A program made the position numbers and the translations under genes. DNA of 35,929 nucleotides from a virus, in the IMG/VR virus record IMGVR_UViG_3300025423_000050, positions 1 to 35,929 of that record. One strand, 5' to 3'. The notes beneath the pieces are model-generated. The model had not been told where the DNA came from and did no database searches. It was given only the letters and a program-made list of their open reading frames with translations. Positions 1 through 35,929 of this stretch are shown in pieces (the first letter of the stretch is position 1; each line of letters begins with the position of its first letter).

Positions 1-127
1 GTAATGGTGGCGGTGGTAATGGTGTTATTAACAATACTGGTAATGGCGGTAATGGAACAGCTAACACAGGCGGTGGTGGTGGTGGAGGCCCTGACCAAGG
101 AACTCAATCGCAAGGCGGTAATGGCGG
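1..127 (+). repeat. 127-base exact copy of 35130-35256
   Basis: Bases 1-127 are identical to 35130-35256 inside the glycine-rich fibre gene 34442-35374. The copies first differ at base 128 (t here, a at 35257) and then diverge gradually. Both copies are read in the same codon phase, so they encode the same peptide. This is paralogous fibre coding sequence, and it begins exactly at the window edge. Confidence 0.9.
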
Positions 128-245
128 TTCAGGAATAGTTATTATTAGTTATTCAGGCAGTCAACGAGGCACAGGAGGAACAATCACCTCTGCTGGTGGC
201 AACACTATCCATACATTTACAAGCTCAGGAACATACACAGCATGA
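1..245 (+). CDS. Glycine-rich tail fibre/adhesin, C-terminal part (5' end outside window)
   Basis: An open frame enters from the left edge (first full codon at base 3) and stops at TGA 243-245. The 80 visible residues are almost all Gly, Asn, Thr and Ser, with GGGGGGG and NGGNG runs, and end in [11 protein letters not shown]. That ending nearly matches the last residues of the complete glycine-rich fibre at 34442-35374. Glycine-rich domains of this kind occur at the tips of phage receptor-binding fibres. The stop overlaps the next start as ATGA. If the molecule is circular, the frame continues exactly from the truncated gene at 35377-35929. Which receptor it binds cannot be told. Confidence 0.8.
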   Translation, partial: NGGGGNGVINNTGNGGNGTANTGGGGGGGPDQGTQSQGGNGGSGIVIISYSGSQRGTGGTITSAGGNTIHTFTSSGTYTA

Positions 246-559
246 CAACATATACTTGGAAAATTACAGAAATTACTGCTAAGGATGAAGTCATTCTTAG
301 TGCTAAGTACCATATAACTGCTACTGATGAAAATAATTTAGTAGAAACCGAAGGATATTGGTATTTTGACTCTCCTAGTAATAAAATACCTTTTAATGAA
401 GTAACAGAAGATATTATTGCTAAATGGATTGAATCGGAAGCTGTTCGTGACGATAAATGTCACATAACTGCTCAACTAGATAAACAGTTAGATGCTTTAA
501 ATATTAAAACTGATGCGGTTCTGCCTTGGCTGCCTCAAGTATTTACCCCTAATGCTTAG
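242..559 (+). CDS. Small fibre-associated protein, DUF7936-like
   Basis: This 105-residue protein starts MTTYTWKI, has aromatic strands in the first half (GYWYFDS), and a C-terminal part with a WIESEAV helix followed by LDKQLDAL. The layout (a TYTWKI strand, then [14 protein letters not shown], then a short helix) resembles the small DUF7936-type proteins coded next to phage fibres. The gene overlaps the fibre stop as ATGA and precedes the gp4-like gene by 8 bases with GGAAC between them. It may be a fibre cap or assembly factor. The family match is from memory of the pattern, and the function is inferred from position. Confidence 0.55.
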
Positions 560-567
560 GAACAATT

Positions 568-1557
568 ATGACATTGCCGATTGATATTATTAGCAGAGCC
601 TTAAAAGACATTGGCGCATTAGAAGCTGGTGAAACACCAACTCCTGAAGCTGCTCAAGATGCTTTTGATATGCTCAATGACCTTATAGACCAATGGTCTA
701 ACGAAGATATGATGGTTTATAACACCACAGAAATCATATTTCCATTAATTTCAGGGCAAACTCAATACACTATTGGGCCAAATCCAAGCACACAAAACTT
801 TGTAGGAGCTACTTTTACAGGCTCAATTACAGGCAATATTCTTACTGTTACTGGTTTAACTACAGGCGCAATAGCCCAAGGGCAAACCCTTAGTGGTTCA
901 GGAATAACCTCAGGAACTAAGATTGTTCAGTTCTTAACTGGTGCTGGCGGTCAAGTAAACGAAACAGGAACTTATAAGCTAAACATTACTTATACAAGTC
1001 CTGTAAGCTCAGAAACCATTACTGCTTATTACCAAAAGCCTTTATTTATTGACCAAGCTTATGTTCGTGTAAATACTCAGAGCAATGGTCAGGCTGTGCA
1101 AAATGGTGGTTTAGACTATCAAGTAGCTATTCTTGCCCTTGAAAACTACAACCAGATTGGTTTAAAGACTTTGAATGGCCCTTGGCCTAAAGCCCTTTAT
1201 TACAATCCTAATGCCGAATCAGGCAATATTTTTGTATGGCCTAATCCATCACAAGGTGAGATGCATATGTTCTCATCTACCATTTTTAGCAACTATACAA
1301 GTCTATATGACACTATTTCGCTTCCACAAGGCTATGCAATGGCTCTTAGATGGAATCTTGCTGAAAGACTTATGCCGATGTATGGCAAAGCTTCTCCAAC
1401 TCAAATTAGCATGATTAATGCTTATGCTGCACAATCTAAGTCAACAATTAAGCGCAACAATATGCAACCGATTGCTGCTGCTGGTTACCCTGATTCTATG
1501 TTGGTAGGCAGAGCAAAAGATGCAGGATGGATTCTAAGCGGAGGATTCTTTAGATAA
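568..1557 (+). CDS. P22 gp4-like head-tail connector (packaged-DNA stabilisation) with inserted beta module
   Basis: The 329-residue protein begins with a helical segment typical of gp4-type tail accessory factors: a [13 protein letters not shown] start, then [20 protein letters not shown] around residues 32-51, then [13 protein letters not shown]. The C-terminal half carries an [15 protein letters not shown] helix and [13 protein letters not shown]22 gp4 itself is 166 residues and plugs the portal after packaging. The extra length comes largely from a Gly/Thr-rich module at about residues 83-153 that is repeated in the next gene. The stop and the next start overlap as TAATG, and a gp10-like gene follows, as in P22. 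The role as a connector is inferred from family and order. Confidence 0.75.
814..1026 (+). repeat. Inserted beta module, copy 1 (in gp4-like protein)
   Basis: Encodes a segment starting [14 protein letters not shown] and ending near GTYKLN...VSSETITA. The pattern, FTGSI-x-G-x3-LTVT, then a GQ-x-L-x-G-x-G turn, then GTG..GTY-x-x-N and VSSE, recurs twice in the gp10-like protein downstream. It reads as a surface-exposed beta domain set into a loop of the connector. Confidence 0.7.
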
Positions 1558-3665
1558 TGGCTGACTTTGGATTTGTAGGCCCATCTTATGAAGCTCCTAG
1601 TATCTATCAAGATGCTCAGGAATGTATCAACTTTAGACCTGAAATTGACCCTTTAAAAGCTCAGGGTGAAAGAGGTGTAGTTGCGCTTTATCCAACTCCA
1701 GGGCTTACTTCCTTAGTTCAATTTGCTAATCAAGATTCTGTTCGTGGAATGCAAGCTTTATCAGGTGGCAATTATTTAATGGCGGTTTGTGGCATTTATG
1801 TCTATGTTTTAGATTCTGAATTTACACCTTATGTAGTCGGTATTCTAAATACCTCTACTGGCCCTGTCAGCATTACAGATAATGGCATTAGCGCATATAT
1901 TGTTGATGGCAATAATCGCTATACATGGCGCATAAGCCAACCTGATGCTTGTTCTTTTACTGGCTCTATTTCAGGAACAACTTTAACTGTTACCTCCATT
2001 AGAGAAGGCAGAATTATTCAAGGTCAGTCTTTGTATGGCTTAGGAACTGGTTTAGGGGTAATTATTACTAGCTCTGGCACAGGCGGTGTCGGAACTTATC
2101 AAATTAACACCTCTTTAAATTTAACTAGCAGAGCATTTAATTCTAATGCTTCAGGTGGTTCATTTAATGCTTCTATTTCAGGAAGCCAAATGACTGTGAA
2201 CTATATGTTTACAGGACAAATCTATCCAGGGCAAGCAATAGTAGGCAATGGAGTAACCCCAAATACTTTTGTAAGTGCATTAGGCACAGGAACAGTATTA
2301 AGCGGAAGCATTGCTACAGCAGGCACAGGATATGCCATAAATGATGTTGTATATGTTTTAGGCGGTGTTTATGGACAAAGCGCAGCTTACTTTACAGTAA
2401 CAGGCATAGGAGGCTCAGGTGCTGTTTCTTCGCTATCTTTAACCTATCCTGGCTCTTATACTTCTACACCATCCAATGCAGCTTCTACAAGCACTACTGG
2501 TTCAGGTTCAGGGTTAACCCTTAATCTTACTTTTGGTACAGGTTCAGGTGGAACAGGAAACTATACAGTAAGCCCTAATCAATCTGTAAGCTCAGAAACT
2601 ATGTATGCTGTAAATTTTGCAGTTATTCCAAGCACAGATGGCGCATTTCAAGGTGCTAATGTAGTAGATATTATTGATAACTATTTTATTTACAACAAGC
2701 CTAATACTCAACAATGGGCTGCTTCTAATATCCTTTCTCCAGTAACTTATGGTTTGTCTTTTGCAAGCAAATTTACTGGCCCAGATAATTTAGTGTCAAT
2801 CATTGCAAGCAATGGACAAGTCTTTTTATTAGGCGATACCACTACAGAAGTATGGTCGGATGTTGGAACTTTCCCATTTCCTTTTCAGCGCATTCCAGGA
2901 AGCTCAAGTCAGCATGGTGTGGCAGCTCAGTTTTCAGTAGCAAAACTAGGTAATTCTTTTGCTTATTTGTCTAAGAATAATCGTGGTCAAGCTGAAATTG
3001 TTCAAATGAATGGATATTTTCCACAAAGAATATCAACCCATGCTGTAGAAAATACTTTAGTTAATAAGTATATTAAAGATGCTGTTGCCTATACTTATCA
3101 ACAAGAAGGCCATGAAGTTTATGTTCTTTCTTTCCCAACCCTTGATTTGACTTGGTGCTATGACTTATCCACTCAAATGTGGCATAAGTGGTTATGGGTA
3201 GACTCCAATAATGTTTACCATCGCCATCGGTCAAATTGCCAAGCAAACTTTCAAGATATGGTTCTTGTAGGGGATTGGCAAAATGGCAATATTTATGAGT
3301 TAGACCCTAATAACTACACAGACAATGGCGGTGAAATTCGCAGATTGCGAAGATGCCCTCATTTAGTAACTGACTTGCAAAGGCAATATTTTGATGAAAT
3401 GCAAATTCAGTTTCAGCCTGGTGTAGGCTTATCTACAGGGCAAGGAAAAAACCCACAAGCAATGCTCAGATGGTCAAATGATGGCGGTTCTACTTGGTCT
3501 AATGAACATTGGGTCAGTATTGGCAAAATTGGCAAATATCAAAATCGAGCTATTTGGCGCAGATTAGGCTGGTCTAGGGATAGAATCTTTGAGGTATCGG
3601 TTTCTGACCCTATTAAGGCTGTAATTGTGTCAGCTAACCTTAAAGCTACAGAAGGGGAAAACTAA
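1557..3665 (+). CDS. P22 gp10-like packaged-DNA stabilisation protein with nested insertions
   Basis: At 702 residues this is much longer than P22 gp10 (472). The N-terminus (DFGFVGPSYEAPSIYQDAQ, then CINFRPEIDPL) and the segments GLTSLVQF, AVCGIYVYVLD, VDIIDNYFIYN, GDTTTEVWSDVG and SFAYLSKNNRGQAEIVQMNG are typical of the gp10 beta-propeller-like family that closes the portal channel after packaging. The C-terminus has the conserved tract EMQIQFQPGVG...RWSNDGGSTWS. Extra length lies at residues about 134-350, where two copies of the FTGSI module are inserted and the second is itself interrupted by another domain. The gene overlaps both neighbours as TAATG. Family assignment is strong; the purpose of the insertions is unknown. 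Confidence 0.85.
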   Translation: MADFGFVGPSYEAPSIYQDAQECINFRPEIDPLKAQGERGVVALYPTPGLTSLVQFANQDSVRGMQALSGGNYLMAVCGIYVYVLDSEFTPYVVGILNTSTGPVSITDNGISAYIVDGNNRYTWRISQPDACSFTGSISGTTLTVTSIREGRIIQGQSLYGLGTGLGVIITSSGTGGVGTYQINTSLNLTSRAFNSNASGGSFNASISGSQMTVNYMFTGQIYPGQAIVGNGVTPNTFVSALGTGTVLSGSIATAGTGYAINDVVYVLGGVYGQSAAYFTVTGIGGSGAVSSLSLTYPGSYTSTPSNAASTSTTGSGSGLTLNLTFGTGSGGTGNYTVSPNQSVSSETMYAVNFAVIPSTDGAFQGANVVDIIDNYFIYNKPNTQQWAASNILSPVTYGLSFASKFTGPDNLVSIIASNGQVFLLGDTTTEVWSDVGTFPFPFQRIPGSSSQHGVAAQFSVAKLGNSFAYLSKNNRGQAEIVQMNGYFPQRISTHAVENTLVNKYIKDAVAYTYQQEGHEVYVLSFPTLDLTWCYDLSTQMWHKWLWVDSNNVYHRHRSNCQANFQDMVLVGDWQNGNIYELDPNNYTDNGGEIRRLRRCPHLVTDLQRQYFDEMQIQFQPGVGLSTGQGKNPQAMLRWSNDGGSTWSNEHWVSIGKIGKYQNRAIWRRLGWSRDRIFEVSVSDPIKAVIVSANLKATEGEN
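1956..2141 (+). repeat. Inserted beta module, copy 2 (in gp10-like protein)
   Basis: Encodes FTGSISGTTLTVTS, then a GQSLYGLG turn, SSGTGGVGTYQIN and a final strand. It matches the module at 814-1026 in the neighbouring gene in order and spacing of its motifs. Confidence 0.65.
2163..2610 (+). repeat. Inserted beta module, copy 3, itself interrupted by a second domain
   Basis: The module starts FNASISGSQMTVN, reaches SALGTGT, and resumes only about 80 residues later at GGTGNYTVS...VSSETMYA. The intervening part (about 2295-2535) begins GSIATAGTGYAINDVVYVLGG and contains GAVSSLSLTYPGSYTSTP, a Gly/Thr-rich beta unit of a kind seen in other phage structural proteins. Short GTG runs sit at both edges of the inner insert. 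Confidence 0.6.
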
Positions 3666-3901
3666 TGGCAAATCAGATTTATGGCAATTCTCAATTAAAT
3701 CCTTATCCACAGACCCCTTTGCTAGATGAGTCTACAAAGATGCCAACTAGGTCTTGGCAACAGTATTTTTTGAATTTACTAAATTTTAGTAGCTCGCCTA
3801 ATGCTTCCAAAGGCGCAGCAGTATTGCCTACTAACCCTGCTGGATTTATCAATATTACTGTTGCTGGTAAGCCTTATAAAGTTCCTTATTACAATGTCTA
3901 G
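3665..3901 (+). CDS. Small virion-associated protein, unknown function
   Basis: This 78-residue protein has an N-terminal segment with PQTPLLDES and PTRSWQQYFLNLLN, a Ser/Ala linker, and a C-terminal strand pair (PAGFINITVAGKPYKVPYY). Proteins with this short strand-forming end are common in tail and connector operons, but I do not know a function. It overlaps the gp10-like stop as TAATG and its last 8 bases overlap the following cupin-SET gene in another frame, so it is co-translated with structural genes. Confidence 0.7.
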   Translation: MANQIYGNSQLNPYPQTPLLDESTKMPTRSWQQYFLNLLNFSSSPNASKGAAVLPTNPAGFINITVAGKPYKVPYYNV

Positions 3902-4727
3902 TTTACAAGTTATAACTGAAGAAAAAGTTCAGCAATTAGAAGCTGAATTTTTAAAGCATGAACAAGTAGATTGTCCTGTAGTGCATCGCTTTGGCCCTAA
4001 TATCTACATCCGAGAAGTCACCATTCCTGCTGGTACATTGTCCATAGGTCATTATCAAAAAACCGAACATTTAAACATAATGATTTCTGGTAGAGTAACA
4101 ATGGTCAATGAGGATGGCTCAAAAAATGAATTAATTGCTCCTCAAGTTTTTGTTTCAAAGCCAGGTCGAAAAATTGGATATATTCATGAAAAAATGGTTT
4201 GGCAAAATGTTTATGCGACTTTGGAAACCGATGTAGAAAAGCTTGAATCTATGTTTCTTGAAAAAAGCATAACTTGGCAAGAAAATCAAAAAGCTCAAAA
4301 TTTATTATTAACTTTAGACCATTCTTCTGATGTAGCTGATTATTATTTAGCTATTGCTGAATATGGTTTTGACCATGAAACTGTTAGAAAACAGACAGAA
4401 AACATGGATGACCAAATTCCCATGCCTTTTGGCAATTACAAAATGATGATTGCTAATTCAAGAATTGATGGAAAAGGTGTATTTGCTACAGGAAATATTG
4501 CTCAAGGAGAGGTAATTGCTCCAGCTCGCATAGATGGCAAAAGAACCCCTGTAGGAAGATATACAAATCATGCAAAAAATGCTAATGGAATTATGGTTTT
4601 GAGGGATAATGGCAATATTGATTTAGTGGCAAATAAGGCTATAAATGGATGCCAAGGCGGTAATTTGGGGGAAGAAATTACTATTGATTATCGTCAAGCC
4701 CTAAATCTTGCAATAAGGAGAAATTAA
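3894..4727 (+). CDS. Cupin + SET-domain protein (candidate protein lysine methyltransferase)
   Basis: The 277-residue product has two parts. Residues about 30-110 form a cupin-like beta barrel (IYIREVTIPAGTLSIGHY, EHLNIMISGRV, PQVFVSKPGRKIGYIHE) with possible metal ligands H53, E58, H59 and H98. Residues about 183-270 match a SET domain: GKGVFATGNIAQGEVI (193-208), the substrate/cofactor motif RYTNHAKNAN (222-231, equivalent to the NHxxxPN signature), and GEEITIDYRQ (259-268). SET enzymes transfer methyl groups from S-adenosylmethionine to lysines. The ATG at 3894 is chosen because the frame upstream is a hydrophobic shadow of the previous gene. No strong ribosome site is seen, so coupling to the overlapping upstream gene is likely. 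It sits among virion genes; substrate unknown. Confidence 0.8.
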   Translation: MSSLQVITEEKVQQLEAEFLKHEQVDCPVVHRFGPNIYIREVTIPAGTLSIGHYQKTEHLNIMISGRVTMVNEDGSKNELIAPQVFVSKPGRKIGYIHEKMVWQNVYATLETDVEKLESMFLEKSITWQENQKAQNLLLTLDHSSDVADYYLAIAEYGFDHETVRKQTENMDDQIPMPFGNYKMMIANSRIDGKGVFATGNIAQGEVIAPARIDGKRTPVGRYTNHAKNANGIMVLRDNGNIDLVANKAINGCQGGNLGEEITIDYRQALNLAIRRN

Positions 4728-5516
4728 ATGTCAGGAGTCGCAACAGCAGTAGTTGTAGGTTCAGTTGCAGCAGGTTATTTGTCTAGTCAAGGGCAACAAA
4801 ATGCTGCTCAAACTCAAGCAAATGCTGCTACACAACAGCAAAGTAATATACTTGCTGCTGGAAATACAGCATCTCAAAATTTTATTCCTTATGCTAATTA
4901 TGGCGCAACTCCATTAGCAAGCCTTACTTCTGGCAATCCTTATTTTAATGAACAATTTAGCAATCAAGATTTAAATGCTAATTTAGCTCCTAATTATGCT
5001 TTTGGATTAGATATTGGACAAAAGACCAATTTAAATGCCAGCAATGCTTCTGGCGGTGCTATAGGTGGAAATGCTTTAAAGTCACTAAGTGACTATACCC
5101 AAAATTATGCTCAAAATGCTTATCAAAATGCATTTAATAATTTTCAAGCTCAAAGAGGCAATATTGCTGCTATTGATTTGGCAAATGCTAATTTAGGTCT
5201 TGCAGGTACAACTGGACAGTCTAATGCTCAATTAGGAACAGCAACTAATGTGGCAAATCTTGGAATAGGTTCAGCCAATGCTACTGCTGCTTCTCAAATT
5301 GCTCAAGGCAATATTTATGGTAGCACAGCCAATACAATAGGCACTATGGGTGCTTATAGCGCAATGAATAGTGGTAATAATGCACCAATTTCTATACCTA
5401 GCGGTGGAACAAGTTTAAACACCATTGGTAATTCAAGCCCAAATTATTATGGTTCTGGTGGAACAGGTGGTGGATTTGGTATTCAAGCTCCATCTACACC
5501 AATTCAAATAGCTTAG
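4728..5516 (+). CDS. Ejection (DNA transfer) protein, P22 gp7-like
   Basis: The 262-residue protein has a small hydrophobic N-terminus (VATAVVVGSVAAGYL) followed by a long Ala/Gln/Asn-rich helical region (QQNAAQTQANAATQQQ) and the motif NFIPYANYGATPLASL, which is typical of gp7-like or 'DNA transfer protein p32' ejection proteins. The C-terminus is Gly/Ser-rich. Such proteins leave the capsid ahead of the DNA and line the channel across the envelope. The start follows AAGGAGAAATTAA directly after the SET gene stop, a strong ribosome site. Two further ejection-type genes follow. Confidence 0.65.
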   Translation: MSGVATAVVVGSVAAGYLSSQGQQNAAQTQANAATQQQSNILAAGNTASQNFIPYANYGATPLASLTSGNPYFNEQFSNQDLNANLAPNYAFGLDIGQKTNLNASNASGGAIGGNALKSLSDYTQNYAQNAYQNAFNNFQAQRGNIAAIDLANANLGLAGTTGQSNAQLGTATNVANLGIGSANATAASQIAQGNIYGSTANTIGTMGAYSAMNSGNNAPISIPSGGTSLNTIGNSSPNYYGSGGTGGGFGIQAPSTPIQIA

Positions 5517-5525
5517 GAATAAATT

Positions 5526-6986
5526 ATGGCAATCAGCACAAGCGGAGTTTCAGTTCCACAATTAGGTCAAACTATTGACCCTAGTATTTATGGAAATCAA
5601 AATGCTCCTAAAGCTACTTCTTTGGGAGATATTCTTGACCTTACTGGAAAAAATCTTGAAGTTCAAAAAAAGAAAGCTTTATTGCCTTCTGAAATTGAAC
5701 AAGGGCAAGCCAATGCTAGAAAGGCAACTGCTGAAGCAAATACTTCGCAATTACAAAACTTTCAGGCTCATTTAACCAATACTATTCAAGACCAACAAAG
5801 GCTCATTAATAAGCCTGATTTAACAGCTCAAGATATTATTGATTCAGTAAAAGTTCATGCAAAAAATGCAGGAACTCCTGATGCTGCTGTTCAACAAGCT
5901 TTAGCAGGGCTTCCTGCAAGTGGAAATTTATCTCAATTAAAAGCTTGGCTTGCACAAAGTATGGCTAGGTCTTTAAATGCACAAGGTCAATTAGATGCAC
6001 TTTATCCAAAAGCATCTCAAACCAATCTTGGTGGTGTTACTGCTCCTTTGGCTACAGGAAATCAATTACTTTCCTCTCAAACACCAGGAACTCAAGCTGG
6101 CCAAGCAACTGCATTAGGTTTAACACCAGGCACAGAGCTTGTTGCTCAACCTGGGGACAATTCTGGCTTGCCTCCAGGCACAAAGTATTTAGTAGGTGGT
6201 GGCGGTCAAGTAGGTGGTTCTGCTGTAGGCGGTGGTGGTCAAGGCGGTGTTACACCTGACCAAATGAATAAACCTGCAAATCAGCAAAGACCAGCAGTTT
6301 CTGCTCTTTCACCTCAAACTTCAACCAATTTAGAAATTGGTAATAATTTAGTAAATACTTCAAGAGAGCAAGCTGGTAAAGCTGTTCAGATTGAATCTGC
6401 TGCTAATCAAGCTATTCAACTATCTCAAGTTACCGATACTGGTCAAGGTGCTCAATTATGGAATGCTCTTAAAGGAAACTATGTTGGCATTCCTGAATTT
6501 AATACTAGAAATCCTGCAGCAAACTATGATATTTTGGGCCATGTATTGACCAATGAAACCAATTTGTTGTCACAAAATCCTGCTTATGGCGCAGGAAAAA
6601 TGGGTGTTACTGGCGGTACTCAGAAGCAAATTGAACAAGCTGTTCAAACAGCAGGTAAGACTACTTGGAATCCAGATGCCATTCAATATACTTCTAGATA
6701 TAACAGAGCATTGGCTTATGGTGTTCAGATGTTTAATCATGGTGTAGACAAGTCACAAACAATTAGCAATAACAACCCTATCTATGCGAATGATTATCAG
6801 CAAAAATGGAACTCTAATTTAAATTTAGACTCTATTAGATTGGCTGATGCCAAGAGAAATGCTGGCATTGACCCACAAGGATTGACTCAAATTACCAAAG
6901 AACTTGGTGGGGAAAAATCAGAAAGATATAAAAAAGCTCAAGAAGATTTGCGAGTTATTAATGGTATTGCTACTAGGGGCAAATAA
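5526..6986 (+). CDS. Ejection/internal virion protein, P22 gp20-like position
   Basis: The 486-residue protein has an N-terminal low-complexity stretch, a helical region rich in Gln and Ala (residues about 40-160), a Gly-rich linker (PPGTKYLVGGGGQVGGSAVGG region), and a C-terminal helical domain with VDKSQTISNNNPIYANDY and a Lys/Glu-rich tail. I recognise no enzyme motif. Its place between the gp7-like gene and a transglycosylase gene matches gp20 of P22, another ejection protein. Spacing to the upstream gene is 9 bases with AGGAATAAATT as ribosome site, and the stop overlaps the next ATG. Confidence 0.55.
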   Translation: MAISTSGVSVPQLGQTIDPSIYGNQNAPKATSLGDILDLTGKNLEVQKKKALLPSEIEQGQANARKATAEANTSQLQNFQAHLTNTIQDQQRLINKPDLTAQDIIDSVKVHAKNAGTPDAAVQQALAGLPASGNLSQLKAWLAQSMARSLNAQGQLDALYPKASQTNLGGVTAPLATGNQLLSSQTPGTQAGQATALGLTPGTELVAQPGDNSGLPPGTKYLVGGGGQVGGSAVGGGGQGGVTPDQMNKPANQQRPAVSALSPQTSTNLEIGNNLVNTSREQAGKAVQIESAANQAIQLSQVTDTGQGAQLWNALKGNYVGIPEFNTRNPAANYDILGHVLTNETNLLSQNPAYGAGKMGVTGGTQKQIEQAVQTAGKTTWNPDAIQYTSRYNRALAYGVQMFNHGVDKSQTISNNNPIYANDYQQKWNSNLNLDSIRLADAKRNAGIDPQGLTQITKELGGEKSERYKKAQEDLRVINGIATRGK

Positions 6987-8953
6987 TGGCTTTAGATTTT
7001 GTAGACCCAGATTCATTAGCAGCACCTGCGCTTTTACCTGGTTCTGGTAAAACTGGAACAGGTAAACCTGGTGTTCAAGTTTCTGGTTATACACCTCCAG
7101 AATCAAACAAATTTGATACTAAAAAAAGCTATGGAACTCCAGCAAAGCTTTTGGAAAATGTTATTCAAACCGAAAGTTCTGGCAATCCGCTTGCTGTAAA
7201 TCCTACTTCTGGTGCGATGGGTTTAGGCCAATTTATGCCTGAAACTGTAGCCATGCTTCACAAACAAGGAGTGGAGTTTAATCCATTCAATAAAGATGAA
7301 GCTAGAGCTGCAATGGACTATTACATTAGCCAACTGCATAAAGAGCATGGTGGCGATTATGTAAAGGCCATGAAAGCTTATGGTGGATTTAAAACTAAAG
7401 ACCCAGAAAAGTATCTTGATAAAGTTTTAGAAGGTGTAAACCTTGCTGAAAACAATAAACTTTTTGTAAGCCCAGAATCTTTGCCTGGAAGTACCAATAT
7501 TCCAGAATCAGAACTACAACCAAAGCCTAATTTAACTTTGCCTAGAGCTGCTGGATTGTTTGCTAGAGGTGCTACTCCTGCTGTAACTGGTGCTGCTGTT
7601 GGTGGAACTTTGGCAGGCCCTGCTGGTGCTCTTGTAGGCTCTGTTGCACTTCCTGTTGGTGATGTATTAAATACTGGTATTAATGCTGTTACAGGTGGCA
7701 TAAACAAATTTGCAGGCACTAATATTCCTAAATTAGGAATGCCAAGCGATTTAATCCAACAATACATGACTAGACTTGGTTTGCCTGTAGCGCAAACTGG
7801 CCCAGAAAGAATGATTGAAACTGCTGGTAGTGCAATGGGTGGAACTGCTGCAGAACTACCTGCTGTTACTAGATTAGCTACTACAGCAGCTTCTCCTTTT
7901 GTAAGAGGAGTTGCTGAATCTGCTGCTGCTGCACCTAAATCACAAATTGCTGCTGCAATTCCTTCTGCTGTGGCAGGACAAGCTGTTTATGAAAAAACTG
8001 ACAACCCCTATTTGGCTATGCTTGCTGGGGCTACTGTTGGCGCACCTTTTGGAGTTTCATTAAAGCAAAGGTCTTTAAATGCGCCTTCTCAAGAACAACT
8101 TGCTGCTACCGCAAAAAATCTTTATAGCCAAGCTGAAAAATCAGGCATTCAATTTGCTCCAGATAAATTCGCGGCTCATATGGACCAAGTTGGTAAAGAT
8201 TTAAGGCAATTTGGATATGCTGAAAATTCAAGCACTTATTCAGGAATTAAAGGCGCATTAGATGAATTAAAAAATACATCTAGGCCAAAAGATTATTTAG
8301 AGTTACAAGCTTTAAGAGAAATTATTGCTGGAGAGCAAGTTTCTAGCAATCCTAAAGTGAGAATGTTGGCTTCAAAATTAAAAGATGAATTTGATGATTA
8401 TGTTTTAAATGCGCCAGACCAACACTTAACTGCTGGAAATCCTCAAGGTGCTCAAGCATGGAAAGATGCTAGAACTCAATATTCCAGACTTAAAAAAGCT
8501 GAAATTTTTGATGACATGGTAAATGATGCTCAATTTACTAATCAAAGTTTATCAACATCATTAAAAAACCAAATGAACAGTTTGGCAAAAAATGATAAGC
8601 GCATGAGGCTTTTTACACCTGAAGAACAAGAAGCAATAAAACAAGTTGCTAAAGGAAGCGCAACTCAAAAAACTTTAGACCTTATTTCTAAATTTGCTCC
8701 TGATACTGTAATGGGTGTTTTAAGCACAGTAGGAACTCATGCTTTAAGCGGAAATCTATCTGCTGCTTTGTTATCTGGAAGCACTTTTGGCGCAAAACAA
8801 ATTGCTAATATTAATAAGAATAATTCTGTAGCTAAACTTGCCGATATGATGAGATTGGGTGAAATACCTAAATTTGAATCTAGAACTAAAAATGTTCCAG
8901 CTACAGCTCTTAGAGGCTTATTATCTGGAAATCCAACATATAAGGAACAATAA
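6986..8953 (+). CDS. Ejection protein with SLT-type lytic transglycosylase domain (gp16-like)
   Basis: Of 655 residues, about 50-150 form a soluble lytic transglycosylase domain: IQTESSGNPLAVNP with the likely catalytic Glu63, then SGAMGLGQFMPETV, then MKAYGGF. These enzymes cut peptidoglycan so the DNA channel can cross the wall. Residues about 185-260 and 310-350 are Ala/Gly-rich and hydrophobic (GGTLAGPAGALVGSVALPVG), compatible with membrane insertion, and the rest is helical and charged. P22 gp16 is of similar size and position (last of the ejection trio). The gene overlaps both neighbours as TAATG. It acts at the start of infection, not in lysis. Confidence 0.75.
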   Translation: MALDFVDPDSLAAPALLPGSGKTGTGKPGVQVSGYTPPESNKFDTKKSYGTPAKLLENVIQTESSGNPLAVNPTSGAMGLGQFMPETVAMLHKQGVEFNPFNKDEARAAMDYYISQLHKEHGGDYVKAMKAYGGFKTKDPEKYLDKVLEGVNLAENNKLFVSPESLPGSTNIPESELQPKPNLTLPRAAGLFARGATPAVTGAAVGGTLAGPAGALVGSVALPVGDVLNTGINAVTGGINKFAGTNIPKLGMPSDLIQQYMTRLGLPVAQTGPERMIETAGSAMGGTAAELPAVTRLATTAASPFVRGVAESAAAAPKSQIAAAIPSAVAGQAVYEKTDNPYLAMLAGATVGAPFGVSLKQRSLNAPSQEQLAATAKNLYSQAEKSGIQFAPDKFAAHMDQVGKDLRQFGYAENSSTYSGIKGALDELKNTSRPKDYLELQALREIIAGEQVSSNPKVRMLASKLKDEFDDYVLNAPDQHLTAGNPQGAQAWKDARTQYSRLKKAEIFDDMVNDAQFTNQSLSTSLKNQMNSLAKNDKRMRLFTPEEQEAIKQVAKGSATQKTLDLISKFAPDTVMGVLSTVGTHALSGNLSAALLSGSTFGAKQIANINKNNSVAKLADMMRLGEIPKFESRTKNVPATALRGLLSGNPTYKEQ

Positions 8954-9750
8954 TGTCAGTCTTACTATCTCCCATTGGTAATGGATTTCAATTTTTTACA
9001 ACTACAGGATTACCTTTAGCTGGCGGTCTTTTATATACATACCAAGCTGGTTCAAGCACTCCTTTAGCAACTTATACAACTTCTTCAGGAAGCACAGCAA
9101 ATGCTAATCCTATTGTTTTAGGAACAGATGGCAGGCCTCCACAAGAGATTTGGTTAACAAATGGAAATTCATATAAATTTGTATTGACTGATTCAGGCAA
9201 TAATCAAATTGCTACCTATGACAATTTATATGGCATTTTGAATGTAGTAGGTGGTACTTTGCCTGTTATAGGTAATGCTACAGTTTCAGGAACATTGGCG
9301 GTAACAGGAGCATTAACTGCCCCTGGAGTCATTGTTCAGATGGTTCAGCAAACATTTACAACAACTGCATCCACTACTTCTAACTCATTGGTAACTACAG
9401 GCCATACAGCTACTATTACTCCTAGCTCTTTAAATAGCAAAATATTAGCTTTAGTTAGCTTTGGGGCTGATAGCTCTACAGGTAACTTTAGTGGATTTAC
9501 TCTTTATCGCAATACTACAAACCTTGCTGGTTCAGGCTCAGTCTTTACAACTATGGGAAGTATTAGTGGTGGCGAAACATTAGCATCTAATTCTTTTTCT
9601 TATTTAGATACTCCTAATACTACTGCTTCTACAACTTATACAGTTTATATGGCAGCAGGCGGTGGAACTCTTACTTATAATAAAAACTTAGGTAATATTG
9701 GTTTAGGTGCAACTGCTGTCATTACATTATTGGAGATTTACGAATCATGA
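8953..9750 (+). CDS. Tail fibre/tailspike with virion-binding N-terminal domain
   Basis: The 265-residue protein opens with the common podovirus fibre anchor domain: LLSPIGNGFQFFTTTGLPLAGG, LYTYQAGSSTPLATY, NANPIVLGTDGRPPQEIWL and YKFVLTDSGNNQIATYDNLYG (residues 4-95). The rest is a Thr/Ser-rich beta domain, possibly a C1q-like trimer head, ending ATAVITLLEIYES. The first domain docks to the tail and the second probably touches the cell surface. It is followed by an overlapping chaperone-type gene, as usual for fibres. Confidence 0.75.
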   Translation: MSVLLSPIGNGFQFFTTTGLPLAGGLLYTYQAGSSTPLATYTTSSGSTANANPIVLGTDGRPPQEIWLTNGNSYKFVLTDSGNNQIATYDNLYGILNVVGGTLPVIGNATVSGTLAVTGALTAPGVIVQMVQQTFTTTASTTSNSLVTTGHTATITPSSLNSKILALVSFGADSSTGNFSGFTLYRNTTNLAGSGSVFTTMGSISGGETLASNSFSYLDTPNTTASTTYTVYMAAGGGTLTYNKNLGNIGLGATAVITLLEIYES

Positions 9751-10121
9751 GTGCTACTTATGCAGATGCTATTACAGCATTGACCCCTAATGCTAAATGG
9801 AGCATGACCAATGACAATGATTTTGAAACTTTGTCATGGTATTCCACCGATATTGCAGAGCCTACAAAAGCTGCTTGTGATGCAGAAATAGCTATTTTGA
9901 ATGCTAATGCTGCTAATGCTGCTTGCCAACAACAAGCTAGTGCCTTGCTATATGCAACAGATTGGGCCACTATTCCTGATGTTGCCAGCACTACAAATAA
10001 CCCTTATTTGACTAATCAAGCTGAATTTATTGCTTATCGCAATATTGTTAGAGGTTATGCTGTTAATCCTGTAGCTAATCCTGTATTCCCAAAACAACCG
10101 ATTGCTACATGGAGTTCATAA
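9747..10121 (+). CDS. Tail fibre assembly chaperone (Phage_tail_APC-like)
   Basis: The 124-residue protein has a variable N-terminus, an Ala-rich helix, and the conserved tail ALLYATDWATIPDV followed by EFIAYRNIVRGYAVNP and a final PIATW. This (R/L)LLxxTDW..(L/I)PD pattern with a C-terminal W is shared with phage tail-assembly chaperones coded after fibres. It overlaps the fibre stop as ATGA and the next gene as TAATG. It probably helps fold or trimerise the fibre and is not expected in the virion. Confidence 0.6.
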   Translation: MSATYADAITALTPNAKWSMTNDNDFETLSWYSTDIAEPTKAACDAEIAILNANAANAACQQQASALLYATDWATIPDVASTTNNPYLTNQAEFIAYRNIVRGYAVNPVANPVFPKQPIATWSS

Positions 10122-10339
10122 TGGATGACCGAGGCTCTATTGATTTAGTGCGCTATGGTGTTCTATGGAACAAAGTTGAGTCTATGGAATCAGAACTTAC
10201 TGAAATTAGAAAAGATTTAAAAGAACTGTTAGTTATGGCTGAAAGGTCTAAAGGCAGTCTTTGGGCTTTAATGGGTGTAGCCTCTGTTGTTGGTGCTGTA
10301 ATTAGCTTTTTAACAGATATATTTTTTGTTAGAAAATGA
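10121..10339 (+). CDS. Small membrane protein with coiled coil, XhlA-like
   Basis: From the ATG at 10121 (preferred because TGGAG lies 7 bases upstream and the start overlaps the previous stop as TAATG), the product has 72 residues. It holds an amphipathic segment (VESMESELTEIRKDLKELL) and one C-terminal membrane segment (LWALMGVASVVGAVISFL) before a basic end. This layout resembles haemolysin XhlA-like lysis proteins. It is the first gene of the lysis cassette, so it may assist the holin. Confidence 0.55.
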   Translation: MDDRGSIDLVRYGVLWNKVESMESELTEIRKDLKELLVMAERSKGSLWALMGVASVVGAVISFLTDIFFVRK

Positions 10340-10521
10340 AAAGAGTTCATAGTTCTAAAACTATGTGGTTTTCTTTGGCCCTTGTTATATTTGGGGCTTT
10401 GTATGATAACTTTTCAAACCTTCAAAATATTATTTCTGATAAATACTATGGTTTAGTTTTGGTATTAATTGGAATAGTTGTTGCTATTCTTAGATTTAAA
10501 ACCAGCGAAGGTATTCAATGA
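10336..10521 (+). CDS. Two-segment membrane protein, holin candidate
   Basis: The 61-residue protein starts MKRVHSSKTMWF, has two hydrophobic segments (FSLALVIFGALY and YGLVLVLIGIVVAILRF) and ends in a short polar tail. Small two-span proteins just before endolysins are candidate class II holins. It overlaps both neighbours as ATGA. A second two-span candidate lies at 11476, and sequence alone does not show which one forms the lesion. Confidence 0.5.
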   Translation: MKRVHSSKTMWFSLALVIFGALYDNFSNLQNIISDKYYGLVLVLIGIVVAILRFKTSEGIQ

Positions 10522-11072
10522 GCTACATACTTTATCCATTCTTAGTCATTATTAATCTTATTGGCACAGTTTTAACTTACCCATTGGCTTTCATTTTGCC
10601 TATATTTTGTAAGGGCGAATATGGCTGGATTAACAATGCAACCGCAAAAGCTACAGAGCCAAGACTGTTTAGCTGGTTAAGTTGGTTTCAAACCCCTGAC
10701 AATAGTTTATGGGGTGATGATGGATTTAAAGTTAACTTTCCTCCTTGTTGGTGGTCAGAAGTTCATTGGCTTTGGCGCAATCCTTTTTATGGCTTTGCAG
10801 TTAAAACCTTTGATGGTTCTACAGGCATGAGTTACACAGGCGATTTAGATTGCAGCCCAACTAAGCCTGGAAGCATACTGGTCAAAGGTCATGGTTTATG
10901 GCAATGGGTCTTATACAAGCCTATGTTTGGCAAAACTCTATATTTAAACTTTGGATGGAACATTAAAGCTTTAGTTGAGCCTGGCTTTATTACCCCTGAC
11001 CAATGGCATGACAATACAGAGCTAATCAAAGATTACCCTGCTACTTTTGCTTTTAGCCCAAGGCTTGTGTAA
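10518..11072 (+). CDS. Conserved phage protein with N-terminal membrane segment (DUF7338-like)
   Basis: This 184-residue protein begins with a hydrophobic hairpin (LYPFLVIINLIGTVLTYPLAFILPIF) followed by a Trp-rich domain (LFSWLSWFQTPDNSLWGD, CWWSEVHWLWRNPFYGF) and a GHGLWQWVLYKP / LYLNFGWN beta region. Proteins like this sit in the lysis or tail region of many phages and have no assigned function. It overlaps its neighbours as ATGA and TAATG, so it belongs to the lysis operon. The name is from pattern memory. Confidence 0.55.
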   Translation: MSYILYPFLVIINLIGTVLTYPLAFILPIFCKGEYGWINNATAKATEPRLFSWLSWFQTPDNSLWGDDGFKVNFPPCWWSEVHWLWRNPFYGFAVKTFDGSTGMSYTGDLDCSPTKPGSILVKGHGLWQWVLYKPMFGKTLYLNFGWNIKALVEPGFITPDQWHDNTELIKDYPATFAFSPRLV

Positions 11073-11479
11073 TGTTTCCTTTGCCCATTTTCACTTGGAT
11101 AAAGATTGGCGCAGCAGTTATTGCATTAGTTGGCTCTTGGTATATGGGCTATAGTTTTGAAGCTAGTCGGTTTGCTCAATACAAAGCAGACCAAATAGCA
11201 GAAACTCAAAAGAAAGAAAGAGAAGCCCAGCTTGCTACCGATGAAATTAGAAAGGCAAAAGATGCTCAAATCAATTCTATTAATAACCAGCTTGTCGATG
11301 CTATTAGCGAGCTGCGGAAGCGCAGTAGTCGCACCGACCAAGCCAGCAATGGACAAGGTGGAACTGGGGCAACCCTTTATGCCGAGGATGCAAAATTTCT
11401 TATCAGGGAAGCTGCCAGAGCAGACACAATAAGAGCAGGGTTAGATGCTTGTTATAAACAATATGATGCAATCAAATGA
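11072..11479 (+). CDS. Rz: Inner-membrane spanin subunit (Rz-like)
   Basis: The 135-residue product has one N-terminal membrane segment (WIKIGAAVIALVGSWYMGY) and a long charged periplasmic helix (QKKEREAQLATDEIRKAKDAQ...SELRKRSS), followed by ARADTIRAGLDACYKQYD. This is the usual layout of an i-spanin, which pairs with an outer-membrane lipoprotein to fuse the two membranes in the last step of lysis. The partner gene is embedded in another frame at 11262-11432. Sequence conservation of Rz is low, so the call rests on topology, the embedded Rz1 and the position. Confidence 0.8.
   Translation: MFPLPIFTWIKIGAAVIALVGSWYMGYSFEASRFAQYKADQIAETQKKEREAQLATDEIRKAKDAQINSINNQLVDAISELRKRSSRTDQASNGQGGTGATLYAEDAKFLIREAARADTIRAGLDACYKQYDAIK
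11262..11432 (+). CDS. Rz1: Outer-membrane spanin lipoprotein (Rz1-like), embedded in Rz
   Basis: A 56-residue product in the +1 frame inside Rz. It starts MLKSILLITSLSMLLASC, a lipoprotein signal with lipobox LASC and Cys18 as the lipidated residue, then a short tail with several prolines (SAVVAPTKPA, ELGQPF). AAAGG lies 7 bases before the ATG at 11262. The frame is open further upstream, but this start gives the signal peptide. Nested Rz1 within Rz is the classic lambda arrangement. A lipobox out of frame within an i-spanin is hard to explain otherwise. Confidence 0.85.
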   Translation: MLKSILLITSLSMLLASCGSAVVAPTKPAMDKVELGQPFMPRMQNFLSGKLPEQTQ

Positions 11480-11700
11480 AAAAAGAAGAACTTAGTGCTT
11501 ATGTCACTTTACTTGCTACCATTACACTTACTCTCATCCTTGTGTCTATGGTGGGAGTGTTACTTGTAGGTCTTTTTGTCGATAAAATAGACAATACTAA
11601 AATTTTTGAAGCTATTACACCAGCCTTTCAAATGGTGGTTGGTGCATTCGTAGGGTTGGTAGCTGGTGTGAAAATAGGGCAAGCAGATAATGACGAATGA
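11476..11700 (+). CDS. Small two-segment membrane protein, holin candidate
   Basis: This 74-residue protein has two hydrophobic segments (YVTLLATITLTLILVSMVGVLLVGLF and FQMVVGAFVGLVAGVKIG) separated by a short charged loop (DKIDNTKIFE), with charged ends. It overlaps the Rz stop as ATGA and the endolysin start by 11 bases. Its position directly before the endolysin makes it the leading holin candidate of the cassette, though the function is inferred. Confidence 0.55.
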   Translation: MKKEELSAYVTLLATITLTLILVSMVGVLLVGLFVDKIDNTKIFEAITPAFQMVVGAFVGLVAGVKIGQADNDE

Positions 11701-12286
11701 GCAATTACAAGCCCTTGGCATAGACCAAAAATGGCTTAAACCTTTAAATGATACTTTTTCCAAATATGGCATAGATACTCCAAAGCGACAAGCTGCCTTT
11801 ATTGGACAATGTCAGCATGAATCTAATAACTTTAAAACCTTAGAAGAAAACCTTCATTACAGCGCAGGGGCTTTGATGCGAGTATGGCCCTCTCGATTCC
11901 CTGATGCCAATACTGCCGAAAAGTATGCAAACAACCCTGAAATGATTGCAAACAAGGTTTATGGCGGTAGAGCCGACCTTGGCAATACCCAAGATGGCGA
12001 TGGCTGGAAGTTTCATGGCAGAGGGGTTATACAGCTAACAGGGCGGTCTAATTACCAAGTATGTGGCGATGCCTTAGGACAGCCTTTTACAAGCGAACCA
12101 AGCCTTCTTTTAGAGCCTGAGTGGGCTTGCCTATCTGCTGGCTGGTTTTGGAACAAAAAGGGCTTAAATGCCCTTGCTGAGGCTGAAGATTGGAATACTA
12201 TGACCAAGCGCATCAATGGTGGTACTTTAGGCCTAGATGACCGAATTAATAAAATCCATAAAGCTATGGATATATTAGGGGCATAA
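11690..12286 (+). CDS. Endolysin, glycoside hydrolase family 19 (chitinase-like)
   Basis: The 198-residue protein matches phage GH19 lysozymes in length and motifs: RQAAFIGQCQHESNNF with probable catalytic Glu44, LEENLHYSA with a second acid at Glu53, KFHGRGVIQLTGRSNY, and SAGWFWNKKGLN near the C-terminus. It cleaves peptidoglycan glycan strands once the holin opens the membrane. No signal peptide or cell-wall binding domain is seen, so release depends on the holin. It is the last gene of the rightward lysis operon and converges with the leftward early operon. Confidence 0.9.
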   Translation: MTNEQLQALGIDQKWLKPLNDTFSKYGIDTPKRQAAFIGQCQHESNNFKTLEENLHYSAGALMRVWPSRFPDANTAEKYANNPEMIANKVYGGRADLGNTQDGDGWKFHGRGVIQLTGRSNYQVCGDALGQPFTSEPSLLLEPEWACLSAGWFWNKKGLNALAEAEDWNTMTKRINGGTLGLDDRINKIHKAMDILGA

Positions 12287-12374
12287 AGGCATCAATTTGG
12301 CAACTACTAACTGTAAGGTCGAAAGCCTAAAAAGCCCTTACTTGTTGCATCCTTGAGTGTAGGCTTAACTGCCT
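12287..12374. other. Convergent gap between lysis and early operons
   Basis: No gene is visible in these 88 bases. Two weak inverted repeats occur: GTAAGG (12313-12318) with CCTTAC (12336-12341), and AGGC/GCCT around 12361-12374 followed by a T-rich stretch. Either could help end transcription from one side, but neither is a convincing hairpin. Confidence 0.4.
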
Positions 12375-12548
12375 TTATTCTTTGAAGTCTATATGATTCA
12401 TCATAATAGAATGGGCTTCTCGAATTAGCTTTTGAAGCTTAATAATTCTGACAGTTTGTTTTCCCATTTTATCTAATACATTTTGATAATCTTTAAGTAA
12501 TTCTTTATACCTAGATTCATAGGTAACTCGAATTTTTTTCTTTCTCAT
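12375..12548 (-). CDS. Small basic protein, unknown function
   Basis: A 57-residue leftward gene: MRKKKIRVTYESRY, then KELLKDYQNVLDKMGK and IIKLQKLIREAHSIM. It is strongly basic and helical, perhaps nucleic-acid binding. Its ATG overlaps the stop of the upstream gene as ATGA, which supports translation by coupling despite the lack of a clear ribosome site. It is the last gene of the leftward operon. Confidence 0.55.
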   Translation of the reverse strand: MRKKKIRVTYESRYKELLKDYQNVLDKMGKQTVRIIKLQKLIREAHSIMMNHIDFKE

Positions 12549-12733
12549 ATAAGCTGAATTAGTTTTTTATTATCTTCAACCCAATCTAATGCATTAAACC
12601 AAGCCTGAGTCCATAAATTAAGGGCCGTAGAGCCTTCATAGAAAAAGTCTGGGTAAAGCGCAAAGAATGCCTCTTCACAATCATCTGATGGAGTCTTTAA
12701 GTTCCCTCCAAATGGAACTGGTTCATCTGTCAT
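12545..12733 (-). CDS. Small acidic protein, unknown function
   Basis: This 62-residue acidic protein starts MTDEPVPFGGNLKTPSDD and has an aromatic middle (FFALYPDFFYEG) and a helix (LWTQAWFNALDWVEDNKKL). I do not recognise a family. It overlaps the 57-residue gene downstream as ATGA and the 31-residue membrane gene upstream by 11 bases. Confidence 0.55.
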   Translation of the reverse strand: MTDEPVPFGGNLKTPSDDCEEAFFALYPDFFYEGSTALNLWTQAWFNALDWVEDNKKLIQLI

Positions 12734-12818
12734 AGTCTTGTCCGATTAAATACAAAATAATGATGCCAAAGCCAAATATTATGGCAAGGCCAAACATAAG
12801 GCATTGGTCATCTGTCAT
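12723..12818 (-). CDS. 31-residue membrane micro-protein
   Basis: This short frame encodes MTDDQCLMFGLAIIFGFG, then IIILYLIGQDYDR, one clean membrane segment with polar ends. Its ATG overlaps the upstream stop as TAATG and its end overlaps the next gene by 11 bases, so it fills what would otherwise be the only sizeable gap here. An A-rich AAAGATG precedes the start. Existence is inferred from packing and hydrophobic pattern. Confidence 0.45.
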   Translation of the reverse strand: MTDDQCLMFGLAIIFGFGIIILYLIGQDYDR

Positions 12819-13102
12819 TACATCTTTTTCTTTTTAATGCCTTCAGCCCTTCGCAAATCATGGCTGTGAAGTTTTTTTCCAACAGACTTAGGTACTTCGC
12901 CAGCTTTTTCAGCTACTTTAGCTGCAACTTTGCGAGTCACAATTCGACCATTAGAAAGCTCAAATTCATGCTTTGCGCCTTTGGCTGCTTTACCAACCAT
13001 CTTTTTAAGTTCATCATGGCTATAAGCTTTTGACTTAGCCACTATCACTTTGCCAGATTTTTCTTTTATAGCAGGTACAAGTACCTTTAATTTAGTTGCC
13101 AT
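12818..13102 (-). CDS. Lys-rich basic protein, unknown function
   Basis: The 94-residue protein is very rich in Lys and Ala, with SHDELKKMVGKAAKGAKHEF, RIVTRKVAAKVAEKAG, and a basic tail (LRRAEGIKKKKM). It may bind DNA in the recombination operon. It overlaps both neighbours as TAATG. No family recognised. Confidence 0.6.
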   Translation of the reverse strand: MATKLKVLVPAIKEKSGKVIVAKSKAYSHDELKKMVGKAAKGAKHEFELSNGRIVTRKVAAKVAEKAGEVPKSVGKKLHSHDLRRAEGIKKKKM

Positions 13103-13305
13103 TATTTAATCCTCAATACTTTAGCTTTTCGCATTACTTGTTCATACTGTTCTTTAGCTGCATCATCTAGATTTCTTAAAGGTAAATTTTGGTAATACTT
13201 CCATTTATCTTTATATTCTTGCAATTCTGATGGTGGAATCCAACCATGAAGTTTCCACCGAATTGTAATATCTGTTCCTGATGCAGTCCATATATGTTCA
13301 TTCAT
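13102..13305 (-). CDS. Small protein, unknown function
   Basis: This 67-residue protein has an N-terminal strand region (HIWTASGTDITIRWKLHGW) and a basic helix (PSELQEYKDKWKYYQ, then AAKEQYEQVMRKAKVL). The start has one of the best ribosome sites in the operon, AAGGAGG five bases before the ATG. It follows the SSB-like gene and may be an accessory of the recombination module. No family recognised. Confidence 0.6.
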   Translation of the reverse strand: MNEHIWTASGTDITIRWKLHGWIPPSELQEYKDKWKYYQNLPLRNLDDAAKEQYEQVMRKAKVLRIK

Positions 13306-13314
13306 AATGCCTCC

Positions 13315-13566
13315 TTAAAAAGGAATATCAGATTCCATGTCAGCCAAGTTATTAGTTTTGGTATCAGGTTTATCTTCAGGGACATTTAAATAACACCAAA
13401 ATGCGCCTTCTTTCATACCCAATAAAGGCAACATTTCAATTTTAGCCATAAGGTCACCTTTTTTAGTTTTGGTAACTATGCCAACAGTTTGATACCGCTT
13501 TTTTTGTTGCCCATCTTTGTCGGTATATTCAGATACAGCAGCTTTTAAATAATATTCAATTCCCAT
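13315..13566 (-). CDS. Single-stranded-DNA-binding-like protein with SSB tail
   Basis: The 83-residue protein is mostly predicted strands (MGIEYYLKAAVSEYTDKDG, YQTVGIVTKTKKGDLMAKIEMLP, GAFWCYLNV), fitting a small OB fold, and ends MESDIPF. The acidic DIPF end is the hallmark of bacterial SSB C-termini, which bind partner proteins. It overlaps the YqaJ exonuclease gene by 11 bases and the annealing protein lies just upstream, so the three form a recombination unit. The OB fold is inferred; the tail is seen directly. Confidence 0.65.
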   Translation of the reverse strand: MGIEYYLKAAVSEYTDKDGQQKKRYQTVGIVTKTKKGDLMAKIEMLPLLGMKEGAFWCYLNVPEDKPDTKTNNLADMESDIPF

Positions 13567-14206
13567 CTTTAATTCCCTTCATCAAATTTACTTCGGTTTG
13601 CACTTCATCTAAAAACTTCTTAATTTCTGCTTCCATTTCAGCAATAAAAGCCTCATCCCTATCAACTCGAACAATTAGCAACTGGCTTCGGTCAGGCATC
13701 CTGGGGTCAAAGCTTACAAAGTCGCACCATTGTCTGCCTGTGCAGGCCATCTGCGCTTGCATCTGAATTACATATTTTTGAGGCGGTCTATTAAATTTGA
13801 AATACTCCCAATGAGTTGTGCTATTAGGACACTTAATTTCCACAAGCCCCCCATTAGACACAAGACCATCAGGGCTACAACCAAACCACTTAATACTAGG
13901 ATGGTCAATGAAAGCGATTCTATCGACAAAATTATTGGTAGTGATTTCATATAAAACCCTTGCATTTCCCTCATTTTGAACACCCCATTCCATGCTTGCA
14001 TTGGTGTAAGATTCTTGAATGATGCCTGTAGTGCGCTGTAAAGCTAATTCAATAAGGTAATTCTGTCTTGATGCGGATGGCCCTGTTTTAGTCTTAGCCA
14101 ATATGTCGGCTACTCTAGAAGCTGTAACCTTGCCCAATCTAAGTTGATGCCAGGCATCTGTGCCTTGTTCAACAGCAACCCTATCTTCAGTAGTAAAAGT
14201 AGTCAT
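13556..14206 (-). CDS. YqaJ-type viral recombinase exonuclease (lambda Exo-like)
   Basis: The 216-residue protein has all the family motifs in order: WHQLRLGKVTASRVADIL (residues 19-36), the Glu in WGVQNEGNARVLYE (residues 74-87), SPDGLV with Asp113, LVEIKCP with Glu123 and Lys125, and YVIQMQAQMACTG (residues 145-157). This PD-(D/E)XK exonuclease degrades one strand at double-strand ends to leave single strands for annealing. It sits directly downstream of the DUF1071 annealing protein, as in Red-type pairs. Its start overlaps a 32-residue membrane micro-gene as ATGA. Confidence 0.9.
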   Translation of the reverse strand: MTTFTTEDRVAVEQGTDAWHQLRLGKVTASRVADILAKTKTGPSASRQNYLIELALQRTTGIIQESYTNASMEWGVQNEGNARVLYEITTNNFVDRIAFIDHPSIKWFGCSPDGLVSNGGLVEIKCPNSTTHWEYFKFNRPPQKYVIQMQAQMACTGRQWCDFVSFDPRMPDRSQLLIVRVDRDEAFIAEMEAEIKKFLDEVQTEVNLMKGIKDGN

Positions 14207-14301
14207 ATACCCCCCAATCTAATCGCTAATCTAATCATTGTCATCAAAATTACAGCAGTTATTGCAACTGTTGTAATGGCTACTTTATCGGCCCAGCTCA
14301 T
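14203..14301 (-). CDS. 32-residue membrane micro-protein
   Basis: A short frame encoding MSWADKVAITTVAITAVILM, then TMIRLAIRLGGI, a single membrane segment with basic residues after it. Its ATG overlaps the annealing-protein stop as ATGA and its stop overlaps the YqaJ start as ATGA, a perfect relay between two certain genes. That packing is the main evidence it is translated. Function unknown. Confidence 0.55.
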   Translation of the reverse strand: MSWADKVAITTVAITAVILMTMIRLAIRLGGI

Positions 14302-14846
14302 GCTTGCAATGCCATTAAAGTGCCTTTTTGAAGGTCTTTGGCACTAGCAATCTTTTCTACTGCTGTTTTGTCTTTGCTGAGAGCTTTATAAGCTGCGCCA
14401 TAGATTTCTTTAAGCTCATCCATAGTCTTAGTTCCACTAATAGCTAAAACCCATTTGTCGGCCTCTGCTGTTAAATCAAGCATTTCTTCATCAGGCAAAT
14501 CTTCACCAGCATAAATGTATAGACCAATGCCAAACAAGCTAATGCACTTAACCAAACAGCGCATCATAGCGGTATTGACATCCATTGCATTAGGGTTGGA
14601 GATGGCCTTGTTCATATTGTTAATAACAGGCATTTGGCAAGTCATAGACTTACCCATAGCGGTTACTGTGCAAAAAACCATTACTGATTCATTGAAGTAA
14701 ACAGGGTCACCAAAAGTCCAAGTGGCTGATGGGTCATTTTGTAGAAGCTGGTCTACTGCCCAAGTCCAAGAAAGGTAGGTAAATTTACCTTTTCTTTCTG
14801 TATGTTCATTGACATTGATAAGTCTTAATTCATTAAAAGTTTTCAT
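14298..14846 (-). CDS. Single-strand annealing protein, DUF1071 (Sak3/Erf-like group)
   Basis: From the ATG at 14846 (TAAGGAG lies just upstream; a GTG three bases earlier is an alternative) the product has 182 residues. The pattern LRLINVNEHTERKGKFTYLSW, then AVDQLL, CTVTAMGKSMTCQMPV, and AMMRCLVKCISLFGIGLYIYAGEDLP is characteristic of DUF1071 annealing proteins. They coat single strands and pair complementary ends, here fed by the YqaJ exonuclease. C-terminal residues are helical and end KGTLMALQA. Confidence 0.85.
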   Translation of the reverse strand: MKTFNELRLINVNEHTERKGKFTYLSWTWAVDQLLQNDPSATWTFGDPVYFNESVMVFCTVTAMGKSMTCQMPVINNMNKAISNPNAMDVNTAMMRCLVKCISLFGIGLYIYAGEDLPDEEMLDLTAEADKWVLAISGTKTMDELKEIYGAAYKALSKDKTAVEKIASAKDLQKGTLMALQA

Positions 14847-14856
14847 CACTTACTCC

Positions 14857-15084
14857 TTAGTATGGTATTTTGGCTTCAGAAATCATATCAATCTGGTCGC
14901 AAATCAATTTATCGACCAATCCATCAAGCATTGATACTGCATGGCCTTTGATGGAATCTTCATTTTCAAGATACTTTTTAAGAATGATTAGCTGAGAAAT
15001 CAGGGCCTCATCTTTATTAAATCGATTCCAAATTGCATCTTCTTTGTAATCTATTGCTGCTGGTTTTGTAGGTTTTGTAGTCAT
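14857..15084 (-). CDS. Small helical protein, unknown function
   Basis: The frame is open from 15111, but GAGGAG lies 7 to 12 bases before the ATG at 15084, so a 75-residue product starting MTTKPTKPAAIDYKED is preferred. It is charged and helical (AIWNRFNKDEALISQLIILKK, DGLVDKLICDQIDMI). No family recognised. It lies between the early promoter and the annealing protein. Confidence 0.6.
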   Translation of the reverse strand: MTTKPTKPAAIDYKEDAIWNRFNKDEALISQLIILKKYLENEDSIKGHAVSMLDGLVDKLICDQIDMISEAKIPY

Positions 15085-15094
15085 CACTTTCTCC

Positions 15095-15388
15095 TCAATC
15101 AATAATTTCAAATTCTGCTACAGATTTGGCATGGCCTTCCATGTATTCACAAGCCATTGATATTAGTTTTCGACCCAAGGCTTCATGGTCACCTGAATCA
15201 ATCACAGCTTGTAAATTTTCAGAATCTTTTACTCCCATGTCACCAAGGGCTTCTGATATTGCACCTGAAGTTCTGTAATCAAACTTGCCACCAACTTTCA
15301 TTAGTTCCCAAGCTCTTGCCTCGATCTCATCGGTGCGATCATCGTAGTCATCAGGCTCATAGTAAGCATCGTGTCTAGACATACCCAT
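15095..15388 (-). CDS. Acidic small protein, unknown function
   Basis: The frame extends to 15487, but GGAGG 9 bases before the ATG at 15388 and the presence of a separate micro-gene upstream favour a 97-residue product starting MGMSRHDAYYEPDDYDD. It is acidic and mostly helical (EIEARAWELMKVG, LGRKLISMACEYMEGHAKS). No family recognised. It is the first soluble product of the leftward operon, so an early host-takeover role is possible but only a guess. Confidence 0.6.
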   Translation of the reverse strand: MGMSRHDAYYEPDDYDDRTDEIEARAWELMKVGGKFDYRTSGAISEALGDMGVKDSENLQAVIDSGDHEALGRKLISMACEYMEGHAKSVAEFEIID

Positions 15389-15390
15389 GA

Positions 15391-15468
15391 TTAAAACCCT
15401 CCGTAGATAAACATTGCAGCTAGCAATACACCTAAAAGAATTACACCGATTGCATCTAGTAGTTTCAT
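15391..15468 (-). CDS. 25-residue hydrophobic micro-protein
   Basis: This frame encodes MKLLDAIGVILLGVLLAAMF, then IYGGF, a single membrane segment. AAGGGAAG lies 5 bases before the ATG, a good ribosome site. The GGAGG that serves the next gene is part of its last codons. As the first gene after the leftward promoter it could be a leader peptide or a real membrane peptide. Confidence 0.5.
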   Translation of the reverse strand: MKLLDAIGVILLGVLLAAMFIYGGF

Positions 15469-15636
15469 TTTTACTTCCCTTCATCACTTGTTAAAAAAAT
15501 TTATTGCATAGGTGTAACTATACATGAAAAAAACAGATTGCAACAACTTTTTTATAGGGAGTTTCCCTAATACAACATTTTTTTAATGTTTTTAAAAGAT
15601 TTATGGTATAGTTCCCAAAACTAAGAAAGGAATCAT
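15469..15636. promoter_or_regulatory. Divergent early control region with palindromic operator candidate
   Basis: This 168-base AT-rich gap separates the leftward and rightward early operons. Rightward: an extended -10 (TGG followed by TATAGT, 15604-15612) ahead of the Cro-like gene, without a clear -35. Leftward: TATAGT on the minus strand (15517-15522) with TTGTTG (15541-15546) 18 bases upstream of it. Between them lies the palindrome TAGGGA-GTT-TCCCTA (15555-15569). A second inverted repeat, TAGTT-CCCAA-AACTA (15609-15623), overlaps the rightward -10 and shares the AGTT(T)CCC core. These are candidate operators for the HTH protein at 15637. Confidence 0.6.
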
Positions 15637-15834
15637 ATGAACCCAATGGATTTATTAAAGATTGAATTTGGCTCACTCAAAGACTTGGCTGAAAAGCTGG
15701 ATGTAAAGCCCAATACCATATATTTGTGGGGTCAAAGCAACATCCCATTTAAGTATTTAAAGACTATTGAGGAGCTTTCAAATTACAAATTGACCAGAGA
15801 GATGCTAAGACCAGACCTATTTAAAAAGGATTAA
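15637..15834 (+). CDS. Cro/YdaS-like helix-turn-helix regulator
   Basis: The 65-residue protein carries a helix-turn-helix (GSLKDLAEKLDVKPNTIYLWG) and the C-terminal signature YKLTREMLRPDLF that is typical of Cro/YdaS-type phage regulators. AAAGGA lies six bases before the ATG. As the first gene of the rightward operon, next to the palindromes at 15555-15569 and 15609-15623, it probably represses one or both early promoters. No partner CI-type repressor is visible in the window. Confidence 0.75.
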   Translation: MNPMDLLKIEFGSLKDLAEKLDVKPNTIYLWGQSNIPFKYLKTIEELSNYKLTREMLRPDLFKKD

Positions 15835-15837
15835 GTG

Positions 15838-16596
15838 ATGAACTTTTACCCATTCCATATTGGGGATTATTTGAGCCATACAAGCCATTTGACCGATGAG
15901 GAAGATTTAGCTTATAGGCGCATGATAGACCTTTACTATCAGACTGAAGAACCCTTTACCGATACATCAAAACTGGCTCGCAAGGTTAGGTCTAGCTTTG
16001 AAATTGTTGGCGCAATTCTTACCGAATTTTTTATTTATCAAGATAATGCCTGGCATTTAAAGCGAGCTGATGAAGAAATAGCTAAATACAAAGCTATGAA
16101 GGATGGGGGTCGCAAAGGTGCAGCATTAAGGTGGCATAAGGGTAGCGATAGCCCCCCTATTACCCCCCTTAAACACCCCCCAATGCCAACCAAGAACCAA
16201 GAACCAATAACCAAGAACCATATAAAAACTATACCCACTCCTGTCGGAGTGAGTGATGATTTATGGTCTGATTTTTTGGTTTATAGAAAAAGATTAAAAG
16301 CACCAGTTACAGACCGAGTTCTTACAAGGCTTATCAAAGAAGCTGAATTAGCCAAGATGCCACTAGACCAAGTGCTAGAAACCATCATTTTTAAGGGCTG
16401 GAGGTCATTCGATGCTACTTGGATTCATCAAGCAGCCCAAAAAGCCACAGAAATGCCCCTAGGAAGCGATAAACAGATTGAGGAGGCATATAGGGTCGAA
16501 TGTGGAGGTGACCCTTCGAAAGCTCGATTTAACAGCTATTTTGAGATGAAGAAATTTATCTTGGATTTTAGGGATAAGAAGAAGGCCAATGGATGA
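15838..16596 (+). CDS. DUF1376 phage replication-type protein
   Basis: The 252-residue product (ATG at 15838 after AAGGATTAAGTG; a GTG codon directly precedes it) begins with the DUF1376 motif: YPFHIGDYLSHTSHLTDEED, then LAYRRMIDLYYQTEEPF. A DGGRKGAALRWH segment and a Pro-rich linker (about residues 103-125) with three C6 tracts in the DNA lead to a C-terminal domain (WSDFLVYRKRLKAPVTDRVL, then GWRSFDATWI). DUF1376 proteins sit at the replication-initiation position of many phages, often near origins. A role in replication start is inferred from family context. Confidence 0.75.
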   Translation: MNFYPFHIGDYLSHTSHLTDEEDLAYRRMIDLYYQTEEPFTDTSKLARKVRSSFEIVGAILTEFFIYQDNAWHLKRADEEIAKYKAMKDGGRKGAALRWHKGSDSPPITPLKHPPMPTKNQEPITKNHIKTIPTPVGVSDDLWSDFLVYRKRLKAPVTDRVLTRLIKEAELAKMPLDQVLETIIFKGWRSFDATWIHQAAQKATEMPLGSDKQIEEAYRVECGGDPSKARFNSYFEMKKFILDFRDKKKANG

Positions 16597-16774
16597 GCAA
16601 AAGCACAAGCATCGCTGCGCTGTTCGTCAGCTAATTATGTGGCGCAGACAATGGGGTTTAAAAGCTTTTAGAGAATACATGAGCAAAAGCAAGTTTGATT
16701 GGCAGTTGGTAAGGGATTTTGAAGAACAATGGCTTAAAGGCAATAGAGCCTATGAATATGGAGAATGGAAATGA
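16589..16774 (+). CDS. Small basic protein, unknown function
   Basis: The 61-residue protein contains VRQLIMWRRQWGLKAFREYM and ends LKGNRAYEYGEWK. It overlaps the DUF1376 gene by 8 bases and the next gene by 4. Short proteins with this ending occur beside DUF1376 genes, but no function is known to me. Confidence 0.6.
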   Translation: MDEQKHKHRCAVRQLIMWRRQWGLKAFREYMSKSKFDWQLVRDFEEQWLKGNRAYEYGEWK

Positions 16775-17103
16775 ATTTAGATAAATTGGATGAAAACAGG
16801 GTAGAAATGGCTTTAACTAAGCTTGCTGAAACCAATGAGCTTCATGCTGCACTTGGTGGACAGGTAAATTACCTTGCAGAAGGCATTAAACAGGCCAAGG
16901 CGCATTCTTTTTTACTTTCTGAGGGGGGAGTGTCAGAAAGGGAACAAAAAGCCATAGCGAGCCAGAAATATGCCGATGCTCTAGATGCTCATTTACAAGC
17001 TTATGTTCAATTTAAGAAAATTGATAATGAAAGGCAGCATGAACAGCGAATTATTGATATTTGGCGCACTTTATCCAGCAATCGCAGACAAGGTGGTATA
17101 TGA
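16771..17103 (+). CDS. Helical protein, unknown function
   Basis: From the ATG at 16771 (ATGA overlap with the upstream stop; an in-frame ATG at 16765 is the alternative) the product has 110 residues, almost all helix: RVEMALTKLAETNELHAALGG, IKQAKAHSFLL, and a charged tail with DIWRTLSSNRRQGG. It overlaps the following gene as ATGA. No family recognised. Confidence 0.6.
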   Translation: MNLDKLDENRVEMALTKLAETNELHAALGGQVNYLAEGIKQAKAHSFLLSEGGVSEREQKAIASQKYADALDAHLQAYVQFKKIDNERQHEQRIIDIWRTLSSNRRQGGI

Positions 17104-17630
17104 GCCATTCTGGAAATTCTTATATTGAAAGGGTTTCTACTGCTAAAAGTGATGGAGAAGCTTTATTTGAAAAATATTGCAATGTTTTTGATACAAAATT
17201 TCAAAGGCTTGGATTTGATGAAAAAAATAATAATGTGCCTAAATTTTGGAGAATAAATCCCATTCTTAGAAACCTTCCAGATTATGTAATTACTAATTCT
17301 TTTGGAAAAACTTATGTAATTGCTGTAAAGGGAACAGATAATTTTAAGAAAAAAGAGTTTGAGTTGTTACCTAAAATGGTGGAAGCCTTTAGTTCAGATG
17401 AAGCTCCATTGATTTATGCTTTTTGTTTTAAAGAAAAACAAGCCCCTATTTGGGTAAAACCCAATAAAATCATTGAGCTATATGAAAATTCGGTAGATAT
17501 GCAATGGCATGATGGGGTTATTTATAGAAATTTAAATTTAAGGACACAACATGAAAGACTTCAGCTTGCCATACTTGACCCTAAAAAAGCTTTTAGAACA
17601 GTATTATTCTGCGATGATTTCACAGGATAA
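17100..17630 (+). CDS. Possible PD-(D/E)XK-fold protein with altered active site
   Basis: The 176-residue product starts at ATG 17100 (ATGA overlap, AAGGTGG upstream). It shows a nuclease-like core: acidic helix (SDGEALFEKYCNVF, residues 17-30), LPDYVITN with Asp61, and TYVIAVKGTDNF with Lys78. In this core the usual Glu of the E-x-K motif would fall at Ala76. The rest (EAPLIYAFCFKEKQAPIWV, QWHDGVIYRNLNL) is strand-rich. It could be an inactive nuclease, a DNA-binding relative, or an unrelated fold; the neighbours are two real nuclease genes. The assignment is tentative. Confidence 0.4.
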   Translation: MSHSGNSYIERVSTAKSDGEALFEKYCNVFDTKFQRLGFDEKNNNVPKFWRINPILRNLPDYVITNSFGKTYVIAVKGTDNFKKKEFELLPKMVEAFSSDEAPLIYAFCFKEKQAPIWVKPNKIIELYENSVDMQWHDGVIYRNLNLRTQHERLQLAILDPKKAFRTVLFCDDFTG

Positions 17631-17706
17631 AGATAAAGCAGCTCAAATAGCCAATGAAATTGTAGAAGCAGCATTAAAACTAGAAGATGTAGCTCATGAC
17701 TACTAA
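17551..17706 (+). CDS. 51-residue small protein overlapping its upstream neighbour
   Basis: A short frame starting MKDFSLPYLTLKKLLEQYYS and continuing with a helix containing DKDKAAQIANEIVEAALKLED. AAGGA lies 6 bases before the ATG at 17551. The start is 80 bases inside the end of the previous gene in another frame, and the stop lies 11 bases into the next gene. Without it there would be a 65-base gap. The Ala/Glu-rich helix and the ribosome site support translation. Function unknown. Confidence 0.6.
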   Translation: MKDFSLPYLTLKKLLEQYYSAMISQDKDKAAQIANEIVEAALKLEDVAHDY

Positions 17707-17986
17707 AAAACAAAAGGATGAATATGCTCGCCTGGCGAGATTGGGCTGCATATTGTGCAGGCAACATGGAATTGAAACAACCGATACACCTACAGAAATC
17801 CACCATGTCAGAAGATTTGGGGGAAAGCGAGATACTGCTCCTGCAATCCCCCTCTGCGCTTACCACCATCGCCTTGGAGATACCAGTTATCACTCGCTTG
17901 GGGCTAAAAAGTTCACTTCTTATTGGGGGTTTTCACCAGAGCAGCTCATTGAGAAAACTAGGGCATTACTAGATGACTTACTATAA
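17696..17986 (+). CDS. HNH-type nuclease, Ref (RecA-dependent nuclease) family
   Basis: The 96-residue protein matches the nuclease domain of phage P1 Ref: LGCILCRQHG with Cys18 and Cys21, TEIHHVRR with His36-His37, APAIPLCAYHHRLG with Cys54, His57 and His58, and GAKKFTSYWG. Cysteines and histidines bind zinc and the HH motif is catalytic. Ref cuts DNA at RecA-coated displacement loops. Only the core domain is present, as in many phages where it lies near replication genes. It overlaps the VRR-NUC gene by 14 bases. Confidence 0.8.
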   Translation: MTTKKQKDEYARLARLGCILCRQHGIETTDTPTEIHHVRRFGGKRDTAPAIPLCAYHHRLGDTSYHSLGAKKFTSYWGFSPEQLIEKTRALLDDLL

Positions 17987-18260
17987 AAAGCGAGTTGATG
18001 AAAACCAAAAGCAACTTGTGCATACTTTTATTGCGCTTGGAGCTTCTGTGCTTAATTTATCAACTGTTGGTCGTGGCTGTCCTGATTTACTCATTGGGTA
18101 TAAAGGTAAGTCTGTATTGGTAGAAATAAAGCGAGATTCCAAAGCAACTTTTACTGATCCACAAGTCAAATTCATGCAAGAATGGAGGGGAGGGGCAGTA
18201 AGCCGAATTGATTCGGTAGATGCTGCTATTCGCCTTATAAAAATGCTCGATATGGACTAA
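17973..18260 (+). CDS. VRR-NUC domain nuclease
   Basis: This 95-residue protein is a minimal VRR-NUC unit: CPDLLIGYKGKSVLVEIKRD with Asp38, Glu51 and Lys53 as the PD-(D/E)XK metal site, followed by DPQVKFMQEW (Gln64) and a C-terminal helix (DAAIRLIKML). Stand-alone phage VRR-NUC proteins are structure-specific nucleases, probably resolving branched DNA. It overlaps the Ref-type gene and ends 2 bases before the large polyvalent gene. Confidence 0.85.
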   Translation: MTYYKKRVDENQKQLVHTFIALGASVLNLSTVGRGCPDLLIGYKGKSVLVEIKRDSKATFTDPQVKFMQEWRGGAVSRIDSVDAAIRLIKMLDMD

Positions 18261-18262
18261 TC

Positions 18263-20269
18263 ATGGCTCTAGCAGATGAAATTCAAAAACAATTTGATAA
18301 TAAAAAATTAAAAAATCAAAGAGAAACTTTGTCTACAAAATTAGACAAATATTGGAAAGAATGGCCTGAAAACTTTGAAAAAAATCAAAGAGCTATGGAT
18401 AAAACTATGGCTGGATTGTATAAAACTGACTTTTTAGGCAAGCCAAATCCAAACTATTACCCAGAAGCAATGCAAGAATTTACTCAAAATTATTTGCCAA
18501 ACTTTATGGGAGCAACAGCAATATTTCATGGAACAAGCAAAGAAGCAGCTAAACAAATTGAAAAAGCAGGTTTTGATATTGCAAAGTCTGCTGATGGAAG
18601 TATTTGGTTTACTACCAATCCTAATATTGGAGAAGTAGCAGCTACAGGCAAGGGTGCTGTTGTAAGAAGGTTAATTGATGAAGGAAAAGTAAAACTTGCA
18701 TCTAGAGATGAGGCAGACAAATATTTTACAGATCAGCTAATTAGCCAAGGGTATCAAGGTGTAAAACATACTGATATGACAGGAGGAACTTATTATCAGA
18801 TATTTAATCCAGAAAATTTAGAAAAAGGATATAAAGATGAAGGACAATTTAGACGAATATCAGGATTACCTCAGAGTAATGAAAAAGCATGGAATCAAGC
18901 CACTTCTGGACAAGAAAAGCTTCAAACAAGCTTTGCAAATAGAAAACTTAGAGAGTCACAAGGAAGCGGTGCATTCAATGGTCAGGAACAAAATAAAGCC
19001 ATCCAAATAGCCAAAGAACATAACCCAGACTTTGACATTGAAAAAATCAAAGCCATGCCAGGCTCATCCCTTTTAAAACAACATCCTATTGCCAGGGCTT
19101 ATGAAACATTATCTAAGGATGATGTAAGTCCAGCTTTAAAAGATGCCATTTATCAGGATTACAAAGCAAAGCATCCTGAACTATTAGCAAAGCATGATAT
19201 TCAAAATTATGATGATTTGGTTCATAAATCCTATGGGGCTTTGCGCCAAGAAGTAAACCAGCAATTTGATAATTTAGTGAATAAAGGGGTTAATTTTTCT
19301 TTTCATGGTGGCAATGCCAATTATGCTAATTCTAGAGAAATGCTAGATGATGCCCTTAATAAAAACCATATGTATGTTTTTAGAGGTGGTGAGGAGCATC
19401 CTTTTCTCAATGAATTTGACCCTTACTATGGCTTAAATACTAATGAAAAATTTAGGGCAGTTCATGACTATATTGGTCATGGCACTACAGGCTCAACCTT
19501 TGGCAGAAAAGGTGAAGAATTGGCTTATGGAGCTCACAAAGAAACTTTAAGCCCATTGGCTCAAATAGCTGCTGCTTCTGAAACCAGAGGTCAAAACAGC
19601 TTTGTAAATTATTCTGGAATCAATGCAGACCTTGAAAAAGAAATGGCCTTGATGAGGGTAGAAAAGACAGCAGCCGAAAAAATGGGCCAAGATACCTCAG
19701 AAATGGACAGAAAGCTTAGGGAATTAGGCGGTCAATGGGAATATGCTAAACAAACAGGCCTGGCATTACCCCCTGATATGCTTGAATTAGATTACAGAGG
19801 TGGTGTTCCAAATTATATGAAAGAACATATAGTTCCTGAAAATGGTCAAACTATTGAAGGATTTCATTGGAGCAATAGCCCAAATTTAAGCCAGACTGAT
19901 GTTAAAAAGTATGGTTTTGGTATAAGAGGCCAGGAAGCTGAAAGACTAAGAGCCCCTGGAGCTGTTAAAGACAGGACTCATTTTTACTTAAACCCAGAGA
20001 TGAAAGAGCCTGGTCTTGGCCCAAATCAATATAAATCGAATATTGAAAATTCTTATGATGTAAGAAAAGACCCAGATAATTTATTAAAAATGGCTGATAC
20101 ATTTAATCGAGATAAATTTAATATTCTTGATGCAGAAACTAAAGCTAATGATTGGGAAAGAATGATTAAAGAAGCTGGTTATTCTGGCTATCATGATTCA
20201 GCTCAAAATATGGCAATTTCTTTTAAAAATCAACCAGTATTTAAAGTGCTTGACATGGGTAACCAATAA
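18263..20269 (+). CDS. Large multi-domain protein: two ADP-ribosyltransferase-like ends around an HDxxGH/ETRGQN domain
   Basis: The 668-residue product reads as three parts. Residues about 84-190 resemble a compact ADP-ribosyltransferase fold: FHGTS (His89), GSIWFTTNP (112-120), then QGYQGVKHTDMTG and YQIFNPENL. Residues about 340-510 hold a conserved phage domain of unknown role: YVFRGGEEHPFLNEFDPYYG, RAVHDYIGHG (His401, Asp402, His406), GEELAYGAH, and ASETRGQNSFVNY, which looks metal-binding. Residues about 530-665 repeat the first pattern: GFHWSNSP, THFYLNP, EAGYSGYHDSA, and ISFKNQPVFKV. Polyvalent injected phage proteins combine such domains. It follows the early nuclease genes at 2 bases and is followed by a hairpin terminator. 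Enzyme activity is inferred, not shown. Confidence 0.6.
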   Translation: MALADEIQKQFDNKKLKNQRETLSTKLDKYWKEWPENFEKNQRAMDKTMAGLYKTDFLGKPNPNYYPEAMQEFTQNYLPNFMGATAIFHGTSKEAAKQIEKAGFDIAKSADGSIWFTTNPNIGEVAATGKGAVVRRLIDEGKVKLASRDEADKYFTDQLISQGYQGVKHTDMTGGTYYQIFNPENLEKGYKDEGQFRRISGLPQSNEKAWNQATSGQEKLQTSFANRKLRESQGSGAFNGQEQNKAIQIAKEHNPDFDIEKIKAMPGSSLLKQHPIARAYETLSKDDVSPALKDAIYQDYKAKHPELLAKHDIQNYDDLVHKSYGALRQEVNQQFDNLVNKGVNFSFHGGNANYANSREMLDDALNKNHMYVFRGGEEHPFLNEFDPYYGLNTNEKFRAVHDYIGHGTTGSTFGRKGEELAYGAHKETLSPLAQIAAASETRGQNSFVNYSGINADLEKEMALMRVEKTAAEKMGQDTSEMDRKLRELGGQWEYAKQTGLALPPDMLELDYRGGVPNYMKEHIVPENGQTIEGFHWSNSPNLSQTDVKKYGFGIRGQEAERLRAPGAVKDRTHFYLNPEMKEPGLGPNQYKSNIENSYDVRKDPDNLLKMADTFNRDKFNILDAETKANDWERMIKEAGYSGYHDSAQNMAISFKNQPVFKVLDMGNQ

Positions 20270-20280
20270 GGCAAAATATA

Positions 20281-20308
20281 AGGAGCTGCGATATTGCAGC
20301 TTCTTTTG
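20281..20308 (+). terminator. Hairpin after the polyvalent gene
   Basis: AAGGAGCTGC and GCAGCTTCTT pair as a 10-base stem (one G-T pair) around the loop GATATT, followed by TTG. The U run is short, so termination may be partial. It lies between the stop at 20269 and the next start at 20323. Confidence 0.6.
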
Positions 20309-20322
20309 CAAAAGGAAAAATT

Positions 20323-20580
20323 ATGGCAATGGGCAAAACAAGTAATCCAAACTCTACAGCAGGTATTCCTGCCAAGGGTGTAGTTGTACCTAAAGGCGCT
20401 GGCAAGGCAGATATGTCTGGCGAAAGAATGGAAAAATCTCATCGTGGCGGTGTTGCAATGGGTAAAGAAGATGCTATTGGCTCTGACAAAGAGTTCAATA
20501 CAGGCCGTACTGCTGGTATCTGCTATGACCATAAGCGCACAACTTATGCGATGGAAGATAAGTATGAGAAAAAGAACTAA
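20323..20580 (+). CDS. Small Gly/Lys-rich protein, unknown function
   Basis: The 85-residue protein is polar and likely disordered at first (GKTSNPNSTAGIPAKGVVVPKG), then contains MEKSHRGGVAMGKEDAIGSD and ends CYDHKRTTYAMEDKYEKKN. AAAGGAAAAATT precedes the ATG. I recognise it only as a type of small protein found upstream of phage terminases. Confidence 0.6.
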   Translation: MAMGKTSNPNSTAGIPAKGVVVPKGAGKADMSGERMEKSHRGGVAMGKEDAIGSDKEFNTGRTAGICYDHKRTTYAMEDKYEKKN

Positions 20581-20593
20581 GAAGTAAAAAAGC

Positions 20594-20629
20594 GAAAACC
20601 CTGATAGTCGTGCGCTAACAGGGCTTTCT
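20594..20629 (+). terminator. Weak hairpin
   Basis: GAAA(A)CCCTG pairs with CAGGG(C)TTTC, with one mismatch and a 15-base loop. There is no U run beyond TTTCT. It lies between the genes ending at 20580 and starting at 20653 and could be an attenuator or processing site. Confidence 0.35.
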
Positions 20630-20652
20630 AACCACAATTAATCGGAGAAACT

Positions 20653-20886
20653 GTGGCTAACAAAGAGCATAATGACACTTGCAATTTGTGTCGATTTTTT
20701 TCTTTTGGGGAAAGAATGGGAGTCTGCAAAAGATACCCAATTTCACAAAACAAAGCCAATGAAGATTGGTGTGGGGAATGGCAACCCATTAAAAACCATG
20801 TTATTGAAGCCATAACAACTGGATTGACTGTTACTTTTACTGAAGAACAACCAAAAAAGAAACCAGGAAGGCCTAGAAAATCATGA
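20653..20886 (+). CDS. Four-cysteine small protein (probable zinc site)
   Basis: The 77-residue protein starts at GTG 20653 with CGGAGAAACT just before it. CNLCRFF, GVCKRYP and DWCGEWQP give four cysteines in the pattern CxxC...C...C, a known small phage/bacterial family that probably binds one zinc. A basic tail (PKKKPGRPRKS) resembles an AT-hook (GRPRK) and may contact AT-rich DNA. It overlaps the GroES gene as ATGA. Role unknown. Confidence 0.7.
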   Translation: MANKEHNDTCNLCRFFSFGERMGVCKRYPISQNKANEDWCGEWQPIKNHVIEAITTGLTVTFTEEQPKKKPGRPRKS

Positions 20887-21197
20887 AACTCAAGCCATTA
20901 GCAGACAAAATTGTAGTCAAACCTGATGTTAGAGAGCTTTCTAGCATCATTATTGTTGATAACAAAGAAGTCGAAAACATGGGTACAGTCATTGCTGTTG
21001 GCCCTGGTAAAAAGCTTTCAGGTGGTCGCAGAGAAGATATGCCTATTGAAGTTGGAGCAAGAATCCGCTTTGGCACTATGAATGATGACCCAGGCGAGGA
21101 ATATCTCAAATACTTCCCTTACTATGAAGATGGGGTTAAGTATCTGGTGATGAGTTGGCAGGATGTTTGTTTTGAGGAAGCCCAAAATGTCGGATGA
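20883..21197 (+). CDS. groES-like: GroES-like co-chaperonin (Cpn10)
   Basis: The 104-residue protein follows GroES from end to end: LKPLADKIVVKPDV at the start, SSIIIVDN in place of the mobile-loop tripeptide (Ile-Ile-Ile here, Ile-Val-Leu in E. coli), MGTVIAVGPGKKL, and IEVGARIRFG, with a C-terminal YLVMSWQDVCF strand. GroES caps GroEL and sets cage size. T4 gp31 is a phage precedent that helps fold the coat protein. No GroEL is seen, so it would work with the host chaperonin. It is in the operon just upstream of the head genes. Confidence 0.85.
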   Translation: MKLKPLADKIVVKPDVRELSSIIIVDNKEVENMGTVIAVGPGKKLSGGRREDMPIEVGARIRFGTMNDDPGEEYLKYFPYYEDGVKYLVMSWQDVCFEEAQNVG

Positions 21198-21534
21198 GTT
21201 AGTCATGTCATTAGTCTTTACAGCCTTTGCAATCTTTGTAATCGCATGGGCCTATTACAACTATAGAGCCAGGCAAATAGCAAAAATGTGGCCTAAAAAC
21301 TTCAATACTGAGGATGTGGCTAAAGCATTAAACAAGCAAGCACCAAAACCTAAACCAGCCTTAAAGAAAGCAACCACTAGGAGCAAAACCATGCCACTAA
21401 AGAAATCAACCAGCCAAAAGGCTTTTAAAGAGAATATTGCCAAAGAAGTCAAAGAAGGCAAAAAACCAGTAAAGCAGGCAGTAGCTATTGCTTATGCCGT
21501 TAAGAAAGAAGCTGCAAAAAAAGGTAAAAAATGA
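21187..21534 (+). CDS. Membrane-anchored protein with DUF6496-like C-terminus; internal start likely
   Basis: GAGGAAG ends 6 bases before the ATG at 21187, so this start gives 115 residues. The N-terminus has one membrane segment (LVMSLVFTAFAIFVIAWAYY), then a basic Pro/Lys linker. The C-terminal part (MPLKKSTSQKAFKENIAKEV, then GKKPVKQAVAIAYAVKK) matches a small phage/bacterial family usually found alone. AGGAG lies 7 bases before the in-frame ATG at 21391, so a separate 47-residue product is likely. The basic part could bind nucleic acid. Function unknown. Confidence 0.65.
   Translation: MSDELVMSLVFTAFAIFVIAWAYYNYRARQIAKMWPKNFNTEDVAKALNKQAPKPKPALKKATTRSKTMPLKKSTSQKAFKENIAKEVKEGKKPVKQAVAIAYAVKKEAAKKGKK
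21391..21534 (+). CDS. Internal-start product, DUF6496-like small basic protein
   Basis: This in-frame start within the previous gene has its own ribosome site (AGGAG, 7-base spacer) and would give a 47-residue protein starting MPLKKSTSQKAFKENIAKEV. Stand-alone members of this family have about this length and the same SxKAFxxNIxxE...QAVAIAY pattern. Either both forms are made or the upstream membrane segment is a fused extension. Confidence 0.5.
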   Translation: MPLKKSTSQKAFKENIAKEVKEGKKPVKQAVAIAYAVKKEAAKKGKK

Positions 21535-21740
21535 ATATCAAAGACCTAAAAATCACTTTTGAGCATACAACCGCAGAATTAGAGCTAATTCTTGCTGGAT
21601 TGAGAAAGCTCCCAATGGAATTGGTGCAAAAGCTTCATGATGAGATTATCCTAAAAGCCAATGCTGAAGTAGCAAAGCAAATGACTCCTGTAGAGCCAAC
21701 TCCAGAAGTACCAGCAGAAACTACAGTAGAGCCAGAATAA
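21531..21740 (+). CDS. Small protein, unknown function
   Basis: The 69-residue protein has a helical core (TTAELELILAGLRKLPMELVQ, then LHDEIILKANAEVAKQ) and a Pro/Glu/Thr-rich tail. It overlaps both neighbours (ATGA and TAATG). No family recognised. Confidence 0.6.
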   Translation: MNIKDLKITFEHTTAELELILAGLRKLPMELVQKLHDEIILKANAEVAKQMTPVEPTPEVPAETTVEPE

Positions 21741-21940
21741 TGACAACTCCTAATATTTACCTTCCTTATCCAGTACCTCAATCTACTGAAGAAATTCAGG
21801 CAGATATGAATGCTTTAGTATTACAACCAGGAGTTCCACAAGAGCTTCAAGACCAATATACAAACCTCATTAATAGTCCTACTTTCCAAGCTGATGTAAA
21901 TGAAGCAGAGGCTAATAGTGACAGTATGGACAATGAGTAG
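21740..21940 (+). CDS. Small acidic protein, unknown function
   Basis: The 66-residue acidic protein starts MTTPNIYLPYPVPQSTEEIQ and contains ELQDQYTNLINSP. It is followed by the only clear gap before the terminase genes. No family recognised. Confidence 0.55.
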   Translation: MTTPNIYLPYPVPQSTEEIQADMNALVLQPGVPQELQDQYTNLINSPTFQADVNEAEANSDSMDNE

Positions 21941-21943
21941 TAC

Positions 21944-21981
21944 CATTAACTTAAAGTTAACAATCATTAACCTAAAGCTAA
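21944..21981. repeat. Two 17-base near-copies phased by 21 bases, upstream of terminase
   Basis: CATTAACTTAAAGTTAA (21944-21960) recurs as CATTAACCTAAAGCTAA (21965-21981), with two T-to-C changes. The start-to-start distance is 21 bases, two helical turns, so both copies face the same side of the DNA. The first copy contains the palindrome TTAACTT-A-AAGTTAA. It lies directly before the small-terminase-like gene and could be a protein-binding or packaging site. Confidence 0.6.
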
Positions 21982-21988
21982 TTAAATC

Positions 21989-22312
21989 ATGGACATGGAA
22001 ACCGAAACAACTATTTCTAAGAATGAGAAGATTGCTGAGAGCTTAAAGGGCAATCAGAATGCGAGGAAAGGGAAACTCTTTTCTGACCAGTTGAGAAAAG
22101 TTCTTGTTCAAAATGATGCTTTAAAGCTAAGACAGGTTACAGAGAAGCTTGTAGATGCAGCAGTAGAGGGAGAACCTTGGGCTGTGAAAGAAGTAATTGA
22201 CAGAATGGATGGCAAAGCTGTCCAAGCTACAGAGATTAGTGGCCCTGATGGAGCAGAGTTTGTAAAGGGCATTGGCTTCATGTTCGTGGATGGCAATGTC
22301 AAGCCAGATTGA
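21989..22312 (+). CDS. Small terminase subunit-like protein
   Basis: The 107-residue protein has KGNQNARKGKLFSDQLRKVL near the start, a feature of terminase-linked DNA-binding proteins (DUF5681-like), then LRQVTEKLVDAAVEGEPWAV, KEVIDRMDGKAVQ and a SGPDG turn. The last bases overlap the large terminase gene by 17. Small subunits recognise the packaging site and stimulate the large subunit. The length is short for a classical TerS, so it could be a DNA-binding helper instead. Confidence 0.6.
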   Translation: MDMETETTISKNEKIAESLKGNQNARKGKLFSDQLRKVLVQNDALKLRQVTEKLVDAAVEGEPWAVKEVIDRMDGKAVQATEISGPDGAEFVKGIGFMFVDGNVKPD

Positions 22313-23582
22313 TACATCAGGCTTTATTTGGCCTCAATTCCCTAAAAAGCTTAAATGCTTAGTTGAACCAGAACATAGTCGGTACAGAATATTACATGGC
22401 GGTAGAGGGGGTGGAAAATCGCACTCTGTAGCCCGAATGTTGCTATGCAAGGGAGTTCTCAAGACTATTCGAGTCTTATGTGCTCGTGAGTTCCAGACCT
22501 CAATCAAGGATTCTGTTCATAAGCTCCTTGTAGACCAAATCTATGACCTAAAGCTAGAAGCCCATTATGAGGTGACTCAAAGCACTATTAGGGGCAAGAA
22601 TGGCACAGAGTTTATCTTTGCTGGCATTAAGAACAATATCAATGGCCTAAAGTCTATCGAGGGCATAGATTACTGTTGGTGTGAGGAAGCTAATAACATC
22701 TCAAAATTAAGCTGGGATATTCTGATTCCTACCATCCGTAAGGAAAACTCCGAGATTTGGGTTACTTTTAACCCTGAGTTGCCTACCGATGAAACCTATA
22801 AGCGGTTCATTTTGAATCCTCCTGATAATGCTGTAGTGCAAAAAGTTAACTGGAATGACAACCCTTGGTTTCCTGCTGTCCTAGACCTAGAGAGGCAATC
22901 CCTAATGAATAGGGACTTTGAGGCTTATCAGAATGTCTGGGAAGGCTTTACTCGGTCTACCATTGATGGAGCAGTCTTTGCTAAAGAGATGCAAAGGGCA
23001 GAAGCAGACAACAGAATATGCAATGTCCCTTATGACCCTATAAAGCCTGTAATGGCAGTATTTGATATTGGATGGGCCGATGCTACTGCTATATGGTTTG
23101 TTCAGTTCATAGGCATGGAAACCAGGCTTATTCGATACTATGAAACCACTCAGACAACTATGAGTGAGATTCTTGGAAAGATGCAGACCTTTGGTTATGT
23201 CTATGACACCTTATATCTGCCCCATGATGCTAGAAACAAAACAATCGCTAGTAATGGCAGAAGTATTGAAGAAATAGTCAGAGCTGCAGGATTTAATGTC
23301 AGAATCATTGAAAGAGTGCCTATTGTTGACTCCATCAATGCTGCTAGAACCATATTTAATTCATGCTATTTTGACAAGAATAATACCTCTGCAGGGCTAG
23401 ATTGTTTAAGACACTACAGATATGATGTAGACCCAGACACTAAAGCATTTAGTCAAAAGCCTGTCCATGACCAGTATTCGCATGGAGCAGATGCTTTCAG
23501 ATACATAGGGCTTATGATTCAAGAAAAGAAAGTAGTCAAAAGAAAGCCCATGAATTATGATGTTACAAGCTGGATGAGCTAA
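22296..23582 (+). CDS. terL: Terminase large subunit (PBSX/Terminase_3 type)
   Basis: The preferred start is ATG 22296 (GTGGA six bases upstream; ATG 22290 is possible), giving 428 residues. The ATPase domain has Walker A GGRGGGKS (residues 35-42), followed by TIRVLCAREFQTSI, and the Walker B region IDYCWCEEA (Glu130, Glu131). VTFNPELPTDETYKRF lies near residue 160. The RNase-H-like nuclease shows AVFDIGWADA (Asp257), LPHDARNK (Asp311) and SHGADAFRY (Asp399). It pumps DNA into the procapsid and cuts it. A headful mechanism is usual with a P22-type portal but is not shown by this sequence. Confidence 0.95.
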   Translation: MSSQIDTSGFIWPQFPKKLKCLVEPEHSRYRILHGGRGGGKSHSVARMLLCKGVLKTIRVLCAREFQTSIKDSVHKLLVDQIYDLKLEAHYEVTQSTIRGKNGTEFIFAGIKNNINGLKSIEGIDYCWCEEANNISKLSWDILIPTIRKENSEIWVTFNPELPTDETYKRFILNPPDNAVVQKVNWNDNPWFPAVLDLERQSLMNRDFEAYQNVWEGFTRSTIDGAVFAKEMQRAEADNRICNVPYDPIKPVMAVFDIGWADATAIWFVQFIGMETRLIRYYETTQTTMSEILGKMQTFGYVYDTLYLPHDARNKTIASNGRSIEEIVRAAGFNVRIIERVPIVDSINAARTIFNSCYFDKNNTSAGLDCLRHYRYDVDPDTKAFSQKPVHDQYSHGADAFRYIGLMIQEKKVVKRKPMNYDVTSWMS

Positions 23583-23594
23583 TAGGAAAACATT

Positions 23595-25700
23595 ATGGTA
23601 ATGAATGTAGAAAGCAATGGTGGTGTCTATTCCACCGAATATGGCGATGACTATGAATCAGGAGTAATCGAGGAAGCTAAACAGTTCCTGCGCTTCTGTT
23701 CTGAAAATGACTCTAATAATCGAGTTGAGGCCTTAGATGACCTTAAATTCGCTGGTGGTGACCAATGGCCTGTAGAGATTCAAAATAGCCGACTGCTTGA
23801 ATCTAGACCATATTTGACCATCAACAAGATTGATGCCTATTGCCGACAAATAGCCAATCAGCAAAGACAACAAAGACCTCGGATGGTAGCTCATGGCATG
23901 AATACCGAATCCGATGAAAAGGTAGCCGAAGTTATTACTGGAATATTGCGCCATATTGAAAACCAATCAGATGCTGATGCAGCTTATGACAATGCTTTTG
24001 ACTTTGCAGTTCGGATGGGCTGGGGTTACTGGCGCATTGTTCATGATTTTCCAAGACCTAATTCAATGGAACAGGAAATCTATGTAAAGCGCATTGAGAA
24101 CCCTTTCATGGTCTATTTTGACCCTAATTCCAATGAGCCTGATGGTTCAGATGCAGAAAAGTGCTTAATTACCGAGGTTATCAGCAAAGAATCATTCCGC
24201 AAAATGTACCCTGGTGCAGATGATGGCGGTGGTTTTAACCCTCGTGGCACAGGCGATTCACAATCAGAATGGATTACCAAAAAAGATATTCGCATTGCTG
24301 AATACTTTTATACCGAGCATATTCGCACCAAGCTTTACCTATTATCTGATGGCACAACTTGTTTTGAGGATGAAAAGCCATCCGAAATCATGATGCAAGA
24401 TGCAGGGGTTTATGTAGTTTCTAAGCGAGAAACCATTAAAAAACAGATTAAGTGGTGCAAGTTAACAGGAATGCAAATCCTTGACCAAAAAGATTGGCCT
24501 GGTCGCTATATTCCTGTTGTGCCTGTATATGGTCAACAACTCATTGTGGACAGTAAGAAGAAGAAGTTTGGTCTTACTCGCATGGCTAAAGACCCACAAA
24601 GAATGTATAACTTCTGGTCAACTGCTCTTACCGAGTCCGTTGCCCTTGCTCCAAAGGCTAAATTCCTCCTTGCAGAAGGTCAGGATGAAGGTCATGAAAT
24701 GGAGTGGAATCAGGCCAATATTAAGTCTATGCCTGTATTGCGCTATAAGCAAAAAGACTCTGAAGGTGCTCCAGCTCCAGTTCCTACAAGGATTCAGCCA
24801 GAGCCACCTCCTACTGGAATGGTTACAGCTCTCCAAGGTTTAAATTCAGACTTGATGGCAGTTGTCGGTATTTATGACCCTGCTCAGTTGCCACAAGGTA
24901 TGCAGTCTGGAAAAGCTCTAAATGGTCAACAGCAACAAACTGACATGACCAATTTCCACTACTATGACAACCTTACAAGGTCAATTAGGCAGTCTGGTCG
25001 AATCTGCTTGGATTTAATTCCTCATATTTATTCTGAAGAAAGAGTAATGCGAATCATTGGAGCAGATGGTAAAGGCGAGTTAGTGGGCATTAACCAAAAG
25101 ACTCAAGATGAACAAGGTGTAGACCGAGTTTTGAATGATGTAACTACTGGTGAATATGACATTGTGATGGAAACTGGCCCTGGCTATGCTTCTAAGCGAC
25201 AAGAAGCGGTAGATTCTATGATGACTCTATTGACTGCTGACCCTAATTTGATGCAAACAGCAGGTGACTTGGTCTTTAGAAATATGGACTTCCCTGGTGC
25301 TGACATTATTGCTGACCGCTTGGCTGCTGCTAATCCATTGGCTCAGATTGATGAAAAAGCCGATATTCCACCACAAGCTCAGATGCAGCTCAAACAATCT
25401 CAATCTGTTATCCAACAGTTGCAACAACAGATTCAGCAGATGACCTTGGATATGAAATATGGGGCTTCTGTTGCAGAGCAAAAAGACAAAGCTATGCTGC
25501 AAAAAACTCAAATGGAGATGGAAGTTCGCAGAGAAGATACTAGAATGCGAACCGATACTCAGGCCCATGACACAGTTATTAAGACTCAAACTCAGCTAGA
25601 AGTGGAGCAATTAAAGGCACAACTGGCTTTAGTCATGGCCCAATTAGATTTAAGAAGTGAAAGAGCAGCATTAGATGAAACAATCGAAAGAGGCATTTAA
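23595..25700 (+). CDS. Portal protein, P22-type
   Basis: The 701-residue product compares with 725 in P22 gp1. Early motifs include QFLRFCSENDSNNRVEALDD, LKFAGGDQWP and PYLTINKIDAYCRQIANQQRQ, then FAVRMGWGYWRI and ENPFMVYFDPNSNEPDGSDA, all typical of P22-like portals. The C-terminus is a long Gln-rich helix (MQLKQSQSVIQQLQQQIQQM) consistent with the barrel of this portal type. It forms the dodecameric ring for DNA passage. AGGAAAACATT precedes the ATG. Confidence 0.95.
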   Translation: MVMNVESNGGVYSTEYGDDYESGVIEEAKQFLRFCSENDSNNRVEALDDLKFAGGDQWPVEIQNSRLLESRPYLTINKIDAYCRQIANQQRQQRPRMVAHGMNTESDEKVAEVITGILRHIENQSDADAAYDNAFDFAVRMGWGYWRIVHDFPRPNSMEQEIYVKRIENPFMVYFDPNSNEPDGSDAEKCLITEVISKESFRKMYPGADDGGGFNPRGTGDSQSEWITKKDIRIAEYFYTEHIRTKLYLLSDGTTCFEDEKPSEIMMQDAGVYVVSKRETIKKQIKWCKLTGMQILDQKDWPGRYIPVVPVYGQQLIVDSKKKKFGLTRMAKDPQRMYNFWSTALTESVALAPKAKFLLAEGQDEGHEMEWNQANIKSMPVLRYKQKDSEGAPAPVPTRIQPEPPPTGMVTALQGLNSDLMAVVGIYDPAQLPQGMQSGKALNGQQQQTDMTNFHYYDNLTRSIRQSGRICLDLIPHIYSEERVMRIIGADGKGELVGINQKTQDEQGVDRVLNDVTTGEYDIVMETGPGYASKRQEAVDSMMTLLTADPNLMQTAGDLVFRNMDFPGADIIADRLAAANPLAQIDEKADIPPQAQMQLKQSQSVIQQLQQQIQQMTLDMKYGASVAEQKDKAMLQKTQMEMEVRREDTRMRTDTQAHDTVIKTQTQLEVEQLKAQLALVMAQLDLRSERAALDETIERGI

Positions 25701-25714
25701 CAATCGGAGGAAAT

Positions 25715-25906
25715 ATGCCAACAATTACAGGTGATAATGCATTAGAGTGGAAAATGAAAGAAATGGCTCGCAGAGCTGGCAAGAAATATGAGCCAGCCCA
25801 GCCTGTCAATCCATTCGCAGGATTAGATAAAAAGGCTTTGAAAGAACAAAAATCTTTATTAAAGTCTGCTGCTAAAGAAACTAAAAAAGCATCTAAAGCG
25901 GAATAA
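25715..25906 (+). CDS. Small basic protein between portal and scaffold
   Basis: The 63-residue protein contains LEWKMKEMARRAGKKYEPAQ and a Lys/Ala-rich tail (SAAKETKKASKAE). CGGAGG lies 6 bases before the ATG, a strong ribosome site. A role in procapsid assembly is inferred only from position. Confidence 0.6.
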   Translation: MPTITGDNALEWKMKEMARRAGKKYEPAQPVNPFAGLDKKALKEQKSLLKSAAKETKKASKAE

Positions 25907-25962
25907 ATAGACAAGAATTATTTTTAGTAGTATTTTTAACTTAAATTGGAGCTTGAGAAATC

Positions 25963-26880
25963 ATGGCCGAATCAGAAGTTGTAAGAGAAGCATCAAATGT
26001 AATAACAAGTGACAATGCAACAACCTTTTATGCAGAAAGATTAGGTTTAGCTGACCAAGAACCTCAAGCTGAGGCTGAATCTGTAAAGAAAGATTCAGAG
26101 CCAGAACAGGAACAGGAACAGAGTGAACCAGAAGCAAAGGAAGAAGCTAAGAAACAAGACCCTGAAAAGTCTAAAGATAAGCTAAATAAGCGATTCGATA
26201 AGGTAACTCAAAGAGCTAAACAAGCGGAAGCTGAAGCTCAAGAGCTTAGAGAAAAGCTAAGGAGTTATGAAGCAAGGGTAAACCCTGAGCAACAGGAACA
26301 AAAACCTGTAGTTGAAGGTAAACCTAGAGCAGACCAGTTTAATGATGCTTATGAATATGCAGAGGCATTAGCGGAATGGAGTGCAGAAAATGCTTTATTG
26401 CGAAGGGATGCAGAAGAAGCTAGTCGCAAAGCTCAAGAAGCTGAAGCCAAGAAAATAGAATCTTGGAATAAGAAGCTTGAAAAAGCAAAAGAAGAAATGC
26501 CTGATTTTGACCGAATTGTTCAATCAAGTGATGTAGTGGTTAGCGATGAAATCAAAAAAGCAATTCTTGAAAGTGATGTAGGGCCTCAAGTCTTATATGC
26601 ACTTGCTTCTGATGAAGATTATGCTCGCAAATTAACAGAAATGGATTCTGTTAAAGCTCTGAAAGAAATTGGCAAACTTGAGGCTAAGTTTGAAGCTAAG
26701 GCAGAAAAGCCAAAAGCTGAAAAAGTAAAGGCGATTGTTTCAGGAAGTAAAGCACCTGACCCTATCAGACCGCTTAGTGGTGGCAAAGTTGGAGCAGATA
26801 TTCTTGTGGACACCAATGGTGAATTTCATGGGACTTATGCACAATGGAAAGCTGCAAGGCAATCTGGCAAGGTTAGATAA
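25963..26880 (+). CDS. Scaffolding protein
   Basis: The 305-residue protein is highly charged and helical: acidic N-terminal half (SEPEQEQEQSEPEAKEEAKK), long coiled-coil-like stretch (RAKQAEAEAQELREKLRSY), and a C-terminal segment with GGKVGADILVDTNGEF and a basic end (YAQWKAARQSGKVR). This composition and its place between portal and coat gene match P22 gp8 (303 residues), which guides shell assembly through a basic C-terminal hook. Sequence similarity is low in this family, so the call rests on position and composition. Confidence 0.8.
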   Translation: MAESEVVREASNVITSDNATTFYAERLGLADQEPQAEAESVKKDSEPEQEQEQSEPEAKEEAKKQDPEKSKDKLNKRFDKVTQRAKQAEAEAQELREKLRSYEARVNPEQQEQKPVVEGKPRADQFNDAYEYAEALAEWSAENALLRRDAEEASRKAQEAEAKKIESWNKKLEKAKEEMPDFDRIVQSSDVVVSDEIKKAILESDVGPQVLYALASDEDYARKLTEMDSVKALKEIGKLEAKFEAKAEKPKAEKVKAIVSGSKAPDPIRPLSGGKVGADILVDTNGEFHGTYAQWKAARQSGKVR

Positions 26881-26904
26881 ACCTAATTTTTTTGGAGATT
26901 TAAA

Positions 26905-28179
26905 ATGTCAAATACTTTATTGACGATTAGCAAGATTACTAATGAGGCCTTAATGGTTCTCGAAAATGAATTAACTTTCACTTCTGAAGTTGACCGCAAC
27001 TATGATGACCAGTTCGCTGTAGTTGGCGCAAAAATTGGCGCAACAGTCAATGTCCGCAGACCAGGCCGTTTCATCGGTACTACTGGCCCTGCATTGAATG
27101 TGGAAGATTTGAATGAAACTTCTGTACCTGTAACTTTAAGCACTCAGTTCCATGTGGATACTCAATTTACCACCCAGGACTTAGCTTTGTCTTTGGATAT
27201 GTTCTCTGACCGCATCCTTAAGCCAGCCGTTGCAGCTATTGCCAACAAAATCGACTTTGATGGTACTACTACAGCAGCATTGAACACAGCAAACATCGTT
27301 GGTACTGCTGGTACTCCTCCAACTGGCTTGTATACATACTTGTCAGCACAGGCTTACCTTGATTCTGAAGGCGCACCTCGTGATGGTCGTAGAAGCTGTA
27401 TCGTTGAGCCATTTACATCTGCAACTATTGTTGATAGCTTGAAAGGCTTGTTTGTTCCTAATGACAAGATTGGTATGCAGTATGAAAAGGGCTTGATGGG
27501 TCGCGATTCTGGCGGTATGAACTGGAAACTTGACCAAAACATCGTGTCACAAACTTTTGGTAACTTCTCTAGCTCTACTGTTACTGCTTCTGTTGCAACT
27601 ACAACTGCAACTGGTTTCTTGACTTCTGGTTGGGCTTCACAATCCACAATCACTTTGACTGCTGCTAATACTGGCACAATCAACTTGAATGCTGGTGATA
27701 CATTCCAAATCGCTGGTGTGTATGCAGTTAACCCACAAAATCGTCAAGCTTATGGCACAAACAAACTTCGTTCATTTGTAGTTAAGTCTGCTGTTTCTGT
27801 GGCTTCTGGTTCTTCTGTTTCTGTAACTGTTTCTCCTGCTGTTATTAGCGGTGGTCAGTTCCAGAATGTGAGCATCCCTAGCCCATCAGCAACTGCTGCT
27901 GTGACATTCTTTGCATCACAATACAATGCAAGTGGAAATGGTATTGTTTCTCCACAAAACATCGTAATGCACCGCAATGCATTCACAATGGCTATGGCTG
28001 ACTTAGAGTTGCCTGAAGGTGTTCATTTTGCTGGTCGTGCATCAGACAAAGAAATTGGTCTGTCCATGCGAGTCGTGCGCCAATACACTATTAACAATGA
28101 TTCGATTCCGACTCGTGTTGATGTTCTGTATGGTTGGGCCCCACTCTACCCAGAGTTGGCTTGCCGAGTAGCAGCTTAA
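26905..28179 (+). CDS. Major capsid protein, P22 coat-like
   Basis: The 424-residue protein is close to P22 gp5 (430). The N-terminus (LLTISKITNEALMVLENELTF, EVDRNYDDQFAVVGAKIGATVNVRRPGRF) is the P22 coat N-arm and first strands. The middle region (about 190-320) is Thr/Ser-rich, compatible with the inserted I-domain of this family. TTTGGAGATTT precedes the start. Codon choice here is noticeably richer in C-ending codons (for example ATC, GAC, AAC) than in neighbouring genes, as expected for a very highly expressed gene. A hairpin terminator follows. Confidence 0.95.
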   Translation: MSNTLLTISKITNEALMVLENELTFTSEVDRNYDDQFAVVGAKIGATVNVRRPGRFIGTTGPALNVEDLNETSVPVTLSTQFHVDTQFTTQDLALSLDMFSDRILKPAVAAIANKIDFDGTTTAALNTANIVGTAGTPPTGLYTYLSAQAYLDSEGAPRDGRRSCIVEPFTSATIVDSLKGLFVPNDKIGMQYEKGLMGRDSGGMNWKLDQNIVSQTFGNFSSSTVTASVATTTATGFLTSGWASQSTITLTAANTGTINLNAGDTFQIAGVYAVNPQNRQAYGTNKLRSFVVKSAVSVASGSSVSVTVSPAVISGGQFQNVSIPSPSATAAVTFFASQYNASGNGIVSPQNIVMHRNAFTMAMADLELPEGVHFAGRASDKEIGLSMRVVRQYTINNDSIPTRVDVLYGWAPLYPELACRVAA

Positions 28180-28184
28180 TAAAC

Positions 28185-28209
28185 GGAGGGGCGAAAGCCC
28201 TTCCCTTTT
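28185..28209 (+). terminator. Hairpin terminator after the coat gene
   Basis: GGAGGGGC and GCCCTTCC pair around a GAAA tetraloop (one G-T pair), followed by CTTTT. It lies 5 bases after the coat stop. The short T run suggests partial termination that would raise coat mRNA above downstream genes. Confidence 0.75.
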
Positions 28210-28232
28210 AACTAAATTTAAGGAATAAAATC

Positions 28233-28676
28233 ATGGCAAATCCAGGCCCAGCAGTCCAAAATTCGACCCACCCATCGAACCTAAATAGCCAACAGGCTTT
28301 GCGAGTTTTAGGTGTGTTGAAAGGTGTTTCAACCGCAGCAGCAGCAGACTTTGCTGTTCAAATTAACAACAGCGCACTTTATGTTCCTGTTTCAGTAGTG
28401 GTAGCTAATGCTAACAATGCTGGCGCAACACAATCTGTAGCTTCTGTTAATTTAGGTGTTTACACAGCAGTTAATAAAGGTGGCACAACAAGTATTTTGA
28501 CAGCAGCAGCTTTGACAGGTCAAACTACTCCATCTTATGTAACTATTTCAGCAGCTTCAAATCCTAATACAGCACAATCAGCACAAACTGTATATGTAAA
28601 TATCTCTACGGCATTCGCTACTGCGACTGTTGATGTGTATATTTATGGATATGATTTAAGCCCAGGTTTCTATTAA
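28233..28676 (+). CDS. Capsid-associated (decoration-type) protein candidate
   Basis: The 147-residue Ala/Thr/Val-rich protein is mostly strands: ALRVLGVLKGVSTAAAADF, NSALYVPVSVVVANANNAG, VYVNISTAFATATVDVYIYG. AAGGAATAAAATC precedes the ATG. Directly after the coat gene and before a strong terminator, it is probably an outer shell protein. No family recognised. Confidence 0.55.
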   Translation: MANPGPAVQNSTHPSNLNSQQALRVLGVLKGVSTAAAADFAVQINNSALYVPVSVVVANANNAGATQSVASVNLGVYTAVNKGGTTSILTAAALTGQTTPSYVTISAASNPNTAQSAQTVYVNISTAFATATVDVYIYGYDLSPGFY

Positions 28677-28691
28677 GAATCCATGAAGTAA

Positions 28692-28731
28692 AAGAAAAAA
28701 GCCATGCCCAAAAAGTGTGGCTTTTTTTCTT
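28692..28731 (+). terminator. Rho-independent terminator
   Basis: AAAAAAGCCA (28695-28704) pairs with TGGCTTTTTT (28718-28727), loop 13 bases, and the run of seven T completes a standard intrinsic terminator that may work in both directions. TATAAT at 28740-28745 just downstream could be a -10 for the fibre operon, but no matching -35 is visible. Confidence 0.85.
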
Positions 28732-28772
28732 GAATAACCTATAATTGAATTACCTTATTTAAAGGAAAAATT

Positions 28773-29096
28773 ATGTCTAAGACTACTGTTTGTCGTGGCA
28801 ATATCATTGCCCAATCCATTGTCCAAGTAACACTCCCATCAACAACTATTTCAGGCACAACAACAGATGTAACTTTAACTGTTCCTGGTGTTCAGCCTAA
28901 TGATTTTGTTCAAGCTGCTTTTGATGCTGCTTTGGTAACTGGTATTTCTATTGGAAATGCTTATACCAATACAGCAAATCAAGTTGTTGTTCGATTGGTA
29001 AACTCTACTGGTTCTTCAGCAACTCAAACTGCTGGTAATTTATTGCTTAAAATTTCTACTTGCGAAGATAGTCCTATCCCAGCTAGTGTAGTTTAA
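28773..29096 (+). CDS. Small structural protein, unknown function
   Basis: The 107-residue protein is strand-rich: IIAQSIVQVTLPSTTISG, DVTLTVPGVQPNDFVQAAF, QVVVRLVNSTGSSATQTAG. AAAGGAAAAATT lies before the ATG. It begins the operon that leads to the fibres, after a strong terminator. Likely a virion protein. Confidence 0.6.
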   Translation: MSKTTVCRGNIIAQSIVQVTLPSTTISGTTTDVTLTVPGVQPNDFVQAAFDAALVTGISIGNAYTNTANQVVVRLVNSTGSSATQTAGNLLLKISTCEDSPIPASVV

Positions 29097-29107
29097 GGAG
29101 TTAAAAC

Positions 29108-29440
29108 ATGGCTTATGATTCAGCTTTTGCGCCTTTTGGCCCAACTTACCTAGTAAGCACTTCTCCTGTTCAGGTTAAGTCGAATAACAATGTGTACCCT
29201 TCAGGGTATCGGATTATCAATTTAACCAATGGATTGGTTCGAGTGGGCTGGTCACCACAAGAGCCAGGCGATGCTACAGTAACTCCTGCTGCAACAACTC
29301 CTACAGCTACTGGTATAGCTAATGTGCTTACTATTCAGCCTAATGGAGTTGGTGTATTTAGCGGTATCCCACCAAATGCTTGGTTTATTGCAGGAACAGC
29401 TACTAGCCTTGAAATTACCCCTGGTGAAGGAATTGCATAA
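29108..29440 (+). CDS. Small structural protein, unknown function
   Basis: The 110-residue protein contains TYLVSTSPVQVKSNNNVYPS, GYRIINLTNGLVRVGWSP, and GIPPNAWFIAGTATSLEIT, a beta-sandwich-like pattern seen in small phage head/tail proteins. AAGGAGTTAAAAC precedes the ATG. It overlaps the next start as TAATG. Confidence 0.6.
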   Translation: MAYDSAFAPFGPTYLVSTSPVQVKSNNNVYPSGYRIINLTNGLVRVGWSPQEPGDATVTPAATTPTATGIANVLTIQPNGVGVFSGIPPNAWFIAGTATSLEITPGEGIA

Positions 29441-29928
29441 TGAGTTCAAATCAAGTAGCTTCTACAGTAACAGTTCAAAATGTGCCTGTTCAGGCCCAGT
29501 TTAATTCTGCTGGTGTTTGTTTAGGTTTAGTAGGCCCAGGAGGTCAATTTTTTAGCCCTCCTCTTACTGGCGATACCATTAACCCTTCTGTATTTCAAAT
29601 GGGTGGTAATTTGCTTGCTAGTAGCGCAACTTTGCCTAGTCTTGGTTCAGGATGGGGTACAAGTCCAACTATTACAGCAGCCAATACAATGTGCTTTAAG
29701 ATTGTTGTTGGTACTGGTGGCGCAGCCAATGGTTCTATTACTTTGCCAACTGCAGTAAATGGCTGGCTTGCTTTTGCTGCTGATGTAACTAATGGTAATT
29801 CATTGTTCTTGCAGTTAACAGCAAGCTCAACTACTTCAGTTACATTTACAAGCTATTCTGTAACAACAGGTGCTGCTACAAATATGTCTGCTGGAGATGT
29901 TGTTTTAGTTAATTGTTTCGCTTATTAA
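29440..29928 (+). CDS. Small structural protein, unknown function
   Basis: This 162-residue protein has a short N-terminal strand set (VASTVTVQNVPVQAQFNSAG, then CLGLVGPGGQFFSPPL) and a beta domain (GSITLPTAVNGWLAFAADVTN). The VPVQAQFNSAGxCxG... start is repeated in variant form in the large fibre next door (LLPVQAYFDVYGNFQTFIGQG), so the two may share a virion-attachment motif. Confidence 0.6.
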   Translation: MSSNQVASTVTVQNVPVQAQFNSAGVCLGLVGPGGQFFSPPLTGDTINPSVFQMGGNLLASSATLPSLGSGWGTSPTITAANTMCFKIVVGTGGAANGSITLPTAVNGWLAFAADVTNGNSLFLQLTASSTTSVTFTSYSVTTGAATNMSAGDVVLVNCFAY

Positions 29929-29937
29929 GGCTTAAAC

Positions 29938-32571
29938 ATGGCTAATCCAGCCAATTCTGTAGTTCAGAATTTGTTGCCTGTTCAGGCTTACTTTGATGTT
30001 TATGGAAATTTTCAAACTTTCATAGGCCAAGGTAAGCCTTTTTATGCAACTATTAATCCTATTCAATCAGGGTTAACCATTACTAATAGCACTATTGATA
30101 GTTCTATTATTGGTGGTTCTGTTCCTGCTGCTGGTTACTTTACAAGTATTGCTACCACTACAGGCACTATTGCAAATAGTCCTGTTAATGCTATTGATAT
30201 TGCTAATAAACTTTATGTTGATACTGTAGCTCAAGGCTTAAATCCTAAAGCTGCTTGTAAAGTAGGCACTTTAACCAACATTACTTTGTCAGGTCTGCAA
30301 ACCATTGATGGTTATTCAGTATTAGCTGGTAACCGAGTATTGGTAAAAAATCAAAATACAGCATCTGAAAACGGCATCTATGTAGCCTCTGCAAGCGCAT
30401 GGACTCGTGCCGTTGATATGGATGTATGGGCAGAAGTGCCAGGGGCTTACACAGTACTTTTAAACGGCTCACAAGCCAATACTGGCTGGGTATCTACCTC
30501 TGCTGATACTGGAACTATTGGTGTAACTCCAATTACCTTTGTTCAGTTCTCTGCCTTGGGTACTTATTATGCTGGTATAGGGTTAACCCTATCTGCTAAT
30601 ACTTTTAGCATTACCAATACTGGTGTTACTGCTGCAACTTATGGCTCGGCAAGTTCTGTTCCTGTAGTAGCCGTAAATGCTCAAGGGCAAATCACTAGCG
30701 CAACCAATACCTCTATTGCTATTGGCGCAAGTCAAATTACTAGCGGAACAATCGCTTCTAGTTTAATTAGTGGCTCATATACAGGAATTACAGGAGTTGG
30801 CACTCTTACAGCAGGAACATGGAATGCGACCCCTATTGCTAACAGTTATTTAGCAAACTCTAGCATCACTATTAATGGTAATGCGGTTTCTTTGGGTGGC
30901 TCGACTACTGTTACAGCCAATACCCCTAACTCAGTAACTTTTAATAATAGCGGTACTGGTGGCGCAACTGGCACTACTTTTAATGGCTCTGTAGCTCAGA
31001 CTATTTCCTACAATACTATTGGCGCACCTTCTACAACAGGAACAGGCGCATCAGGCACTTGGGGAATTGGTATTACAGGAAATGCTGGGACTGTAACCAA
31101 TGGAGTTTATACAACAGGGTCTTATTCAAATCCTAGCTGGATTACCTCAATTTTAGGCTCTATTGTTAGCGGTGCTGTAGCAACAGCCACTTTAGCAACA
31201 TCAGCGACCAATATTGCTGGCGGTACTGCTGGTGCTTTAGCTTATCAATCAGGCGCAGGAGCTACTTCATTCCTAAGCCTTGGCACTACAAACTATGTAT
31301 TAACTGCTGGCGCAACTGCACCGCAATATGTGGCTCAATCTACTTTATCTGTAGGCTCTGCAACTAATGCGACAAATGCTACTTATTTAGCTGGTGGAAG
31401 CGCAGGGGCAATTCCTTGGCAATCTGCCACAGGAGTAACAGGATTTACTGCTGCTGGTACTACTGGTCAGTTTTTGCAATCTAATGGCACAGGAACTCCT
31501 ACTTGGGCAACTCCTGTTTCTTATGCGACTGTTACCGATGACACCACTACAAATAGCACTCGTTACCCTCTGTTCGCTAATCAAACAAGCGGAAGCCTTT
31601 CAACAGAATATACAAGCTCTACTAAGCTTCAATACAACCCTTCTACTGGGGTGTTTACATCCATTTCATTTAGTGGAGCAGGAACAGGATTAACTGGCAC
31701 AGCCTCTGGTCTTTCTATTGGCGGTAATGCTGCAACTGCAACAACAGCTACAAGCGCAACTACAGCTACAAACCTAGCTGGCGGTGCTAATGGCTCAGTT
31801 CCCTATCAAACAGGGTCAGGAACTACAACTTTCTTAGCTGCTGGTACTAATGGTTATGTCATGACTTTGTCAGGCGGTGTTCCTACATGGGCTGCTGCTG
31901 CATCATCAGGCATCACCATCACTGACAATACAACCTCAGTTTCTACTTATTACCCTGCAATGACCACCGCTACAAGCGGAACAATTACAGGGGAAACCAC
32001 CAGTTCTACTAAATTAAGCTTTGTGCCAAATACAGGCACTTTAAGCGCAACATCATTTAGTGGTGCTGGCACAGGCTTAACTGGCACAGCTTCTAGCTTG
32101 TCTATTGGTGGAAATGCACTAACTGCTACAACTGCGACCAATTTAGCTGGTGGCGCAAATGGTTCATTGCCTTATCAGACCGCTTCAGGAACTACAACAT
32201 TCTTGACCGCAGGCACAAATGGCTATGTTTTAACCCTTGCTGGTGGAGTCCCAACCTGGGCAGCCTCTAGCGGTGGTTTAACCATTACTAGCACCACCAC
32301 TAATGCAACCTATTATTTAGGCTTTCAATCTGCCACTAGCGGTTCTACTAGCACAGATTATGTAAATACAAGCATTAAAGTGAACCCATCTACAGGCGAT
32401 TTGACAACTCCTCAAATAGTCGCTTCTAATGGATTAATTGTTAGTGCTAAAACCAATACAGCTTCTTATACAATCGCAACTGGCAATAATGCGATGAGTG
32501 TTGGGCCATTTACAACTGCAGCAGGAACTACAATTACTGTTTCTGCTGGTTCTCGCTGGGTTATTTTATGA
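29938..32571 (+). CDS. Large tail fibre protein with repeated modules
   Basis: At 877 residues this is the largest product here. It is Thr/Ser/Ala/Gly-rich throughout, typical of trimeric fibre shafts. The N-terminus (PVQAYFDVYGNFQTFIG) may dock to the virion. Residues about 78-205 (IDIANKLYVDTVAQGLNPKA, VLVKNQNTASENGIYVASA) form a conserved phage fibre domain. From about residue 418 a unit NLAGG...PYQTGSGTTTFL..GTNGYVLTL.GGVPTW recurs four times. The last residues GTTITVSAGSRWVIL suggest an intramolecular end. It overlaps the next gene as ATGA. Host-binding role inferred. Confidence 0.8.
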   Translation: MANPANSVVQNLLPVQAYFDVYGNFQTFIGQGKPFYATINPIQSGLTITNSTIDSSIIGGSVPAAGYFTSIATTTGTIANSPVNAIDIANKLYVDTVAQGLNPKAACKVGTLTNITLSGLQTIDGYSVLAGNRVLVKNQNTASENGIYVASASAWTRAVDMDVWAEVPGAYTVLLNGSQANTGWVSTSADTGTIGVTPITFVQFSALGTYYAGIGLTLSANTFSITNTGVTAATYGSASSVPVVAVNAQGQITSATNTSIAIGASQITSGTIASSLISGSYTGITGVGTLTAGTWNATPIANSYLANSSITINGNAVSLGGSTTVTANTPNSVTFNNSGTGGATGTTFNGSVAQTISYNTIGAPSTTGTGASGTWGIGITGNAGTVTNGVYTTGSYSNPSWITSILGSIVSGAVATATLATSATNIAGGTAGALAYQSGAGATSFLSLGTTNYVLTAGATAPQYVAQSTLSVGSATNATNATYLAGGSAGAIPWQSATGVTGFTAAGTTGQFLQSNGTGTPTWATPVSYATVTDDTTTNSTRYPLFANQTSGSLSTEYTSSTKLQYNPSTGVFTSISFSGAGTGLTGTASGLSIGGNAATATTATSATTATNLAGGANGSVPYQTGSGTTTFLAAGTNGYVMTLSGGVPTWAAAASSGITITDNTTSVSTYYPAMTTATSGTITGETTSSTKLSFVPNTGTLSATSFSGAGTGLTGTASSLSIGGNALTATTATNLAGGANGSLPYQTASGTTTFLTAGTNGYVLTLAGGVPTWAASSGGLTITSTTTNATYYLGFQSATSGSTSTDYVNTSIKVNPSTGDLTTPQIVASNGLIVSAKTNTASYTIATGNNAMSVGPFTTAAGTTITVSAGSRWVIL
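31190..32265 (+). repeat. Four copies of a fibre module
   Basis: Copies start near 31190, 31370, 31765 and 32140. The last two are closest: both contain LAGGANGS, PYQT, SGTTTFL, AGTNGYV and GGVPTWAA, and both are preceded by GAGTGLTGTAS and SIGGNA. The first two are degenerate (LAYQSGAGATSFLSLGTTNY; IPWQSATGVTGFTAAGTTGQ). Such duplication can change fibre length and reach. Confidence 0.75.
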
Positions 32572-33065
32572 GCACTCCTAAAATAGTTTTAAGTGGCGAT
32601 ACTTCAGGTGCTATTAGTGTAGTAGTGCCTGATGTTGCTGGAACTAATACTCTTACAATTCCTGCTGCTACAGGCACAATGATGCTTGCTTATACAGCCT
32701 ATACAAACTCATTAGGGGCTGATGTTAGCTTAACAAGTGGTTCTTATATTGATGGCCCAACTGTTTCACAAGGTACAACAGGCACTTGGTTTGCTAGTGG
32801 AACTGTAGTTGTTCGTGACCCAACTAATGCTAACTCAAACTGGAGTGCTAAATTATGGGATGGCACAACAGTTATTGCTTCTTGTCGTGTTAATGGCCCA
32901 TTACAGAATGGTAACTACACAATTTCATTGTCAGGTTACATTGCTAGTCCTGCTGGAAATATCAGAATAAGTGTAAATGCTACAACTTATTCAGGAACTT
33001 CTATGCTTTACAACTCATCAGGTAACAGCAAAGACAGCACAATTACTGCTTTTAGGATTGCATAA
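32568..33065 (+). CDS. Fibre-associated beta protein
   Basis: The 165-residue product begins MSTPKIVLSGDTSGAISVVV with VAGTNTLTIPAATGTMML, a fibre N-terminal pattern, followed by a beta-sandwich (GTWFASGTVVVRDPTNANSN, KLWDGTTVIASCRVNG, GNIRISVNATTYSG). It overlaps both neighbours (ATGA, TAATG) in the fibre operon. It is probably a short fibre or fibre tip. Confidence 0.6.
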   Translation: MSTPKIVLSGDTSGAISVVVPDVAGTNTLTIPAATGTMMLAYTAYTNSLGADVSLTSGSYIDGPTVSQGTTGTWFASGTVVVRDPTNANSNWSAKLWDGTTVIASCRVNGPLQNGNYTISLSGYIASPAGNIRISVNATTYSGTSMLYNSSGNSKDSTITAFRIA

Positions 33066-34096
33066 TGTCTACAACTATAAACATCGGAACAACTACAGGC
33101 ACAGCTTTTAGTGTTACACCTGATACTTCAGGTAATTTAGCTATTACTGCAACTGGTGGAGTTATTGATGCTTCTAGCACAGTTGGCGCATTAGTTTTGC
33201 CTACAGGAACAACTGCACAAAGACCATCAAGCCCTGTTGTTGGTGCGATGCGATGGAATACTACAATTAATGGCGCAGAAATGTATAACGGAAGTGGTTG
33301 GACTACTTATGTTTCTGGTCAATATGCCGTTTCTTATTTAATTGCTGCTGGTGGTGGTGGTGGAGGAAGTTCATCATCTATTGCTTGTGGAGGTGGTGGC
33401 GCAGGTGGTTTATTAACAGGAACATCTAATTTAACTCCAGGAACTGTATATACCATTACTGTAGGTGCAGGAGGTTCAGCTTCATCAAACAGTCGTGGTG
33501 CAACTGGTTCAAATTCCGTTTTTAATTCAAATACATCGCTTGGTGGCGGTGGTGGCGGTGGCGCAGGAAATGTTAATGGCGCATCAGGAGGTTCAGGAGG
33601 CGGTGGCGCACATCAAGGAAGTAGCGCATCTTCAGGAACTGCTGGTCAAGGTAATAATGGTGGCATTGGTTATGATGCAGGAGTTCCAAATGTCGCTGGT
33701 GGCGGTGGTGGCGGTGCTGGTGCTGTTGGGGCAAATGGAACATCAGGGTCTGCTGGTAATGGCGGTGTAGGGATTTCTTCTTCAATTACAGGTTCTGCTG
33801 TTTATTATTGCGGTGGAGGTGGTGGTGGTGGCGATACACCTTCAAATGGTTCAGGTGGTAACGGAGGTGGTGGTGGAGGAGGAAACCCTGGTACTGCTGG
33901 CACAGCCAATACAGGCGGTGGCGGTGGTGGCGCTTTTTATGCAACAAATAATGGTGCAAATGGTGGTTCAGGTGTTGTAATTCTTTCTGTTCCTACATCA
34001 AGTTATTCAGGAACTACAACAGGAAGCCCAACAGTAACTACTTCAGGCTCTAACACTATTATTAAATTTACTGCATCAGGCAGTTACACAGCTTAA
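33065..34096 (+). CDS. Glycine-rich fibre/adhesin, paralog 1
   Basis: The 343-residue protein has an anchor with TTAQRPSSPVVGAMRWNTTI and a MYNGSGWTTYVSGQYAVSYL strand, then a long glycine-rich domain (about residues 95-310) with runs such as GGGGGG, SGGGGAHQG and YYCGGGGGGG, and ends TSGSNTIIKFTASGSYTA. It follows the same plan as 34442-35374 and 35377-35929. Glycine-rich tips can form polyglycine helix bundles with exposed loops that select receptors. A role in host range is inferred. Confidence 0.75.
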   Translation: MSTTINIGTTTGTAFSVTPDTSGNLAITATGGVIDASSTVGALVLPTGTTAQRPSSPVVGAMRWNTTINGAEMYNGSGWTTYVSGQYAVSYLIAAGGGGGGSSSSIACGGGGAGGLLTGTSNLTPGTVYTITVGAGGSASSNSRGATGSNSVFNSNTSLGGGGGGGAGNVNGASGGSGGGGAHQGSSASSGTAGQGNNGGIGYDAGVPNVAGGGGGGAGAVGANGTSGSAGNGGVGISSSITGSAVYYCGGGGGGGDTPSNGSGGNGGGGGGGNPGTAGTANTGGGGGGAFYATNNGANGGSGVVILSVPTSSYSGTTTGSPTVTTSGSNTIIKFTASGSYTA

Positions 34097-34106
34097 CGAG
34101 GAAAAC

Positions 34107-34445
34107 ATGGGACATTTTGCTAAAGTAGTTGATGGAAAAGTAACACAAGTCATTGTTGCTAAACCTGAGTTTTTTGACACATTCGTAGATTCATCGCCAG
34201 GCGCATGGATTCAAACTAGCTATAACACTCTTGAAAACAAACATACTCAAGGTGGCACTCCATTAAGAGGCAACTATGCTGGTATTGGGCATATTTACGA
34301 TGCTACTAATGATGTTTTCTATGCCCCACAACCTTTTCCTAGCTGGACATTAAATCAAGATACTTGGACATGGGAAGCCCCAACACCAAGACCTGAAACA
34401 CCAGCTATATGGGATGAAGCAACTTTATCTTGGGTAGCACTATGA
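34107..34445 (+). CDS. Conserved small fibre-associated protein
   Basis: The 112-residue protein contains GHFAKVVDGKVTQVIVAKPE, GAWIQTSYNTLENKH, TPLRGNYAGIGHIYD and FPSWTLNQDTWTWEAPTPRP. This pattern is widespread in cyanophage-type and other aquatic phages beside fibres, without known function. AACGAGGAAAAC precedes the ATG. It overlaps the next fibre as ATGA, so the pair is probably made together. Confidence 0.65.
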   Translation: MGHFAKVVDGKVTQVIVAKPEFFDTFVDSSPGAWIQTSYNTLENKHTQGGTPLRGNYAGIGHIYDATNDVFYAPQPFPSWTLNQDTWTWEAPTPRPETPAIWDEATLSWVAL

Positions 34446-35374
34446 CTGTAATTATTGATGGAACTAATGGCATAACTCCAGCCCAATGGACTACTGCTGG
34501 TAGACCATCAAGCCCAACTGTAGGTCAGCAAGGTTGGAATACTACTCTTGTAGCTTATGAAATTTGGAATGGTTCATCTTGGCAAATTGTTGCTGGTGGC
34601 CCTTACACAGTTAGCTATTTATTAACTGCTGGTGGTGGAACAGGTGGAACAGGAGATGGAGGTGGCGGTGGTGCTGGAGGTGTAATTTCAGGAACTACAA
34701 CTCTTAATGCTGGAACTGCATATTCTATAGTTGTTGGTGCTGGTGGTTCAAATACAGCACAAACTAATGGTGCAAATTCAACTGCATTTAGCTTAACAGC
34801 CGTAGGTGGTGGTTTTGGTGCTAACGGAGATTCAGGTGTTACTACTGGAGCTAATGGTGGTTCAGGCGGTGGCGGTGGTGTAGGCGGTTCAGGCGGTGCT
34901 GGTGGAACTGGCACAGCAGGACAAGGAAATAATGGCGCATCAGGTGCAAATAGTAGCCCTGCTTATGGTGGTGGCGGTGGCGGTGGTGCTGGAGGTGCTG
35001 GTGCTGCTGGTTCAGGTTCAGGCGGTGGTGCTGGCGGTGTAGGAATATCTAATTCTATTTCAGGTTCAGCTACTTATTATGGCGGTGGCGGTGGTGGTTC
35101 ATCAAGAAATGGCACACAAGGAACTGGCGGTAATGGTGGCGGTGGTAATGGTGTTATTAACAATACTGGTAATGGCGGTAATGGAACAGCTAACACAGGC
35201 GGTGGTGGTGGTGGAGGCCCTGACCAAGGAACTCAATCGCAAGGCGGTAATGGCGGATCAGGAATAGTAATCATTAGTTATGCAGGAACTCAACGTGGCT
35301 CAGGTGGAACAGTCACTTCTGTAGGCGGTAACACTATTCATACATTTACATCAAGCGGAACTTATACAGCCTAA
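34442..35374 (+). CDS. Glycine-rich fibre/adhesin, paralog 2
   Basis: From the ATG at 34442 (ATGA overlap; a TTG at 34430 is a less likely alternative) the product has 310 residues. The anchor ITPAQWTTAGRPSSPTVGQQ with a WNGSSWQIV strand is followed by glycine-rich sequence from about residue 63 to 265 and the closing strand [14 protein letters not shown]. Bases 35130-35256 are identical to the first 127 of the window. It shares the plan of the two flanking fibre genes, pointing to tandem gene duplication. Confidence 0.75.
   Translation: MTVIIDGTNGITPAQWTTAGRPSSPTVGQQGWNTTLVAYEIWNGSSWQIVAGGPYTVSYLLTAGGGTGGTGDGGGGGAGGVISGTTTLNAGTAYSIVVGAGGSNTAQTNGANSTAFSLTAVGGGFGANGDSGVTTGANGGSGGGGGVGGSGGAGGTGTAGQGNNGASGANSSPAYGGGGGGGAGGAGAAGSGSGGGAGGVGISNSISGSATYYGGGGGGSSRNGTQGTGGNGGGGNGVINNTGNGGNGTANTGGGGGGGPDQGTQSQGGNGGSGIVIISYAGTQRGSGGTVTSVGGNTIHTFTSSGTYTA
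35130..35256 (+). repeat. 127-base exact copy of 1-127
   Basis: Partner of the repeat at the left end of the window. Within the gene it encodes GNGGGGNGVINNTGNGGNG and the TGGGGGGGPDQGTQSQGG segment of the glycine-rich domain. Confidence 0.9.
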
Positions 35375-35376
35375 TC

Positions 35377-35929
35377 ATGGCAAGTACTATAAATGCAAAT
35401 CCAGGGTCTACTACTCAGCCTACAGCATTAATTAAAACGGCTGATAGCTCTGGTGCGCTTACACTGCAGACAAATAGTACAAATGCTGTAGTTATTGATG
35501 CTTCTCAAAACGCTAACTTTGTGTCTACTGGTGTAATAACAATTCCTCGTGGCACTACAGCGCAGCGCCCAGGAAGCCCAACAAACGGAATGTTGCGATA
35601 TAACACCGATTTTGGTGGTTTGCTTGAAGGTTATGTTAACGGTGCTTGGGCTGCTATTACTGGGGCTTATACATACTCTGTTTCTTATCTTGTTCTTGCA
35701 GGTGGAGCTGGCGGTACATACGGAGGAGGTGGAGCTGGTGGGCTATTAACGGGAACAGCATCTTTAACCCCTGGAACAGTTTATACGGCAACTGTAGGAG
35801 GTGGAGGTTCTTCAGCAGCTAATGGGTCTAATTCAACTATTACTGGTTCTGGATTTTCAACACTGACTGCTGTTGGTGGGGGTCAAGGTGGTGGAGCAGT
35901 TAATAATGCTACCGTAAGCAGTACTGGTA
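35377..35929 (+). CDS. Glycine-rich fibre/adhesin, paralog 3, N-terminal part (3' end outside window)
   Basis: A frame starts at ATG 35377, two bases after the previous stop, and runs off the edge after 184 codons and one base. It begins MASTINANPGSTTQPTALIK, has TTAQRPGSPTNGMLRYNTDF like the other two fibres, then YTYSVSYLVLAGGAGG and glycine-rich sequence with LLTGTASLTPGTVYTATVGG. Joined to base 1 it stays in frame and ends at 245, giving 265 residues. That is shorter than its 310 and 343 residue relatives, and the conserved YYxGGGGGG segment is absent, so sequence may be missing at the join. Confidence 0.75.
   Translation, partial: MASTINANPGSTTQPTALIKTADSSGALTLQTNSTNAVVIDASQNANFVSTGVITIPRGTTAQRPGSPTNGMLRYNTDFGGLLEGYVNGAWAAITGAYTYSVSYLVLAGGAGGTYGGGGAGGLLTGTASLTPGTVYTATVGGGGSSAANGSNSTITGSGFSTLTAVGGGQGGGAVNNATVSSTG

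Follow-up and report, generated by a model that had tools for sequence, protein, structure and literature searches.

A polyvalent phage protein joining two ADP-ribosyltransferase-like ends to a putative metalloenzyme domain with relatives in bacteria

Introduction

The stretch of DNA considered here (the window, 35,929 nucleotides) is a 35.9-kb tailed-phage fragment bearing terminase, portal, scaffold, major head protein, ejection-type and lysis genes. One of its products, a protein of 668 residues, raises the question of what is accomplished by placing a central block of conserved His and Glu residues between two ends that resemble ADP-ribosyltransferases (ARTs). The answer favoured here, to which we give an even chance, is that the protein is a virion-delivered effector whose two ART-like ends are joined to a metalloenzyme possibly acting on SAM-type metabolites.

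Modular organization of the protein and its locus

The reading frame is open, begins with ATG, and contains every motif quoted in the initial annotation (Table 1). These are HGT (residues 89-91), IWFTTNP (114-120) and GYQG (163-166) at the N-terminal end; RAVHDYIGHG (398-407), GEELAYGAH (417-425) and ETRGQN (440-445) in the center; and HWS (535-537), FYLNP (574-578), GYSG (639-642) and QPVF (657-660) at the C-terminal end. The protein recurs in full length, at 100% over residues 1-668, in five other IMG/VR contigs and in part (residues 570-668) in a sixth, L007. A further relative, L005, is 75% identical to residues 184-668 only and bears a different N-terminus, and the protein is therefore modular. 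An AlphaFold2 model built with 75 related sequences has pLDDT values of about 33-66 up to residue 240 and mostly above 90 over the rest of the chain.

Three linked domains are thus present in this one phage protein, namely an ART-like domain, a metalloenzyme-like domain (hereafter M) and a second ART-like domain (hereafter C), the last two being directly fused in most viral relatives of the set at hand. The polyvalent architecture first proposed for the protein is borne out, with its N-terminal (N) domain identified as ART-PolyVal-like by way of relatives. The common pattern described for the two ends fared less evenly: the motifs are present, but the ends share no sequence similarity (BLASTP E 0.18; profile-profile E 0.14, probability 0.4), and the pattern would reflect a shared fold type at most.

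Table 1. Features of the 668-residue protein and of neighbouring genes in the window
Feature	Position	Strand	Description
Small nuclease-like gene directly upstream	17973..18260	+	phrog_93 endonuclease, E 1.7e-10
Polyvalent protein, whole open reading frame	18263..20269	+	668 aa
N-terminal ART-PolyVal-like domain	18515..18829	+	residues about 85-189
Central domain M (phrog_3170, putative metalloenzyme)	18980..19777	+	residues about 240-505
Motif 1, AVHDYIGH	19457..19480	+	residues 399-406; candidate ligands H401 and H406, with D402; invariant in 75 sequences
Motif 2, GEELAYGAH	19511..19537	+	residues 417-425; candidates E418 and H425; invariant in 75 sequences
Motif 3, ETRGQN	19580..19597	+	residues 440-445; candidate E440, with Q444 and N445; invariant or nearly so in 75 sequences
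C-terminal ART-fold domain	19820..20266	+	residues about 520-668
GroES-like gene between the 668-aa frame and the terminase	20883..21197	+	phrog_3188, E 3.5e-11
Large terminase	22377..23582	+	

The gene encoding M and C lies within the packaging and head region, near the terminase or portal gene, both in the window and in many relatives (TerL was found in 27 relative loci), and the order involving the GroES-like gene is found again in L022-L024. This placement agrees with that published for polyvalent proteins and packaged phage ARTs (PMC5512222, PMC9503650). Like the phage polyvalent proteins (PMC5512222), the protein combines several enzyme-like domains, at least two of them distinct and of effector type, includes ART domains and is encoded among head and packaging genes in its relatives, one of which (L021) additionally has a DUF6782 metallopeptidase, together with a match to LPD23 that stays below threshold. 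It differs from them in its length of only 668 residues and in that M matches no LPD domain of Pfam.

The terminal domains

Relatives of the N domain are more scattered. They are encoded at 21 viral loci, standing alone at some (open frames of 146 and 198 aa) and forming part of proteins of about 1,000-1,500 aa at others. The ART-PolyVal family (PF18760) is matched by 10 of 12 aligned relatives (best E 2.3e-11), which supports, through relatives, the ART-type kinship supposed for this end, whereas the window copy itself does not match the Pfam profile. Among other proteins with M, L098 also carries ART-PolyVal (E 3.6e-15), and L101 falls just below the cut-off. The model of the N domain, with a pLDDT of about 40-66, was built from an alignment containing no N homologues. 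The usual residue at the third ART motif position is Glu; in the N domain H89 is kept and no Glu precedes IFNP.

The C domain is modelled with pLDDT values mostly of 90-98 and likely adopts an ART fold, as had been proposed for this end. Foldseek places the anti-CRISPR ADP-ribosyltransferase AcrIF11 (6kyf) first (E 0.12, probability 0.97), and VIA-align returns AcrIF11 (Z 6.9), NatT (6.6), MbcT (6.5), PARP15 (4.8) and KptA (4.4); PARP10 is matched as well, and nearly all structural matches are ART folds with moderate scores. ART catalytic triads take the form H-Y-E, R-S-E or a variant thereof. In the C domain H535, S537, R571 and Y575 are conserved, and the last strand holds no conserved Glu among the aligned relatives. 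Both ends thus lack a conserved Glu at the third position, and therefore either may be inactive; both are best regarded as candidate ARTs. The C domain shares the fold class of AcrIF11 but is only 12% identical to it over the aligned residues; AcrIF11 uses D115 (PMC12421852), for which an equivalent in the C domain is not established.

A chain of the cyanophage A4 pre-ejectosome (PDB 9k3a_B, residues 1421-1607) also resembles the modelled C domain (window 19820-20266; Z 5.7), hinting that ART-fold domains of such kind may be ejected.

The central domain

Residues 317-453 match phrog_3170, a PHROG family without assigned function (E 9.6e-18). The central block, presented in the initial annotation as part of the best candidate for an undescribed activity, had thus been catalogued before; its appearance as a metal-binding enzyme without an assigned reaction is retained, and to the PHROG family are now added bacterial members, SAM-type and defence contexts, domain fusions and a candidate active site. 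Family profile scans found no Pfam or NCBIfam family for M, and searches by sequence for relatives of solved structure, run with the whole protein as well as with profiles of M, C, N and DUF3293 (an accompanying domain of some M copies, described below), found none that is credible. As M belongs to no known sequence family, it is not a recognised structural protein, the outcome that had been named as contrary to an enzymatic reading.

Across 75 diverse homologues, Y324, Q334, N394, R398, H401, D402 and H406 are invariant, as are F413, G417, E418, H425, E440 and Q444. The pattern HDxxxH-x10-GE-x6-H-x14-ETxxQ holds in 74 of the 75 with almost constant spacing, and the central motifs therefore exceed chance. 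M is modelled in the window copy with pLDDT values mostly above 93, and its five or six candidate ligands, spread over consecutive helices, point to a single bound metal or a pair. M is accordingly described here as a putative metalloenzyme, its presumed metal binding being read from the sequence.

The domain is widespread. It is matched in 202 phage records and four actinobacterial plasmids, in no fewer than 583 stretches of viral contigs and in 106 stretches from genomes of bacteria or archaea. This distribution bears on the quite unlikely alternative that the protein is mainly a structural component of the virion, in which M and the ART-fold ends would be binding modules without catalysis. 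Such a role would accord with the missing third-position Glu, with the pre-ejectosome match of the C domain and with the annotation of a Rhodococcus E3 homologue as 'structural protein', but the M motif is strictly conserved from phages through to bacterial chromosomes, as is typical of catalysis, and the stand-alone bacterial copies of M are not parts of virions.

Two other sets of assignments were set aside. Homologues are annotated as 'glycosylase', 'lysin', 'RelA/SpoT' or 'beta/gamma crystallin', and none of these names is backed for M by a profile match. The HD-hydrolase motif is of the HDxGH type; M has one residue more between the His residues, as in hydroxylases, and this reading was dropped.

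Resemblance to phenylalanine hydroxylase

Since the C domain and long helices filled the list of structural matches to the whole protein, a model was made of M by itself, from a compact bacterial copy of 214 aa (pLDDT 92.7). Foldseek returned 13 weak hits, the first four of which are bacterial phenylalanine hydroxylases (PAHs) from two species, with E values of 0.66-1.4, probabilities of 0.1 or less and a TM of about 0.2. VIA-align gave no PAH; its only matches (Z 2.0-3.0) are IrrE (Z 3.0), selecase (Z 2.6) and a regulator.

The motif H-[DE]-x-x-G-H is common to M and bacterial PAH, with HDVFGH identical in PAHs and copies of M, and the invariant H-x4-H and distal Glu of M (H401, H406, E440) match, as a pattern, the iron ligands of the hydroxylases. 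Profiles of M and of 12 assembled bacterial hydroxylase sequences were compared with hhalign and scored 30.8 (p 0.0017; probability 14-20%, or 16% in the scored run), against 17.8 for the reversed profile; neither 100 column shuffles (highest score 22.0) nor 65 unrelated real families (highest score 23.3) reached this value. The alignment covers a short part, with HDVFGH at its middle. The idea of a hydroxylase arose from the H-[DE]-x-x-G-H motif before the Foldseek search, and the agreement between the two is thus partly independent, but weak. Taken at this level, the comparison supports a similar metal site in M and PAH, with common descent not implied. The overall fold match is insignificant, the invariant GE-x6-H (E418/H425) of M has no apparent counterpart in the PAH sequences compared, and neither the window copy nor 74 relatives match Biopterin_H (PF00351).

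It could be argued from this resemblance that M belongs with the mononuclear iron oxygenases, as a distant relation of the aromatic amino-acid hydroxylases, and that its substrate would be an amino-acid side chain or an aromatic metabolite rather than SAM. The identical HDVFGH with its H(i), H(i+5) and distal Glu, the leading Foldseek ranks of the PAHs and a profile score above all shuffles and all 65 decoy families speak for it, but the scores are individually insignificant, the family match and a PAH counterpart of E418 and H425 are wanting, and no pterin-gene context is seen around M genes; this reading is considered unlikely. A divergent zincin-like metallopeptidase, which would process the polyvalent protein to its functional units or cleave host proteins, is judged highly unlikely. 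IrrE and selecase, which both have metallopeptidase folds, do head the VIA-align matches of M, and processing of polyvalent proteins by metallopeptidases has been proposed (PMC5512222), but these Z values do not rise above noise, the H-x4-H of M differs from HExxH, the 66%-identical relative L021 has a separate DUF6782 metallopeptidase, and the operon partners of bacterial M are metabolic.

Bacterial contexts of the central domain

The preferred view of M as an enzyme acting on a SAM-type metabolite draws on these bacterial neighbours. In nine loci of Bacteroidota, Alpha- and Gammaproteobacteria (Aureispira, Aquimarina, Chryseobacterium, Ruegeria, Pelagibius and BD1-7 bacteria), the stand-alone M gene adjoins a gene for an AdoHcyase-like NAD-binding protein (PF00670; the three scanned give E values from 1.6e-10 to 4e-7). 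DUF3293 adjoins M or is fused to it in all but one of the nine. A gene for M also occurs in L147 near a homocysteine methyltransferase, a methyltransferase and an AdoHcyase. M is fused to DUF3293 in L158 and L160, and the large polyvalent proteins L100 and L101 likewise contain both domains. The three-gene operon of AdoHcyase-like, M and DUF3293 genes is itself rare, occurs in distant phyla and varies in gene order (L110:4727-7063, L107:4757-7074, L134:5863-8224).

DUF3293, which was not mentioned in the literature searched, provides a further link to this metabolism. The L100 copy also matches S-AdoMet_lyase (E 3.5e-6, 27.4 of 28 bits), two Microbacterium-type copies give very weak signals for the same family (E 0.009 and 0.04), and DUF3293 has an invariant Glu and Gln; SAM and SAM-AMP lyases (PF23780) employ a catalytic Glu/Gln pair (PMC7877911, PMC12255297). 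The likeness is limited by the lack of a meaningful hhalign alignment between DUF3293 and T3 SAMase and by the absence of DUF3293 from the window. From these operons and fusions, a SAM/SAH-type substrate for M may be guessed by association, a proposal that is tentative and somewhat doubtful. A SAM-lyase-like DUF3293 domain is also seen in a 3,694-aa 'structural' protein of the Flavobacterium elemo phages (L238:3044-14128), in which no M was found.

A second context is that of the short stand-alone actinobacterial copies. An HsdM-like gene adjoins M in 24 of 26 such loci, which also contain a Ser/Thr kinase (22), a UvrD-like helicase (18) and Cas3 (18), and the three loci checked all bear CRISPR-typical repeats with 61-nt spacing. 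The cassette of HsdM-like, M, kinase and UvrD-like helicase genes beside Cas3 and CRISPR-like arrays (L137:3398-12502 and matching loci among L119-L176) is possibly an unnamed defence cluster. Of 151 genomes of the L137 family, 21 contain M; in two other groups, query genomes included, it was found in one of 395 genomes and in two of 385. Being patchy among the sampled genomes, M is therefore an accessory gene; the operon evidence rests on few loci because stand-alone bacterial copies are rare.

These islands lend some weight to the view that the 668-residue protein is made inside the infected cell, for phage exclusion or as a toxin, and is not injected. Toxins often carry ART domains, and MbcT and NatT are structural matches of the C domain. 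The location of many relatives near terminase or portal genes, as for packaged effectors (PMC9503650), and the fusion of M within very large phage proteins speak against this view, which is held to be decidedly improbable.

Proposed mode of action

In the preferred reading of a delivered effector, the protein, encoded beside head genes, would probably be packaged and delivered with the phage DNA. Once inside the host, its ART-fold ends would target macromolecules of the cell with the use of NAD+, or else bind a ligand of this type. The likely metal ligands of M are H401, H406 and E440, in a PAH-like 2-His-1-Glu arrangement to which the invariant E418 and H425 are added, and M would have a small metabolite as its substrate. 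A SAM/SAH-type molecule is the guess with the best support, and action on it would blunt SAM-dependent host defences.

A bolder version of this proposal, regarded as improbable, is that M founds a new superfamily of metalloenzymes with a hydroxylase-like 2-His-1-Glu site that alter or consume SAM-type metabolites. Phages would inject the enzyme as a fusion with ART-fold domains and thereby disable SAM-dependent defence; bacteria would keep it in the operon with AdoHcyase-like and DUF3293 genes and in the CRISPR-linked HsdM cassette. The interest of M lies in its breadth: hundreds of phage contigs and roughly one hundred genomes of bacteria and archaea encode this enzyme-like domain with its candidate ligands strictly kept, and it has neither name, structure nor reaction. 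Its bacterial neighbours point to a testable SAM/SAH-type pathway and to defence islands. Were phages indeed to inject M, a new class of virion-borne metabolic counter-defence would be at hand, and the small stand-alone bacterial copies make its biochemistry easily approached.

Additional observations

In locus L143 (5557-6525) M is divided between two neighbouring open frames, which may reflect a pseudogene or a frameshift. Elsewhere in the window, a RecE-like exonuclease and a Sak-like annealing protein form a recombination pair on the minus strand (13556-14849), and two adjacent genes (568-3665) match the same phrogs (21413 and 38233), suggesting a repeated tail-fibre-like domain.
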